Source: Heliocidaris erythrogramma | Taxonomy: Eukaryota > Echinodermata > Echinoidea > Camarodonta > Echinometridae | DNA: 64,000 nt | Direction of reading: 5' to 3' | Assembly (NCBI GenBank): GCA_025617745.1 | Contig: CM046854.1 | Location: 62,019,606-62,083,605 of the forward strand | Shown here: piece after piece, positions 1 through 64,000 of the stretch | Position numbering within the stretch: position 1 is the first letter of the stretch | How the letters are laid out: every line of letters starts with the position of its first letter | Notes under the pieces: model-generated | The model's input: only the letters and a program-made list of their open reading frames with translations | Told to the model about the DNA's origin: nothing | Database searches by the model: none | Program-made: the position numbers and the translations under genes

Positions 1-478
1 CCTTGTTCCTCCACGTCTGGACAGATAAATTTACAAAGATAGTAATTTACATGTATCTCCGTGGATACAAATGTCATTACATTTTGCATAACTTTAATAA
101 GCCCACGTCCGACATGCTCTAGGTTCATGTATGATTTCCAAGATATAATGATGTATTTCTATCTTTCTAGAGGTGAATTTTTACATCAAAACCCTATTAT
201 CGTTAATCTGTAAATCAATAGTTGTCAAGAGCAGTTTTACCGTAGTTATTCCTTATGTAGCTAATGTAATTTGCTTTCATCTCCAAGACATCATATTACA
301 GAGAGAAAGAGAACATATTAAAAGGACACGGTCATGTAGTACGTCCAGACAAAATGTGATTATAAATCCTACAAAATGGAAAAAAAATATTTATTAGAAA
401 CTTTTTGATGAAATAGTCATATCATCACAGAGACATATATTAAAATATTTTTTACACATATGAAATTTGAACAACTCC
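1..478. other. AT-rich non-coding stretch, probably intron of the receptor kinase gene
   Basis: I see no exon, RNA gene or clear repeat here. It lies upstream of kinase exons on the + strand, so it is most simply intronic. Confidence 0.4.
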
Positions 479-850
479 AGCTTTCAGCACTATAGCACCT
501 ACACTGTGGAATTCTCTTCCTCCCCAACTTCGTGATGCATCCTCCGTCAATAGTTTCAAGAACTGTCTAAAGACATACCTTTTTTCATAATCTTATAAGT
601 TATATCAATGCGTCTATAATGTGTATGTTTATGTTATCCGCTATTTCACCTTTTTTCAAGTATTTCACTCGGTTATAATGTAGTGCTAAGTAATGCAATG
701 TAATGTACTGTACTGTAATCTAATATAATTTAACTGAATGTAGTGTAAAGTAATTTAATTTCATGTATTCATCCACATTACGCATAATAGTTTTCAAAAT
801 TGTAAAGCGCATGGAGATGACTGAATATGATGCGCTATTATTATTATTAA
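479..850 (+). mobile_element. L2/CR1-like LINE, 3' end fragment
   Basis: Bases 480-593 translate on the + strand to a peptide containing APTLWNSLPPQLRDASSVNSF followed shortly by LKTYLFS and a stop. This is the C-terminal signature of L2/CR1-type reverse transcriptases. It is followed by a 3' UTR ending near 'aaagcgcatggagatga' and an (ATT)n tail at about 837-849, the usual tail of this LINE group. Only the last ~40 codons and the UTR remain, so it is a 5'-truncated dead copy, probably in an intron of the kinase gene. The clade is assigned from recalled family motifs, not a search. Confidence 0.7.
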
Positions 851-1042
851 AGGCCTTACTATGAAATATCAAAACGCGAAAGGTCGAATTTAGCTGCGTG
901 TTGATGCCAAGTGAAGTACTGGATCCAACAGGAAAGAGGAATGTTATTTTAAGTCTCATAGCACTTGGACATAATTTTTATGTTTTGATTTTAAACGATT
1001 TTTTTCTATTTCAATTTACTAATTACTATGTGTTTTTTATAG

Positions 1043-4000
1043 AAACCATCAAGATGGAGTTCACCGGAAATGACGGTATCTGGTGTCCACTCAAGGGAAG
1101 GAGATATCTGGTCTTTTGGTATCGTCTTGTGGGAAATTGTGACACTAGGTGTGAAGCTAAGAATGATTTAGCATTTTTTGCATATATATTCATATCATCA
1201 CTTCCTTAATCGTGTAAAAGTTATCCACCATTTTCCATTTAACTTTGATGCGGTTTACTACAAACTTAATTCTTTCTTAATGTTTTTGACTTGTGTCAAA
1301 TTCCGAAATTTGTTTTGCATTCAACTACAGGGAGGTGTAAGTTAACTTAAACTCTTGCAAGACATTGAATTTATAGTTAGATATTCAGTAATATATCAAG
1401 GTTCTTGCAAACCCAATGACACTCTTTCAACCAACACAAAAACAAAAATTATGTTACAGATAATTCATAATCTCATTTCTTTTCCATTTTGATACTAAGG
1501 TGCTAGGCCATACCCTAATATGACCTTTGACATCGTTCAGAAGGAGGTCATTAATGGATACAAGATGCCACGCCCTCGCCATTGTGGACAAGAGTTGTAA
1601 TTATTTTCCTTTAGATTTTTTGGTGGATATTATTTTAAGCGTAATTTACAAATCATACATAAATCATTATTGATAATTTAGAATATTTTCACGCCAATAC
1701 ATTCGTTTGTTTATAAAATTAAAGATACTTAACGGGAAAGAATATGTTCTTTCTTATATGATAGCTCTTTCCTTGAACTTTTATTGAGACAATTTCTCTA
1801 AACCCAAAGTATATAATTCGAACTAGTGGATGTTATTCATATATGTATATTCATTGGACAGAATAGACTAATGGATAAAAAGACCTTGTTCATTATTATT
1901 GCCGAATTATCAAAACAACGCCAGTACTAGGTATTACACAACACTGTTGTCTGTCCATTTATTGTACCTTGACTGGATAATTGTAGGAAAATTCCCTTTT
2001 AGTTCTTTTAATTTGTAAAGAGGCAGTGGAAATAGTGATTCTGAAAGAAAGGCATTCAGGATCAGAATGTTCGAAGGAAATCTGATCGTTCTTTAACCAT
2101 AAAATTGCCAACAAATGTGCACATGTATTTGTGAGTGTCCGGAAGTCTGTGCAGGTGCGCGCGAAGAAGACACTGTCGCCTATGAAGCAAAAGAATACCA
2201 ACAAAAATGATCTTGGCAAAATTAAAACTTGTAAATGAATGGTAAGTGGCGGCGACGAAGTGCATGCTTAAAGTCCTCTCATACCGTTTTCATATTAGGG
2301 GTAGAAGTGGGCTTAGTCCGGACTTAACCGTGCCTAAGCCGTGATACCGAAACTAATATGAAAGGTAATATAAAAGCCGACTTCTCAAACAGTTCTCGAG
2401 CACAGTTAAGTCCCGACTAAGCCCCGACCGGAAGTAGGTTGTCTCGTAAATTCCGTCATATGAATGGTATCCCCGCTAGTTGAAGCCGACCAGCATAAGG
2501 AAAGATAGAAAGAAAAGAAGATAGAAGGAAAAAACAAAATATAACATGAGGAAAGATTGCATGAGAAGAAGATACTAGAAAAACAAATATATCATAAGAT
2601 AAAAGAAAAGAATATAAGAAGAATAAAAAAAAAAGAATAACATAAAGAAAGATTGAAAGTAAAGAAGATAGAAGAACAAAACAAAGCACCTAATAAATAG
2701 CGCGGGAACAGAGGGCAGCAGAAACCATGTCAACAAATTCACATAGCAGATGCGATGCAGCCTTATTCCTGTAATATGAAGTACATGTATCAGCGGCAGC
2801 GCTAATAGAAGCGGCTAGAATTGACCTTAGTCGGGGTCAATTCTAGCCGCTTCTATAAGCCCCGACTAAGCACGCTTTGACAGTGAATATGAAAATGGTA
2901 TAAGGCACTTACTAAGCTATGCATTAACCGATACAGAACAACAACTGTAATTAAAAAAGAGGAAATATTTAATGCGTAATATAGTATTATGCAAGAAAAA
3001 AATTCCAGCCTAAGCTACCTAGACTGAAAATGATAACGAATGACAATATGAAAAACCGAGAAACCCATACCGAAACCAAAAAAAAAAAAATACTTTTTGG
3101 ACAATCATGGGACAAAGTAGACCTAGGACACTGCAAGAATCATGGCATCTTATTACAAATTAACTTAACAAAATGGAATAATGAAATTAATAATCACAAC
3201 TTACCATTGTCTTCTTTAGGATATCTCTTTAGAACATTACATCCCATGCCCCTCAACATGGCCCCCATTCCTTTCCACACAGAGATTAACTCGCATCTCC
3301 ATCTCACGCACAGCCCTGGGAATCATTGGGGCTTGTTGGCGTAGAGCATCAAACTCATCAATGATTCTTGTATCATGATGTTGAGTGGCCACCGCGATCT
3401 CCGGATCTGACTTGTGACTTTTTTCAAAGTGTTCACATTTGCATAATTTGCTCATCTCTTGTGCTCACTGAAGTGTAACACATCGGGTTTTTCATCAAAA
3501 TAAAATCGGACGAAACCCCTCTATCAAGACGACTTGTGATAGTTAACCAAAGGAAGCAATTGAATTTTAGTCCATTAGCGTAAAAAGGATTTTTCGAGCC
3601 CCACGTGCTCATTGAAGCGTACAATTTTGAATGAAATTCCATAGGATCATTGATACATGTACACCGGTCATAAACATAATGAATAAATGTTATTCAAATG
3701 ATATTTAGTGCACAAAATCAAAGCAATACTTACTGTATAATTTTAATATGGCAATTCTTTGTTTTTATTATGTGCTCATTCGACCTTGAATTCATGGATA
3801 TTGTTTGCAAAAGTCAAAAACACCTTTCCAAAACATGATTTCAATCGCATGAGATAAAATTTACCACGGGGAAGATGTCAAAACTGCAGTTTTGGCAATT
3901 TTCACCCCGTGATCACTCAACCGTAAAGTTTTGTGCACAAGTCGTTTTGGTATGTTAGGAAGGACATTAAACGTTTGTTGAATGTCTTCTGATGCTGAAA

Positions 4001-4611
4001 ATTTGAGATTTGTTCCGATATCATTGATTCAAAGTTATGACATTGGGCTTGTGAACTTTAAAACATGGCCATTTTGCCTTTAGGGCATGCTCACTGAAGC
4101 GTGACCTAATGATTTCCCTTTAATTTCACATGAAAGGTAGCTGAGAAGTACAGCTGCATGTCTCTGTACTCAGATTTCTTCAAAGGTTGCTGGTTCAGAA
4201 ATTACAGAGATTTTTTTTTGTTTTGTGATGTGTTTAGTTGATGGAAGCCAATTTTAAGGGAATATAAAAATTAAGAGCCTACAGTGTTATGTAATTTTCA
4301 TTCCGAGACATTTCAATAATTGTTTTGTAGGTACACAATTATGAGCCTTTGTTGGGAGAAAGAAGCTGGGAATCGGAGCAGCTTTGATCAGATCCTGAAG
4401 AGTCTAGAAAGGATTCTAGAAAAGACTCATGTAAGAATGATCCCTTATTGTTTACAATTAGACGAATTGGTTTCACACATGGTGCCAGTCATATTTTTTT
4501 AATAATCATATTTGAAAGAAATGAATCATGAGAGTCCATAAATCAATATGAAAACTTTCCAGATAAGTGTAAACGGCTTCTCTATAAGTCTATACAAATT
4601 ACAACTTTCTC

Positions 4612-4642
<31 letters not shown>

Positions 4643-4870
4643 TTTAATATAAATTATATTTTTTCTATATATCATTGAACATCGTTAAACTATTTTCTAA
4701 AACATAAAATAAATGTCTGTGATGTCTTGCTCGACAAGGTAAGTTAGTAAACTGATATTCTGCTAATGTAGAAATTAAGTATCATTTTGTATGTTCATTA
4801 TTTCTCATAGAATTACTTGTCTCTCAATGACTTAGACGAAGGATTGTATGCGTCTACACTGGACATGTAA
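1043..4870 (+). CDS. Receptor tyrosine kinase, last four coding exons (kinase C-lobe and tail)
   Basis: Four exons with canonical splice sites join in frame: 1043-1148, 1500-1596, 4331-4430 and 4811-4870 (stop TAA 4868-4870). Exon 1 reads RWSSPE (APE-motif region) then REGDIWSFGIVLWEIVTLG, kinase subdomains VIII-IX. Exon 2 continues with G|ARPYPNM and GYKMPRPRHCGQE. Exon 3 carries LYTIMSLCWEKEAGNRSSF (CW...R, subdomain XI). Exon 4 encodes NYLSLNDLDEGLYASTLDM and the stop. The order and motifs are those of an animal receptor tyrosine kinase, closest by eye to the FGFR/RET type. RWSSPE replaces the common KWMAPE. The short tail has two tyrosines (YLSL, LYAS), possible phosphotyrosine docking sites. 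Upstream exons (N-lobe, transmembrane, ectodomain) lie outside the window. The host-gene call is firm; the subfamily is not. Confidence 0.85.
2281..2901. repeat. Non-autonomous foldback element with nested hairpins, inside the kinase intron
   Basis: Outer ends are imperfect inverted repeats ('ataccgttttcatatt' at 2281 against 'gaatatgaaaatggtat' at 2901). A second inverted pair, both arms containing 'ggcttagtc..ggacttaac', lies at about 2310-2335 and 2402-2427. At 2801-2860 is a hairpin with 26-bp arms (2801-2826 and 2835-2860, one mismatch) and an 8-base loop. An A/G-rich strand of low complexity fills 2490-2690. No coding capacity and no clear target duplication. It sits in the 2.7-kb intron between kinase exons 2 and 3. 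Confidence 0.55.
2905..4330. other. Receptor kinase intron sequence with a recurring short motif
   Basis: No exon is visible. The motif 'gtgctcactgaag' and close variants recur near 3460, 3607 and 4086, the last with 'gcgtgacc'. This suggests remains of a repeat family, but I could not find matching inverted ends. Confidence 0.3.
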
Positions 4871-5516
4871 GAATACTCAGAGGATCCGCATTTTCGTTTC
4901 AGAAAGACGAGGATGTAAGAAAGTAAATTCCATCTTAACCGTGAAATATCACTGGTAGATGTGAGAAGTGTTCGATTTGATATATTCTATCATATGATAT
5001 GAATGTATCTAATGTTATCAACCATCTCCTAAAATATGTTAGTAGGACATATTGGCAAAATTACTTTTATATATTGAATATTTTGATATATTTTATTGAT
5101 ATATTTTATACATTGAAATCTGGCCTTAACTGAAGCTTAAAATTAGACAAGCTTACATTCATGTTGCAGAGTATTCCTCCAAAATTATTTCCGATTTGTC
5201 ATGAATATAGTTATCTTCAGATAATAATTAAGAAGATCAAAGAAGAAACCACGAGGAAAGAAAACTAATCATGCTACTATATATACTGTGCGTATAAAAA
5301 AAGTTACACTTTTGAAAAATCTGTCAGAATTTAATTCAAAAATATTTAGAAGATTTCTACATTGGATCGCCTTGAGCACCATTGGTGGATATGAGCGCTA
5401 TATAAATATCCAATATTATTATTATTATTACATGTTTATAGATGCCCAATAAGTTTCATCTATCAAGTGCGGCTTACAAAACAAATTTTCGTTCAAGCTT
5501 GGGCGAACACTGACTG
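4871..5516. other. 3' flank of the kinase gene with an L2-like LINE tail
   Basis: After the stop codon at 4870 the DNA is AT-rich, probably 3' UTR then intergenic. At about 5365-5430 the stretch 'gagcgctatataaatatcc' followed by (ATT)n looks like the 3' tail of an L2/CR1-like LINE, compare 800-850. No polyadenylation signal could be fixed; one AATAAA occurs at about 5887. Confidence 0.4.
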
Positions 5517-5925
5517 TTTTTGTCCAGAGTGTGAAAATGGCATTCTTACAAATTGCTCTTTGCCACAAATTTATGATTATGTTATTACAGTCTAGGATTT
5601 TTGTGCCACTTTTCTATCCTTTTAATGATTTCATTGCTTTATGCATGAGTGAGAACTAATGATGTGTAATTACTTCAAAATTCTTTTGTCCAGAGTGTGA
5701 AAAATGGCCTGCCCGAAATTGAAAGAAGAGGGAAAATTAAACAAGCAAATCCGAATAAGTGTTCCCATTCAAACAAATTGCTCTTTTCCATAAACTTATG
5801 ATTATGTTACGATAGTATAGGAATTTTGCCTCAATTTTCTATCATTCATTTAATGATTTCATTGCTTTTGATATGTATGGCCGAGAATAAATAATGTGTA
5901 TTACTTCAAGATCTTTTTACAGAAT
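5517..5925 (+). repeat. Diverged direct duplication, two units
   Basis: Unit 1 (about 5517-5687) and unit 2 (about 5688-5925) both run 'ttttgtccagagtgtgaaaa', 'aaattgctctt', 'ttatgattatgtta', 'tttaatgatttcattgctt' and 'taatgtgtaattacttcaa'-like blocks in the same order. Unit 2 has an extra ~60-bp insert near its start. Non-coding; origin unknown. Confidence 0.6.
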
Positions 5926-5959
5926 TCACTATACACAGACACATTAAAACCACATGCCA

Positions 5960-6440
5960 CCCATTCATTCAAGAAGTACCAGATCAATCAATCCATCAAT
6001 AACTCAACCGATAAATCGGTTATTCGGTCAGTCAGTGATTCAATCAGTCGATCAATTAGTAAGTCAGTCAGGTGTTAATCACTCAAACATTGGAGCAGTC
6101 ACTCAACCAAGCAAACAAGCAGTCAGTTAATCAACAGTCATCCAATTGATCAATCAATTAAGAAATCAATTAATTGACCTATCAGTTGAAGAATTAATTT
6201 TAAAACATTGGCTTTTAGCTGCCAAAGTGGGGGGGGGGGGGCGCATTATCCCCTATGTGGATCCGCCATTGAATACGTAATGAATACACTGTGATTAATT
6301 GACTGATAGACTGATTGAGAATTGATTGAATACGTACAGTAAATTGACTGGTTGATTTATTGATCAACCGAAAGATTGAATTACATTCTTACTTGAATTT
6401 TTGATTGATAGATAGATTGATTGATTGATTGATTAAAAAT
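5960..6440. repeat. Degenerate 4-bp (TCAA/ATTG-type) low-complexity tract
   Basis: The left half is rich in 'atcaatca' and 'gtcagtca' on the + strand; the right half (6290-6440) is rich in the complement 'gattgatt', so the two halves form a loose large palindrome. A G12-type run sits at about 6230-6241. The short open frame rich in Ser/Ile is an artefact of the repeat. Confidence 0.6.
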
Positions 6441-6479
6441 TAATTAATTGGAGTTCTTGATTGAATGACTAGCTAGATG

Positions 6480-6993
6480 CCTGGCACTTTCTTTGGAGCT
6501 ACGGCGAAGTTTAGGCTTATGGATAGTACTTTGTGTTCGGTGTTCGATAGTTTGTGCTGGCTAAGGTTGATGACGATGTCCTTGGCTGGTTGGAAAGTAT
6601 GATGGTTGTTGGTTTGGTTCCGTTGTTGGGAGTTGAGTTTGTCGAATTTCCTAATCTGCTGGAGTTGGGTGGCTTGAAATGCTTCGTGTGCAGTCTCGGG
6701 GCCGAAGGTCTGTATCTTACGGAGGTCGTCTGGATTGAATCCTTGAGTTTATAGTTCGGATGGAGTAGCAGAGATAGCGGAGTCGATGCAGTGGAGCTTG
6801 TGTCGAGTGTGCGTGATACGTTCTCGCGTGAGGGCTTTTTTCTCGCGTGGTGTAGGATGCGTTGGGGCTTGGGGATGTGTCGATGGAGGACTTGAATTTG
6901 ACGCCTGGGAGGACGATGTTGCAGTCGCGGCAGCGTTGAGGAAGATACCCACGTCCGCATTACAGCCACTTATACCCCGTCCCTCCCAGCGCC
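6480..6993. other. GC-richer stretch with overlapping open frames, unrecognised
   Basis: Base composition is clearly GC-richer than its neighbours. An open frame of 150 codons lies on the minus strand (6969-6517) and shorter ones on both strands, with many Pro, Ser, Thr and Arg. I recognise no domain. It ends exactly where the palindromic element at 6994 starts. It could be a decayed mobile-element coding piece or chance; I do not call a gene. Confidence 0.25.
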
Positions 6994-7263
6994 GGGGTAA
7001 CCTCGCTAGTCATAAGGATCGCAATTCATAACGACCACTTATTCATAAGGGCCGCTATCCATAACGCGTGACTAAATGAATAGCGGTTTTGTATGAATAG
7101 CGGTCTTAATGAATAGCGGTTTTGTATGAATAGCGGTCTTAATGAATAGCGAGCAAACCATAGACAAATTACCTCGCTTTTCATAAGGACCGTTATTCAG
7201 AACTATTCATAAGGACCGGTTTTCTATGAATAGCGGTCCTTATGAATAACGAGCGGAACCCCC
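6994..7263. mobile_element. Palindromic repeat element 'CGCTATTCATAAGGAC', copy 1
   Basis: About 270 bp made almost entirely of alternating direct and inverted copies of a core like 'cgctattcataaggacc' and its complement 'ggtccttatgaatagcg', with ends 'ggggtaacctcgct' and 'agcggaacccc' that pair. A second copy at 57096-57358 has the same internal order, including 'gagcaaaccatagacaaatta'. It is a non-coding mobile element of foldback type. Confidence 0.75.
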
Positions 7264-7329
7264 TATCCCATACCAGTCAACCTGTGCGAAACGTCAAATC
7301 TTTTCCACGCTCAACCTTATCTGGTTTGC

Positions 7330-7363
7330 AGTCCTTTTCAGGACTTCACTTTCAAGAAAGATT
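7330..7363 (+). promoter_or_regulatory. Relic histone mRNA 3' processing signal (stem-loop plus CAAGAAAGA)
   Basis: AGTCCTTTTCAGGACT (7330-7345) forms a perfect 6-bp stem with the TTTC loop typical of replication-dependent histone mRNAs. Seven bases later comes CAAGAAAGATT (7353-7363), the purine-rich downstream element which in sea urchin histone genes pairs with U7 snRNA. A weaker echo, 'agtcttttcaggact', lies near 7443. No histone coding sequence precedes it; a palindromic element abuts the region upstream, so this looks like an orphaned gene end. Chance is possible, since flanking bases and spacing are not ideal. Confidence 0.45.
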
Positions 7364-7379
7364 ACTTCTACATTCTCTT

Positions 7380-8930
7380 ACTTTCTATGTCGTCTTTCCA
7401 TTTCTTCTCTTAACTTTCTCCACTTTCTTCTTCTAACTCAACAGTCTTTTCAGGACTAACCACATGGTGAACCGTAGGCCTCCACAACGTTATCAGTACC
7501 ATCATGCAAACCTCTTGCTTCAAATAGTTTGATGACTATACTTTTATAATAAGTTTAATCATTTAATGATTTTAATTGTATATCATTGTTCCTTATTTCT
7601 TATTACCATTTTATGTAAACATTGCACTATTAGTCCTTGGACTACTGCAATGTGTATTTTATATTAATAAACAAAAATTCAATTGGAATTGAATTTTGAA
7701 TTGAATTAATTTAAAAGAAACAATGGAGGCAAATACAGTATGTAAATAATAAACATCATTATAAACAAGCCTATTTTCTGTCTCCCTTTGTGGTTATTTC
7801 TGCAGGTAAAAAATCAAATTGAAAACTGGTGTATCGTAAAAAAAATGTTCATGATGATCCATACTCTGTTTCTAAGTTCTATATAATGTATATAACATTT
7901 AATTTAAAAAAAAGAACAACATAAATATAATCATCCCATTATCATCGCAATAAATGCGTAATTGTGTCCTTGAAAGTTTTCGAGTCATTCAACCTCCGAG
8001 TCGGAGTCCGAGTCCGCGTCATTGCTGTCGAGTCCGAGTTCAAGTCCGAGTCCGGCAGAAATCGGACTCGAGTAATACAGCACTGATATGGATATGATAT
8101 ATTTTGGTTGACTTACTTTTATTAGTTTTCCAATATTTTTCAACAAAGACCAAATTGATTGATTGATTAATTGGTTTATTTGCCACCAACAACATTTAAT
8201 TACAATACATTTTCATACAATGATATTCACATAGAAAAGATGAAAAGCATTGGTTGGTTAAAAAAGGGCCAAATAATAGCACATGTGCTATTCGAGCCTG
8301 ACCCACAACAGAATTACACAAAACATTTACAGAATTTCAGCATAGTTACAATTATTGTATTATCGTTACATTCATTACCAAAAATAATTATAGTTAACAG
8401 TGAATTACTAAAAGAAGAAAATAATGATGTTAAATACATTTCTTGTACATAAAATACAGACTTTTTGCATGGATATCTTCATTTATGATTTACTCAGCAA
8501 GTGTGTTTTAACTGAATTCCGAAACCTACTTTTAGACCTGGTTAATCTGATTAAAAGGTTTTCTTTTCCAAAATCCACTACCCACAAAATACAATGAAAA
8601 TTGACCTTATGTCCTACTGAATTTTGGTAGACGCTATCGTCCACCTTCCTCTTGCCATGTGTAGTACCTATGCCGTATATTATTGAGGCAAGTTGTTATT
8701 AAACAAATCAAACTTGAAAGTAGAAATTGAAAAGTCATGCAAATCATAATAAATTTAGGATTCGCAAACGTCGAAATTGCCCCCGAGTTGCCAGTATATA
8801 CTCGTTCTTTGCCAAGTTGATTATGTTGGTGATAATATGCCACAGATGTCTATATGCAGCCCACATATCTTGGCATTTGGAATTGTAGTGGGACGCACTT
8901 TTGGATATTTACCTCATGGGGGCGTTATAG
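7380..8930. other. Intergenic AT-rich DNA with a GAGTCC minisatellite
   Basis: No gene recognised. At about 7988-8060 'gagtccgagtc'-type units repeat several times as a short minisatellite. AT-rich simple stretches surround it. An open frame of 93 codons at 8171-8452 has no recognisable motif and I treat it as chance. Confidence 0.35.
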
Positions 8931-8936
8931 CAGTAA

Positions 8937-9836
8937 AGCTACGGTCACAAAGGTTCGTACGAACGATGCGTTCGTACGAATTCCGGAGTTCGTAGAGATT
9001 CGTAGATGGCATAGATTCTTACGGCCTTCTTACGAAGTTCGTACGAACGCCATTTAATTCACCAGAACAACTTAGGACCTTCTTGAGAAACGAAGTGATT
9101 TTCGGTTATACAATAGCCCTAGAGTTGGTACGTTTTTCGTAAGAATGCCTTGAGTTATTCTTTCGTCAGACTTACGGCCATCTTACGATTTTTGTTGTCG
9201 CAAGATGGTCGTTGCATGGTCGATGCAACTCACGGCACTCTCAAGTCATTCGTAAGAATATCTTACGAATTTGTGTATATTTTCTTCGACAGGAGATGCT
9301 TCCTCGTCGAGCACCGTGAACAGAGTGAGGGTTTGAACTTCGCGCGTTTGGCTTTATACCCCCTAAAAATCAACAATTGTAGAAATTGTGTCCCCACGCC
9401 TTACGAGCACCTCACGAACACCTTATAAACGCCAAGAGTCATTCATAAGAGCGCCGTACGAATCTCCGTTCCTAAGGCGTTCTTACAAACGCCCGAACGC
9501 CGTAAGAGCCCTCCATGAACAACTTAAGGCGTTCTTACGATCATCGTAAGAATTTAAGGCTTCTAGAATTGTCTCTCAGCCCTTCAAAACCTTGCGTTGT
9601 TCTTACGATGTTCTTATGACGTTCGTACGGCCGTCTTTAATACGAAGGGGGGGGGGGGGGTTTCGTACGACTTTGAAAAATTCTTGGACAAGACCATCGA
9701 CCATGCTGCGAACTTACGAAGGGTCTACGGACGCTGGTTTCCACCGGCCTTCTTGAGAGGATCTTACGAAATGGTCTAATGACCAATGATCGTACGGCGT
9801 TCGTAGCAGTTCTTAATGGTATTTGTGACCGAGGCT
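8937..9836. mobile_element. Harbinger-like non-autonomous element, 900 bp, TAA target duplication
   Basis: The ends form terminal inverted repeats (AGCTACGGTCACAAA at the left; the complement of the right end reads AGCCTCGGTCACAAA, 13 of 15 matching) and are flanked by TAA on both sides (8934-8936 and 9837-9839), the 3-bp TWA duplication typical of PIF/Harbinger. The interior is filled with TTCGTACGAA, CTTACGAA and CGTAAGAA words in both orientations, likely subterminal transposase-binding motifs. A G-run lies at about 9648-9660. Open frames inside are short and motif-free. Confidence 0.75.
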
Positions 9837-9839
9837 TAA

Positions 9840-10270
9840 GATATATAGCTGGGCTTAGTTTAGTAACTTTCAGGGTTTCAATTAAAGGTGGAAAGTATTT
9901 TGAATAGGACAGTTTGGCATCTGCCTGAGTATGCAGTCAGTGGTAATTAGTATTCGTGATATTTTAGTGAATAAAAGGTGTTTTCCCCAAGTCGATAGCA
10001 TTAAGAATCTTTTGTATTTCAAATATAAAAGGGGCCTCCTCGGCGCCTGAACCTGTTAATTTCAGTGGCCTAGGCTCCGACTATTTTAAAGTAGATATTC
10101 AAAGAAAATCACAAATATGGCAATTAATGTATCACTAGACACTGGGAAGCTTACAGATGGCAATCGTATAAGTTTTATGTCAACTGCGTATCTGGTGATT
10201 ATAAAAACAACACAAATAAAAGCTCTTCTCAGCATCTGGAATATCCGAGGATTCGCCAGAAATATAGCGA
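9840..10270. other. Intergenic, nothing recognised
   Basis: I see no exon, RNA gene or repeat structure that I can support in this stretch. Confidence 0.3.
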
Positions 10271-10275
10271 TGTTT

Positions 10276-10850
10276 TGATGTCGTCACACTCGGGATCGAT
10301 CCTGCTTAAGCAGACGACGTCCTATAATGAATGAACGTAATTGCAATGTAATTATTTATCAAATTATAAAGAGTTTGGTGTATTTAAACATGACCTTATT
10401 TCACACCATTATAAAGGGAAAGTGAAACTGATTCTGATAGCTAAAACCGTTTGATTGTAAATACATAGGAGAAGGGTCAATGATCAATGAAATAAACCCC
10501 ACTTTCAAATTGAAAAGCCCTCCGAATAATAGCAGGATGGTATTCGTTCCCTTTTGAAACGCCGAACATGCCCCGGTGCAAGCAGCTGAAAATACAATGG
10601 CGTCTTATTTTGTTTACAAGTGACTGATTCCTTTATTTTTTTAACGCTGCATTTTTCATCAAAATAATACCATACACGAAGTTAAGAGTGAGGCAACAGA
10701 CTAACATTAAGACTGACGCTAGTGAAGGAAGAGAAATAAGTGAAGAGGAGATGACAAAATAGGCTCTGAAAAATGTGTAAGATGTTATGGGACATCGTCT
10801 GCTTAGACAGGACTGGTCCAGGGTGTGTCGTCACATATCTCAGCAGCGTT
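10276..10850. repeat. Foldback element with imperfect ~40-bp inverted arms
   Basis: Around 10296-10330 the + strand reads 'cctgcttaagcagacgacgtcc'-like sequence, and the complement of about 10785-10825 reads 'cctgtctaagcagacgatgtcc'-like sequence, with further matches outward ('gtcgtcacac' against 'gtgacgacacac'). The arms are about 75-80% alike and frame ~450 bp without coding capacity. No target duplication identified. Confidence 0.5.
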
Positions 10851-11557
10851 CGAGGAGCTCTTCAGCTGCTATATCGGGGGCTGTATTTTACCGTTTTATA
10901 ATTGATAATAATCATTACTTCAAATGTTTCCAAGCGTTGAATTTGGATAACCTTGTTTAATTTATGCCATCTATGCAATAATAAGTATTAAGCCAATATT
11001 TAAAATCATTAACGTTCTACTTTAAGCCACACCTAAGCACGTGAACTCAACTGGTTAAGGCGCTGTCACACTCTAGCGTATAGAGGCAGCGTATGAGGAA
11101 CGTATGGACTTTTTGGGCATACGCTGACATACGCTGAAACACGCTAGGGGTACGCTGGAATACGTTTGTAGTACGCCGGGGTACGTCGGTGTACGCTGAT
11201 GTACGCTGACGGCCAAAAAAAAATGTTGAACATGCACACAAATTTTCAGCGTATGCCGACGTATGAATTTTACGCTCCTCATACGTTCCTCATACGCTGG
11301 ACACGCTAGAGGTACGCTGAAGGTACGTTACTCATACGTCGAGTACGCTTCTCATACGTTGAAATTGAGTGGGTCAGGAAACCTAGCGTTAGAGGAGCGT
11401 ATAATGAACGTGTGTCTGACGTGTGTCTAACGAATGGCTAACGTTATGATGGTAGTTCTAACGACAGTCTAACGTACTCAACTTATGCCTAACGTGTTCT
11501 GAGCGTACAGCCAACTTATCCCATGTGTATTACATGCGTATTTGCAGCGCATGGGGG

Positions 11558-11566
11558 TATATAAAG
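11558..11566 (+). promoter_or_regulatory. TATA-like box inside the Harbinger-like element
   Basis: TATATAAAG lies 45 bp upstream of the ATG at 11612 in the only non-repetitive part of the element. The position suits a polymerase II promoter for the remnant reading frame; a motif match only. Confidence 0.45.
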
Positions 11567-11611
11567 TCTCACATTTCCAAATCTGTATCAGTTTTTACCA
11601 GCAGTTCAGAG

Positions 11612-11758
11612 ATGGAGGTTGCTGTGCTGCAACATTACCAAGATTTGTTACAGTTGGCAGTTGAGTATGCTAGACACAAAAGAAGAAGGCGTAGAATGAG
11701 ACGTGCAATCTGGGTGCCACCTTTTATACCCCCGCTGTGTACGCTCCTCATACGTTAG
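11612..11758 (+). pseudogene. Remnant 5' end of a Harbinger-type transposase-like protein
   Basis: From ATG 11612 the frame reads 48 codons: an acidic/hydrophobic start (MEVAVLQHYQDLLQLAVEYA), then a strongly basic block (RHKRRRRRMRRAIWVPPFI), then a stop after running into the CATACGTT repeats. An Arg-rich block followed by a W-x-x-P-type motif is what I recall near the N-terminus of Harbinger nuclease-type transposases, and it fits the TIR and TTA evidence. The DDE catalytic part is absent, so this cannot be a working transposase. It could act only as a short fragment or not at all. Confidence 0.45.
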
Positions 11759-12119
11759 GCTGACGTTCCGCATACGTTTCTCATACGTCGGAGGTACGCT
11801 GATATACGTTACTCATACGTCGGTATACGTCTAACTCAAATACATATCACATCACATACGCTGACATACGCTGACATACGCTATGCGTACGCTACTCATA
11901 CGCTACTCATACGCTGACGGTATGCTAGGCTCACGTTACTCTAACGGTCATTAACCGAAAATCGACCTCATACGCTGAAAAGTTGTGCGTATAAACAATT
12001 TTTCGAAATATTCGATACGTTCCTCATACGCTGCCTCTATACGGTAGAGTGTAACAGCGCATTTAGAGTTATCTCCTGATTGATTTAAGCCTTGTGAGAG
12101 GTTTTGGGGGTGTAAGGCT

Positions 12120-12240
12120 ATGATTGTTTGCTGTTGCGTCGCAGAACCTCTCACACTGCACGATCTCGGGCAATCTCCTGAGATGCGACGCGATATCGCA
12201 GGAAATCGCACAGTGTGAGGAGGGCTTTAGAGGTGGAGGC
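12120..12240. repeat. Short palindromic repeat, possibly a MITE end
   Basis: 'cctctcacactgcacgatc' (about 12146-12164) pairs with 'atcgcacagtgtgagg' (about 12205-12221) around a centre containing 'gatgcgacgcgatatcgca'. Boundaries and target duplication are not clear. Confidence 0.4.
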
Positions 12241-13100
12241 TTGCTGGACTTATGTACTGAAATTGTATTGGGAGTATTTAAGGAGACGTCAAAGGGTGGC
12301 TCAGGACCACTTCGCTCGCCATATTTTGTTGCTAGCTGTTTGATTCGGTCACAATTATTGTTTTGCTCTTCACCTGGCCTCCGAAGAACTAATATTTGTA
12401 TACCGTTTACCACATAATCCGAAAGCCAAGCCAGTTGGGGCGATTTTAGTTGGGGCACTGGAGAAATTCATTTCTTTTTATCACATAATACAATCAGGAC
12501 TTCAACTTTATTTTCTGGTTTCCGAGCGTCTTCTGTTCTCGTTTCTTCACCACCCCTCTATATATTGTAATGACTTTTTTTGCTACCGTACCATTACAGA
12601 ATTAACAGCTTTTTTATGCAAATCGTCAAGAGTATCCATTATATAGAGAATTCAATTATCCCATGACCCACGGGCATGGGTTATTATTACGGATGCCTTT
12701 TCTCTTAAATGGGGCATGATCATTTACTGCATTCATAAATACCATAATATCCAGGCTTCATTTACATTTTTACATCAAGTACTAGATAAATATGTAATTG
12801 TTTCAGTGAGGATTAAAAACACTCTAAATTGGATTCTTTAAAAACTTTTCCATTTTTTCTAGGATTCTTGTTCCAAATACAGTGAAAATGAGAAAAAATT
12901 ATCACTTAAAGAAGTTCTAAATACCCGAGACCTCAAATGGTTTTCAGAGTCAGTGATACAAAATGGCCATTATAGTACTTGAAATTGACGTAATTCCTGT
13001 AGTGATAACACCACTTGATCAAATAAATAACCTGTCATTATAAAGTTTGTAGGTTTTTTTGCGAGAGGAACGGCTTTCGAACTACACAAATCACAGGTTA
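12240..13100. other. Intergenic, nothing recognised
   Basis: AT-rich DNA. The palindrome-like 'cccacgggcatggg' occurs near 12670. No coding, RNA or mobile signature that I can support. Confidence 0.3.
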
Positions 13101-13109
13101 AATCACCCT

Positions 13110-14010
13110 GCAGAATAATCTCATTTGCGGTTATTAGCATCTTTCAATTATGCAGGAATCATCACCATCTTACCAATAACATGAGTAATTATTATTAGTA
13201 TCTTGATCTTCGTGATCATTAGTATGTGTTCTTATAACTTATCACTAATCATGATAAAAAAGATTAAAATAATTTTTTGGGAGAAAGGGCTCCGTTCATG
13301 AAGTTACCTTCCATGAACATGGTTGGTTGGTTGGATCTTGGTATGATGGCGCTCTTCAATCTCTTCAGATTATTCGCGCCAGACACTTTCGTAGGTTTGG
13401 CGTAGGCTTCGGAAAGCCCACGAGCGACTTTGTGGTGAAAATGGTGTTATTAATCGTCATCATTAATGTGGTAAGATGTTAGTATCCCATCTCCTATGTT
13501 ATAAAGCTGTCGATCGTGATTATTCGTAATTATTCGCTATAATATCAAGATACGCAAGCAATCAATCGGAAATAACAAGGGGGGGGGGGGAGGGGGGGTT
13601 AGTAAATTCCAATTGTTCATGGAAAAAACCCCGCAAAACTGTCTCTTTACCAAATTGCTTCAAGATCAGTTATGTAACAGGATAATTGATAGCTTAACAA
13701 GCTATCTAAAACGATTGGTATCATATGTATAACCCAATAATTCACAAGTGAAAATTGGGTTAGACATCAATAATTGTCTTAAATTAGGATTTTTCAATTT
13801 TCTTTTAAGAGACGTCTCTCTCTTTATCGTATTTTGAACAATGTAAAATAAAGTGTTCGATCCTCTCGAATTCTTACAGAGACCAGTATCATGCTGGTTG
13901 ATTTGAAAAGGGTAATAATTTAACCTACATGGAAAATGAGAACATTTTAGTCGAAAGAGGGCACTATTCACCATATGCGTGACCATACCATACAATAAAT
14001 TTAACAACGA
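13110..14010. repeat. Dispersed repeat, pieces shared with 27150-27350
   Basis: Blocks 'cggttattagcat', 'ttatgcaggaatcat', 'aaagggctccgttcatgaa' (13131-13310) and 'aaagagggcactattca..atatgcgtg' (about 13955-13982) recur in the same order in a shorter form at 27160-27345. This is an old interspersed repeat of unknown class, here lengthened by other insertions, including a G-run at 13580-13600. No open coding frame of note. Confidence 0.5.
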
Positions 14011-14134
14011 CATAGTTATTTAAAGATAAAACAAATACAAGTTAATGCAAATGCCATTGGCATTAGAGGATATACCAGGAAGAGGGAGCTAATCATAATA
14101 AGGAAAAACAAAACTGATCCGCATAATGTCTCGT

Positions 14135-15270
14135 TTTAGTAAACAGAACGCCTCCAAACATGTTTGATCAAGCTCCACTACACCCAGTCGATTGTGTTCG
14201 AAATCTTGGAGTGATGTTCAATAATCACTTTACATTAAGGACGGACATAAACAATTATGTGTAGAACATCTTCATATGCTTTGCATAAGATCGGAAGAAT
14301 TAGTCAGTACCTTAACAGAGAAATGACAGAATAACTTTGCGTTTGTTATGAGTCGCATAGATAACTGCAATAGTCTTTACTTTGGCCTGCAAGATTCCTT
14401 TCTTGGTAAAATCAAATCTATACAGAACTTGGCGGCGCGAGTTATAACAAGCAGGGACTTAATGGTTTAAATAAAGTCTGTACTCCAAGATCTGCACTGG
14501 CTACCTGTAAAAGACAGCCGGATTATTTTCAACATTCTAATGCTTGCATTTAATTTTAAAACTGCCACTATATATCTGCAAGAACTCATTCATATGTACC
14601 ACCGTACGAGGAACCTTCGTTCCGTGGCTAAAAATCTTTTACTTCCTAGTAAAATATTCCACAAAAGGATATGTTCAAAGATCTTTCCAGCACGCAGTAC
14701 TAGAACTTTGAAATAAACTTCCAAATTACATAAAAGAAGCACCCACATTAGACATTCGTCTTAAAAACATATCTTTTTGAAACTTAAAGGGAGTGGCAAG
14801 TCGTAATCCATAGGCCTGACCAGTTGGCCTGACTCGGGGAAATTCGGATACAATCAGGTCCAATCGTGCGCTACCGAAGGAATGTTATTGCCGAATTCCT
14901 CGCGTGATCGTTAACTCGAATCCCTACATACGTAACCGACCAATGAGATTCAAATACTGGAATAAAGAACGCGCGATCTTGTTTACTCAAATTTGGGTCA
15001 ATGTGCGAACTTTTATTAGCTGCGCGCGATAAATTGAAGTCGCTTTGAACTTTGATCCAGAGAAAGGAGCAGCCAACTGTGAAACCGCCCATAGATTGCG
15101 ACTTGTCGCTCCCTTTAAATTGTGCTTATTGTAAACCATTTTCTTTGTTTTCTCTCTCTGTGTCTTTCTTCTTTTCATTAAAGCGCGTAGAGACATAACG
15201 ATTTGTTATATGCGCTTTACAAGTACTGTATATCATTATCATTATTTTTTATTATTTTTTATCATTATTA
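14135..15270 (+). mobile_element. L2/CR1-like LINE, 3' portion of the reverse transcriptase ORF, split by a TTAA element
   Basis: The + strand, in shifting frames, encodes VRNLGVMF, SRIDNCNSLYFGLQD, IQNLAARVITS, LQDLHWLPVKDSRIIFNIL and LQELIHMYHRTRNLRS. This is the ordered C-terminal half of L2/CR1-type reverse transcriptases (LGV..., SRLDYCNSLL.GLP, LHWLPV). Several stops and frame changes show it is dead. After 14783 the 3' UTR is interrupted by the element at 14788-15114 and resumes at 15119 with 'aaagcgcgtagagacataa' and an (ATT)-rich tail near 15235-15275. The insertion therefore postdates the LINE. Confidence 0.7.
14788..15114. mobile_element. TTAA-flanked MITE, 327 bp, inserted in an L2-like LINE
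   Basis: TTAA lies at both borders (14784-14787 and 15115-15118). Ends are inverted repeats of about 30 bp: AGGGAGTGGCAAGTCGTAAT at the left, and the complement of the right end reads AGGGAGCGACAAGTCGCAAT. No coding capacity. TTAA plus AGGG ends fits the Kolobok-like group seen elsewhere here; piggyBac is the other TTAA superfamily. Confidence 0.75.
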
Positions 15271-15394
15271 TTATACATAATCATTCAAGCATGAAAATCA
15301 TAGCAGACATGGACAATGATAAAGGTAGGTTATGACTCAAGTTTCAGACCAATGCAACACTTAGAGCAAGAGTCATAAGCCGAAAAGCATTTAA

Positions 15395-15851
15395 AGGGAT
15401 ACTCAATCGCAGATTGTGGACGTTTTTATGCCGCGAGAGGGCACCGTGTTCGTTACATGATCAGGGCCGTATATAGAGAGAGTCTGGCCAACTCGGTTTC
15501 AGTTGGGTAGCAACATGGCGTATATTCCTTTGTTATTTAAGCTTGCAACAAAGGAATATGCGCCATGTTGTTACCCAACTGGAGCCGAGTTGGCCAGACT
15601 CTATCTATATACGGCAATGTACATGATCATGCCGTTGCCCCGTGGGGTGCAATCTTCGGACAGACTAGTCGCGGTGCAACATGCACGCTCCGCCTGAGCT
15701 CGAGCTCTCGTGCGAGATACGGTCGGCTTCGTGCAGTCCGGAATATAATCCCAGTAGTCCAACGGACGCATTCGACGCACAAACTTTGTGTACGAGTGAA
15801 TGGGCTTACGCAATCCCGACTTTCCCCACAGCCGCCTGGTTGCGTATCCCT
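15395..15851. mobile_element. TTAA-flanked foldback element with a 150-bp near-perfect hairpin
   Basis: Borders are TTAA (15391-15394; 15852-15855) with ends AGGGATACTCAATC and complement AGGGATACGCAACC. Inside, 15466-15534 and 15547-15615 are 69-bp arms that pair with few mismatches (for example 'gtctggccaactcgg' against 'ccgagttggccagac') around a 12-base loop. A transcript through it would fold into a long hairpin. No protein coding is supported. Confidence 0.7.
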
Positions 15852-16094
15852 TTAAAAAGAAATATGTCCGTAGGTCGTCATGCCTGAGTGATTTCTGAAA
15901 TCAGACGAAGTTATGAACTAGATATGAATATTCTTAATCTGCATATCAAGTTTCCAGAAGATGAATGATCAGGAAAGGTTCTAAATGATGTCACGAAGGT
16001 ATAACATTTTACAAAAAAAATGGCGGCTTTCTCGTCATGGTTAAATGATTAAAGACGTGCAGAAAGGATTGCTCTTCAAATGCCCTCACATTAA

Positions 16095-16330
16095 AAATAT
16101 GACAAGAAACAGCTGGAATGTTCCAGCCGAACATTTGTATGTGGCCCCATATACACATTTCTATATGCAGTGCATGCGACTCTCAGCAGGATTGAGTAAT
16201 TTTTTTATCATTCTAGTGATTCCAAGACCTTACAGCATACACCAATTGTTACGTGCTATAATCCACCTTTCCCGATTACTTTGAGACAGTTTCTTTCACA
16301 ATTCAATCTAATGACAAAAACTCAACTTTA
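16095..16330 (+). repeat. Dispersed repeat family, copy 1 of 3
   Basis: 'gttccagccgaacattt', 'cccatatacacatttctat', 'tcagcaggattgagtaattt', 'cctttcccgatta', 'tttgagacagtttctttcacaat' and 'aactcaactttatct' appear in this order. The same order occurs on the minus strand at about 48350-48050 and, partly, on the + strand at about 54470-54560. Non-coding repeat of unknown class. Confidence 0.6.
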
Positions 16331-16464
16331 TCTTTGAAATAATCAGAGGACCCTCCGGAAGAATACAGTTAACATTTGATATCATATATCATATAGATCC
16401 TATTGGAAGAAATGCTTCACAATTGTCTGTACAATCACAATAATTATGTTGGACCTTTGGAGCC

Positions 16465-16582
16465 AGAGGCGGCGGAACGTCGGGCTCAGACAATGGAAGT
16501 GGGGGGGGGGGGGGGACCTTTTATTTAGCGGACAAAAGGTGCCCCCACTTCCATTGTTCGAGCCCGATGTTCCGCCGCCTCT
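16465..16582. repeat. Inverted repeat with ~41-bp arms and poly-G loop border
   Basis: 'agaggcggcggaac.tcgggctc' then 'caatggaagtggggg' (16465-16505) pairs with the complement at 16542-16582. A run of about 15 G lies at the inner edge. The arms match at about 90%; the loop is short ('accttttatttagcggac'-like). Possibly a MITE; no target duplication identified. Confidence 0.6.
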
Positions 16583-16933
16583 GTTTGGAGCTACTCAGTT
16601 CTTAGTTCTGCAGCTTTTCCCAACGTGTTCCAAATGATTATAAATATGGTACCGTCTCAGCCGCTGAAATCTATAATCCCAAATAGTAAACCTGTTTTTT
16701 CAACATAATATCAGTTTCACTGGTCCTCAGCTTTGGAAAGATTTACCTGCACCCATTAGAAATGATGTGTCTCTGTGAAGTTTCACATGGAAGCTAATAA
16801 GTGTATAATATCGAAATATAATTCATGGCAAAGGTTCAGTCCTATCTCGTGACGATAAGCACATTGTTTTGTTCAAAGAAATACATTCTTATCCTCACTA
16901 TTACCTGGTGGTTGGGACACGGCCATTTCATAG

Positions 16934-16993
16934 CCTCACATGAGTAAGTTCAATAATTGAACTTACTCATGTGAGGATAGTAATCATTACTAT
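16934..16993. repeat. Perfect 43-bp palindrome followed by a second 17-bp palindrome
   Basis: CCTCACATGAGTAAGTTCAAT (16934-16954), one A, then the exact complement (16956-16976). Immediately after, 'atagtaatcattactat' (16977-16993) is also palindromic. Such a sequence could form a cruciform. Confidence 0.8.
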
Positions 16994-17099
16994 CCGAACC
17001 GGATTCCAGTGTTCGTGGTATCGTTTACTAGGAATGCTTGTGAATGTTTCCATATTGTACTCTCCACCGTATATCTTACCATTTTATTATTCATGTATG

Positions 17100-17210
17100 C
17101 CACACAACTCCATTGTTACTATGGTGTAGTCCTCTTCCTCTCTCTCTCTCTACTCTCCTCTCCCCCTTTTTAAAAATCTCTACCTCTCTCTCTTATTCTC
17201 TCGCTCTCTT
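17100..17210. repeat. CT-rich microsatellite
   Basis: Repeated 'ctctctct' blocks with interruptions on the + strand. Confidence 0.6.
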
Positions 17211-17215
17211 CAATA

Positions 17216-17442
17216 GGGCGGTTTACGTAGTGATTCAAATTTTATGCATACTTTTGAAACAAAGGTTGTTCTTGACAACCTGAAAGCTTGCCCGAGTCTT
17301 GCCCGACATAGCAACAAGTAATGTTGCAAACTGGATTCCAAGTATTGTAGTTCATTCATTAATAACAGGTTAATGGAATACCTCGTTACTAGGTCCGCAG
17401 GAAAGAAACATCCATAAATTTGAATCACTACGTAAACCGCCC
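17216..17442. mobile_element. TA-flanked MITE, 227 bp (Tc1/mariner-like ends)
   Basis: The two ends are inverted repeats of about 27 bp (GGGCGGTTTACGTAGTGATT, then 'caaattt'), perfect apart from one inserted T. TA lies outside both ends (17214-17215, 17443-17444), and the match extends to CAATA/TATTG beyond it. No coding capacity. The superfamily is inferred from the TA target only. Confidence 0.65.
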
Positions 17443-17449
17443 TATTGTC

Positions 17450-17938
17450 TGTCCCTTCCTTTCTTATGTCAATTTATATTGTATTTGTGTACTGTGTATT
17501 CAGACTTACCAGCTACAAGCGTCTTCTTCTTGGGATCGGGCCTTCTTCCTTGTATAATTCTGATTGTCCATGCTACTGCACATGTATATACATGTACATT
17601 GTACTATTTCAACAGAATTATGATGGATGTTGTTAACATTAATGGAATAAAATATATTTTAATTCAAATTAAAACCTGAATTGAATGGAGAAATATACGA
17701 CTTGAAAAAGATGTTATTCATAATGGACGGCAAGTTTTTTAAATTGCCATTTCTGATCAAGGGAGCGAATCGAGTTTTGAAATGTTCACTGTGTAGGTAA
17801 TAAAAATGATATTTCTGTTATTTCTTGGGTATATAAAATTGTAGGTCGTCAGGATTTCCAAACCTTAAAACAGAGAATAATGCAAAGTGAGCTTGTGGAA
17901 CGTATCATGTTGCCTGTTAGACGTTTATACATGTATAT
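17450..17938. other. Intergenic, nothing recognised
   Basis: AT-rich sequence with short chance open frames; no supported feature. Confidence 0.3.
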
Positions 17939-17942
17939 TTAA

Positions 17943-18388
17943 AGACCTCAGCCTGACCGAATTTTGAAATATACCCTTTATTCATCCACGGGGAGCTATA
18001 TATTTTCTGAACAAATTGAAACCAACTTCATGAGATTCCGTTTCCTGTGGAATGAGTAACAGCGTCCCGAATGTTGAGCCCCGGTGGTTTTTCTGACGAG
18101 GGCCCCGTCTCTGAGGAACGCTACTTTGCGGGGGGGTGAAAATTTGATGACGACATATCGTGTAGACGCACTCGGAGCTGTATACATGACATGTCGTCAC
18201 ACGTCTAGCGACCCCCTGCAGTTTCCTCTGTTGTTACGCCATAGGGAGGGGGCGGACCAAAAAAAAATATCTTTTTTATTTTTTATGGATAAACGGAGAC
18301 GAAAATTTATGAATACCCAGGGTAATTATATTCTTTGTTTACTAAGCTTTACGTCAATATATGGTTCTTTTGGGTCAGGCTGAGGTCT
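17943..18388. mobile_element. TTAA-flanked MITE, 446 bp
   Basis: TTAA at 17939-17942 and 18389-18392. Terminal inverted repeat AGACCTCAGCCTGACC, identical at both ends over 16 bases, then 'gaat' against 'caaa'. The interior is unremarkable and non-coding. Its end sequence differs from the AGGG group, so it is a separate TTAA family. Confidence 0.75.
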
Positions 18389-18920
18389 TTAACAAGTAAG
18401 TACCAAATCTACCCCAAATGGACCGACAGAGTGTTAGAACTAGATTACACCCTCACGGTTCTAGCGACCGAAGAGGACGAGTCTATAAAATTTGTTCACA
18501 TTTCCACAGTTGAGAATTGTATTTCTTCCTCTATTATTGTCTGCAAATGATATGTATTGCATTATGTCGGTTTATGCCACGAACAAAGTCCAAGTCTACC
18601 GACAACATTCCCTTAAACGCAGCTTGGGGAAAGCGGGAGGCAGGAGGTAAATGCCCCCTGCCCCATTTGGCTACGCTATTGATTCTGTTCTGTGGAAATC
18701 TCCGAGGTGTAACGCGTACCGTACTGATTCATTAAATGTTCACCATTCTGAATATACTGAATAGCCTATAATGGTACTTCGCACAGTTTTGTTTTATAAC
18801 TGAATGCACTGTGCGTGAGTGTAGACCATTAATATATATCGTTGGTGTTGGCAAATGTTGTTTGATGTAGGTTTTTATGTTTATCATCACATACGGCACG
18901 TATTTCATGCAATAATTTCG
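18389..18920. other. Upstream region of the Ig gene
   Basis: Contains no recognised exon. It should hold the promoter if the ATG at 18921 is the true start, but I see no convincing TATA box or initiator. Confidence 0.3.
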
Positions 18921-18969
18921 ATGGCGATGGTAAATTTTGGAGTGCTGGTCTTTATTCCTCTTTGCGTTG
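18921..18969 (+). CDS. Candidate first exon: signal peptide
   Basis: ATG at 18921 opens MAMVNFGVLVFIPLCV, a short hydrophobic leader, and stops at a strong donor (G|GTAAGT) in phase 1. Ig1 begins with two bases (GA) that complete the codon to Gly, so the leader would run straight into GIQGQVISPLSL. No better signal exon is seen between here and Ig1. It is a small exon called by motif, hence moderate confidence. Confidence 0.5.
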
Positions 18970-21900
18970 GTAAGTAGATTCAGTGTAGCATTAGCCTTTG
19001 GACAAGGCCTCGCGCGCTGCTTGTCTGCCGAGCAGGGTCTGAAAATATACTGCGTTTACAGCAGTGATCGCTGGACCGAGCCGTGTCAGCGGCGAGGCCT
19101 TTGCTGACTTGCGGAGCTCATCATATATTTGCATATGCATGAGGGACTTACATATACATCAGCTAGTGACGATCGTGGCCAATCGTAATGGTTTTAACCG
19201 CGGTGTTTTACATGGGTCGTTTATCAAATTATGGGGGAATCGGTATTCAAATGTACTAAACAATTAATAACATCTAATTCAATTTTCAATAAAACATGGA
19301 TTTATTAAAAATAATACGGTATTTAATGACTAGAGTATTCATTATTTTGCTACTTAAGTACATCTATTGCAAAATTTTGCTCCCTCGTGTTTCATTTTAA
19401 CCTACGCATAGTGGTTTGCGCGATCAGCGGGTCGTGATTTTTATTGCACAACGCGTGAACTTTCATCAAGTCCACTCATACTGATTAGGCAAAAACGAAT
19501 GAGCAAAGACAGTCCTTCGTCGTCAATATCAGAACAAAAGGAAGTAAATTCCTGAAGGAATCTGATGTTAGTGTTTCTCCAAGAAAGAGGCTTGGCTTCA
19601 GCCAGCCAAATGTGTCTGCACCCATACCTAGACATGCCATAACTTGTCCTGTTCACAACAATTACGATTAAATTATTACATACCTGATCCTTCACTAAAG
19701 AATGAGAGGTGAAATCATAACTTCAATGGACAGTGCAGTACGAGTAGTCCCTCCCGCCGAACTCTGGGCAGTTTCGGTAGGAGCTAGACGCCGACGGGGA
19801 TGGTGTGATCGCAGCGACTGTGGAGAAGTCCTTGCACAGTGGAATGGCTTGAAAAATTGCAGATTTACCATAACCGGTTGGAAGATTAACAAATATATCT
19901 TCCCCTTTCAATGCTGATCTTATAGCTTTTGATTGTAACTCCTTAAAAGATGAAATTTCAACCTTCGTCGCCGCTCGCCATGTTCGTCGGGCAGAGATAT
20001 GACCGCTCAAAACTTTATTTATGAATATGTATAATGAATATTCATAAAATTCTCTCGAATTGTCTACGTTGATTGGTGCATCGGATTGGAAGGGGTGGTT
20101 TGGCCGGCTTTCTGGGTAAGCTACTTTACATCTAATTATCTACGGATTTGGTAGAGGAAATATAATACAAAACAAAAGAAATAAACTACAACAACCACTC
20201 AGGTTTGTAAAGGCCTCGGTGCTGACGCACCTCGGGCCACAGATCACGGTTGTATCGCGATTAGTCTATGTATTCAGGCGCGTTTAGGGAAATAACAGCA
20301 CCGAGTGCCTTGGCTAAAGGCTAGTGTAGCATTATGATTATGCGCCGAGGGGTCATAGCAGGATGTAAGGTCCCCGAGAGCCTATATAGAAACAACCATG
20401 CCTTGAATATTAAAGCAGTCAATATATCTTTTATATACCGAACAAAGATAAGAGTCAAAAAATACATGTGCGACTTACCAATCATGGAGTCCTCACATTT
20501 AAAAATCATCATTAAACTGTGCTCCAGTAGAACAGGGAAAGCAGTAATAATTAACACAAACAGTAACTTTTTTGTCATACTACTTGTTGTAGATGTTTAC
20601 AACTCAGTTCTGGATATGGAATATAGGGGCTTTTATAATCCTTTTTACAGGATTAGGAATGTAGGGACGTTTAAGTGTACTACAAAGGCTTAAACAATGG
20701 ATACGCGCTGTAACAATTTACGTCACCATTGCTTGGCCCAGCAAAATTTAACTATGCCCGTGGGCATAGTTCAATCAGCTTTCAACCAATCAGATGACAA
20801 GATTAGGAAAGATTCTTAAAGTAAGGAATGTAATATTGGATATTGCACATGCTTATTACATGTCGACGGGGGCAATCTTGAAGGGCAACGGTTGTACATG
20901 CACCACCTCCCCCCCCCAAAAAAAAAACAAACAAACAAAACAAAACAAAACAAAACAAACAAACGTACAAATATTTGTTGATACAGAGTCATGTAAAAAA
21001 TAAAATCATATTGGACCCGATGCTATAATACTGAACATAAAAGCTGGTGAATCTGAGAATTAGATGATATGAATATTTGGTTTCAAACGCATAAATGTAA
21101 CATTGTTTAAAATCACCTCAAGTATATCTGAACCTTTTATATATAATGATGAAATCAATAATGAGTAAAGTTGTTTCATAAACGTAATAGCATCCACAAA
21201 TTGTCCACCACCAAACAAGTTCTACTGATTTTACATCCTTGAAGCTATATTTTGAATTAACCTGAGATTGCTTTATTCGATTTAAGCTGGAATCCATACC
21301 ATCACTGACCATCGTCCATTATAATTTCTACTTATCCCAGGAATACAAGGTCAAGTCATTAGCCCATTATCACTGGATGTAGCTTTTGGTGAGGATGTCT
21401 TATTGGAGTGTACCGCTTCAACTACAGCTACGTTTATTTTCACGTGGAACCATGTAGATACAACTTCAACCACAACCCCAATATATTCAGCGGGTGTCAA
21501 GATCCCTCCTGATGGTTCGTATGATAACTTTGACTTGGATGAAGATGTAGCAGCAAAGCGGTCAATATTGAACATCAGCAACATCCAACTGCAGGATAGG
21601 GGATCGTATGAATGCGGTGTTAGTGGACAAGGAGCTGCACTGGCTACTGTAAATGTAGAAGGTAAAGTTCATTTATACATGTATGCATATTTTATGGCCT
21701 TAGTAGATAGGAGGTCCAAGGCCAAGTCCAAGTCCAAATCAAGTCAGACGGAAAAATCATTTTTTTCCTGTAATGATAATGTAAAAGCCCTCATATAAAC
21801 GATTTTTTTTATGGGATATCCTTTTCTCACATTTTTTCTTGATATATTAGTTCTTCCAATTTGGCAAATATTTTATGAGAAATATATAACGATATTCATT

Positions 21901-24900
21901 ATGTCTTCAGAGATATTATGAGCTAAATAACAACAAGTTGGGTCTGTCTTGCAAAGTCTCTGAAAATGAAACTTGAAAAATTTCAATAATGATGACAATT
22001 TTGAATTTGAGTGTAGGTCTACGACTACCACGAAAAATACATTTACAGTTTCGTGAATATCTGGAATGAAATTATATTTGACAAGTTTCATTCAAATTTC
22101 CGATTCAGTACAACAACTAAACATTATTATAATGTAATATAATGTTAACTGGAAATGGAAGGAGTCATTAGACAAAAGTAAACTGATTTTAATAATGAGG
22201 CACTTGAATAATTTATGCATAAATATTTTCTCGAAAACAAAAGTTGTTTCGAACGTCCTTGTTTTTGTTTTAACCCTAAAAAGAGCTATTTTGGAGGTAT
22301 TGAGGACTGCAAATCTCTATTTTTTTTAATTCAATATGATAATATAATAATTATATGCGTAAATACACATTTTTGAGTGATATCAAGTAATGAAAGGCCT
22401 TGGAGATAAAATTTCAATGCAAGAAGCTATTTATAAACATTACCAACATTATTATGAAAGGAAAAAAATGAAAGTAATTTCATTTATTATTTATTCTATT
22501 GTATTACGAATTTCTTATGTCTTTCTTTCTTTTTCAACTTTACTTTTTGATTTTTTTTTACGTTTGCTGTTTCAAGGTGTTATCTGAACCACTATTCAGC
22601 TAAATCAGATGATTATAACAGCTTAAATATGAAATTATAGGTGATAATTGAGGAATATGAGGAAATGCCGTTTCCCGTTCGTTTTATATACACAACTCAG
22701 AAATTCTCCGTTTTCGGGCTGACATGGGGTCACAAAAGGTCATGTGACTTGGTAACTTTGCAACCGATTTTCGTAAACTTGAGTCAAAAAATGCGCAATA
22801 CTTAAAAGAATAAAGTCAGAAAGTGGCGTGGCGTGAAATTGCGGCGGTTCAAATTTTGCGGCAAAAACTGTCTAGGGGAGGGGGCATCATGCACTCTAAG
22901 TCCTTTTAGGGTTAAAACTAAATGATTAAACAAAGAATATAGGCATTGCCATTTTTCGGAATAAAACAACATATGATACTTGATAATCTAAGTTTTAAAC
23001 GTTTATAGTCTAGTCATTGGGATATGTTTAGTCTAATGATATTTGAAACAATGCGGATATCGAGAAAGATTGCCCCTCCCCGGACCTTTTTTTTTGTCCA
23101 TCCGACATAATTATGCAGCATTAGGCTTGTGAAAACAAAGTTCCAAAGTAAAATCAGTGCAAAATTGAACTCGGCTATTGCTGTAATTTGAAATAAATGA
23201 ATAAGTAAATATAATATATGGGCAATTCCACGGTAACGGAATTACAAATTAGAGAGTTTTTCTTCGCCTTTTTGGAGTTTGTGCACTAAATTTGTAATTT
23301 GGTCCCCTTGCTACCATTTAATAATCTGCAGATGTACTCATTCTTTCACCGTACATTCATTACATTCTGGTATATATATATATATATATATATACCGTGG
23401 TAACGGAATTACCAGAAAATGGTGGCATTTTTAAATCTTTCATTTACATTCAATATCCTCTGAAATGTATCAGCCAATTATTCCAGATTCATGTTTGATT
23501 CAGCTTTCTTTTTATTCAAGTTAATTGTGATAGAAAGAGATTGAAAAATAACATGACAGACATGTACTCTAAAAAAAAAAAAAATCGAGTGATCACTGAC
23601 GGCACCTCCCGGGGTAATGAAAATAGAGTAAAAAGAGAGTGAAAGCCCACTTTTTTCCTTTTGGAGACCACTCGATAGTCACTCGACAACCACTCCTAAA
23701 CAAGTGATCACTGACGTGACTCTCATGGGAGTGAAAACATCGTGAACATTCACTCTTTTTAGTAACCTTAAAAAAAGCAAATACTATAGTATTTGCTCTT
23801 TTTCATAGATACGTCATCGGTAACGGAATTACATCTTCTGAAATTTACTAAGAAAACTAAATGTTCTTCAATTCCATGTAAACTTAAATGTTGATAAATT
23901 TTTATTAGCAATCTCAAGTGAATAAAACATATTAAAAACAAACTTACAAGGTGCTCACCTAATCTCTCTAAACCATCAAAATGAGAACCTTTAAAGGCAC
24001 TGTGAAGGATTTACATGCAAAAGCAAAACTGCAAACAGGTGTAATTGAGTGATAGAATGGTAAATTGCAAAAATATCTTACATGTATGTGAAAATCACAT
24101 GGAATACCTAATTATCTAAAAGCCAGCCAGCTTTAGTTTTAATGTTTATTCTGTATTAATGTCTATCAGAATATATATAAAGGCAAATTCAAAGGATTTT
24201 GCAAATTTTTAAAAGGAATTCTAATGACATAATGATAAGTAAATGAATGGTAGGTGAATATTCAATCCGACATATACCAAGACCAAAAAACAAACAAACA
24301 AACAAACAAACTAACAAACACTTCAAAACAGTGTTTTATAATAAATTGGGCTCTTTGTCATAGATCGATGTTGTCTAAAACTATTAAAATATCTTACATG
24401 TATGTGAAAATCACATGGAAAACCTAATTATCTAAAAGCCAGCCAGCTTTAGTTTTAATGTTTATTCTGTATTAATGTCTATCAGAATATAAATAAAAGC
24501 AAATCCCAAAGAGTTTGCAAATTTTTAAAAGGAACTCTAATGACATAATGATAAGTAAATGAATGGTACGGTGAATATTCAATCCGACATATACCAAGAC
24601 CAAAAAACAAACAAACAAACAAACAAACTAACCAAAAACACATCAAAACAGTTTTATAATAAATTGGGCTCTTTTTCATAAAGCGATGTTGTCTAAAACT
24701 GAAACAGTTCTCCTTTCTATAACCATATGTAAAGTCATGTAGACATAGACATTTATTATCCATACTGGATTCTTTACCTCTTTTTTGCAATTAATATTAC
24801 GTCAGAGCTGCTTCCCATATGATATATACATAATATACATGTTCCAACTTCTCAACCACATTTTAACCTTTTATGCATGATGGTAATTCCGTTACCAAAC

Positions 24901-27900
24901 GGAAGTTTTCAGTTGATATAATTATGTCTAATACCTTGGAACACATTTTGCGTACACATAAACGATTATAATGAAAGTGAATGCATGAGACTTGCATCAT
25001 AGTCATTATAGTGCCCAAAATATTTAATAAACATCAAAGAATTGTCAAGTAATTTCAAACATGCATTGTGCCGAATGAATTGGGGAAAAGGGTTTTTTCA
25101 GTTTCTTTTAAAGGGATTCGTTAACTTTGTGGAGGCTTGATTTGATAAATGTTGAATGTTGATATCTGTCTTGTATAATGATGTGCAGAAGGATAAAATA
25201 GCCAGGCATATAAATGTTTTCAAATATATAATGCTATTATTAAGATATCTATGACTGAATACTCCTATTTACGAAAGCGTATACGCATTAGTCTAACACT
25301 GAGTCTATGGGGGAAAATGAGTCTGGCATTTCCGGTCACTTGCATATGTTTAATTTTGTGAAGCACATGAATTTGAAGTGCTTTTTTTCATGGGGTTCAT
25401 TTTTACACCATATTACATACACTGATAGGATGTAAGGCCAGGCAGCTCAGATTTTATCAAGCCTCTACAAAGTTACCAAATCACTTTAATTCAAGATTTG
25501 GCTATTGGATGGAACAATTAAAGCGATCTATAATTAGTGATTTTGCCCTTCTCATGTGGATTGCCCATAGGCCTACATGTACATCGTCTTTGAGCTGATG
25601 GCAAAATGTGAGAATGCCTCACAAGAGAAAGGTTTGTGAATTTCATCGTCTTTAAAGGGAAGGTAAACCCTGGCGATTTAGTTAGCTGTTTAGTTGAAGG
25701 GCACATTGTTGATTATATATGTCGAATTTCAACACATTTGGGCCCCCCTAACGCCGTCAACAAGTACATTGTAGTTAGAAATATCATTTTGTCGTCTGCT
25801 AGAAGGTCCTATATCGATCGTGTGCGTCGCCATTTTGAACAGATAAGCCCCGCCCTGTGATGTTTTGTCGGACCTCTCGGACCAGAAGTACCCGGATGCC
25901 GCCATTATTACGCGTTTCAAAAAGGTGTACTGCCAGGCGTTCGGATGCTCCAATCGGTCGGGAAAAGGAGGAAATTTGAGTTTCCATTCCTTTCCTAACA
26001 AGGAGAAGAATAGAGAACTATTTTGGAAGTGGGCTACGGCCGTTAAAGGGAAGGTAAATCCTGGACTTTTGGCCTACTGAGAGTGTTAAGAGCACAATTC
26101 TTGACATTACTGTGAAAATTTACCTCTTATGAACGCTTGACGGTGGAGTAATTCACACTTTTGTGAGCAATGATCGTCTGCTACAGCCTGCTATCGGGGT
26201 TGGCCATATTTTTGATTCACCCGCGCTATGATGACGTTTTGTCGGACATGCCTCGTCGGATGGTCGCTACATATCACGTCGTTTTTGTTAGAAACGTACG
26301 AGTTCGACAGAAATTTTTCCACTTTAACGGCCGTAGCCCACTTCCAAAATAGTTCTCTATTCTTCTCCTTGTTAGGAAAGGAATGGAAACTCAAATTTCC
26401 TCCTTTTCCCGACCGATTGGAGCATCCGAACGCCTGGCAGTACACCATTTTGAAACGCGTAATAATGGCGGCATCCGGGTACTTCTGGTCCGAGAGGTCC
26501 GACAAAACGTCACAGGGCGGGGCTTATCTGTTCAAAATGGCGACGCACACGATCGATATAGGACCTTCTAGCAGACGACAAAATGCAATTTTTAACTACT
26601 TGTTGACGGCGTTAGGGGGCCCAAATGTGTTGAAATTCGACATATATAATCAACAATGTGCCCTTCAACTAAACAGCTAACTAAATCGCCATGGTTTACC
26701 TTCCCTTTAAAGTGTGTTCTAACAACAATGAAAACCCATGCACGATATACTCGTTAAACAAGCAAACATGGTATATAAAATGGCATCATCGTTTTACGGG
26801 TAAGGGTGAGATGTTGTCGTTCTTTGGCAGACCATGGCCACTAACAGAGAGACTGCACGGCCACAATGAGCGATTTCACCCCTACCTCTGGGGGACAAAC
26901 CAATGCCTTTACCGTACCTCCAAATGATTTAGCTGAGCAGCAGGAAGACATCTCCATGACGACATTCTTCTGCTGGTTCACAACAGAGAATACTGTGGGG
27001 TTTTTTTTTTTACAGCAAAGCAGGAAGTTCCCCTATTCTGTGCAGACATATAATAATAAATTTCAAGCATCTTGGGCATAAAAGATGGAAGAAATACTGA
27101 ATATATTTTGCCATGTCTTATACTAATGGTGGAATTGCCCAGAGCATTTGAATAACCATTCACGGTTATTAGCATATTTGTATTATGCAGGAATCATGAT
27201 CATCTTATCATTTAACCATAAATATCAGGCTTTTGGGATAAAGGGCTCCGTTCATGAATGCGTGACCATTCTGCATTCATACATGATAATCTTCTAGGAC
27301 ACGGGGAATAAGAACAAAAGAGGGCACTATTCAGTATATGCGTGTAGTGTCCCTGTATTAAAGGGAAATTAACCTCAGCGTATGAATTAGCTTATTTTGA
27401 ATGGTGTAGTATATGCCTCTTATTTGATACATGCAATTTCATGTAAAAACACAGGATATAGATATAAATCACTATTTTCCAGCCAAGTTATCGTCTGCTA
27501 GCAATAATAAGGGGGCTGCCATTACTTTATGTGTACACGAACATATTTTTCATCCCAAGTAAAATTTCCTTCATCGTTAACTTGTAATTGATTTTTAGAG
27601 GACAAATATATATTAGATAAAGTCACATATTCTGAAATGTAAGTTTAGTTTTATATATTTTTTAAAAGGTCTTAATTTGTTCATAAAAAATATACTTCAT
27701 AAAAAATATACGTCAAGGACGGAGAATTGACGTCAAGGACGGAGACAATCGTAACAATACCAAAACAAAGCGAGGAATCTGCTTTACAGGATGGCTATTA
27801 GAACTCATGGGTCGTCAATTATCTAGGCCCATGGCCAATAACAATCGTAATACAATCAGAACAAAGCGACGTATCTGTTGTAAAGGTAGGCTATTATCAA

Positions 27901-30900
27901 TGCATATGGTACCTAATGATCCGTGTCATGCACAAAATGGCAGCCTCCATGGAAAGACGTAGCAGACAATAGGTGCATCTAGAATATCACGTGGGGTTAA
28001 TTGTCGTTTAAAGAGGTAAGCACTATATAGGCACCAATCCTGCTGAGCTCATGAATATTCATATCAGAAACCCCTTTTTGAAGACTTTGAAAGACACTAC
28101 AAGTTTCGGACTTGTATTTTCTTACTCAGTCACCTTATTTTTAAATCAGCAAAAGAAAATTTCGTAATATAAACCTCTGCCGAGGTTCGAACCGTGGTCC
28201 TTTCACCAAGAGAGGACTGGATTATCTGATTGCGCCACACAGAACAGCTGCTCGATGCCCTTGCTCGTTTTATTATATTGCTACAATTCGTTTTCATGAA
28301 TATTCATGCCGACTAGTCTTGACGGAATAAACCGTATTATGAGCAGTTTGACGCGATATGATTTTCATGAGCTCAGCTGCAGGATCGGTGCCTATATAGT
28401 GCTTACCTATTAAAGAGTTGCGACAACTGGGGATTTGAACGCTATTTTGTTTCCACTATTACGTAACATTTCTATTCAATACCGATGAGCACCTTTGTGC
28501 TTTTAAAGGCATTGAGTAGCTTTGCAAAATTTGACAAATTCATCGTGAAAGTGGTCCAATGATATATAATCCTACTGTTAGAACTATACTTAGCAACATG
28601 TGAAAGTAAGATAGAAATTGGAGCTCATTTACTATTTTTAAAAAAGAAAATAAATGTGGTTTTGAAAACAAAATTCTGGCTGAAATAACGGCAGATCTAC
28701 GTTTCAAACAGTATTTGGTCTAGCGTCCTCATGCGTTCGTTGTGAGACATTGGCAATACGCTATGTGTGTTTCGTACATGTATAGAGATAGTATCTATGG
28801 TACATGGTAAGCCCGTTTATACCCAACATCCACTTACAGGCGCTAGGCGCCAGTGATATACCAGCCAGCTGAGCTGTCGGGATAGTTACTTGTACAGTGC
28901 AACGGTATACGGTCGTACTCCGTACCCGTCGGCGAGCCATGTAGCTAACTCAGCTCAGTGCACCGCACACATAGTGAAAGCTAGTTCTCGACGTTTGTTT
29001 TATCATCTTGAGAGTGAGACTTGAAATTTTTTCTCATTACTGCCAGCGCCGGGACAGGGACACAGTGTGATATCCACACAACTCACTGTAAGTGTAAGAT
29101 TTGTAAGATTTGTAAGATTTGTAAGATTTTATTGACTCTATCGACTGGAGTGGTAGGTATAATCCCGGGTATAGGGTGACCTACATCATAGATCATACAT
29201 GTACTGCGTACTTTACTGTACGCCGAGCTCCTTGGGCTTGGCTGATCAATCTGGTAATATAGTGGGCATGGACCATGGTGGGAGTGGTACTGGCCTCCGC
29301 AGCTGTATGGGGAGCCCTAGGCTACGTCACTAGGTCTGCGCACCTAACTAAGGTTTGACGGAAAAAATGAACAAGAATTTTTTTAATATTCCTCTAAAGA
29401 TTTATTTTATTTTATTCCTGATATTCTAAAGAGTAAGTTTGAGAAAAAATTGCATCAAAATTAGAGCAAGAACAATGCCATTTTCACAAGAAACTGTGGC
29501 CTTGTCATTTCAAGTAATTCAAGTTCAAATTTCAACATCCCTGATACTGATGATAGCAGAAAGTGTTAAAAATGACGTGATATTTACGTCGTGGTTTTCG
29601 TCTTTTTTACGTCCTGTAATTACGTCAATAAGACTACAACTTGCATCAACGCAAGACGTCAAGAGGACGTCTTATTTTGACGTCATCTGTACACTGTAAA
29701 AACTGAAGTGCTGTAGGCCTATAGCCTAGGCTATATAGCACTTTTTGAGGGCATGCATAGGGACTGCACTCAGAGTCAGAGTGCTATTGAATGCACACAG
29801 CGTGCTATTTCAGCACTTTCACGCGAGCTGGACCGGCTAAACATTCATTAAAAAAAATTATTTTGGCGAGCCTCGAACCAGGGTCCGCTGATCGAGAATT
29901 GCTGGCATTACCGCTGGACTAACTCACATCGTACGATGTAGAGCAGATCATATTGTTACATAGTGAATTTACGACACCACATAGTTCATGTTATCTATTT
30001 GACTCCCATGACTAAACTGGATTGCAAGAAGCATCTGTCAGTCCATCGGTAACGTCAGTGCCTCTCAATCAGCGGAACCTGGTTTTTTGCTGGTAAATTA
30101 GCACACTACAACTAGTGCTACAAACAGCATTTCAGGTGCAGTCACTATTATACATGCCCCTAAAAGTAACGCTTTAGTTTTTACAGTGTACAAGACGTAA
30201 AGATGACGTCAAAATAAGACGTCCTCATGACGTCTTGCGTTGGTGCAAGTTGTCGTCTTATTGACGTAATTACAGGAATTAAAAAAAGATGTAAACGACG
30301 ACATAAACATCACATCATTTTTTCCTCTTTCTACTATCAGGGACAGGGAGTGAATATAAACAATCTTGCATGGTTCCCAATCCCATGTCTGCGCACTTAT
30401 TCATTAACACGCAGTTCGGGAGTTTTGATGTGAAAAACAACATTTTGTGGCTTGTGAATAAAATGTCTGGTTTGCATGGCTCGCAAGTATGTGAGAAATG
30501 ATTATAATTCATTTTGATATTGCGAGGGGCCGCGAAATAATACCAAACACACACACATATACACAATCCAACGAACACTTACCTTAAATGTAATTATCCT
30601 TGCTGACAAGTATCACAATATGCAGCACGAGTAGGCCTACCGTCTGCTTCGTGTCGAATCAGTAAGTAGTATCAGTAATCAGTATATATGATGATCAATG
30701 ACGATTGTGGATGCGTGATGTCAGATGATATATTTTGGCGGGAGGTTTTCTGTTGTCTTGATCCGTTGGGGCACTCATCCGTATGGCACTTATTGTACAA
30801 CTTATTACATAATACTAAACTGGGCGTTGGGGGCGTGTATCACTTATATTATTATACTACTATGCCACTATACTGCCCCCCACCCAAAAAAAAATGTTTC

Positions 30901-33900
30901 CATATTTATAATATTCTCATTAATTAATATCTATACATATATTTTTCTTCACAAATTCAGTTACAACACTGAACATTACCATTTACTAAACATGTATAAC
31001 TTACCCTTTCTCTGCCTTGCCAAGTGTTAAATAAAATCCTTTTGTCTTTAAAGTTAACGTATATATATATATATATATATATAAAATGATTCCTGTACGC
31101 ACCTGTACAATAAGAAAACAAATGTAAATTGTTATATATAATTAACTTACTATATTTTTTTCTTACTTCTCTAGCTCCAAGACAGCTCGTCTGGTTTATT
31201 CTACTCAGTTTCTCTTCCGTTTTATAAATTATATTGACACTTTGTCTTTTCACAATATATCATATACAAAATATGCGATACCAAAAGCTACTTGATTTTT
31301 CATATTACATAACAAAACTCAACATACATAAAGTAACATAACATGAAGACTATTTATCTTCTCATATAAACATACATATCATTTTATAACATACAGATAA
31401 AGACAAAAATAAAGGTATAGGGCGTACAGGATGCAGGCAGAGAATAGGGGCAAAGGAACTGTATTGCACTTTACTTTATGCAATACAGCTCCCTTGCATT
31501 AACCATGGTCTGGTTGAGGAGTGATTCGAGGGAAACCCCTCGAATCGACGCCACCACCTGCCCGACATCGCCTATAAAAGCTTCCGTCTGCCAACTATTT
31601 CGCGGGCGGACAGGCAGGTACGGGGCGTCCGTCTCAACCAGAAGACGGTTGCTTGGGATGGATTGGATGCCCAACAGTTTAAGATGGGCACCCAATCCAC
31701 AGTAATAGGAAACATTGCCGGTTATGCCAAAGTAGGCATGTTGAAACTTTGATGTCCATTCGTCGACAATGTCCGGCGAACCCATAAAACAGTGAAGGTG
31801 GATTCGCTGTGTCGCCGGACAGTGTCGACGGATGGCATCCCGTGCCAATTTATGAACCGACCTCGGAATCGGCCCGTTGCCCGGTCTAGAGCCATTAGCT
31901 CCCCGGAGATGGAGAACCAGGACTCTCCCAGTGGAAAGCCCCAGGAGCCGCTCAAAGAGCTTCTCCTGTGCCTCCCACTCGGAGTCGTCCGTGGTCCAAT
32001 CCAGCCCCATCTCCGAGATGCCCCGAACCCTCGGATCGGCAAGGGCCGATCTCAAGGCCTCAAAATGAATGTTCTTAAGGCCAAAGGCGTGTTTGGGGTG
32101 TATGCCCACAGCCACTGCAAAGCCCTCAGGCAGGTCCCTAAACACCCCGTCCAGGTAACCGGGGGCCGAATATCTATTAGGGTCACAGAAGTTCATGACC
32201 CCCCCGGCCACCTCGACAGGGTGCACAGGTTTCCCCTGGAGCTCTGACTTCGCCCCTTTCATTGCAACCCTATCGGGATGATAATGGGCATCAAACCCTT
32301 TCAATAGTGGCTGCGAGCAAGGCGACCCACTTTTTTCCTTTTCGGGTACAATTTCCCGAAGGGCTTTCTTAACAATTTCAGGGGTCATGCCCCTTCCTCT
32401 CCCACCAGAGAATCCCGCCATGTGGAGTGATCTAGGCCCTGGCCAGAGTCCACGGCCACGACCAATCCCCACGGCAAAACTTCCGGTGGAAGAGGGTCCA
32501 GAAGAGAACCCGGGAAGCGGGCCAGGGGCAGTTCTTTGTTCCTGCTCCTTTTTGGCTTTTTTGGCCCGCTTCTCGCGCTCTCTTCTCTTCTGATTGGCTA
32601 TTCTTTTCTTTTCTCGCTCGGCCTCAGAGAGAGCTTTAACCTGGGCAGTCCCTTCTGCTGGAGCAAGAGGTGGATTGCCCGGAGAAGCCTGCTCCGAAGC
32701 CGAGCTGAGTACCTTTTTAAGAGAAATATTATCTTGGTGCCACACTTCCTCTTCCCCTGGAGGCGGTGGTAGATCCTGTCCTGACATCCCTTTCACTGCA
32801 TGGGAAGATAAGAATAATTATAATCAACCATACTGGAAGGATCACTCATTATACTCACCTTGGTCTATCTCCCCCTGGCACAAAGGGGGCAAAACCATTT
32901 AAGATCTTCTAGCCCTCCTGATTGGGTAATTCCCACACATGCTCCATGATACCATTCCAGACATTTGTCGCAACAAATCATCAAAGAGCCATCATCAGGC
33001 TTCCGGCAAAGACAGTAAAGTTTGTCTTTGCCAGGAGTCTCAACAATAGCCTTACTTCGATCCGTACATTTTTTCAAACGATCGTGATTATAAGTGGCTA
33101 TTGTTCTTTTGAAGGCTACTCGATAGAGATAAGGCGACCTTTTTTCCACAATAACCGCAGGTCCTTTCCAAGGGGGGCTCAACTTACGTGATCTCCCCTT
33201 GACACTAGCCGTATCCCTGATATATACACGGTCATTTACTTCAAATTCTCTTGTATATTGTCTGACGTCGTAATCTCGTTTCATTCTTCGTTGAGCAGCT
33301 TTAATTGCTGCCCTAGCTGAAATGTGGGCCTTCCGCATAGCACAAGTCAGCTCGGCAACAAATTCTTCTTTAGTCTGCTCTTGCGTTCGTTGGGGAACCG
33401 AGAATACGAGATCAGCGGGTAGATTGACCTCCCGACCCAGCATCAGCTTGTTAGGGGTAAATCCAGTCGTACGATTGACGGTAGAACGAATAGCACCTGC
33501 GATTTGCTGCAGATGTTTATCCCAGTCTCTTTGAGACTTAGAGACATAGCATCGCACCGCATCCATCAAGGTCCTATTCGCTCTCTCAACTTGCGAATTT
33601 GCTTGGGGGCGGAAAGCGGTAGTTTTGGATTTATGAATGTCAAGGACACGACACATGTCCTTGAAAAGGATGCTCTCAAAATTCCTGCCCTGATCCGTGA
33701 AGATTTGAAATGGATACCCAAATCGGCAGAAAAAACTGCTCACAGCTGCATGAGCCGTCGTCTCCGCCGTTTGGGAGGGCAGGGGTACGCATTCCACCCA
33801 TTTAGTGAATTGATCTATCATAACCAAGATGTGCTCATTACCCTGTGAGGACTTTGGAAGTGGACCCATAAAGTCGAGATGGACACGCTCCATGGGCGCA

Positions 33901-36900
33901 CCCGCATGATAATTCTTCATAGGATGCCTCCCATGACGCGTGGCCTTCTTGTTTTGATTGCAAGTAGCACATCTTGCTATGTAGATTCGTATATCTTCCG
34001 ACATGCCGTACCAATAGTACTTTGACTTTAACTTAGCCCGAGTACGATTGATTCCAGCATGTCCTGCTGAAGGAGGATCGTGATTCAGCCGGATGATGTC
34101 ATGTCTCAGTGACTCAGGAACCACCGTGACATCACCTTCATCCTTCTTTCTCCAGATAACGCCTTCCTTTAGGAAAAAGAGGTCCCTGTTTATCCACAAA
34201 AATTTACCTTCGGGTGGGAGGAGAAACAAGGTCCCTTCATCCAATTTTTCCTTGTCGGATAACCATTTACGTAGGGGCATGAGGAGTTGGTCTTTTTCCT
34301 GCTCTTGCTTGACTAAATTGTCAGAAGGCGGGTCCTCTGCCACCCCGTCGGGGCCACCAACTGAAATACTTCTGATCTCAAATGAATGGGCTGTATTAAA
34401 GGATATTTCCATATGTGTGACAGGGAAACACTCCTCAACAGCCACACTTGAGACCCGTTGGCTTCGGCTCAATGGCACAACATCGTCTATGCAATCGACG
34501 AAATGTGCCCATTCTCTGTGTCTTTTGGTGCAATATGAGCACCCGCCACATGGCAAGTCTTGTATTCGCACACCAAGCTCATATCCCTCACATACCGGCT
34601 GGGTGTCCGGAATGCGAGAAAGAGAGTCGGCATTCGAATGACGTCTACCAGGCCGGTGTTCAATTTGCATGTCATACTGCCCCAACTCCTCAAGCCAGCG
34701 AGACAACTGTCCTGTCGGCGTTTTGAAGTTGAGCAGCCACGTTAAACTGCCATGATCCGTTCTCACAGTAAATGGCCTTCCTAAAAGATAGTGCCTATAC
34801 TGTCTACAAAAGAGCACCAGCGCTAAAAGCTCACGACGAGTAACGCAGTAATTCCTTTGCTGTGGAGAAAGGGATAAACTGCCATAGGCGATAACCTTCT
34901 CCTCGCCGTTCTGAACTTGCAATAGTTCTGCTCCAATCGCTGTGCTCGATGCATCAGTATCTAAGATGAACGGATCAGATACATTTGGAAGTGCGAGTAC
35001 AGGAGCGGATGTTAGTAGAGCTTTAATCTGTTCGAATGCAGATTGGTGCACATTTGTCCAGCAAAATGCATTACGACCTGTAAGCTCATATAACGGTCCA
35101 GCCACCCGTGCATAATTCTTCATGAACACCCTATGGTAGTTGGCTAGCCCAAGAAATTGTTCCACTTCTTTGGTGGAAGTAGGAGTAGGCCATTCAACCA
35201 CCCTTTGAATGTTCTCTTCTGGTAGATGCAATCCTGTAGCATCAACTTCTCTGCCCAAGAACTCTACCCTTTCTTGAAATAGGGCACACTTCTTGGGTTT
35301 CAGTTTAAGTTTGTAGTCTTTGAAACGTCTCAGGACTGCTCTTAGGTTCTGGATATGATCTGGGAATGATTTACCTAATACAAGAACATCATCCAAGAAC
35401 GCAAGGGCCACGTCCCATGTCAGACCTCTCAAGACTAAGTTCATCACGCGCTGGAATGTGGCCGGTGCGTTACACAGGCCAAATCCCATGCGGACGAATG
35501 CATACAGTCCATGTTTAGTAACAAAGGCTGTTTTGTCTCTGTCGGATTCGCTTACCTTGATTTGCCAATAGGCGGCGTTAGCATCAAGTTTTGAATACCA
35601 TTTATTGCCAGCCAGAGTATCAAGGCATTCTTCAATACATGGTAGAGGATAGACGTCCTTCTTGGTAACATTGTTCAGCTTGCGGTAGTCAATGCACCAT
35701 CGGACTCCTCCATCTTTTTTCCGCACTAACACAGGAGGCGATGCCCATTCAGACATAGATGGCTGGATAACCCCAGGGGCAAGCATCTTACCCAGATGTG
35801 CCCGCTCCTCCTGAATAAAGTTCAGGGGGGTCCGCCTCATCTTTTGTTTGACGGGTCTTGCATCGCCAGTGTCGATGCTGTGAGTTATCTCGTTGAAATC
35901 ACCGAGATCAAACTCATCTTTCGCAAATACTGATTCGTATTCAAGTAGAAGCCTTCTTAACTCCTCCTGTTGCCCTGGGGCCAGCCCCTCAACAGAGCGG
36001 CTCCAGAGATCCAGAAGGTGTGGGGGTATGTCAGAGTCCGAAGTATCAGCGGTGCTGACACTCCTCACTGACACCCCTTCAGAAGGCTCCATGGTAGGCT
36101 CCAACACTGAAACTTCATAAGCTTTTCCAATGATGTCACCTCTCCGTAGTTTATACACAGTATCTGAGGGGTTTACCATGAGAACTTCTGTCCTTTTCTC
36201 CCCATCATGGAGACTACGGGGAATAAGGACAGGCACAGGTAGAAAGGGCAAGGGTTCAACCAAGAACGGCCCAGAATTAAGGGCAACAGAGCATTGAACC
36301 CTTCGAACCGAACTTGGGGGGATAGAAACACTCTTATCCACACTCACCCTTGCCGCATACTCCGAGTCTTCTCGTTGAATTATAGGCAAGTCCTCATGAT
36401 TCAAAGTTAAGATAGCATTTGGAATGCTTATATTGGCATTATGCTTTCGCAATAAATCAACGCCAAACAGCATTTCATCTGCTATCGGAGCTACATACAT
36501 CTCTTCACTTAGTATTTGGGTACCAAGCTTGAGATCGACAGGCCCTATCACAATGCCATCCATTGTCATTTCTCGACCAGCCCCCTTAAGAACTACACGC
36601 TTAAGGACAGGCGGTTGAGGCTGGAGGCGGTGAAATAGCCTATCAGAAATAATTGTAACAGCCGCTGCAGTATCCAGAACGGCGGTTATTGACTCGTTGT
36701 CTACCGTCACTCCAACACTTAAAGTTGAAGTCGATATAATTCTGCAAGCAACTATCTCTATGTCATGACTACCTAAATCACCAGAAATGTCTGGTGGCCA
36801 AGGTGGATTCCTCCAAGGGACTTCCGTCCTCTTAGAGAACCCCGGGCTACCTGGACTTACTTGTAAGTCATGACTTTCTAAATCACCAGAAATGTCTGGT

Positions 36901-39655
36901 GGCCATGGTGGATTCCTCCAAGGGACGTCTGCCTTTTTAGAGAACCCCAGGCTACCTGGACTTACTTGTAAGTCCGGTGGCCGCGGTTCGCCATGACCAT
37001 ATTCATGTGTGCTTAAACCTTCAAATGCGGAGTCCCCAACAGGTAACCTGTCCTCTAATGGAATGGAGATGGCGGAGGTGGAGAGACCTGATCGGATCGG
37101 GGGCTCCCCATCTCCTCCGATCCCTGTCCATTTCCCTGCTCAAACGTTACGGCCCTTATCTGCCGATTGTCACGGGCAGGCGTTCTAGCTATGGGGCAGG
37201 CCCTACTGAAATGGCCTTCTTCCCCACAGTTGTAACAACCTGTGAATTGTCTTGGTCGGTCAAATGCAGAACGATCAGGTGTCCGACTGGAGTTATACCT
37301 CGGCCTGTCCGGTGTACCCGGAGCACGGCCAGAAGTGTACCTCTGTCTTTCTGGTGTGCCAGGGGCCCGGCCAGAGGTGTATCTCGGCTGGGCACCCGAC
37401 ACCATACGCTCTGGTGTCCTGGCGGAACAACTTCCCACCAGATCCTTGGTGCTACGGGACAAATCCCTGATGGCAGCAACCATGGAATCCATCTTTGAGG
37501 CCCATACAGCGCTTTGAGCCTCAAGAGCACTGATTCTAGCCTCAATGCTTGGATTGGTGCTTGCAGCCGCCTTCGGTGGAGACTTTTTCTGAACCCGATG
37601 GTCGGTTTCCGTCTCCCCTACAGACAGTTGCCTAATGTCTTTTCTCGGCCGTGGGCAATGCACATGCATGGTCTTTTGGGTAAACTGGTACCATTTGTAC
37701 TTCGTCATGGCCTCATCTAAGTTCCCAGGCCGAGAAGTAAGGACATGGTGTCCCGCATCCTTGTCATGGGCACCCTGGCAGAACCTTGCAACGACCAGTT
37801 CCTGGACGAACTTGTCCGGTAGGCCAATGAAAGCCTGGCCCGCCAGGGTCAAAAGACGATCGGCCCACTTAACAATGTCTTCATCAGGGCGCTGGTAGGC
37901 GGATTGAAACTGCATCCGTGTAACTTCTGGCTCATCCTGGAGAGCAAACCGCTTCTCCAATTTGGCAACCAGGTCATTATAGGAGATGTCTGGATTGCTC
38001 TCCCTGATAAGGGCCATGAATTTACCGGCCTCTGCCTCCAGCGCCAGGCACAACTGATATTTTTTGTCTTCATCTGTCATACAATTCCTGTCAGTATACA
38101 GTTGAAACTTAGAATAGAAAGCTGCCCAACTCTCCTTGCCATCGAAGGAGATCGTCTTGGGCAAAGGCGTTGGTCGGTACATAGGCATTCTATCGTCTTC
38201 TTGTCCGTTACGATGATATGCCGATGCAGCCGGGTTAAGCCGTGTTACGCGGGGCGGCTGGCTTCGTGCCGGCAGCTCCGTGTATCCAGGGCTCACCGAC
38301 GGCATAGTGGTTTTTGGTTTCGGAAACACTCGGCCACCTTGTCCTTCTCCTTGGGGCCTAGTGTTTTGAGTACTGGGGATTGGACCCCCATACCTCAATT
38401 CAGCTGGCCCTTGGGGAGAAGGTTGAGGGGCTTGAGTGTTGGGGTGACCGGGTTGGTTGCAACTGCTTCCAGCCCATGGTGGGTAAAATCCACCGTAAGC
38501 GGCAGCAGGATTGTAATTCGGAGGGGCAGGTTGCCCCCTTCCCCCAAGTGGCATACACTGGAACATTCTCCACATCATCCCATACATTTCCTCGTATTGG
38601 GCCGATGTGAATTGGCCGCCCCCGGATGAGCGTGAGGGTGATGGTTTTTGCCACGCCTGAGGGCCGGGTTGAAAGGTAGGCTGAGTTTGAGGGGCCTGAG
38701 TTTGTCTTGGGGCGTTTGACTGCCGCCAAGGGGCAAACTGAAATTGTGGATACCGCTCTGGTTGTGGTGGGTTTGGCTCAAATGGAGATGCCAGTTGGGG
38801 AGGTGCATCTGTTGGTAAATTGGAGATGCCATTATTGTTAGGTGGCGATGGCAATAAGCCATTATGCCATCTAGAAAATCCTAGTTGTTCTCTTTGGGCC
38901 TCTCCCAGCGCAGAATAATAGTCAGAGCCCCAGAGAGACTTGGCTTTATCTTGCGCCGGGAGGGTGGAAGGCTGTGGAGCAAAAGCGCCCCCCGGCCTCC
39001 CGCCCGGCAGTGTTTGCATGGGCTGGCCTACAGCGCCATGCACATTATGTACGTGGCTAAACTGTGGCGGGGCCTCGTATGACTTGCTCTGAGTGAGCTG
39101 TTGTGGAGGAAACAATGGAGTGAACGAATCCAGTGGCTCGTCCCCCACAGATCGCACTTCTCTTTGGTCTGCTCTAAAAGCCACCTCTGAGGGCTCATAA
39201 TCAAAAGCGTAGACTAGAAGTTCCGCTCTTGGTATATGAGGTATTGATAAGAATACTTCGGGAGTGAGGTCGGCTGCCTCTCTCGCTTCAAGGATGCGTT
39301 TGACGGTGGCCGTACCCACCCCCGGTAAACTCATCAATTCCTCAGGGGTACAATTGTTGATTTTAATCCTTGTCAAATTAGTCGCCATATTGACAAAAAC
39401 AATAATATAAACCAATTTACAATTGTACAGTTTATATTTACTTTAATAAATTATTTTACAATATCAAGAGCACTAATCGATGACTGCAGCTGCGTTCTAA
39501 AATGTAACGGCGGCGATATAGCTCTTGACTTATTAGAAACTAAATTGGCCAATTTCCAATGACAAAATTACAAATGGAAAAATTACAAATTCAGCAGCAG
39601 CAGCAAAATTCTCGGCGCGTTTTCTCCAAAAACATTTCCAAGTTACTATGTATTC

Positions 39656-39692
<37 letters not shown>

Positions 39693-40055
39693 TATTAACA
39701 GCAGCGGCAGCAGTCAATAGAAATTGGCTAATTCAGAATCAGATGATAATAGTTATGTAAACACAACAGCAGCAGCACAACAACAGCAGCACCGCAACAG
39801 CAGCACAGCAACAGCAGTACAGCAACAGCAGCAGCAACACACAACACCCGCAACCACAAAGCACAAGTCACAGCAATAACACAACACAGCACAACAAAAA
39901 TACAAAGTATCTTTACAATACTATATAGCTGGCCGACCGCCAAGGACAAAAATTCCAACAACAAAAATTCAGCAGCAGCAGCAGTCCTCGGCCTCGATCA
40001 CGCTATATACGATTGCAAAAATCACGCTACAAAAAATACCACATTCTCTCTCTCT

Positions 40056-40092
<37 letters not shown>

Positions 40093-43000
40093 TTATTTCT
40101 TCCACTTCCAGAGAGAGAGAATTTCCCGCTCACACAAACAACAACGCTCAAAAGATTCAACCATATACACCGCATTCAACCATATACACCACGCACCCAC
40201 GACAAAAATATTCAACAAATCACGACCAAAAATCACTCTGACAATCAATAACTAAATAATTCAACACTAAAACAGCTCGAAAAATAATACTAAACCCCAG
40301 TTATCCTCGTCGCCAGTATTGCGAGGGGCCGCGAAATAATACCAAACACACACACATATACACAATCCAACGAACACTTACCTTAAATGTAATTATCCTT
40401 GCTGACAAGTATCACAATATGCAGCACGAGTAGGCCTACCGTCTGCTTCGTGTCGAATCAGTAAGTAGTATCAGTAATCAGTATATATGATGATCAATGA
40501 CGATTGTGGATGCGTGATGTCAGATGATATATTTTGGCGGGAGGTTTTCTGTTGTCTTGATCCGTTGGGGCACTCATCCGTATGGCACTTATTGTACAAC
40601 TTATTACATAATACTAAACTGGGCGTTGGGGGCGTGTATCACTTATATTATTATACTACTATGCCACTATATAGACATGTTACTTGTTAAAAAGTTAGAT
40701 CTTGTTTTTGTTGATATGTGCCTCCGACTCCACTCACAGTTGGATCCCATGAACGGCTCTGTAGGCCAGTACTAGTACCAGATTGATAAGCCAAGGAGCT
40801 CATATAGGTAGGACTCATAGATAATGAGATATCAGCCCCCCCCCCCCAAAAAAAAAAAAAAAAATATGACTCACATACTGTGAGTCATGCAAACCATCCT
40901 CGCCCAGGCCTCAGAGTCAGAGTTTGCGAAAGGGGTTACCTTCCACTCCAGGATCAACTAAGATTGTAAAAATTGATTGACAAAAAAAAACCACACAAAA
41001 CTGGCAGGTGTGATCAGGGTTTTTTTTTTACTTGCACATGATGTAAGACTTGTAAGTTATATGGGACTACCCATGCAAGGTAAGGTTTGTGTAGTCCCAT
41101 ATATATATAGGTTACAAATGCAAGGTAAAAAAATCTGTCGATTTTTGTCTTTTCTCTTTTTTAGTCATTCAATTTTTACAATCTTAGTTGATCCTGGAAG
41201 GTAACCCCTATAGCAAATTCCGAGGGTGGGTTGCATGGGTCAACTTAGGTGAGAAATGGTGATATTTCACACACAAGGTAATTATGGATCCCATGTACAG
41301 CTCCATAGGCAAGTACATGTACCAGATTGATAAGCTAAGGAGCTCGTACAGCTACCTGGTACCCACGCACAAGCTCCCATGCAATCGCTTAATACGCTGT
41401 GGGTCATGGCACGTCTATTCTATGTTGTCTTTGAAGCAAAACGGGCCTGGCCGAGGCGTGCCAGAACGATTAGAACGACAAAATGAAAAAAAACAAACGT
41501 TGCTTTGGAATGTTTTTTCTCTTTTTCTCAAGAAAAAAATTGTATGCTTTGGAACAAAAATTTTCGTGTAGAAATGGGGGTCTTCTGGGCGCCACATACC
41601 CACCACACACTACATGTACATTTATATACTGAGTCCTCCCAAAAAAAATAAACACTTGGATTCACTCTGCTCTTTCCAGGAATTTTGAATCTTCTTCTTG
41701 CCGCTTTCCCAATCTGGTGGAATATTACATACCAATCATGCCATAGAGTAATTGCATTGTTTTCTTAGCAGTTCAAAATCTTATATAGGATTTATATGTG
41801 ACAGTTCTTATCAATGAGAATGAGTTATCCTTGTCATACCTATGTTGGGTGTCCTGACAGGTTGGGTGTCCGGACAGATAGTTTCCAACTACTGTATACC
41901 TATGTTGGGTGTCCTGACAGGTTGGGTGTCCGGACAGATAGTTTCCAACTACTGGTAGATCTGATCTGTAAATTTTAAAACTTTTGCATTCAATATTTGG
42001 GAAATCGCAATGTATGTCGGGCATAAGCATGAATAAATATTTTATCTTGGTTAGTGCTATTCCATGCATATTATTTTTGGAGAAATCCAATGGCAAACTT
42101 CAGTTATATGGACCTACCCCTTCATACTAGTGAATTTTATTTTTAAAATGTTTTTTAATACTTTCCTGGATAAGTGGATATATAGGGCAGGGAGGTGTGG
42201 GCTGTTCACAGGTACATGTATATGATTCAGTAGATATCTACAAACTCTTATTTTCAGTCTTTCATTCAGATCCATATACTCGCCTAAGAAAACGGTTTGA
42301 TAGTCTGTTATGGATACATTTGACTTGTCATTCTATTTTGCTTTCAGATGCATGACATCTCTTATTTGATCAAATTGATGATGGAGCAGACACAGTCATG
42401 CTAGAAACATGCAAATAGATCTACACTCACCTACAGGTAAATATCCTCTTTCGTCACCTTCCATGTTTACTTGAGAGATGTGCAATTATAGAACAGGAAT
42501 GAAACAAAGAAATTTTGTATTTGGAGTAGTAGGGTCTACATGTAAAAAATAAAGAAATGAAGTATAATAAAAATAAAATTAAGCTGGTTTATTGCCACTC
42601 GGGTCTATTCCATTAGAGTTTTTGTCATGCAAGAGCTTGACTAACAGGGGCGTTGCTAGAACATTTTGAATGGGGGAGGGTTGTGACACCCAAATTTTTA
42701 GGATGCAATACCCATTTTTGCAGACAAAACTGCTGCACCCTAATCCCTATCCTCCGACAAAAATTAATAAAAGAAAATTGCAGACATAGAGATCTTGATC
42801 AGACAGGCCCATTTCGTAAGGAGGGGACTGACGCCTTTTGCCCAAATATCAGCTTTTCAATTTCTAAATATTTTGCCAGAGAGTGAAGCGAGTCAAACAA
42901 AATTTGTTTGAACTTTTCTTTAGGTGAAAATTACTGAAGTTTACTTACATAAGTTATATAATTATCCTGGAACCTTTCTTCTTCAATATGTGGATATGGG

Positions 43001-46000
43001 TCTGTTCACAAAGTTGGGCACCTTTTGAGGCATTATTTCTTTAATCCCCTGTAATTTGATGAAAAGGTCAGTTAGAATTTTCTTACTTGGCCATTCTATC
43101 TCTGGTGAAAATAAAAAGCATCTGAGAATCATAAACATGTTGTTCCACAATGTATTTTGGAAATAATTATGAAAAACCAGCGTGTGGATGTAACCGGACA
43201 TTGTGTCCGTGTTACATCCGTCTTATTTTGAGACATAACGGCACATCCATAATGCTCTTGATGATAAATATTTGCCTGGTTACTTTAGGCTCTCTATTTT
43301 ATTCAATGCAACAACAACTGCAATGAGAGTATACTGACTTCAAGAGTTATTGATGAAAGTTGCAGATATTCTTTGGTGTCCCATTCATCCACAACTTGTG
43401 ACAGTTGATTGGAAACTGTTACGCCCACAACATTCATGATAAACTCAGGGAAGATATTTATTCTTTTGTTAAAAGTTTTGCTTCATTAAGTCAGCACCAT
43501 AACACAATGTACCCATTAATAGGATTTAGCTTTATAAGGTATCATGCATGTAGAAATGTTGGCAATCTAAAAAAAAGGTGGTTGTGGATGTAACATGGGA
43601 CACCAGTATGTTTTTGTCAATACTTTGAAAATGCCTCTCAAAACAATTTGTCTTGTGTTCTTCAAAAGCTTCCTGGAGGCACCAAGTACATTCATATAAA
43701 ACAACTTAATGGTGTAAGTCATAGTGTTAAAACTACAATGTTTTTACGATAAAATGTCAAGTTTTGGTGCCCCAACTTTGTGAACAGACCCATATATACT
43801 AGCACCTTGCTGCCCGAATGTGACTATCTGAACTTTGACAATCCCAGGGGGGCAGCTGTAGCCTATTGCAGAAGGGAAGGGAAGGGAAGGGACGCCATTT
43901 GCCCAAAGATTAACATCTCAATGTTTTGGCGAGCGACTTGAGCGAGCGAGCAAAAAATTTGACCAGTTTTTCCTTCTTTCTCTTCCCTTCCTTTCCTTCT
44001 TTTTAGTGTTTATTTTCCTTTCCCTTCCTTTCTTTTTTTACCCTATATTTCCTCTTCCCTCACTCTCCCCCCCCCTTTCTTTTGTTGCCAACAGAGGTGG
44101 CACATTTGCCCCCGGTTGACAAATTTATGATATTTATATCTGCATTCCTATAGATTTTGTAAATTTGTCTTGATGAATGATGAAAGAAATATTTGTGGAT
44201 GAAGGATGGATTTACTTTACATTTTATATTCTTATGATGAATAATTTATGGGATTCTGTAGTGCAGCTATAGAGATTTTTGTAGGCAGTTGTTAGTTCCT
44301 GTCTGATTTGTTTGCACATTAGTTTTACACAAGGTGTTGCTCTGTAAATTACTAGAATATTTTTAATAGGTACCTCTACCATCATGTAGACCAGTGCATG
44401 TTGTGTTCGCACCACTGGCATATTTCACTTTAGGACAGTTTCCATTTCAGTTCATGACCAAAAAAGTGTAATGAAAAGCTTGACACCTTGTTAAGAAGCA
44501 CATTGGCCACAATTCACAAAGAATGGTAAACCCATGGTCTAAACTATGGTTTAAAATAACCGTAGCCTGTATTGCCATTTATGATTGGACATGAGGCCAT
44601 GTACGTTGCTTGTACTACCCTTACAGAAGTATTCATGAATTCAGGCCATGGCCTTTTCACAAAAAAAAAAAGAATTTCTATTTCATTGAAATTCTAATTC
44701 ACTGCTTTAAACTATCTTTTCTATTATTACAGCACCACCAAACTGTTGTATGTGCGGATTGGATTCCCTGCCACTCCTGGTCTTGCTCAGTTCCAAGATA
44801 CGATTGAGATCACTCGTCCTATCCATCTACCTGTTTGCCTGGGACTCCTGGACCCTCACAGCAGACCTCCAGAGGCGAATTCAAATACTAGGCATCTTGC
44901 ATAAAGACAACATAACCAACGAGACGGTCCGCACCATCATCTGCGCCATACAAAGAACTCCTCACGACCGTGAAAAAGCGCAAAACTGATATGGCATGCT
45001 TCATGTTCTTCGGGTCTTGCAAAAACCATCCTGCAAGGCATAGTAGAGGTGTCGTGGTCTAGTGGATACGTCACCAGACTGTGGATCTCATGGTTTGCGG
45101 TTCGAGTCCCGCCGCGGCACTAATCTCCTTTGGCAAGACATTAATCTACATTTGCCACTCTCTACCCAGGTGTAGAAAATGGGTACCCGGTAGGAATTTA
45201 TTCCTTGAAATGCTGTGAGCACCGAATTCGGTAGCCTAGCTACAGCCGGGGTAATAATACTTCGGCGCTTAGAAACATTTGTATTAAGCGCATTATAAAT
45301 GCAATGTATTATTATTATTATTATTATTATAGTGAAAGGTGGAAGAAAAAGAGGAAGACAGAAGAAAAGATGGGAAGACGTTATCAAAGAGTGGACCAGC
45401 CTGGACTTTTATTGTTCTCCATCGAAATGTGCTTTTTACTTAATTCAGTTTTGCTGTGACTCTTTTGAAATTTGGTTACATATATAGTAGAAATGGAATT
45501 TTATTATTGTGAATGGCAATTCAGTAGCAATGAATTCCTGTACATGTAGAGAAAATGAAATTTGCCCTTTTTTTTTTTACATTTATCAATTGATGGCTTT
45601 TTTCCTTGTCCATCTTCCTAATACCTCAATCACACTAATAAGACCGACACAAGACCCAGAACAAAATTACCCTGAATGGCAAAGAACTGGTCGATTTGGT
45701 GGTGTGATGGCGGTAATAGGATGAGTGGGTGTAACTTGTGCCCCCTCCCCTCCCCCCTTTCCTGAATCTTTAGGAAAAGTGTTAAAGACAACTTGCGTGT
45801 TTTCTTCAGCACGTGTTGATGCCAAGAAATATTATGTCCAGATATATTATTTAAAATGTTGACACATCCTTTGCCTCTGATAATATCCTTCTTGAAAAAT
45901 CCCTGCCCTTACCAACCATATAGAGCCACATAATGGTCCGAACCAGTTAGCCTGTAATTTATGTTGTATTGTAATTTGAATATACCCTTATTGAAGCAAA

Positions 46001-49000
46001 AAATGAACTTTTTCCTTTAATTTGAACTTCCTTTTCTTGTGAAGGGTCAGAAAGGAGAGGGAATAAGAGAGAAGAAGAAAATGGAGAGGTGCAAAAAAAA
46101 CCGGTAAAAACAAGCCATTGAGAGAAAGGAAGGAAAGGATGAAGAAACAAATCATGAGAAGAGGATGAGGGAGAATGCAGTGATGGAGAAATTGAGAGAG
46201 AGGGGAGAATAGTGAAGAGTGAACACAATCCCAAAGTGAATTTTGAAATATTAGTAGGCCAAGTGGCGTACCCAGGATTTGTTAAAAGGGGGAGGGGTGG
46301 GTGTATATATCAGTATTTTGGGGTCTTTTTACTCCAAAAAATCTCTGATAAGCCAAACAAAAAGAACAAAAAGTAACATTATTTGGGGGTTACTTTCACT
46401 CAAATTATCCAATAAGTGTTTAAAAAAAGTTAACAGGAATTCTAAGGCGGCGTTTTTAACATCAAAAAGGTGTGTGCCGACTTACAATAACACAAAAAGG
46501 GGGTGTTCGACCACCTAAAAATGCCCCTTTTGTCAAAGGGGGTGTTTGGACACCCCCCTCCTCTCGATAAGTGCATGGGTAGGCCTACCTTCTTCGTAAT
46601 GAAAATTTTCTCACTTTTCAGATATGACTTGGATATTATCAATAATCAAGCTTCCAGAATGTTATGCTATAGCCCAATATTACAAATATTAGAAGAAAAA
46701 AGAAAGAAACCCCCAAACAAAAATCACTGACGTGAGGGGGAGGGGGGCCAGGGGGATGCCACACTCTTATGACAAGTATTACATCTTCCTAATCAATTCC
46801 CCGTCCAAGGAGACAAAATAAAATCTTATGTGTTCATTGTTTCATCAGTCTTCAGTCGATCGCATGATCCTGCTGTTCTGAAGATACAAAAAGGCTTTTC
46901 CCCACTTTTCTCTCTATCCTCCGATTGTAATATTGGAAATTTGTCTAAGCATCCAACCGCATATCAGTACAATGTATATCTTGACGACTAGTAACCGAAA
47001 TTAGTTTGGAAAATGTGACATGGGCGTAAGGGGATATTTTCGCTCCTGGGGGACGCCTCCTTTATTTTGCTAAACATTGTCGACATGAATGATTCCATTT
47101 CCTCGAGAGCGAGAAATAAATTTATTGGACCTGCGGGCATTCTACTCCGCGCGCGGTGGCGGGCTCTGAAACCAGCCCCTGCCTCGTACCGTACGGCAAT
47201 AATTGTGAATGACGACAGGGCTGTATTTCCTCCACTCCGATCTCTCTCATTTTCTCTCCCTCCGAGCTCCGGCCAGCCCCTCCTTCCCGATCCCTTACAC
47301 AACGTCTAGTACGTCTCTAGTATAGAGCTGATCGTATGGATTGTTGTTTCGTCCATGTTTCAAAATGTGCGACCTCCCCTTCCCCCTTTTAAATGCCTTT
47401 TCATTTGTTTCCTCTTTCTCTTTCCTTCTTGTCGGGCAAAAACATTTGTTATTTATGTATGTAGGATTACCACGCAATAATCAAAATTTGGTAATTCTCC
47501 TCACACACGATGTCGCGACTACCCCAGCGACCGCCCGCCGGCCAGGCCAGGCGATCGACAGGCTAGGCTAGGCCCTTGCCGGCCCACGGGATGAGCTCCA
47601 GCGCTCAAGCTTTCTCTCGCGCGCGATAGTATTGCCGAGTTATCAATCCTTGGTATTGCAAGCCCTGTCAGCATTACACCCCACAGCGGCAGGCCAATGT
47701 AAATATACGTTACGCTGTGCATTTGCCGAAAGAGGGAGGTAGGCCGACCGTCACAAGTTATAAGCGTCATGCCATACGCTTATAAAATTTCGATTTTAAA
47801 TCATAAATATCTTGATAATGAAATCAGCAATTGACCTGTAAAAGTCATACGATTCCCGACTGACCTAAAGGTTTCTAATTATCATTGCAGCATGAGCTAA
47901 TTCAGATTTTTTTTTCTGATCTCCGACAAAGTTACTCAATGCCTTTAATAGAAAGAATTCGAACGCCATTTTGTTTCCAGAAAAGCGGGACGTCCATGTC
48001 GCAACTCTTTAATACAGGGACACTATATATAAAAACAGCAAAAACATAAACTTATATAAGATGAGAAATAACTTTGCTGTAGTATAATGATAAAGTTGAG
48101 TTCTGGTCATGCATTTATATTATATTGTGAAAAGAACTGTCTCAAAAGGAATTGGGAAAGGTTGACCATATCCACATAAGAATTGTTTTATACTGTGTTG
48201 TTTTGGAATCATCGAAATAGATTAGAAATTGACCCAATCTCGCTGAAAAGCACATGTACTGAACATAGAAATGGGTATATGGGACTACATACACAAGTGG
48301 CATGAATGTTCAGCCAGAACATTTCATCTATTTCTAGTGATATTCAAATATAAATTAACTTGTAGTTATCTTGTAGTTTCAGCCAGTATGAACGGACTCG
48401 TGGTTTTGAAAATAGAGTTTACTCGTGGTACGAGAACCACAAGCGAGCTCGTGGTTACGCCCTTAACCACTACATGCGGGGGATCCTCCGTCGAAGTCTC
48501 GGCCCATGTGAACGTAATAAACTTTAAGTTTCGCAAGCTTTTGGTAAGGAATGACCTCGCTGTTCATGTTATTTTCCCAGTCATACCCTTCGCGCGAATT
48601 ATTAACACAGGATCTGTATGTGTACTGTACACACAATCGGTAGTATCTAGATCTCCTTCCGGTGTTAACCACGAAGATCGCTCGGCTTGTAGTTCAAAGG
48701 GTCTCTGAGGCAAAAAAAAAAAAAAATTGTATACAGTTAGAATGTATAAAATTAACCCCAAATAACTTTAACCGGCATTCTACAGGTTAGCGGTTAAGGA
48801 GTTTGAAGAAAATAAAGGACAGCGTGAACGATCGACGCGCGGAACTCGAGTTCAGTTCCGCGCGAGCAGTTTTCTATGCGAGTAGTTTTTTATGCGTGCA
48901 CGTTAGGCGAACGCCAAGGCGCGATAGTGGAATTATCACGATCGCATTATCGCTTTAATTTGTTGTCTGCTATGTGCAGTGCCGGACCGCGTCTTTTTTC

Positions 49001-52000
49001 CGTATCACTAACTCGTCAGAAACCCCTTTTTGAAGACTTTGAAAGAGACTACAAGTATCGGACTTGTATTTTCTTACTCAGTTTTACCTTATTTTTAAAT
49101 CAGGAAAAGACAATTTCGTAATATATTCCTCTGCCGAGATTGGAACTCGCGGTCCTTTCATCGATAGCGCACCAGATTATCGGATTGCGCCACACAGAAC
49201 AGCTGCTCAATGGCATGCCGGCTAGTCTTGACGGAATAAACCGTATTATGAGCAATTTGACACATTAGCGGTACGGTAAAAAAACACGCTGCCGGGGCTG
49301 ACAAGCACTCGAAAATTAATTGGGAGTGGGGGGGGGGGGGGGGGTATACGTATAATATTCGAGCCTAATGAAACAATAAATGAATGAAGGATACAACGGA
49401 AAATATTTACATCGAATAAAAATTGGTTCGGTGCATAAATTACAAAGAATCCACAGATCAAATGAAACAACAAATAAATTAGAAATAAGACGCAAAATAC
49501 ATTTATTGAAACGAAAATTGATTTGGCGCTTAACTTAGGGATAATTATGCAACCCAAATAAATTATGAAATGAATGAAGTATACAACGCAAAATGGTTTT
49601 ATCGAATTGGAAATTGATTTGGCGCGTAACTTATGGATAATCTACAATCCAAATAAAACAACAAATGAATGAAGTCTTACAACGGAATTTTTTTTTAAAG
49701 AATCAAAAATTGATTTGGGGCGTAACTTACGGGATTCTATACCCCAAATAAAACAACAAATGAAGTATACAACGCAAAATGTTTAGAACGAATAGAAAAT
49801 TGGTTCTGCGCATTAATTACAAAGAATCTATAGACCAGAATGAAACAACAAATAAATTAGAAATAAGACGCAAAATACATTTATTGAATCGAAAATTGAT
49901 TTGGCGCTTAATTTAGGGATAATATACAACCCAAATAAAACATCAAATGGATGAAGTATACAACATAAACTGTTTTAATCGAACTGAAATTCAGTCATGT
50001 CAGTTGGCACGTAATTCATGGAGAATCCACAACTCAAACAAACCAACACATGAATCAAGTATTCAACAAAAACGTTTAAATCGCATAGAAAATTGGTTTG
50101 GCGCATACATTACAAAGAATCTGCAGACCAAATGAAACAACAAATAAATTATAAATAAGACGCAAAATTCATTTATCGAATCGAAAATTGAAAGTGAAGA
50201 CGTTCCTGAATCGATATATCGTTAGGTGAGATATGTGATTGATCGACTAGTCTTTGCTCAAGTCTCATTTATATTAATTTTGGGGGGTATTTTATTTTCA
50301 ATAAATCAATATCTCCTGTATGCTGTCACCGTTGAATGTCGTGTCACGGTTTTTGGGGTTGATTTTGTATAAGCTAACTATACACAAATTATTTCTTCAG
50401 GCCTCAGGTACCCTTTAAGGCTAGTTTGCAAGCACAAACCCTGGTCAGTCGTAAAAGAGAGTCTGCGCGGAAAGACTACCATAGGCCATGTACTGCAGCT
50501 GATCCTGACACGTCCAGAACGTAGCTGAATTAGGTTTCTCTCAAGACACAATGATTTTCTGATAAAGTGTCAAATTAGGGTCTGTGCTTGCAGACTAGTT
50601 TAAGGCGTTGTTTAGGGCTCATGTGAACCCTCGTTGCAGTTAGGGAGTCGTGGTTTCGTTAACGTAAAGTTTCGATAAATTAAAGTTTCGAAACCACGAG
50701 TCCCGTATGAACATAGCTATTGTGAATCGTGTTACAGATCACTATTCTATTGATTCTTGTTACATGTCACTGTTGATTTTGACTGCCACTCCATTTGCCA
50801 ACATATATTTAAAGTAAAATAATTAATGAATTATGCCATTGATGGATTATTTGTCGCTGATTTATGATACGATCTAAGTTACCAGTATTTGAATAATGAT
50901 GGTGGACTGTACGCTTGAAGGAGAAGAAGAAACACTGTTGGAAGTATTCATTAGAACAGAAGACAATATTTCATTGTAGAAGGCGTATAAAATAGCCGAG
51001 GGGAGGCTGAAACTCTCATATTTCTGTTTTTCATATCATTTCTAAAAATTAGATTAACGCACTGTAACTAGTGAAAGGGATAGACTTGATTTTCAGTGTG
51101 ACACTTTTTAGTGTAACCAAATACCAAACCCAAATGTGTATGAATACATCTTGTATGTCTTGCATTGCAGTACCATCCACTCGGACACTGTCAGTAGCAA
51201 ATCCACTAGAGGAAAACATTGAGTACAGTGCAACATGTGAGGTTCTAGAAGGAAGACCAGATGAGACTATTACATGGATGCTAGATGATGGTCCAGCACC
51301 TTGTGATGAACCTGTGGTAACATACCTTGTTAATGGACCAGATCTCTACAGTAAGAGAAGTGTGTGTACATTTCAAGCACACAGAGAGGACAATGGAAAG
51401 ATATTGAAATGTGTCATCAGTGGTCATCAAGTATCTGAACTGAATGGAGAAGAAACAACACCTCTAAACATCACTTGTAAGTTTAGTGACTGCACATATT
51501 TCATGATAACTATTTAAAACATCTAAATAGTTCTATGGAACAGACTTATTTATTTTCACTGGAAATCAGCTATTAAAAGCAAACATGTTTGTATTAATTC
51601 ATAGTCACTATAATTAAAATTATTTGAATCTTTAATTATTTTTAAAAGAGGATTTCCTCAGTAAAGGAAAACACGGAAGAATTCATCACTTTAGAGAGTT
51701 TAAGGGGGCTGTACACCTGAGAATTGCAAAGAAAATATTTTTGAAAGCCTTAAATGTGGTATGTATAAATTACTGAAGAAAATAAGAAATGTAGGATCTT
51801 AAGTTCTACATGTACGTATTTTATTCAAGGTAATTTAGGAAGAGGAACAATCTACATTCTTTGTCTCACCCAAATTGATAGTTCTCTTCTTTTCCCCAGG
51901 CATTGATTATGAATTAAATTTATGATATACAGAAATCAGGAGTACTCAAACTTTTATACTAGTAAATAACTGCACTATATTATAATAAGATTTTGTATGG

Positions 52001-55000
52001 CAAATTGTATCCCTTTCTAACATGTAGTTTTGCAGAGCATTTTCAAACTAGCTGCAGGGAAAATTTTCATTTCACTCTGATAGAATTTCTGTCAAGCAAA
52101 GATTTTATTTAAACGAAACAGAAAAATTCTTCGTATTTACTATTGATTGTGAACAATTATAAATTCCACATTGCTTCTATTTTCTTGTTTACTTTTAACC
52201 CAGATGCCCCTGATACGAGTATTATGATCATGGTACTTTTTGAAACCCAGGACACAGACCTCAGAGTGTTATGTGACATTGCTGATGAAGACCAACCTAA
52301 TCCAGTTATAATGAACTACTATATATACTCCAATGGCACCTTGATACATGAATCTACAACAGGAGGCAACTTTGTAGATCTTGGAGAATCAGAATTTGAC
52401 CTATATACAGACTTCCATTGTGTAGCTGGGAATTATCTTGGAAATACCACAAGTCCAACAGCAAGATATGACAGTAAGTCGATTTGTTTTCAGTGGGATG
52501 AGAGTTTGTTTGATTGATTTTTTTTTATTGATTGATTATTTTTTGGGTTTTGTTTAATGTCTGCTGGTACGTCATATTTATTCCCTTTTCCCCAATATAC
52601 ATATTAATTGTTTCGTTGAGGAGGATGATACAGTAAAAATCTACATGTGCTTACATGAACATACATTGTACATACCGTAAATATGGGTAGACAGTTGTAT
52701 GTTGGCATAAACTTATTTACACTATAGGAATGTACATGTATATGAAAACAAACAAAAATCAAGCATACATGGAGGTATTACATGTAAATGTGTATACGAA
52801 TGTAATATTCAAATAAGGCAAGCTCTTTATGATTTTTTTCTTAGAAAAACTAGTAATGAAATCATTTTGTAATAGTGTGAGTAGTTGATATTGTAATCCG
52901 TAGGCCTATCCCAAATAGGCATGTTTGTGGTTGGTTTACAACACTAATGGGGTGTTGCAAGAAAGTTGCGATTGATTGCAAGTTGCAACTGATCGGTACT
53001 GACCAATCAAAATCATTGTTGCAAGCGCATCTTCTTGAATGGGCAGACCCTGAACCATTCAGAATGATTGTTCTAATTTGCTTTACAATTTGCAATTGAT
53101 TGCAACTTTCTTGCAACACCCCCTTATGTGTTGCAAGAAAGTTGCGATCAATTGCAAATCCCCCAAATCAGTCGCAAGTCTTGCAATTGATTGCAAGTTC
53201 AATTTAAAATGCATGTATCATATTTACAATCGATTGCAAAAGGGGAATTTGCAATTGATTGCAACTTTCTTGCAACACCCCATAAGTGTACTCTGGACTG
53301 GAGATTTGTAACCATAAATATAACAATACAATTACAATACGCGCAATTTACATGCATATCCTTTATATCATCTCCTGGCTCTCAGCAGACGATATCACAC
53401 ACAAAATAGGAGACGCTAAAGTAAAAGAAGCAATTGGGTCTAAGGAAGATTAGCCTTGTATACATGTGCCTCCAAAAATAGTCACCGCATAAAGCCAAAA
53501 ACTATTGAAAGAAAACGAAAAACTTCTAGAATTGCCCCATCATATGAGGACAACAAATACCGTTATATTATATTCATTTTTCTTTGATTTATTTCAAAAG
53601 TTACTTTTGACACTACCTTTCAAGAAAATAATTACAAGTACAGAATATTTATATTAGACTAATAATAACCAAATAAAAAATTCAAATGTTGTCAACTCAA
53701 ACAGAGCTCCTGTGAACTTATTTATGGGGTCATTTTATTTGTCAGAAAATGTTTGGAAATAGCTCCTGTGAAAAGGAGCGTGTATTGTTACTTTATTACA
53801 ATAAACATACATGCACACACTTGCATTGGACTAAATCTTGACAATTAAGACTAGTAAAGGGAAAACTTTTGTGACAAGCATGTTTAAAAGTTTGGTTCAT
53901 ATGAAAGAAATATGCACTTTAAACATGATTGTGTTTTGTTCGGGTAAAGACATTACAGATTTTGTATAATAGTTTGTAAAAGTACTTCCTCCCTTTTGCA
54001 GACTTCCACAAAATTCAGCGAAACACGTTTTGTAGACATCCTATAGATAATGAATGTGAAATTTCGAGGTCACAGGTTCTGAAACTCTTTTGTAAGAAAT
54101 GAAAATTTTGCTTTTGTCACAGAGGCAGCTATTCAGAAATCAATGCAAGTGTGTGTGTGTGTGTGTGTTTGTGTAATTGGGTTTTTACAGACTTGTATCA
54201 ATCAGATATGATTATTTACGTCTGGGGACCATCCGATAGACTCCATTAATAGCTGGATTACAGGCGCACGCCACAACGCCCAGTAGATGTACCAATAACG
54301 GTTTTAAAAAAAATAATTACGTGATTTTTTTCCAGTCGAAAAAAAAAATGTTACCAAATTGTTGCTATTACTTACTTAAAGAGAAGGTTGAGTATGGAAG
54401 AAATTCATAGTAGAAAATTTTCCCGAAAAAGAATGCTCTTCAAATCCACCAAATCTTGTATGTAGACGTAATCAACCTTTCCCAATTGTTTTGAGACAGA
54501 TACTTTTACAATGTTATTGCATGACCAGCATTCAGCTTTATCTTAAAAAGCAAATTATAATCCTTTATTAGTAACTTTCCTTTAATATAGCGATGCAGGG
54601 TATTTAAGTGAACCCCACATGCTCAAGACGTTGATTATTCTCCTTTTTATCTGATGCATTTATCTGAATAAATTAAACACTTACTATTTACTACACTCAC
54701 AAAAAGTACATGTACACACATACAACACAAAGAAATACAACTCATATTTTCCCTGGGTGAAATTGTGCATGTGCCATACAAATGGCTGTTTTTCTGTCAT
54801 TTCATTTGTATTTGCTTTATTTTTCTTTTGCTCTCTTCCCATTCCATAAACAGGACCAATCACCCATTCTCCAACGACGGGTATGTCCATCTTTTCTTCA
54901 GTTCTATAATTTCATTCATTTATTCTCATTATGAAAAAAAGAAATTGTGTGCTTTATTATTCACACACAAATGCTTATTTTCAGTTTCTGCCAAATTATA

Positions 55001-56774
55001 CTAAATTCATAAGTTAGTTAGTTTCAAATATAGAAATAGATGTTATTAAGCAATTTGATCATCTCCTTGTTTTTCACTTTTATTTTATTTGATTTAATTT
55101 TAATAATTTCATCATGGGAATAGTTCATCCATATTTTAGACGTTCCCCATCATTGGTTTTTCCTGTCAATCTCCCCTTACACACGGTAGTTAATGCTGAA
55201 ATAATTGGGATAGAGATCATCAACAGAAAATCACATGACACGACCTTACACAGAGAATCATATTGGATTAACAAACTCAAGACACTCCACCCACATCGCA
55301 TCAATGCAGATCCATAAATAATTTGCAATCGATAAAAAGCCATATAAGAGGGCATCCATATTTATATACACACCCTCCCCCTGATAATCACTACCACTGT
55401 TTATTATCATAGTTTCTTGTATGTATTAGTTCACTTGGTGATTCATTTCTGTTTTTAAATACCCGTTATTATGTGTTAAGCCTTTATTGCGTATCTTTTC
55501 TAATACTCCTAACTGTTTACCCCCAAATATGCTGGGTTAAAGATTTTTTGTTATTGATAAAGTACAAACTAGCTGTACACAATTGTCACTTATATGTACA
55601 ACTACAAAACCCATGTGTAGTGTAAATGATTTATGATGTGAGGATTTGTGCATCGTTGCCTACTGGAACCTGGTGGTCCTGTATTAAGCGTATGGGGAAA
55701 ATGAAAATTCAGTGGTCAATGGTTATAGTACATTTTAGCATGAGAAGATATTTGTATGGCTATTATGTTGTCATGAGGCTTATACTCCAATCACAGCTCT
55801 AAACTGACTCCAAATCGACCTCAAAGCATTCGATTTTTGATCATACATGATCGGTCGGTGATGGTCTGGAGTCAGTCTCGTCGGTGTGATTGGGATATTA
55901 GGAAAATATTTCAGAAGTACTTCTCCATACTTATGACTATTAAGCAATTCAAATTTTATTCTCCAAAAATATCAAAACTCAAATAATTAGTTTAAAATAA
56001 ATAGAGCATTCCTCTTCTCACAAAAAAAAAGAAGAAAAGAATGAAAGGAGGAAAATCCTGGATCTACACAAGGAGAATGCTAAAACTTCTCAAAATTTAC
56101 CTGTTAAGGGATAAGACTTATAAACAACACATACAGGTTGCTTGCACTTGTTAATTCAACTCACACTGACATTCGCAACCTACCAGTTACCCATGTATAC
56201 ACCTGGCTGGTGTGAGGCGATGGATATAAAATGGCTTGCTGAAAGTCAAGACTTGAACCACTGACATTCACAATGGCAGTCAAGTGTTTAAATATTTGAA
56301 TTGGACAGCTCCATCAGATGTCCTCGGATAACAGCCCATAAGACTGACAGCTCATGAGACGGACAGCTAATGATGCGCTTTCGGTCTTGTGGGCTTTCAT
56401 GCTTTTGAACCTTGTGATAACTTTTCAGAAGACCCACAAAACCGACTTTATCAGTCTCTTGGGCTGTCGATCCTGAAGGCTGTAGCTTAACATTCAGTGC
56501 TTTATACAATGTAGTAAATAAAGCACAAAAACTCAGTTAGCCTGAGCACACATACACATGTAGCAATACATATTTCTTGGATGAGATTGTGCATGTGTCA
56601 TACGAATGGCTATTTTTCTAACATCCCCTTTTTAATTTGTAAACAAACCTTTAGGCATTTCCTAAAAGTAGGAAAAAAAAAACTATAAGGACCGCATCCC
56701 CTTTTTAATTTGTTTATTCTTTTTGCTCTCTTCCATCTCATAAACAGGAACAACCACCCCTCCTCCAACAACTG
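18921..56774 (+). CDS. Secreted or membrane Ig-domain protein (partial; continues past the window)
   Basis: Six exons on the + strand join with consistent phase 1 at every junction: signal peptide 18921-18969, Ig1 21341-21661, Ig2 51171-51476, Ig3 52204-52473, and Thr/Pro mini-exons 54854-54880 and 56748-56774. Together they give about 258 codons: a signal peptide, three Ig domains and the start of a Thr/Pro stalk. All exons are symmetrical (1-1), typical of extracellular modules in animals. The Ig1-Ig2 intron is about 29.5 kb, swollen by an LTR retrotransposon and many MITEs. No membrane segment or kinase is reached before the edge. Because a receptor kinase gene ends 14 kb upstream on the same strand, a tandem paralogue is plausible but unproven. 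The exon links are inferred from phase and order; transcripts are needed to prove them. Confidence 0.6.
19690..20010 (-). pseudogene. RecQ-like DNA helicase fragment (Q-motif and Walker A)
   Basis: Minus strand, start at 20010: FKELQSKAIRSALKGEDIFV then NLPTGYGKSAIFQAIPL. This is the N-terminal helicase block of a RecQ-type ATPase: a Q/F..LQ motif followed by the Walker A, here TGYGKS. After QAIPL the frame is lost; a match to helicase motif Ia (ISPL...SLVKDQV) reappears in other frames near 19680-19705, followed by a donor-like GTATGT at about 19678. No DEAH box or motif III-VI is present. It is probably a captured or mobile-element-borne helicase fragment now dead, lying in the first intron of the Ig gene on the opposite strand. 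Confidence 0.6.
20020..21340. other. Intron of the Ig gene, small palindromes only
   Basis: Short inverted pairs are visible: 'aaggcctcggtgctg' (about 20211) against 'cagcaccgagtgcctt' (about 20298), and 'aactatgcccgtgggcatagtt' around 20749-20770. A (CAAAA)n/(CAAA)n simple repeat covers 20925-20965. No exon recognised before the Ig1 acceptor at 21340. Confidence 0.4.
21341..21661 (+). CDS. Ig-domain exon 1
   Basis: 321-bp exon between a polypyrimidine acceptor (cttatcccag) and donor G|GTAAAG, phase 1-1, 106 codons plus split codons. The domain has the Ig core: LLECTAS (first Cys), FTWNHV (Trp), LNISNIQLQDRGSYECGVSG (the D.G.Y.C motif). The first Cys to Trp spacing suits a V- or I-set fold. 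One N-glycosylation sequon (NIS). It would be the membrane-distal domain, right after the signal peptide. Confidence 0.8.
22274..22921. mobile_element. piggyBac-like non-autonomous element, 648 bp
   Basis: TTAA lies at both borders (22270-22273, 22922-22925). The terminal repeats start CCCTAAAAAG at the left and CCCTAAAAGG in the complement of the right end. CCY-type ends next to TTAA are characteristic of piggyBac. The interior has no transposase; AT-rich left half, a 'ggcgtggcgtgaaattgcgg' stretch in the right half. Confidence 0.7.
23232..24896. repeat. Region with four copies of GGTAACGGAATTAC
   Basis: The 14-mer GGTAACGGAATTAC occurs at 23232-23245, 23399-23412 and 23819-23832 and inverted at 24883-24896. 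It is too long to recur four times in 1.7 kb by chance. Between copies lie a (TA)n tract (23371-23394), a repeated 'gtgatcactgacg' word (about 23589 and 23704), a perfect 20-bp palindrome (GCAAATACTATAGTATTTGC, 23777-23796) and a tandem duplication. The outermost copies are inverted, so they may be the ends of one composite element. Confidence 0.6.
24070..24703 (+). repeat. Tandem duplication, two units of about 316 bp
   Basis: Unit 1 starts at 24070 and unit 2 at 24386, both with 'aaaatatcttacatgtatgtg'-type sequence; they agree at roughly 95% through '(aaac)n' and 'ttataataaattgggctctt'. Each contains an (AAAC)n simple repeat (24290-24320, 24605-24630). Non-coding. Confidence 0.8.
25112..25485. 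mobile_element. TTAA-flanked MITE, 374 bp
   Basis: TTAA at 25108-25111 and 25486-25489. Inverted ends of about 30 bp: AGGGATTCGTTAACTTTGTG..., with complement of the right end AGTGATTTGGTAACTTTGTA..., both followed by GAGGCTTGAT. No coding capacity. Grouped by its AGGG start with the Kolobok-like elements. Confidence 0.7.
25652..26046 (+). mobile_element. Kolobok-like element A, 5' part only, cut at an internal TTAA
   Basis: Starts at TTAA|AGGGAAGGTAAACCC (25652) and runs for 395 bp as a near-exact inverted copy of element B's right end (26319-26710). It carries the first half of a THAP-type zinc finger frame (25865-26040: C..C pair YCQAFGC, SFHSFPNKEKNR, FWKWATAV). The sequence stops at TTAA 26043-26046, where element B begins. 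The rest of A may have been lost or lie beyond 26710. Confidence 0.7.
26047..26706 (-). mobile_element. Kolobok-like element B, 660 bp, TTAA to TTAA
   Basis: Bounded by TTAA (26043-26046, 26707-26710) with inverted ends AGGGAAGGTAAATCCTGG and AGGGAAGGTAAACCATGG. On the minus strand it carries a THAP-domain coding start and then a short unrelated remainder, with no transposase catalytic part. TTAA targeting plus a THAP finger is the known combination of Kolobok transposons, so this is a deletion derivative of one. Together with element A it forms an inverted repeat with ~390-bp arms. Confidence 0.75.
26191..26505 (-). pseudogene. THAP zinc-finger remnant of a Kolobok-type transposase
   Basis: 104-codon open frame starting MSDLSDQKYPDAAIITRFKM. 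The C2CH pattern of the THAP domain is complete: YCQAFGC (C-x3-C), SFHSFPNKEKNR, the conserved Trp in FWKWATAV, then ICSDH (C-x2-H). THAP domains bind DNA sequence-specifically and, in Kolobok and P-type transposases, recognise the element ends. The usual AVPTIF-type box after CSDH is not seen and the frame ends soon after, so no catalytic domain follows. It could encode an isolated DNA-binding fragment if transcribed, but is more simply a relic. Confidence 0.65.
26711..27357. other. Intron DNA with an unrecognised 71-codon frame and an old repeat
   Basis: A frame at 26866-27081 (MSDFTPTSGGQTNAFTV...) has reasonable composition but no motif I recognise and no supporting splice pattern. From about 27155 to 27345 the sequence matches the dispersed repeat at 13125-13310 and 13955-13982. 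Confidence 0.3.
27362..28007. mobile_element. TTAA-flanked non-autonomous element, 646 bp
   Basis: TTAA at 27358-27361 and 28008-28011. The left end reads AGGGAAATTAACCTCAGCG; the complement of the right end reads AACGACAATTAACCCCACG, about 75% alike. A homologous locus at about 48000-48020 (minus strand) reads 'gtccctgtattaaagagttgcgaca' in pieces with no insert, giving an empty site for this element plus its neighbour. Internally there are two diverged copies of a ~110-bp unit containing 'aacaaagcga.g.atctg'. Confidence 0.65.
28016..28409. mobile_element. MITE with 8-bp target duplication carrying a tRNA-like segment
   Basis: TTAAAGAG lies directly at both borders (28008-28015 and 28410-28417), an 8-bp duplication as made by hAT-type elements. 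The ends are long inverted repeats: GTAAGCACTATATAGGCACC, then 'aatcctgctgagctcatgaa' against its complement at 28370-28408. The interior (28065-28352) is shared with 49017-49261. Confidence 0.65.
28174..28245 (-). repeat. tRNA-like (SINE-type) segment, copy 1
   Basis: On the minus strand the segment has a box A-like TGGCGCAATC.GATAATCC and a perfect box B GGTTCGAACC, ending CTCGGCAGAGG. The spacing fits a tRNA, but the acceptor stem is poorly paired at its 5' side and it sits in a repeat, so it is tRNA-derived repeat DNA rather than a tRNA gene. Confidence 0.6.
28420..29538. other. Ig gene intron, with a (TTTGTAAGA)n minisatellite
   Basis: At 29092-29134 'tttgtaaga' repeats about four times. 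'aaaggcattgagtagctttg' near 28506 matches the dispersed repeat on the minus strand at about 47935-47955. The rest is unrecognised. Confidence 0.4.
29692..30188. mobile_element. TA-flanked element, 497 bp, nested in the foldback element
   Basis: TA at 29690-29691 and 30189-30190. Terminal inverted repeats begin CACTGTAAAAACTGAAG at the left and CACTGTAAAAACTAAAG in the complement of the right end. The host copy without insert at the window end ('gacgtcatctatacgtc') shows the same junction uninterrupted. It has a tRNA-like segment inside. Confidence 0.7.
29865..29930 (-). repeat. tRNA-like segment (SINE-type)
   Basis: The minus strand reads GTGAGTTAGTCCAGCGGTAA (box A-like TTAGTCCAGCGG) and, about 40 bases on, GGTTCGAGGC (box B-like) followed by a TCGCC end. 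Anticodon-arm pairing is weak. It lies inside the TA element and is judged a SINE relic, not a functional tRNA. Confidence 0.5.
30518..30872 (-). repeat. 3' LTR of the gypsy element
   Basis: 355 bp, identical by eye to 40317-40671. With TG/CA borders the + strand core is TGCGAGGGG...ATGCCA; the full shared stretch is slightly longer (TAT...ATA). In element sense it follows a G-rich polypurine tract. Confidence 0.85.
31471..32796 (-). CDS. Third ORF of the gypsy element: TatD-family metal-dependent nuclease
   Basis: 441 codons. Residues 1-160 are low-complexity: acidic/Pro start, a strongly basic helix (about 57-88, REKKRIANQKRRERE) and Gly/Arg-rich patches. Residues 165-441 form a TatD domain with every signature in order: FDAHYHPD (168-175, DxHxH), GIHPKHA (231-237), EMGLDW (262-267), LHLRG (295-299), HLHCFMG (333-339) and ETDAPYL (388-394). 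TatD proteins are TIM-barrel hydrolases with two metals; bacterial TatD and animal TATDN1-3 act as DNases. The start lies 69 bp after the pol stop on the same strand and well inside the LTRs. The domain order (basic tail, then TatD) resembles animal TATDN2, so capture from a host gene is my leading guess. Its role for the element is unknown. Confidence 0.85.
   Translation of the reverse strand: MKGMSGQDLPPPPGEEEVWHQDNISLKKVLSSASEQASPGNPPLAPAEGTAQVKALSEAEREKKRIANQKRREREKRAKKAKKEQEQRTAPGPLPGFSSGPSSTGSFAVGIGRGRGLWPGPRSLHMAGFSGGRGRGMTPEIVKKALREIVPEKEKSGSPCSQPLLKGFDAHYHPDRVAMKGAKSELQGKPVHPVEVAGGVMNFCDPNRYSAPGYLDGVFRDLPEGFAVAVGIHPKHAFGLKNIHFEALRSALADPRVRGISEMGLDWTTDDSEWEAQEKLFERLLGLSTGRVLVLHLRGANGSRPGNGPIPRSVHKLARDAIRRHCPATQRIHLHCFMGSPDIVDEWTSKFQHAYFGITGNVSYYCGLGAHLKLLGIQSIPSNRLLVETDAPYLPVRPRNSWQTEAFIGDVGQVVASIRGVSLESLLNQTMVNARELYCIK
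32865..36971 (-). CDS. Pol of the gypsy element with C-terminal PHD finger
   Basis: From the protease onward about 1281 codons are open (36710-32865); the same frame is open further upstream into the end of gag, so the coordinate of translation entry is not fixed. Domains in order: retropepsin (AVLDTAAAVTIIS), reverse transcriptase (VRWCIDYRKLN; catalytic FLDD), RNase H (ILDTDASS), integrase (H..H and CATCNQNK zinc site; DFMGPL, TDQGRNFES), a short basic tail, and a C4HC3 PHD finger (CLCRKPDDGSLMICCDKC ... WYHGAC ... WFCPLC) at the last ~50 residues. PHD fingers read histone H3 tails; here one could direct integration. gag and pol frames differ by one, as expected for -1 frameshifting in this family. 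Upstream of the protease is a 35-residue tandem repeat. Confidence 0.9.
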   Translation of the reverse strand, partial: LQVSPGSLGFSKKADVPWRNPPWPPDISGDLESHDLQVSPGSPGFSKRTEVPWRNPPWPPDISGDLGSHDIEIVACRIISTSTLSVGVTVDNESITAVLDTAAAVTIISDRLFHRLQPQPPVLKRVVLKGAGREMTMDGIVIGPVDLKLGTQILSEEMYVAPIADEMLFGVDLLRKHNANISIPNAILTLNHEDLPIIQREDSEYAARVSVDKSVSIPPSSVRRVQCSVALNSGPFLVEPLPFLPVPVLIPRSLHDGEKRTEVLMVNPSDTVYKLRRGDIIGKAYEVSVLEPTMEPSEGVSVRSVSTADTSDSDIPPHLLDLWSRSVEGLAPGQQEELRRLLLEYESVFAKDEFDLGDFNEITHSIDTGDARPVKQKMRRTPLNFIQEERAHLGKMLAPGVIQPSMSEWASPPVLVRKKDGGVRWCIDYRKLNNVTKKDVYPLPCIEECLDTLAGNKWYSKLDANAAYWQIKVSESDRDKTAFVTKHGLYAFVRMGFGLCNAPATFQRVMNLVLRGLTWDVALAFLDDVLVLGKSFPDHIQNLRAVLRRFKDYKLKLKPKKCALFQERVEFLGREVDATGLHLPEENIQRVVEWPTPTSTKEVEQFLGLANYHRVFMKNYARVAGPLYELTGRNAFCWTNVHQSAFEQIKALLTSAPVLALPNVSDPFILDTDASSTAIGAELLQVQNGEEKVIAYGSLSLSPQQRNYCVTRRELLALVLFCRQYRHYLLGRPFTVRTDHGSLTWLLNFKTPTGQLSRWLEELGQYDMQIEHRPGRRHSNADSLSRIPDTQPVCEGYELGVRIQDLPCGGCSYCTKRHREWAHFVDCIDDVVPLSRSQRVSSVAVEECFPVTHMEISFNTAHSFEIRSISVGGPDGVAEDPPSDNLVKQEQEKDQLLMPLRKWLSDKEKLDEGTLFLLPPEGKFLWINRDLFFLKEGVIWRKKDEGDVTVVPESLRHDIIRLNHDPPSAGHAGINRTRAKLKSKYYWYGMSEDIRIYIARCATCNQNKKATRHGRHPMKNYHAGAPMERVHLDFMGPLPKSSQGNEHILVMIDQFTKWVECVPLPSQTAETTAHAAVSSFFCRFGYPFQIFTDQGRNFESILFKDMCRVLDIHKSKTTAFRPQANSQVERANRTLMDAVRCYVSKSQRDWDKHLQQIAGAIRSTVNRTTGFTPNKLMLGREVNLPADLVFSVPQRTQEQTKEEFVAELTCAMRKAHISARAAIKAAQRRMKRDYDVRQYTREFEVNDRVYIRDTASVKGRSRKLSPPWKGPAVIVEKRSPYLYRVAFKRTIATYNHDRLKKCTDRSKAIVETPGKDKLYCLCRKPDDGSLMICCDKCLEWYHGACVGITQSGGLEDLKWFCPLCARGR
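36762..36971 (-). repeat. In-frame tandem repeat, 2 x 105 bp, at the gag-pol junction
   Basis: Two units (36762-36866 and 36867-36971) about 90% alike encode a 35-residue repeat containing VPWRNPPWPPDISGDL and LQVSPGS.GFSK. It lies between the end of gag and the protease in the pol frame. Confidence 0.75.
37055..39415 (-). CDS. Gag of the gypsy element with an N-terminal helix-hairpin-helix
   Basis: 786 codons from 39415 (a second Met at codon 10 gives MATNLTRIKINNC and may be the real start). Residues 17-62 match the ComEA-type HhH module: KINNCTPEELMSLPGVGTAT, then VKRILEAR and FLSIPHI. Such modules bind DNA non-specifically. Residues ~90-400 are Pro/Gln/Gly-rich. Residues ~425-600 look like a retrotransposon gag core (SFDGKESWAAFYSKFQLY ... 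RPDEDIVKWADRLLTLA). Short SGRAPGTP repeats follow at ~690-715, then one CCHC knuckle (CYNCGEEGHFSRAC) near 727-740 for RNA binding. The HhH at the start of Gag is not a standard part of this family to my knowledge. Confidence 0.85.
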   Translation of the reverse strand: MVYIIVFVNMATNLTRIKINNCTPEELMSLPGVGTATVKRILEAREAADLTPEVFLSIPHIPRAELLVYAFDYEPSEVAFRADQREVRSVGDEPLDSFTPLFPPQQLTQSKSYEAPPQFSHVHNVHGAVGQPMQTLPGGRPGGAFAPQPSTLPAQDKAKSLWGSDYYSALGEAQREQLGFSRWHNGLLPSPPNNNGISNLPTDAPPQLASPFEPNPPQPERYPQFQFAPWRQSNAPRQTQAPQTQPTFQPGPQAWQKPSPSRSSGGGQFTSAQYEEMYGMMWRMFQCMPLGGRGQPAPPNYNPAAAYGGFYPPWAGSSCNQPGHPNTQAPQPSPQGPAELRYGGPIPSTQNTRPQGEGQGGRVFPKPKTTMPSVSPGYTELPARSQPPRVTRLNPAASAYHRNGQEDDRMPMYRPTPLPKTISFDGKESWAAFYSKFQLYTDRNCMTDEDKKYQLCLALEAEAGKFMALIRESNPDISYNDLVAKLEKRFALQDEPEVTRMQFQSAYQRPDEDIVKWADRLLTLAGQAFIGLPDKFVQELVVARFCQGAHDKDAGHHVLTSRPGNLDEAMTKYKWYQFTQKTMHVHCPRPRKDIRQLSVGETETDHRVQKKSPPKAAASTNPSIEARISALEAQSAVWASKMDSMVAAIRDLSRSTKDLVGSCSARTPERMVSGAQPRYTSGRAPGTPERQRYTSGRAPGTPDRPRYNSSRTPDRSAFDRPRQFTGCYNCGEEGHFSRACPIARTPARDNRQIRAVTFEQGNGQGSEEMGSPRSDQVSPPPPSPFH
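39416..40316 (-). other. Leader of the gypsy element
   Basis: About 0.9 kb between the 5' LTR and gag. On the + strand it contains CAGCAGCAA-type trinucleotide repeats (39760-39900), a (TA)n tract (39671-39695) and a (CT)n-T30 tract (40048-40091). The primer-binding site lies at its LTR-side end. Confidence 0.6.
40317..40671 (-). repeat. 5' LTR of the gypsy element
   Basis: 355 bp, the partner of 30518-30872 with no difference seen. In element sense it is followed within a few bases by a primer-binding-site-like TGGCGACGAGG. Confidence 0.85.
40740..41350. repeat. Foldback element between short direct repeats
   Basis: 40923-40976 and 41169-41217 are inverted arms of about 50 bp ('ggggttaccttcc', 'ccaggatcaactaagattgt' and their complements). 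A smaller inverted pair ('atatgggactac' / 'gtagtcccatat') lies in the loop. The unit 'ggatcccatg' to 'aaggagctc' (about 65 bp) occurs directly repeated on both sides, at 40741-40803 and 41287-41345, so the region is a duplicated segment with the foldback element in between. Confidence 0.6.
41836..41954 (+). repeat. Tandem duplication, 2 x 60 bp
   Basis: Two essentially identical 60-bp units (41836-41895, 41896-41954), each with an internal doublet of 'ttgggtgtcc.gacag'. Confidence 0.9.
41960..42990. other. Ig gene intron, nothing recognised
   Basis: AT-rich DNA without supported features; an old repeat-like 'gggggagggttgtgacaccc' lies near 42672. Confidence 0.3.
42997..43792. mobile_element. 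TA-flanked non-autonomous DNA transposon, 796 bp
   Basis: Terminal inverted repeats of about 24 bp (TGGGTCTGTTCACAAAGTTG, then 'ggcacc' against 'gggcacc') with TA outside each end (42995-42996, 43793-43794). An internal hairpin 'gatgtaac.ggaca' / 'tgtcc..gttacatc' lies at about 43186-43218. No transposase frame. Probably Tc1/mariner-type by target site. Confidence 0.7.
43800..44745. other. Ig gene intron with repeat fragments
   Basis: A CT-rich, (TTCC)-like stretch covers 43965-44080. 'aaacccatggtctaaactatggttt' (44530-44555) is a small imperfect palindrome. No exon recognised. Confidence 0.35.
44750..45415 (+). mobile_element. LINE fragment (ORF2 C-terminal region) interrupted by a SINE
   Basis: The + strand reads SSKIRLRSLVLSIYLFAWDS, WTLTADLQRRIQ, HKDNITNETVR (44785-44935), then in a shifted frame LLTTVKKRK and KTILQG-like (44955-45040). 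After the SINE it resumes as VKGGRKRGRQKKRWEDVIKE and WTSLDF (45332-45415). This C-terminal region (WTLTA.L..RIQ ... RGRQ.KRWED.IKEWT) is typical of endonuclease-reverse transcriptase LINEs common in marine invertebrates; I do not assign a clade. It is truncated on both sides and has frame changes: a dead copy. Confidence 0.7.
45045..45328 (+). mobile_element. tRNA-derived SINE with L2-like tail, inserted in a LINE
   Basis: Flanked by the 5-bp duplication ATAGT (45040-45044, 45329-45333). The head (45047-45122) is tRNA-like: box A TGGTCTAGTGG, box B GGTTCGAGTCC, and a 9-bp acceptor stem GTGTCGTGG/CCGCGGCAC with G-U pairs. The anticodon position reads GTG, so a His-type tRNA origin is possible. 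The body contains 'cccaggtgtagaaaatgggt'. The tail 'taagcgcattataaatgcaa' plus (ATT)n resembles L2/CR1-like LINE tails at 800-850 and 5375-5430. Confidence 0.8.
45420..47929. other. Ig gene intron, no gene recognised
   Basis: The interval holds purine-rich low-complexity DNA (46030-46210) and a GC-rich patch with CpGs (47080-47330 and 47510-47650). Short open frames on both strands carry no motif. The GC-rich patches are not matched to any transcript start that I can support. Confidence 0.3.
47930..48345 (-). repeat. Dispersed repeat family, copy 2 of 3 (empty site for the 27-28 kb insertions)
   Basis: On the minus strand it matches 16095-16330 ('gttctggctgaacatt', 'cccatatacccatttctatg', 'caacctttcccaattcc', 'tttgagacagttcttttcaca') and continues through 'tagtgtccctgta' and 'ttaaagagttgcgaca' to 'ttaaaggcattgagtaactttg'. 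At 27345-28525 the same landmarks appear in the same order but with 1.05 kb inserted after 'gtccctgta'. Confidence 0.6.
48346..49016. other. Ig gene intron, nothing recognised
   Basis: Contains 'ctcgtggtt' words (48400-48460) and an A-run (48713-48726). No supported feature. Confidence 0.3.
49017..49261. repeat. Second copy of the repeat with a tRNA-like segment
   Basis: About 88% alike to 28065-28352, from 'cagaaacccctttttgaaga' to 'ttgacggaataaaccgtatt', minus about 45 bp present in the first copy. The tRNA-like part (49128-49200, minus strand) keeps TGGCGCAATCCGATAATC but has a damaged box B. The flanking long inverted repeats of the first copy are absent. Confidence 0.7.
49371..50195 (+). 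repeat. Tandem array, about nine units of ~95 bp
   Basis: Unit starts ('aaacaacaaatgaat'-like) fall at about 49371, 49465, 49561, 49656, 49751, 49843, 49938, 50040 and 50135, so the period is ~95 bp. Each unit runs 'aagacgcaaaata', 'atcgaa..gaaaattgatttggcgc', 'aacttagggataat', 'caacccaaata'. Two sub-types alternate irregularly ('ataaattagaaataagacg' units at 49465, 49843, 50135 versus 'atgaatgaagtatacaacg'). A G-run precedes it (49330-49344). Confidence 0.85.
50200..51165. other. Ig gene intron with one hairpin
   Basis: 'gagtcgtggtttcg' (about 50645) pairs with 'cgaaaccacgagtc' (about 50690-50703), both flanked by 'aaagtttcg'. The rest is unremarkable up to the acceptor of Ig2 at 51170. Confidence 0.4.
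51171..51476 (+). CDS. Ig-domain exon 2
   Basis: 306-bp exon (acceptor 'ttgcattgcag', donor T|GTAAGT, phase 1-1, 101 full codons). The core is SATCEVLEGRPDETITWML (first Cys, Trp) and EDNGKILKCVISG (D.G..L.C). Two additional Cys (APCDEP and RSVCTF) could form a second disulphide. It ends PLNIT, the usual Ig-to-Ig linker, carrying an N-glycosylation sequon. Confidence 0.85.
51480..52200. other. Intron between Ig2 and Ig3
   Basis: About 730 bp, AT-rich, no supported feature. This is the only short intron between domain exons of this gene in the window. Confidence 0.5.
52204..52473 (+). CDS. Ig-domain exon 3
   Basis: 270-bp exon, phase 1-1, 89 full codons. It begins YAPDTSI after the split codon, the classic continuation of the NIT linker. 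The first Cys is in LRVLCDIADEDQPNP and the second in DFHCVAGNYLGNTT. The usual Trp is not where expected (MNYYIYSNGT instead), so the fold may be an atypical I/C2 domain. Sequons NGT and NTT. Confidence 0.8.
52949..53123. mobile_element. Palindromic MITE 'GGTGTTGCAAGAAAGTTGC', copy 1
   Basis: 175 bp with inverted ends GGGGTGTTGCAAGAAAGTTG and its complement; further TTGCAATTGATTGCAA words extend the pairing inward. Non-coding. Confidence 0.75.
53128..53281. mobile_element. Palindromic MITE 'GGTGTTGCAAGAAAGTTGC', copy 2
   Basis: 154 bp, only four bases after copy 1, with the same ends (TGTTGCAAGAAAGTTGCGAT and complement) and a different middle. Adjacent insertion of two copies, or one composite, in the intron after Ig3. 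Confidence 0.75.
53290..54853. other. Intron after Ig3, with dispersed repeat copy 3
   Basis: About 54465-54560 matches the repeat at 16250-16320 ('caacctttcccaatt', 'tttgagacag', 'catgaccagcattcagctttatctt'). A (GT)n tract is at 54150-54168. Otherwise nothing recognised before the mini-exon. Confidence 0.4.
54854..54880 (+). CDS. 27-bp mini-exon A of the Ig gene (Thr/Pro-rich stalk)
   Basis: Between a pyrimidine-rich acceptor ('ccattccataaacag') and GTATGT, phase 1-1. It adds nine residues, (R)PITHSPTT(G) with split codons. Its sequence and both intron flanks are duplicated at 56748-56774, which supports it being a real exon unit. Confidence 0.6.
54884..56745. other. Intron between the two mini-exons
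   Basis: The first ~130 bases are copied after mini-exon B ('atccatctttt', 'cacaaatgctt.ttttcagtttctgccaaat'). The remainder is AT-rich and unrecognised. Confidence 0.45.
56748..56774 (+). CDS. 27-bp mini-exon B of the Ig gene (Thr/Pro-rich stalk)
   Basis: Same length, phase and splice sites as mini-exon A ('cataaacag|GA...G|GTATGT'), coding TTTPPPTT between split Gly codons. A and B would read through as PITHSPTTGTTTPPPTTG, an O-glycosylation-prone stalk. The duplicated block spans about 56585-56920 against about 54765-55005. Confidence 0.6.
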
Positions 56775-57095
56775 GTATGTCCATCTTTTTTTCTTCAGTT
56801 CTATCATTTAATTCATTTATTTTCATTATAAAACAAACATTTGTGTGCAGTATTATTATCCAGACACAAATGCTTGTTTTCAGTTTCTGCCAAATAATAC
56901 TAAATCTATGATAGAAAGTGATGTTATCAAACGATTCAGTTATTTGTCTTTTTTCACTTATATATGATTTTAGTTGATTTCCCTTGACATTCATGTTGGA
57001 CAACAAAGCACAATACACTTTCACTTTCTTGTTGCAATTGATATTTCATGTGATTTGATTGTAGAGCTATATATCAACTTGTTGACCTATCAAAA

Positions 57096-57358
57096 GGGGG
57101 TAACCTCGCTAGGCATTAGGACCGCTATTCATAAGGACCGCTATCCATAACGCGTGACTAAATGAATAGCGGTTCTTATGATAGCGGTTCTTATGAATAG
57201 CGAGCAAACCATAGACAAATTACTTCGCTATTCATAACGACCTCCGTTCATAAGGACCTCTATTCATAACAGTTCATAAGGACCGCTATTCATAACGCGT
57301 GTTAAATGAATACCGGTTTTCTATGAATAGCGGTCCTTATGAATAGCGAGCGGACCCG
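57096..57358. mobile_element. Palindromic repeat element 'CGCTATTCATAAGGAC', copy 2, with target duplication
   Basis: 263 bp, flanked by the 7-bp direct repeat ATCAAAA (57089-57095, 57359-57365). The internal order matches 6994-7263, and the ends 'gggggtaacctcgct' and 'agcggacccg' pair. The duplication shows it inserted as a unit. Confidence 0.8.
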
Positions 57359-57365
57359 ATCAAAA

Positions 57366-58035
57366 GTACTTACCTTTCGTCTATTTTACTTCAATATACC
57401 CTTTCCTCTATATTTAATTTAAAGTAAGCATATTGAAGCAGAATATCCTATATCCTCATCTGTCACTTATCTGCGGTAAAACAATCATCTTTTAAAAAAA
57501 TGTAATATGTTATTACTTTTTAGGAATGAAGTTTGCATGATAGCTGAAATCCTGACCCCTGAAATCATTAACACTTCTCCCCCTCCCTTCTTCATTTTCA
57601 CTATGAAAATTAAAGTTTCAATCATGGTTGCACACGAGTACTGTTACTTGTACTTAAATCTTAATTGAGAAGAAATACCATGCAGGACCGCCACTCCTGC
57701 CCTGATTTTACAACGTTATCCTGACAAGCCCGCTCGAGGTACATTTCGAGGGCGTCTTAGGAATACAAGTATTCCCTATGTCTCTCAAACGTGAGCAGGG
57801 GGCGCTCTTTCTGATTCCTCATAGAACCTGATTAGAAAATCCGAATATAATATAAAAGCAAAATAAATACGTACACAGATTTTCTTTCTGTTTTTTTTAA
57901 AGTAGAGTATATACTGACATTAAAGGGCCTTTCAATTAAGTGAAATTACAAGAAAAGTGCACCTATACCTATAGTTAGTATATAACTAAGTGCTTCATCT
58001 TTGAGCAGCTTATAAAAAAAAAAAAAAAAAAAATT
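57366..58035. other. Intron or intergenic DNA, nothing recognised
   Basis: Ends in an A20-type run at 58013-58033. No exon with phase-1 borders was found here. Confidence 0.3.
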
Positions 58036-58120
58036 ATACAGTATGATTGTACACATTAACATTCAATGGTCACAACATAAATCCTATCCGATTTACTTCG
58101 ATTCCGTTCTCTTTATTTGG

Positions 58121-61100
58121 TTACACCTTACTATCACGGTTGCCCTCTTGGCAACCAATTACAAATCGACGAGTCCTTTTGAAATATCTGACGAGTGCAC
58201 CTTGTGTCTTGACACTGAGATTCTCCACTTTGTGTTCCGCCTCAGAGACATTGCTCACATTTAATTCAGCAAGTAACAGGGCGCGTTGAATGATAAACCT
58301 AGGGCAAACATATAAAAAATGGTATACCGTTTCTCTCTCGTTACAAAAATCACACTTTCCAGTTGTGTGTCTTCCTGTCTTAAACAGGAAATAATTCAAA
58401 CCCAAACCTGCCAAGCGTAATCTGTGAATCATTTTTTCACTACTTTTGTCGGTGCAGAGATACTGAAATGATGGTTTTTCTGAGACCACTTTTTGGTATT
58501 TTCTTAATTTTGAGTTTGACCTGTCCCATCTCTTCTGCCATTCATTTTGTATGAAAATTCTTAAAATATGTTTGGTTTCTTGGATATTCAATCCATTATT
58601 AATCTCTATTCTTTGTTTTAGGGCTGTTTTCGCATAGAAATCAGCCGTTTCGTTCCCTTGGACCCCACAGTGAGATGGGATCCATTCTAAGCAGATTATT
58701 GTGCCTTTGTATTTTAGACATGTAGCGGTGATTATAATTTCTTTTACGAAATTGTCGTTATTGTTTTCCTTGATTGCTTGAATAGCACTCAGAGAATCTG
58801 TCAAAATTACCACTTTATTATAAACATTCAAATTTTCAAGCCACCGTAGTGCCAAGACAATTGCGGCCAATTCTGATCTGTAAGATGATGTAAAATTTTG
58901 CATTCTTTTACATTCAACTACCGGCATTGCAGGCACATAATAGCAAGCAGAGGCGCTGCCTTTTGCAGGGTCTCTAGAACCATCAGTATAAATATGGAGA
59001 TTATTTTTCCACATTTTATTAATATACTCCACAGTTGTATTGTATTGATAAAACATGTTATCACTTTTTGACACAAGCTCATGTAGCGCCAATGACACTT
59101 CTGGTGGAGAGAGATGCCAAGGCGGCATGGGGGTAAAAGACATGAGTGATTCGTTTGCATGATACATGTATATTTCATCTTCCATAACTCTCAAACCAAA
59201 TGGTTTACGCACTTTCTTATTCTTTTCATATTCAAATTGCCAGCAGTTCTTCAAGGAGGATTGGAGTGGATGTGTGGGGTTTTGCCTTATTTTTGCTTTG
59301 TATACCTTACTAAGCATGGATCTTCTTAGGTCGAGTGGTAATTCACCCGTGTCCACCTGTAAAGATTCTAAGGAAGTTCCCGGCAACGCCCCTGTACACA
59401 ACTTCAGAGCTTGGTATTGAATAGTCAGCAAGAAGTTCTTCACATGATCATGAGCCGAATCATATGCCTCAGATGCATAATCCAAGAGTGGCTTAATGAC
59501 CACCTTATAGAATTTTATAAGGCTTTTATAGTTACTTCCCCAGGTAGTTCCCGCTAGTCTTTTCATGATATTTATTTTCTTTTTAGCTCTTGTTACAATC
59601 ATATTTATATGCGGTCTCCATGTAAGCTTCCTGTCCAGCATTACACCTAAAAATAGATGTTCCTCCTTTGGTGGTAAAGGGACCCCATCTAAGTCAATCT
59701 GTACATTTTTGTTAGTATTGCTGAAAAAAAAAGGAACAGACTTTTCTTTAGAAAGGGTAAAACCCCATTTGTTGAACCACTCATTTAGGTTATTTACGTA
59801 GATTTGTACTTTTCTTTTCAGAAAATCTATGTTTTTCCCACTCTTCCATATTACACAGTCATCAGCGTATGTAGAAATATTGACAGATGCGTCCATCGGT
59901 ATATCCGATAACATCAAATTAAAAAGGACAGGACTAAGTGAGCTGCCCTGGGGCAGCCCTTCCTCTATGTTATGTGTTACTGAGTAGCACTGATTTGCCC
60001 GGACCTGGAAAGAGCGCCCACTTAAGTAGTTCCATAAGAACCTAACAGTGTTGCCTTGGAAACCAAGTTTGTTCAGTTTATAAATCAATCCTTTCTTCCA
60101 CAGTCTGTCATATGCCTTCTCCATATCAAAGAAAACGGCCAGGGTATGTTCTTTATTACCAATACTCTTTTGAATGTCATTTTCTAGTTGGGTTATATTG
60201 TCTTTTGTGCTTCTTGCTTTTCTAAAAGCACTGTGACAATTTGGTAACAGACAATGTTTTTCCGTAAACCATGTCATTCGTTCCTTGATAATTTTCTCAA
60301 CTATTTTGATGAAACAGGTAGTAAGAGATATAGGCCTATAGGAAGAAACATATGTAGCTACCTTGTGTGGTTTCAATATTGGGACAATAACATAATGCTT
60401 GCATTGGGTGGGAACAATTCCTGTTACCCATATGTTATTCATGATATTTAACATTACTTCTCTCCCTTTGTATGAGAGATTTTGATATACTTCATACCCA
60501 ATTCCATCTTTACCTGGAGAAGACTCTTTACAGGTTTTTAATATTATACTTAATTCATACATGGTAAAGGGTTCATCAAGGACACTACTACTCTGTGCAT
60601 CACTAAAGGATGATATGATATCGTCACATTGGCTAGCAATTTCTTTTTGTTCAGGGGTATTAACCTTGCCCTGAAAACTTTCGTTAATGGTTTTAAAATG
60701 GCTGGCGAAAGTATCCGCGACTTCACTGTCAGTGATTGCGGAACAATCCTCTCTCATGAGAACAATGTTTTTCCTGGTTGAAATACCATCATTATTGATC
60801 CTTTTGATCATACTCCAGATATTCGATAGAGGGGTAAAACGATCAATGTTCTGACAGTATTTTTCCCAGTATAATCTTTTAGCTTGCCTTAAAGTTCTTT
60901 GAGCGATAGCTCTTTTCTTCTTGAAATCCTCCACTAAATCAGCAGAGGGTATTACATAACTTTTCAGTTTGCTCCTTGCCCTATTTCTCTCCTTTATTCT
61001 AGAGGAGCATTCTTTATTCCACCATGGCATAGGGTTTTTCTTTATTTTCTTTGTCGCCCGATGTGCTTTCACTTTTTCCAGGGAAAACCTAATTGTTTCC

Positions 61101-61971
61101 ATGAAAGTTTGGTACTCTATAACCTTACCTTCATTCTGTAAGGTATCCCATTGTTCCTCAGTTAGATGCCTAAATTCATCCCAATTTACATTCTTTGTGG
61201 ATAGCATTGAACAAATTTGTTGGGATTGATCAATCTTTGTATGTGTACTATTCTCATTCAATATGTTCAATTGGCATAACAGTGGGTAATGGTCACTTCC
61301 CAAACTATTGTTCAGGACTTGCCATGTTGTTTTGTTAGCTTACAAGGAGGGGCTAAGGTTAGATCCAAACAAGAAAAATTACCCGTGTGGTAGTCTACTC
61401 TAGTAGCACTCCCATCATTCAAAATAACTAGGTTTCTCTCGTTTGCAAACTCTTCCACTACTTTACCATTTGTATCTGTTTTCTGGCTACCCCATAAAGT
61501 GTTGTGTGCATTAAAATCTCCTATTATGATTGTGTGCTTTTCCTTCACAACATTGTTAAATAATTCATTTAACGAACCAATGCTGAGTTTGTTACATGGG
61601 TTATAGAAATTGACTATATTCACAGAAACGTTATCATGCAATAAAACTTGTAATGATATGATTTCTAAATCATCGTGTTTGAAAACTCTATTGTAATTTA
61701 GTTTAGAATACACGTATATTGCACACCCACCCCGAGTTCCTCCTTGTCTATTTCTATATTCACATATATAATCTGGAATTTGCATAATACATCCATCGTC
61801 AAACCACGTTTCTTGAATACAGATAATTTCAAAGGGTCTTGTTTGCTGATTTAAAAAACTAATTAACTCATCCCCGTGGCATCCAAGACCCTGTGCATTC
61901 CACTGGAGAATGCTGAAAGCCACGAGTGTAACAAGGCTAGTGGAATAGGCCATGAATGGTCTGTAATTCAT
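58121..61971 (-). pseudogene. LINE ORF2: AP endonuclease, reverse transcriptase, RNase H
   Basis: About 1283 codons in two frames. The endonuclease (61971-61312): ILQWNAQGL, CIQETWF, IIGDFNAHNTLWGS. The frame shifts by one near 61330, shortly before GSDHYP, the last endonuclease motif, which opens the second part (61303-58121). Reverse transcriptase: SYRPISLTTCF, FDMEKAYDRLW, GLPQGSSLSPVLFN, and catalytic YADD in STYADDCVIW. RNase H near the end: IYTDGSRD, SELAAI, LTDSLSAI, and WIPSHCGVQGNETAD. A C-terminal CDFCNERETVYHFLYVCP zinc-knuckle-like motif follows. It lacks only the continuous frame; the catalytic residues I can see are present. Start and stop are typical, 60 bp after ORF1. Confidence 0.9.
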
Positions 61972-62030
61972 CTACGGTGGGATGTAAGCCCAGTGTATCT
62001 TTCAAGATATGTGTAATTTCATCAAATGGG

Positions 62031-63258
62031 TTACAATCTGGCTTTGTGACTGATTAATCTGATAAAGAAAGAGACAAGTGTGATGTCGGGGACACCTTTC
62101 AAGAAATTTCTATTGTTTTGGTCTGTATTTTCAGACTTATTGCTTGTCGTATCCATTTTGGTAGAAAATTGCGAGCCGGAGACGATTTCCATATCGGTTT
62201 GATCGGAATCTACAATTGTTAAATTCTCTTTCCGAGTATTTATTTTGTCATTTTCTTTTATTACATTCTTAAGTTCTGAGTTTTTAAAATGTTTTTCCTG
62301 CTTATGTTCCTCATTTTGTTCTGAGTGTAGTTTCACTGCCTGTGCAAAAGAAATTCGATTTTGTATTTTAATTTGCTGCACTTCTTGTGCTTCTTTCGAT
62401 GCCTCGCATCCTTTATAAGCGGCCGAATGGTTACCATTGCAATTTACGCATTTGAAATGTTGTCTCTCCAGCTCGCAACTTTCTACCGAATGCCCTAGGC
62501 CACACCTAGGGCACCTCTCCTTGGCTTTACATCCTATTGCTAAATGCCCGTATCTTTGGCATTTGTAGCACCTGGGTACTGGTGGAATGTATTCCTTGAC
62601 TCTTATCTGCTGGAAGCAAAATTCAACATATTCAGGAACTTGAGGGGTAGAGAAAAACAGTATGATAGTTTTTAGGGGCTTCAAATCACCTTCAATTCTT
62701 TTTTTCATTCTCTCAACTTTCACTACCCTACTTCTTTCTAGCTCTTGCAGAATATCTTCCTCAGATGTCTCAAGAGAAATCCCAAATATGACCCCTTTCG
62801 AGGCGTAGGTTTTTTCCTCTGCTTTTACTGCAATTTTGCCGATCTCCGGTATCTGGGTTAAGGCTTTATATTGTCTGTCATTTCTGCATTTTCCTAAGAG
62901 CCCCTTCCCACCTCGAACAAACTTAATGTAGTCTGGGGGAGACCTACAAGCCTTTTCTATATCTTTCTTGATAGTTAGCTGATTTTAATATTTCTTTTTT
63001 TATTTCTCTCTATGGGTACTATATGGGTACTAAGAGCACCTTAAGGTCTGTTTTTATGGCGTTTTCACCTGTTTTGAGCGGAGTTGACGGCGGGGTGCCG
63101 AAGTCGGTATCCGCCGCCAACTCCTCCACATCACTTAAACTACCCTCTCTCATCCTTTTTTTGGCTAATTTTAGTTTTCTTATTACTTGAAAACCTCCAT
63201 CATCTACTGAGGGCTTCAGATGAGTTTGATTCTCTGCCACTGGAGTGGCGCCCGCCAT
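62031..63258 (-). pseudogene. LINE ORF1: nucleic-acid-binding protein with three zinc knuckles
   Basis: ORF1 begins MAGATPVAENQTHLKPSV at 63258 and reaches a stop at 63019; the continuation is open in another frame from about 62985 to 62031, so there is one break near a small duplication ('gtacccatatagtacccata'). The second part has an RRM-like stretch (DYIKFVRGGKGLLG, ASKGVIFGISLETSEEDI) and three CCHC knuckles: CYKCQRYGHLAIGC, CPRCGLGHSVESC, CVNCNGNHSAAYKGC. Such ORF1 proteins coat LINE RNA. An acidic, Lys-rich tail follows. Confidence 0.8.
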
Positions 63259-63310
63259 TTGTGGTTTTGGCGGGAAATTTAAACAAAATCTATATGGTGC
63301 AGGTGCAGAG

Positions 63311-63734
63311 TGCGTGAACGGCCCAAAAATGTCAGCTTACCCTTCTGCAATCCGAATATCCCCCAAACTGAAAGCAAATCCAAAATGATCCGAAGTATAT
63401 GTCCAAAATATATCCAAAATACAGAATCCAAAATCCAAAATCCCAAAGTAATCCCCTGTTTATGCTCCGTATGTGTGATAAACGACAACCAGACAGCTGT
63501 TGATTATGTCATGGCCATCATTTCGCCTTTTATAGCGTAAGCTGCGTTCCGAGGGTGCCGGAACTGCCGCGCTGCTATTGGTCCGTGAAACCGACCAATC
63601 AGAGACCGCGGACTGTGCGATCGGTGCGCGAGATGCGGACGTCGGGGAAAATCCCGTCGGTGCTGCTGGCGCTGCTGACGGGCTACTGGCTACTGGCGGG
63701 CGAAATGCGGACGTCGGACGGAGGGCAACGGTAG
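63311..63734. other. Right-edge DNA with a CCAAAAT minisatellite and a GC-rich patch
   Basis: At 63390-63450 'ccaaaat' repeats several times. At 63541-63720 GC content rises; 'attggt' and 'ccaatcag' (CCAAT-type words, both strands) lie within 20 bp of each other and 'gcggacgtcgg' occurs twice. It is promoter-like in composition, but no gene follows within the window. Confidence 0.3.
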
Positions 63735-64000
63735 CCCTGATAGCAGAAAGTGTTAAAAAATGACGTGATATTTACGTCGTGGTTTTCGTCTTTTTTACGT
63801 CAATAAGACGACAACTTGCACCAACGCAAGACGTCAAGAGGACGTCTTATTTTGACGTCATCTATACGTCTTCATTCCTCTTCCCTGATAGCAGAAAGTG
63901 TTAAAAATGACGTGATATTTACGTCGCGGTTTTCGTCTTTTTTACGTCCTGTAATTACGTCAATAAGACGACAACTTGCACCAACGCAAGACGTCAAGAG
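63735..64000 (+). repeat. Tandem TGACGTCA-rich repeat, at least two units, runs off the window
   Basis: Units start at 63735 and 63893 ('ccctgatagcagaaagtgtt'). Each has 'atgacgtgatatttacgtcg', 'gcaagacgtcaagaggacgt' and 'cttattttgacgtcat'. Unit 1 lacks 13 bp present in unit 2 ('ctgtaattacgtc'). Same unit as the arms at 29539-30342. Confidence 0.8.

What the first reader, a model, noticed from the sequence alone, without database searches (positions are those of the whole stretch)
31471..32796. A TatD-family nuclease carried as a third ORF by a gypsy retrotransposon
A 441-codon ORF lies between pol and the 3' LTR of a young Ty3/gypsy element, on the same strand, 69 bp after pol. Its last 275 residues contain the full TatD signature set (DxHxH, GIHP, E.GLD, H in LHLRG, HCF.G, ETDAP). 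The slot after pol normally holds nothing or an envelope-like gene. A DNase there could trim cDNA ends, process replication intermediates or act on host DNA. I do not know of a description of this arrangement, but many 'TATDN2-like' annotations in marine invertebrates might be such elements; that is a guess.
Basis: partly seen in the sequence, partly recalled or inferred. Interest (0 to 1): 0.88.

Follow-up and report, generated by a model that had tools for sequence, protein, structure and literature searches.

The report
Retrotransposon lineage carrying a TatD nuclease
A large group of jumping genes in a sea-urchin-like genome carries, beside its two usual genes, a third gene for a nucleic-acid-cutting enzyme of the TatD family that evolution has kept working-looking across many subfamilies; what the enzyme does for the element is not yet known.

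Summary
The window (1.06-Gb genome, closest proteins from sea urchins) contains a young Ty3/gypsy-type element on the minus strand: two identical 355-nt LTRs, gag, pol ending in a PHD finger, then a 438-codon ORF with a C-terminal TatD domain (Pfam E 1.7e-32). It is no one-off. Of 144 TatD places found in the genome, at least 66 have this pol just upstream on the same strand; 2 have it in another arrangement. All five 99-100% ORF3 copies have LTRs on both sides. Eleven element families carry ORF3; their integrase and TatD trees agree (Mantel r 0.91, p 5e-5), and TatD is under purifying selection (dN/dS 0.04-0.18 in five within-family pairs). A starfish gene model joins integrase, PHD, Zn finger and TatD; molluscs have relatives (pol linkage untested). 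Three ORF3-less subfamilies examined are recent deletions, so ORF3 is not strictly needed in cis. Most likely it is an accessory, trans-acting metal-dependent nuclease made from a spliced mRNA; activity, splicing and substrate are inferred. My ten literature searches listed no TatD gene in an LTR element; the closest precedent is the DEDDy exonuclease ORF3 of bdelloid rotifer elements.

The parts
40672..40675 (-). 5' flank, TCTA: imperfect 4-bp target duplication (3' flank has TCAA)
   Evidence: read from the sequence; three other copies have perfect 4-bp duplications
40317..40671 (-). 5' LTR, 355 nt (TATAGTGG...GCAATA)
40303..40315 (-). probable primer binding site TGGCGACGAGGAT (tRNA-Ser by recall, not tested)
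   Evidence: sequence
37055..39415 (-). gag ORF (first ATG at 39388); PNMA/gag-like core, CCHC zinc knuckle, N-terminal HHH motif
32865..36710 (-). pol ORF: protease, RT, RNase H, integrase, C-terminal PHD finger
32853..32858 (-). donor-like GTGAGT just after the pol stop
   Evidence: sequence; function not tested
32796..32797 (-). acceptor-like AG with pyrimidine-rich tract, 8 nt before the ORF3 ATG
   Evidence: score matched or exceeded by 6.4% of 962 background ATGs
31471..32787 (-). ORF3, 438 codons from ATG
31483..32295 (-). TatD nuclease domain of ORF3
   Evidence: PF01026 E 1.7e-32
30876..30885 (-). polypurine tract GGGTGGGGGG
   Evidence: sequence
30518..30872 (-). 3' LTR, 355 nt, identical to the 5' LTR
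30514..30517 (-). 3' flank TCAA

Best explanation
ORF3 is a genuine third gene of an old lineage of Ty3/gypsy-type LTR retrotransposons (pol ending in a PHD finger) in this sea-urchin-like genome and in at least one starfish. It encodes a group II (HxH) TatD-type metal-dependent nuclease; the longer forms also have a CX4CX9HX3H zinc finger and a helical module before it, which the window's sub-lineage lacks. SHOWN by computation: position, LTR bounds, many families, tree agreement with integrase, kept catalytic motifs, purifying selection, later loss in three subfamilies. INFERRED: the protein comes from a spliced mRNA whose acceptor lies just before its ATG; it is an active nuclease (3'-5' exonuclease, AP endonuclease or RNA/DNA-hybrid nuclease, by analogy with TATDN1/3 and TATDN2); it trims or repairs reverse-transcription or integration intermediates; and it works in trans, so that ORF3-less copies can use it. 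My odds: conserved, selected element gene 0.97; active nuclease 0.85; this specific role 0.35. The figure below is for the statement as a whole.
For: 105 matches to ORF3 in the genome, five full-length at 99-100%, LTRs on both sides of all five; 274-nt LTR pair, 100% identical, around a family E copy. 66 of 144 TatD places behind this pol on the same strand, 2 in another arrangement. Integrase and TatD distances over 11 families correlate at r 0.908, p 5e-5. Within-family omega 0.04 (B), 0.07 (F), 0.05 (H), 0.18 (G), 0.14 (E), binomial p from 1e-24 to 3e-3. Catalytic motifs kept in 30 distinct sequences but for NxH in one; four rows were cut before the first motif. Starfish gene model with integrase-PHD-Zn finger-TatD. 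Acceptor-like sites: five of nine scored families in the top 7% of background. ORF3 deletions in families C2, H and J.
Against: ORF3-less subfamilies multiply, so ORF3 may simply be dispensable. 78 of 144 TatD places have no scored pol match upstream (117 of 2636 pol candidates scored). The N-terminal part of family E shows no significant constraint (7 synonymous, 11 nonsynonymous, omega 0.58, p 0.19). Among the young A copies and the pair L042/L044 omega is 0.4-1.0 on few changes or degraded copies. Family C's ORF3 start has no acceptor-like site and three more families reach only the top 10-16%. The window family's 5' leader has no strong donor (one weak match).
Confidence: 0.6

Rival explanations
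1. Counter-defence: ORF3 is a nuclease aimed at host silencing or sensing (small RNAs, RNA/DNA hybrids, cytosolic cDNA) rather than at replication intermediates.
For: Trans-acting and dispensable in cis, as the multiplying ORF3-less subfamilies suggest. TATDN2 is reported to resolve R-loops and to act in germ cells, where retroelements must move (PMC12709183, passages).
Against: Slow, constrained evolution of the TatD domain is not the fast evolution often seen in arms races; no target is known.
Confidence: 0.25
2. Passenger: a host TatD gene was picked up recently and is carried without function.
For: Gene capture by LTR elements is known (PMC5408684, abstract and passages; PMC9289625, abstract); ORF3 is lost in three subfamilies.
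Against: Eleven families with congruent integrase and TatD trees, purifying selection, kept catalytic motifs. The element TatDs form their own clade with echinoderm homologues.
Confidence: 0.03
3. Module exchange: ORF3 was gained several times and swapped between element families.
For: Such sharing is described for DEDDy and GDSL ORF3s (PMC5408684, abstract and passages); families differ in having the Zn finger.
Against: Integrase and TatD distances correlate at r 0.91; the three ORF3-less copies examined are nested tips with deletion junctions, not basal lineages.
Confidence: 0.07
4. Binding protein: the TatD fold is used to bind nucleic acid for packaging or transport, and catalysis is irrelevant.
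For: Basic, glycine- and arginine-rich N-terminus (28 K/R in the first 160 residues) and the zinc finger of the longer ORF3s.
Against: Metal-ligand motifs are kept across families far diverged elsewhere.
Confidence: 0.08

Closest known systems
ORF3 of bdelloid rotifer LTR retrotransposons (Juno, Vesta; DEDDy exonuclease), PMC5408684 (abstract and passages)
   Same: An enzyme, a nuclease at that, in the slot after pol of retrovirus-like LTR elements; present in some families and absent in others.
   Different: DEDDy and TatD are unrelated folds; there variation of ORF3 was reported as mostly neutral and the ORF as shared with Penelope-like elements; 'TatD' does not occur in that text.
AlkB (m6A demethylase) ORF of Phalaenopsis Ty3/gypsy elements, PMC9289625 (abstract)
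   Same: A nucleic-acid-processing enzyme carried as an extra ORF by Ty3/gypsy elements.
   Different: Other enzyme, plant host, reported as a recent acquisition.
Cellular TatD proteins (TATDN1/2/3, E. coli TatD, YcfH, YjjV)
   Same: Same domain; HxH motif of group II as in TATDN2, TATDN3, YcfH and YjjV (PMC10085689, section 12); best profile match YcfH, 103 bits.
   Different: Encoded inside LTR elements, with a disordered basic region and often a zinc finger in front.
Envelope gene of retroviruses and errantiviruses
   Same: Place after pol, acceptor-like site before the ATG in most families scored, loss while copies multiply.
   Different: ORF3 is an enzyme domain with no Pfam match to an envelope.
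QatD, TatD nuclease of the Qat anti-phage system
   Same: A TatD domain in a genetic conflict setting; weak NCBIfam match (E 9e-10, far below its cut-off).
   Different: Bacterial defence gene; matched no better than other TatD models.

Membership tests
Ty3/gypsy-type LTR retrotransposon | Two LTRs, gag, pol in the order protease-RT-RNase H-integrase | tested here: met
Ty3/gypsy-type LTR retrotransposon | Target-site duplication of 4-6 bp | tested here: met
   4 bp perfect in 3 of the 4 copies examined, 3 of 4 bases in the window copy
Ty3/gypsy-type LTR retrotransposon | RT placed in a named Ty3/gypsy clade by a tree | not tested
   no reference RT set was used
TatD nuclease, group II | TatD profile over the full domain | tested here: met
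   PF01026 positions 1-252 of 253, E 1.7e-32
TatD nuclease, group II | HxH in the N-terminal motif and the other metal-ligand motifs | tested here: met
   group definition from PMC10085689 section 12
TatD nuclease, group II | Metal-dependent nuclease activity | not testable with these tools
   needs protein
TATDN2 orthologue | Groups with vertebrate TATDN2 in a tree | not tested
   no vertebrate TATDN2 was returned (7 proteins) and none was in the tree
Bdelloid-type DEDDy exonuclease ORF3 | DEDDy exonuclease domain | tested here: not met
   Pfam finds TatD only
Envelope gene | Envelope glycoprotein homology | tested here: not met
   Pfam finds TatD only; no transmembrane prediction was run

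The most novel reading that the evidence does not exclude
A retroelement clade older than the echinoderm-mollusc split carries its own Zn finger-TatD nuclease as a dedicated third gene, and many invertebrate genes annotated TATDN2 or 'metal-dependent hydrolase' are ORF3s of such elements or genes domesticated from them.
Probability: 0.4. Interest if true: 0.82.

Novelty: new variant of a known kind. Interest (0 to 1): 0.74.

Why it matters
LTR retrotransposons are generally thought to need only gag and pol. A nuclease gene kept under purifying selection through many element families, with the losses examined lying at the tips, points to a step in their life cycle, or in their dealings with the host, that I found no description of. 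It makes testable which nucleic acid such an element needs cut, and warns that some 'TATDN2' annotations in marine invertebrates may be element genes.

Tried and rejected
Pol-ORF3 fusion by removal of the short intron-like segment: frames worked out by eye; only family C2 would come into frame, so not proposed as general. ORF3 loss by splicing: the family H junction has a short filler and no splice consensus, and the J and C2 deletions leave ORF3 remnants; rejected.

Looking for contigs with pol beside TatD from molluscs or symbiont MAGs: P0130 in genome contigs found nothing; A3 in viral contigs gave 7 loci of 24-30% identity and A1 in genome contigs gave 80 listed loci in bacterial records, none of which I read further. 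So linkage to pol in molluscs is untested.

A host orthologue of Lytechinus 'TATDN2' in this genome: best match 55%, family D elements (58 of 720 candidates scored).

LTR pairs in distant families: E found; J only a 51-nt tail at the edge of the fetched stretch; H none in the fetched stretch; L042 an 81-nt pair 8,035 nt apart, 94%.

Literature: ten searches. Searches listed every paper they found (1, 2, 17, 2, 18); some searches listed 20 of 138, 15 of 69, 12 of 43, 12 of 14 and 10 of 570. No listed title or abstract start describes TatD in an LTR element. PMC5408686 and PMC5840709 hold 'TATDN2' and 'LTR retrotransposon' but were not read. Troyka (PMC12440569, abstract and passages) and Ginger (PMC2836005, passages) were checked and set aside; PMC3286476 (passage) was irrelevant.

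Full report
WHAT IS IN THE WINDOW. The finding's ORF lies on the minus strand at 31471-32796 (441 codons from GTG; the first ATG, at 32787, gives 438). It sits inside one LTR element running from 40671 down to 30518: two 355-nt LTRs, 355/355 identical, a probable primer binding site one base inside the 5' LTR and a polypurine tract before the 3' LTR, a gag ORF, a pol ORF with protease, RT, RNase H, integrase and a C-terminal PHD finger, and ORF3. The LTR ends are TATAGTGG and GCAATA, not TG and CA. Three other copies have perfect 4-bp target duplications (GTAT, GTAT, ACAT); the window copy has TCTA against TCAA (the fifth intact-ORF3 copy was not examined). Pfam finds TatD_DNase over residues 168-438 of ORF3 with E 1.7e-32 and no other family at E 0.01.

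THE HOST. The window is part of a 1.06-Gb, 26-contig genome. The closest proteins to ORF3 are from the sea urchins Lytechinus variegatus and L. pictus (67% and 78%), so the host is probably a sea urchin; I did not determine the species.

HOW MANY COPIES. ORF3 gives 105 matches in the genome (95 of 568 candidates scored): five full-length at 99-100%, then families from about 72% down to 34% identity. The Pfam TatD model gives 149 matches (150 of 207 candidates scored). Merged, these are 144 places. The integrase-PHD end of pol gives 120 matches (117 of 2636 candidates scored). By coordinates, 66 of 144 TatD places have a pol match upstream on the same strand within 6 kb, and 2 have one in another arrangement; 69 of 120 pol matches have TatD downstream. 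These counts are lower bounds because of the scoring caps; the other 78 TatD places may be fragments, host genes or copies whose pol was not scored. In the first 45 loci fetched (some overlap), a pol segment lies upstream on the same strand within the held stretch in 23, two more (L007, L042) have gag only, and 20 show neither, many of them because the ORF3 is longer than the flank. Searching the LTR sequence shows LTRs on both sides of all five 99-100% ORF3 copies, one of them with its 5' LTR split in two. One of the five has a frame break in pol (L004). In distant family E (TatD 35% identical to the window's) a 274-nt LTR pair, 100% identical, brackets the copy on C3.

ORF3 IN OTHER FAMILIES. 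Long ORF3s of about 650-970 aa have the TatD domain last and, before it, a CX4CX9HX3H zinc finger and a helical-looking stretch with a motif like NTPAALIHWR. In an alignment of 39 homologues the two Cys and two His are invariant or over 90% conserved. Of 66 animal or unassigned (ENA, JGI) homologues of at least 430 aa, 46 match the finger pattern; among 162 other TatD proteins 1 does. In this genome the finger is found in families E, G, H, I, J and the deleted form of F, and not in A (window), A2, B, C, C2, D or the truncated L043. That it is ancestral and was lost in the A-D branch is inference.

AGE AND SELECTION. Over 11 families the integrase and TatD trees agree: distance correlation 0.908, permutation p 5e-5. 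TatD domains change slowly at the protein level: family B 16 synonymous and 2 nonsynonymous differences (omega 0.04, p 1e-8), F 66/19 (0.07, p 1e-24), H 7/1 (0.05, p 3e-4), G 29/18 (0.18, p 6e-8), E 7/3 (0.14, p 3e-3); between A and A2 omega is 0.18 with dS near 1.2, close to saturation. These are pairs I chose. Against this, the young A copies differ by 0-2.5 synonymous and 1-4.5 nonsynonymous changes (omega 0.5-1.0 where defined), L036/L037 give 0.32 and L042/L044 0.41, as expected where copies have begun to decay. The N-terminal part of family E gives 7 synonymous and 11 nonsynonymous differences (omega 0.58, p 0.19), so constraint is evident on the TatD part only. Catalytic motifs are kept in the 30 distinct sequences compared, except NxH for HxH in L034; four rows were cut before that motif by the match boundary, and family E reads DSHAH there.

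ORF3 IS LOST REPEATEDLY. Three pol copies without a TatD match were fetched (L051-L053): none has a TatD match by tblastn after pol. In integrase they are nearly identical (0.003 changes per site) to ORF3-bearing families C2, H and J. Against H the deletion spans about 1,990 bp, removes the whole ORF3 and has a short filler at the junction; against J and C2 remnants of ORF3 remain. These are separate deletions. In the identity bands that hold these families, 5 of 14 (77-78%), 9 of 24 (64-71%) and 20 of 44 (57-63%) pol matches had TatD downstream, against 35 of 38 in the other bands; 'without' was checked by sequence for three copies only. ORF3 is therefore not strictly needed in cis. Help in trans from neighbours, or plain dispensability, both fit.

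OTHER SPECIES. A profile search (832 hits, best 120 listed) returned finger-TatD proteins from the sea urchins Strongylocentrotus and Lytechinus, the starfish Acanthaster, the bivalves Pinctada, Saccostrea and Mya and the gastropod Haliotis, and TatD relatives without a matched finger from Diadema, Mactra, Dreissena and Tegillarca. The Acanthaster model contains H2C2-integrase-PHD-Zn finger-TatD in one protein, which shows the same neighbours in another echinoderm class. For molluscs the gene's neighbourhood was not tested. In a 119-row tree (quick method, SH-aLRT only, midpoint root) the element TatDs, the echinoderm homologues and some unassigned ENA proteins form one clade (99), mollusc proteins lie outside it, and bacterial TatDs outside those. 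Lytechinus proteins named 'putative deoxyribonuclease TATDN2' (P0157, P0239, P0240) fall inside, sister to element family D (99); this genome has nothing closer to them than family D at 55%. They may be domesticated or mis-annotated ORF3s. No vertebrate TATDN2 was in the tree.

EXPRESSION. In several families a pyrimidine-rich tract and AG stand just before the ORF3 ATG. Scored against 962 other ATGs of the same loci, five of nine families (A, B, C2, I, J) are in the top 7%, three (H, D, F) in the top 10-16% and one (C) is not; E was tried but the probe did not match, A2 and G were not tried. A donor-like GT lies at the end of pol in some families, and the window's 5' leader shows only a weak donor match. 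A spliced mRNA is plausible; no transcript was seen.

WHAT IT MAY DO. The ORF3 profile matches the PDB chains named YcfH (103 and 88 bits), 'putative TatD related DNase' (88), TatD (69), TATDN3 (43) and TATDN1 (30). TATDN1 and TATDN3 are 3'-5' exonucleases with AP endonuclease activity (PMC10085689, passages and section 12); TATDN2 is reported as a structure-specific RNase that resolves R-loops, and is needed in medaka germ cells (PMC12709183, passages). From this and from position, selection and loss, I think an accessory, trans-acting nuclease that processes reverse-transcription or integration intermediates the most likely, with host counter-defence second. This step is inference.

NOVELTY. 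The nearest precedent is the DEDDy exonuclease ORF3 of bdelloid LTR elements (PMC5408684, abstract and passages), an unrelated fold, with ORF3 variation reported as mostly neutral. Orchid Ty3/gypsy elements carry an m6A demethylase (PMC9289625, abstract). None of the papers listed by my ten searches describes a TatD gene in an LTR element in its title or abstract start; five of these lists were cut, and subscription journals and Repbase are not covered. I file it as a new variant of a known kind: LTR elements with an enzymatic third ORF.

Noticed in passing
window 37055-39415 (-): Gag has an N-terminal helix-hairpin-helix motif (PF00633, E 3e-6), a DNA-binding-type motif that struck me as unusual in a Gag protein.
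   Followed up: no
window 25650-26712: Inverted repeats of 98 and 278 nt, 98-99% complementary, around a THAP-domain ORF (PF05485, E 3e-9): looks like a foldback or P-type DNA element remnant.
   Followed up: partly
window 58121-62723 (-): Three ORFs that read, by eye, as a LINE: CCHC-type gag, endonuclease, RT and RNase H.
   Followed up: no
L017, L022 (own genome C14:25.64 Mb, C20:36.40 Mb): Deletion derivatives in which the RT-RNase H part of pol runs in one frame into Zn finger-TatD, without integrase.
   Followed up: partly
P0196, P0197, P0202: A separate group of TatD proteins (ENA contigs) preceded by CCHC zinc knuckles, outside the element clade.
   Followed up: no
P0130, P0175, P0179, P0190: TatD proteins filed under Sedimenticola and Thiodiazotropha MAGs group with animal Zn finger-TatD proteins; possibly invertebrate host contamination of symbiont MAGs.
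   Followed up: partly
PMC6962438 (passage read): The giant squid Hox cluster figure lists a 'TATDN2' and a pogo transposable element gene among non-Hox genes inside the cluster; the former might be such an ORF3.
   Followed up: no
window 32797-32864 and the same place in L033, L041, L057, L039: A donor-like GT at or near the pol stop and an acceptor-like AG before ORF3 make a short intron-like gap in several families; its meaning is unclear.
   Followed up: partly
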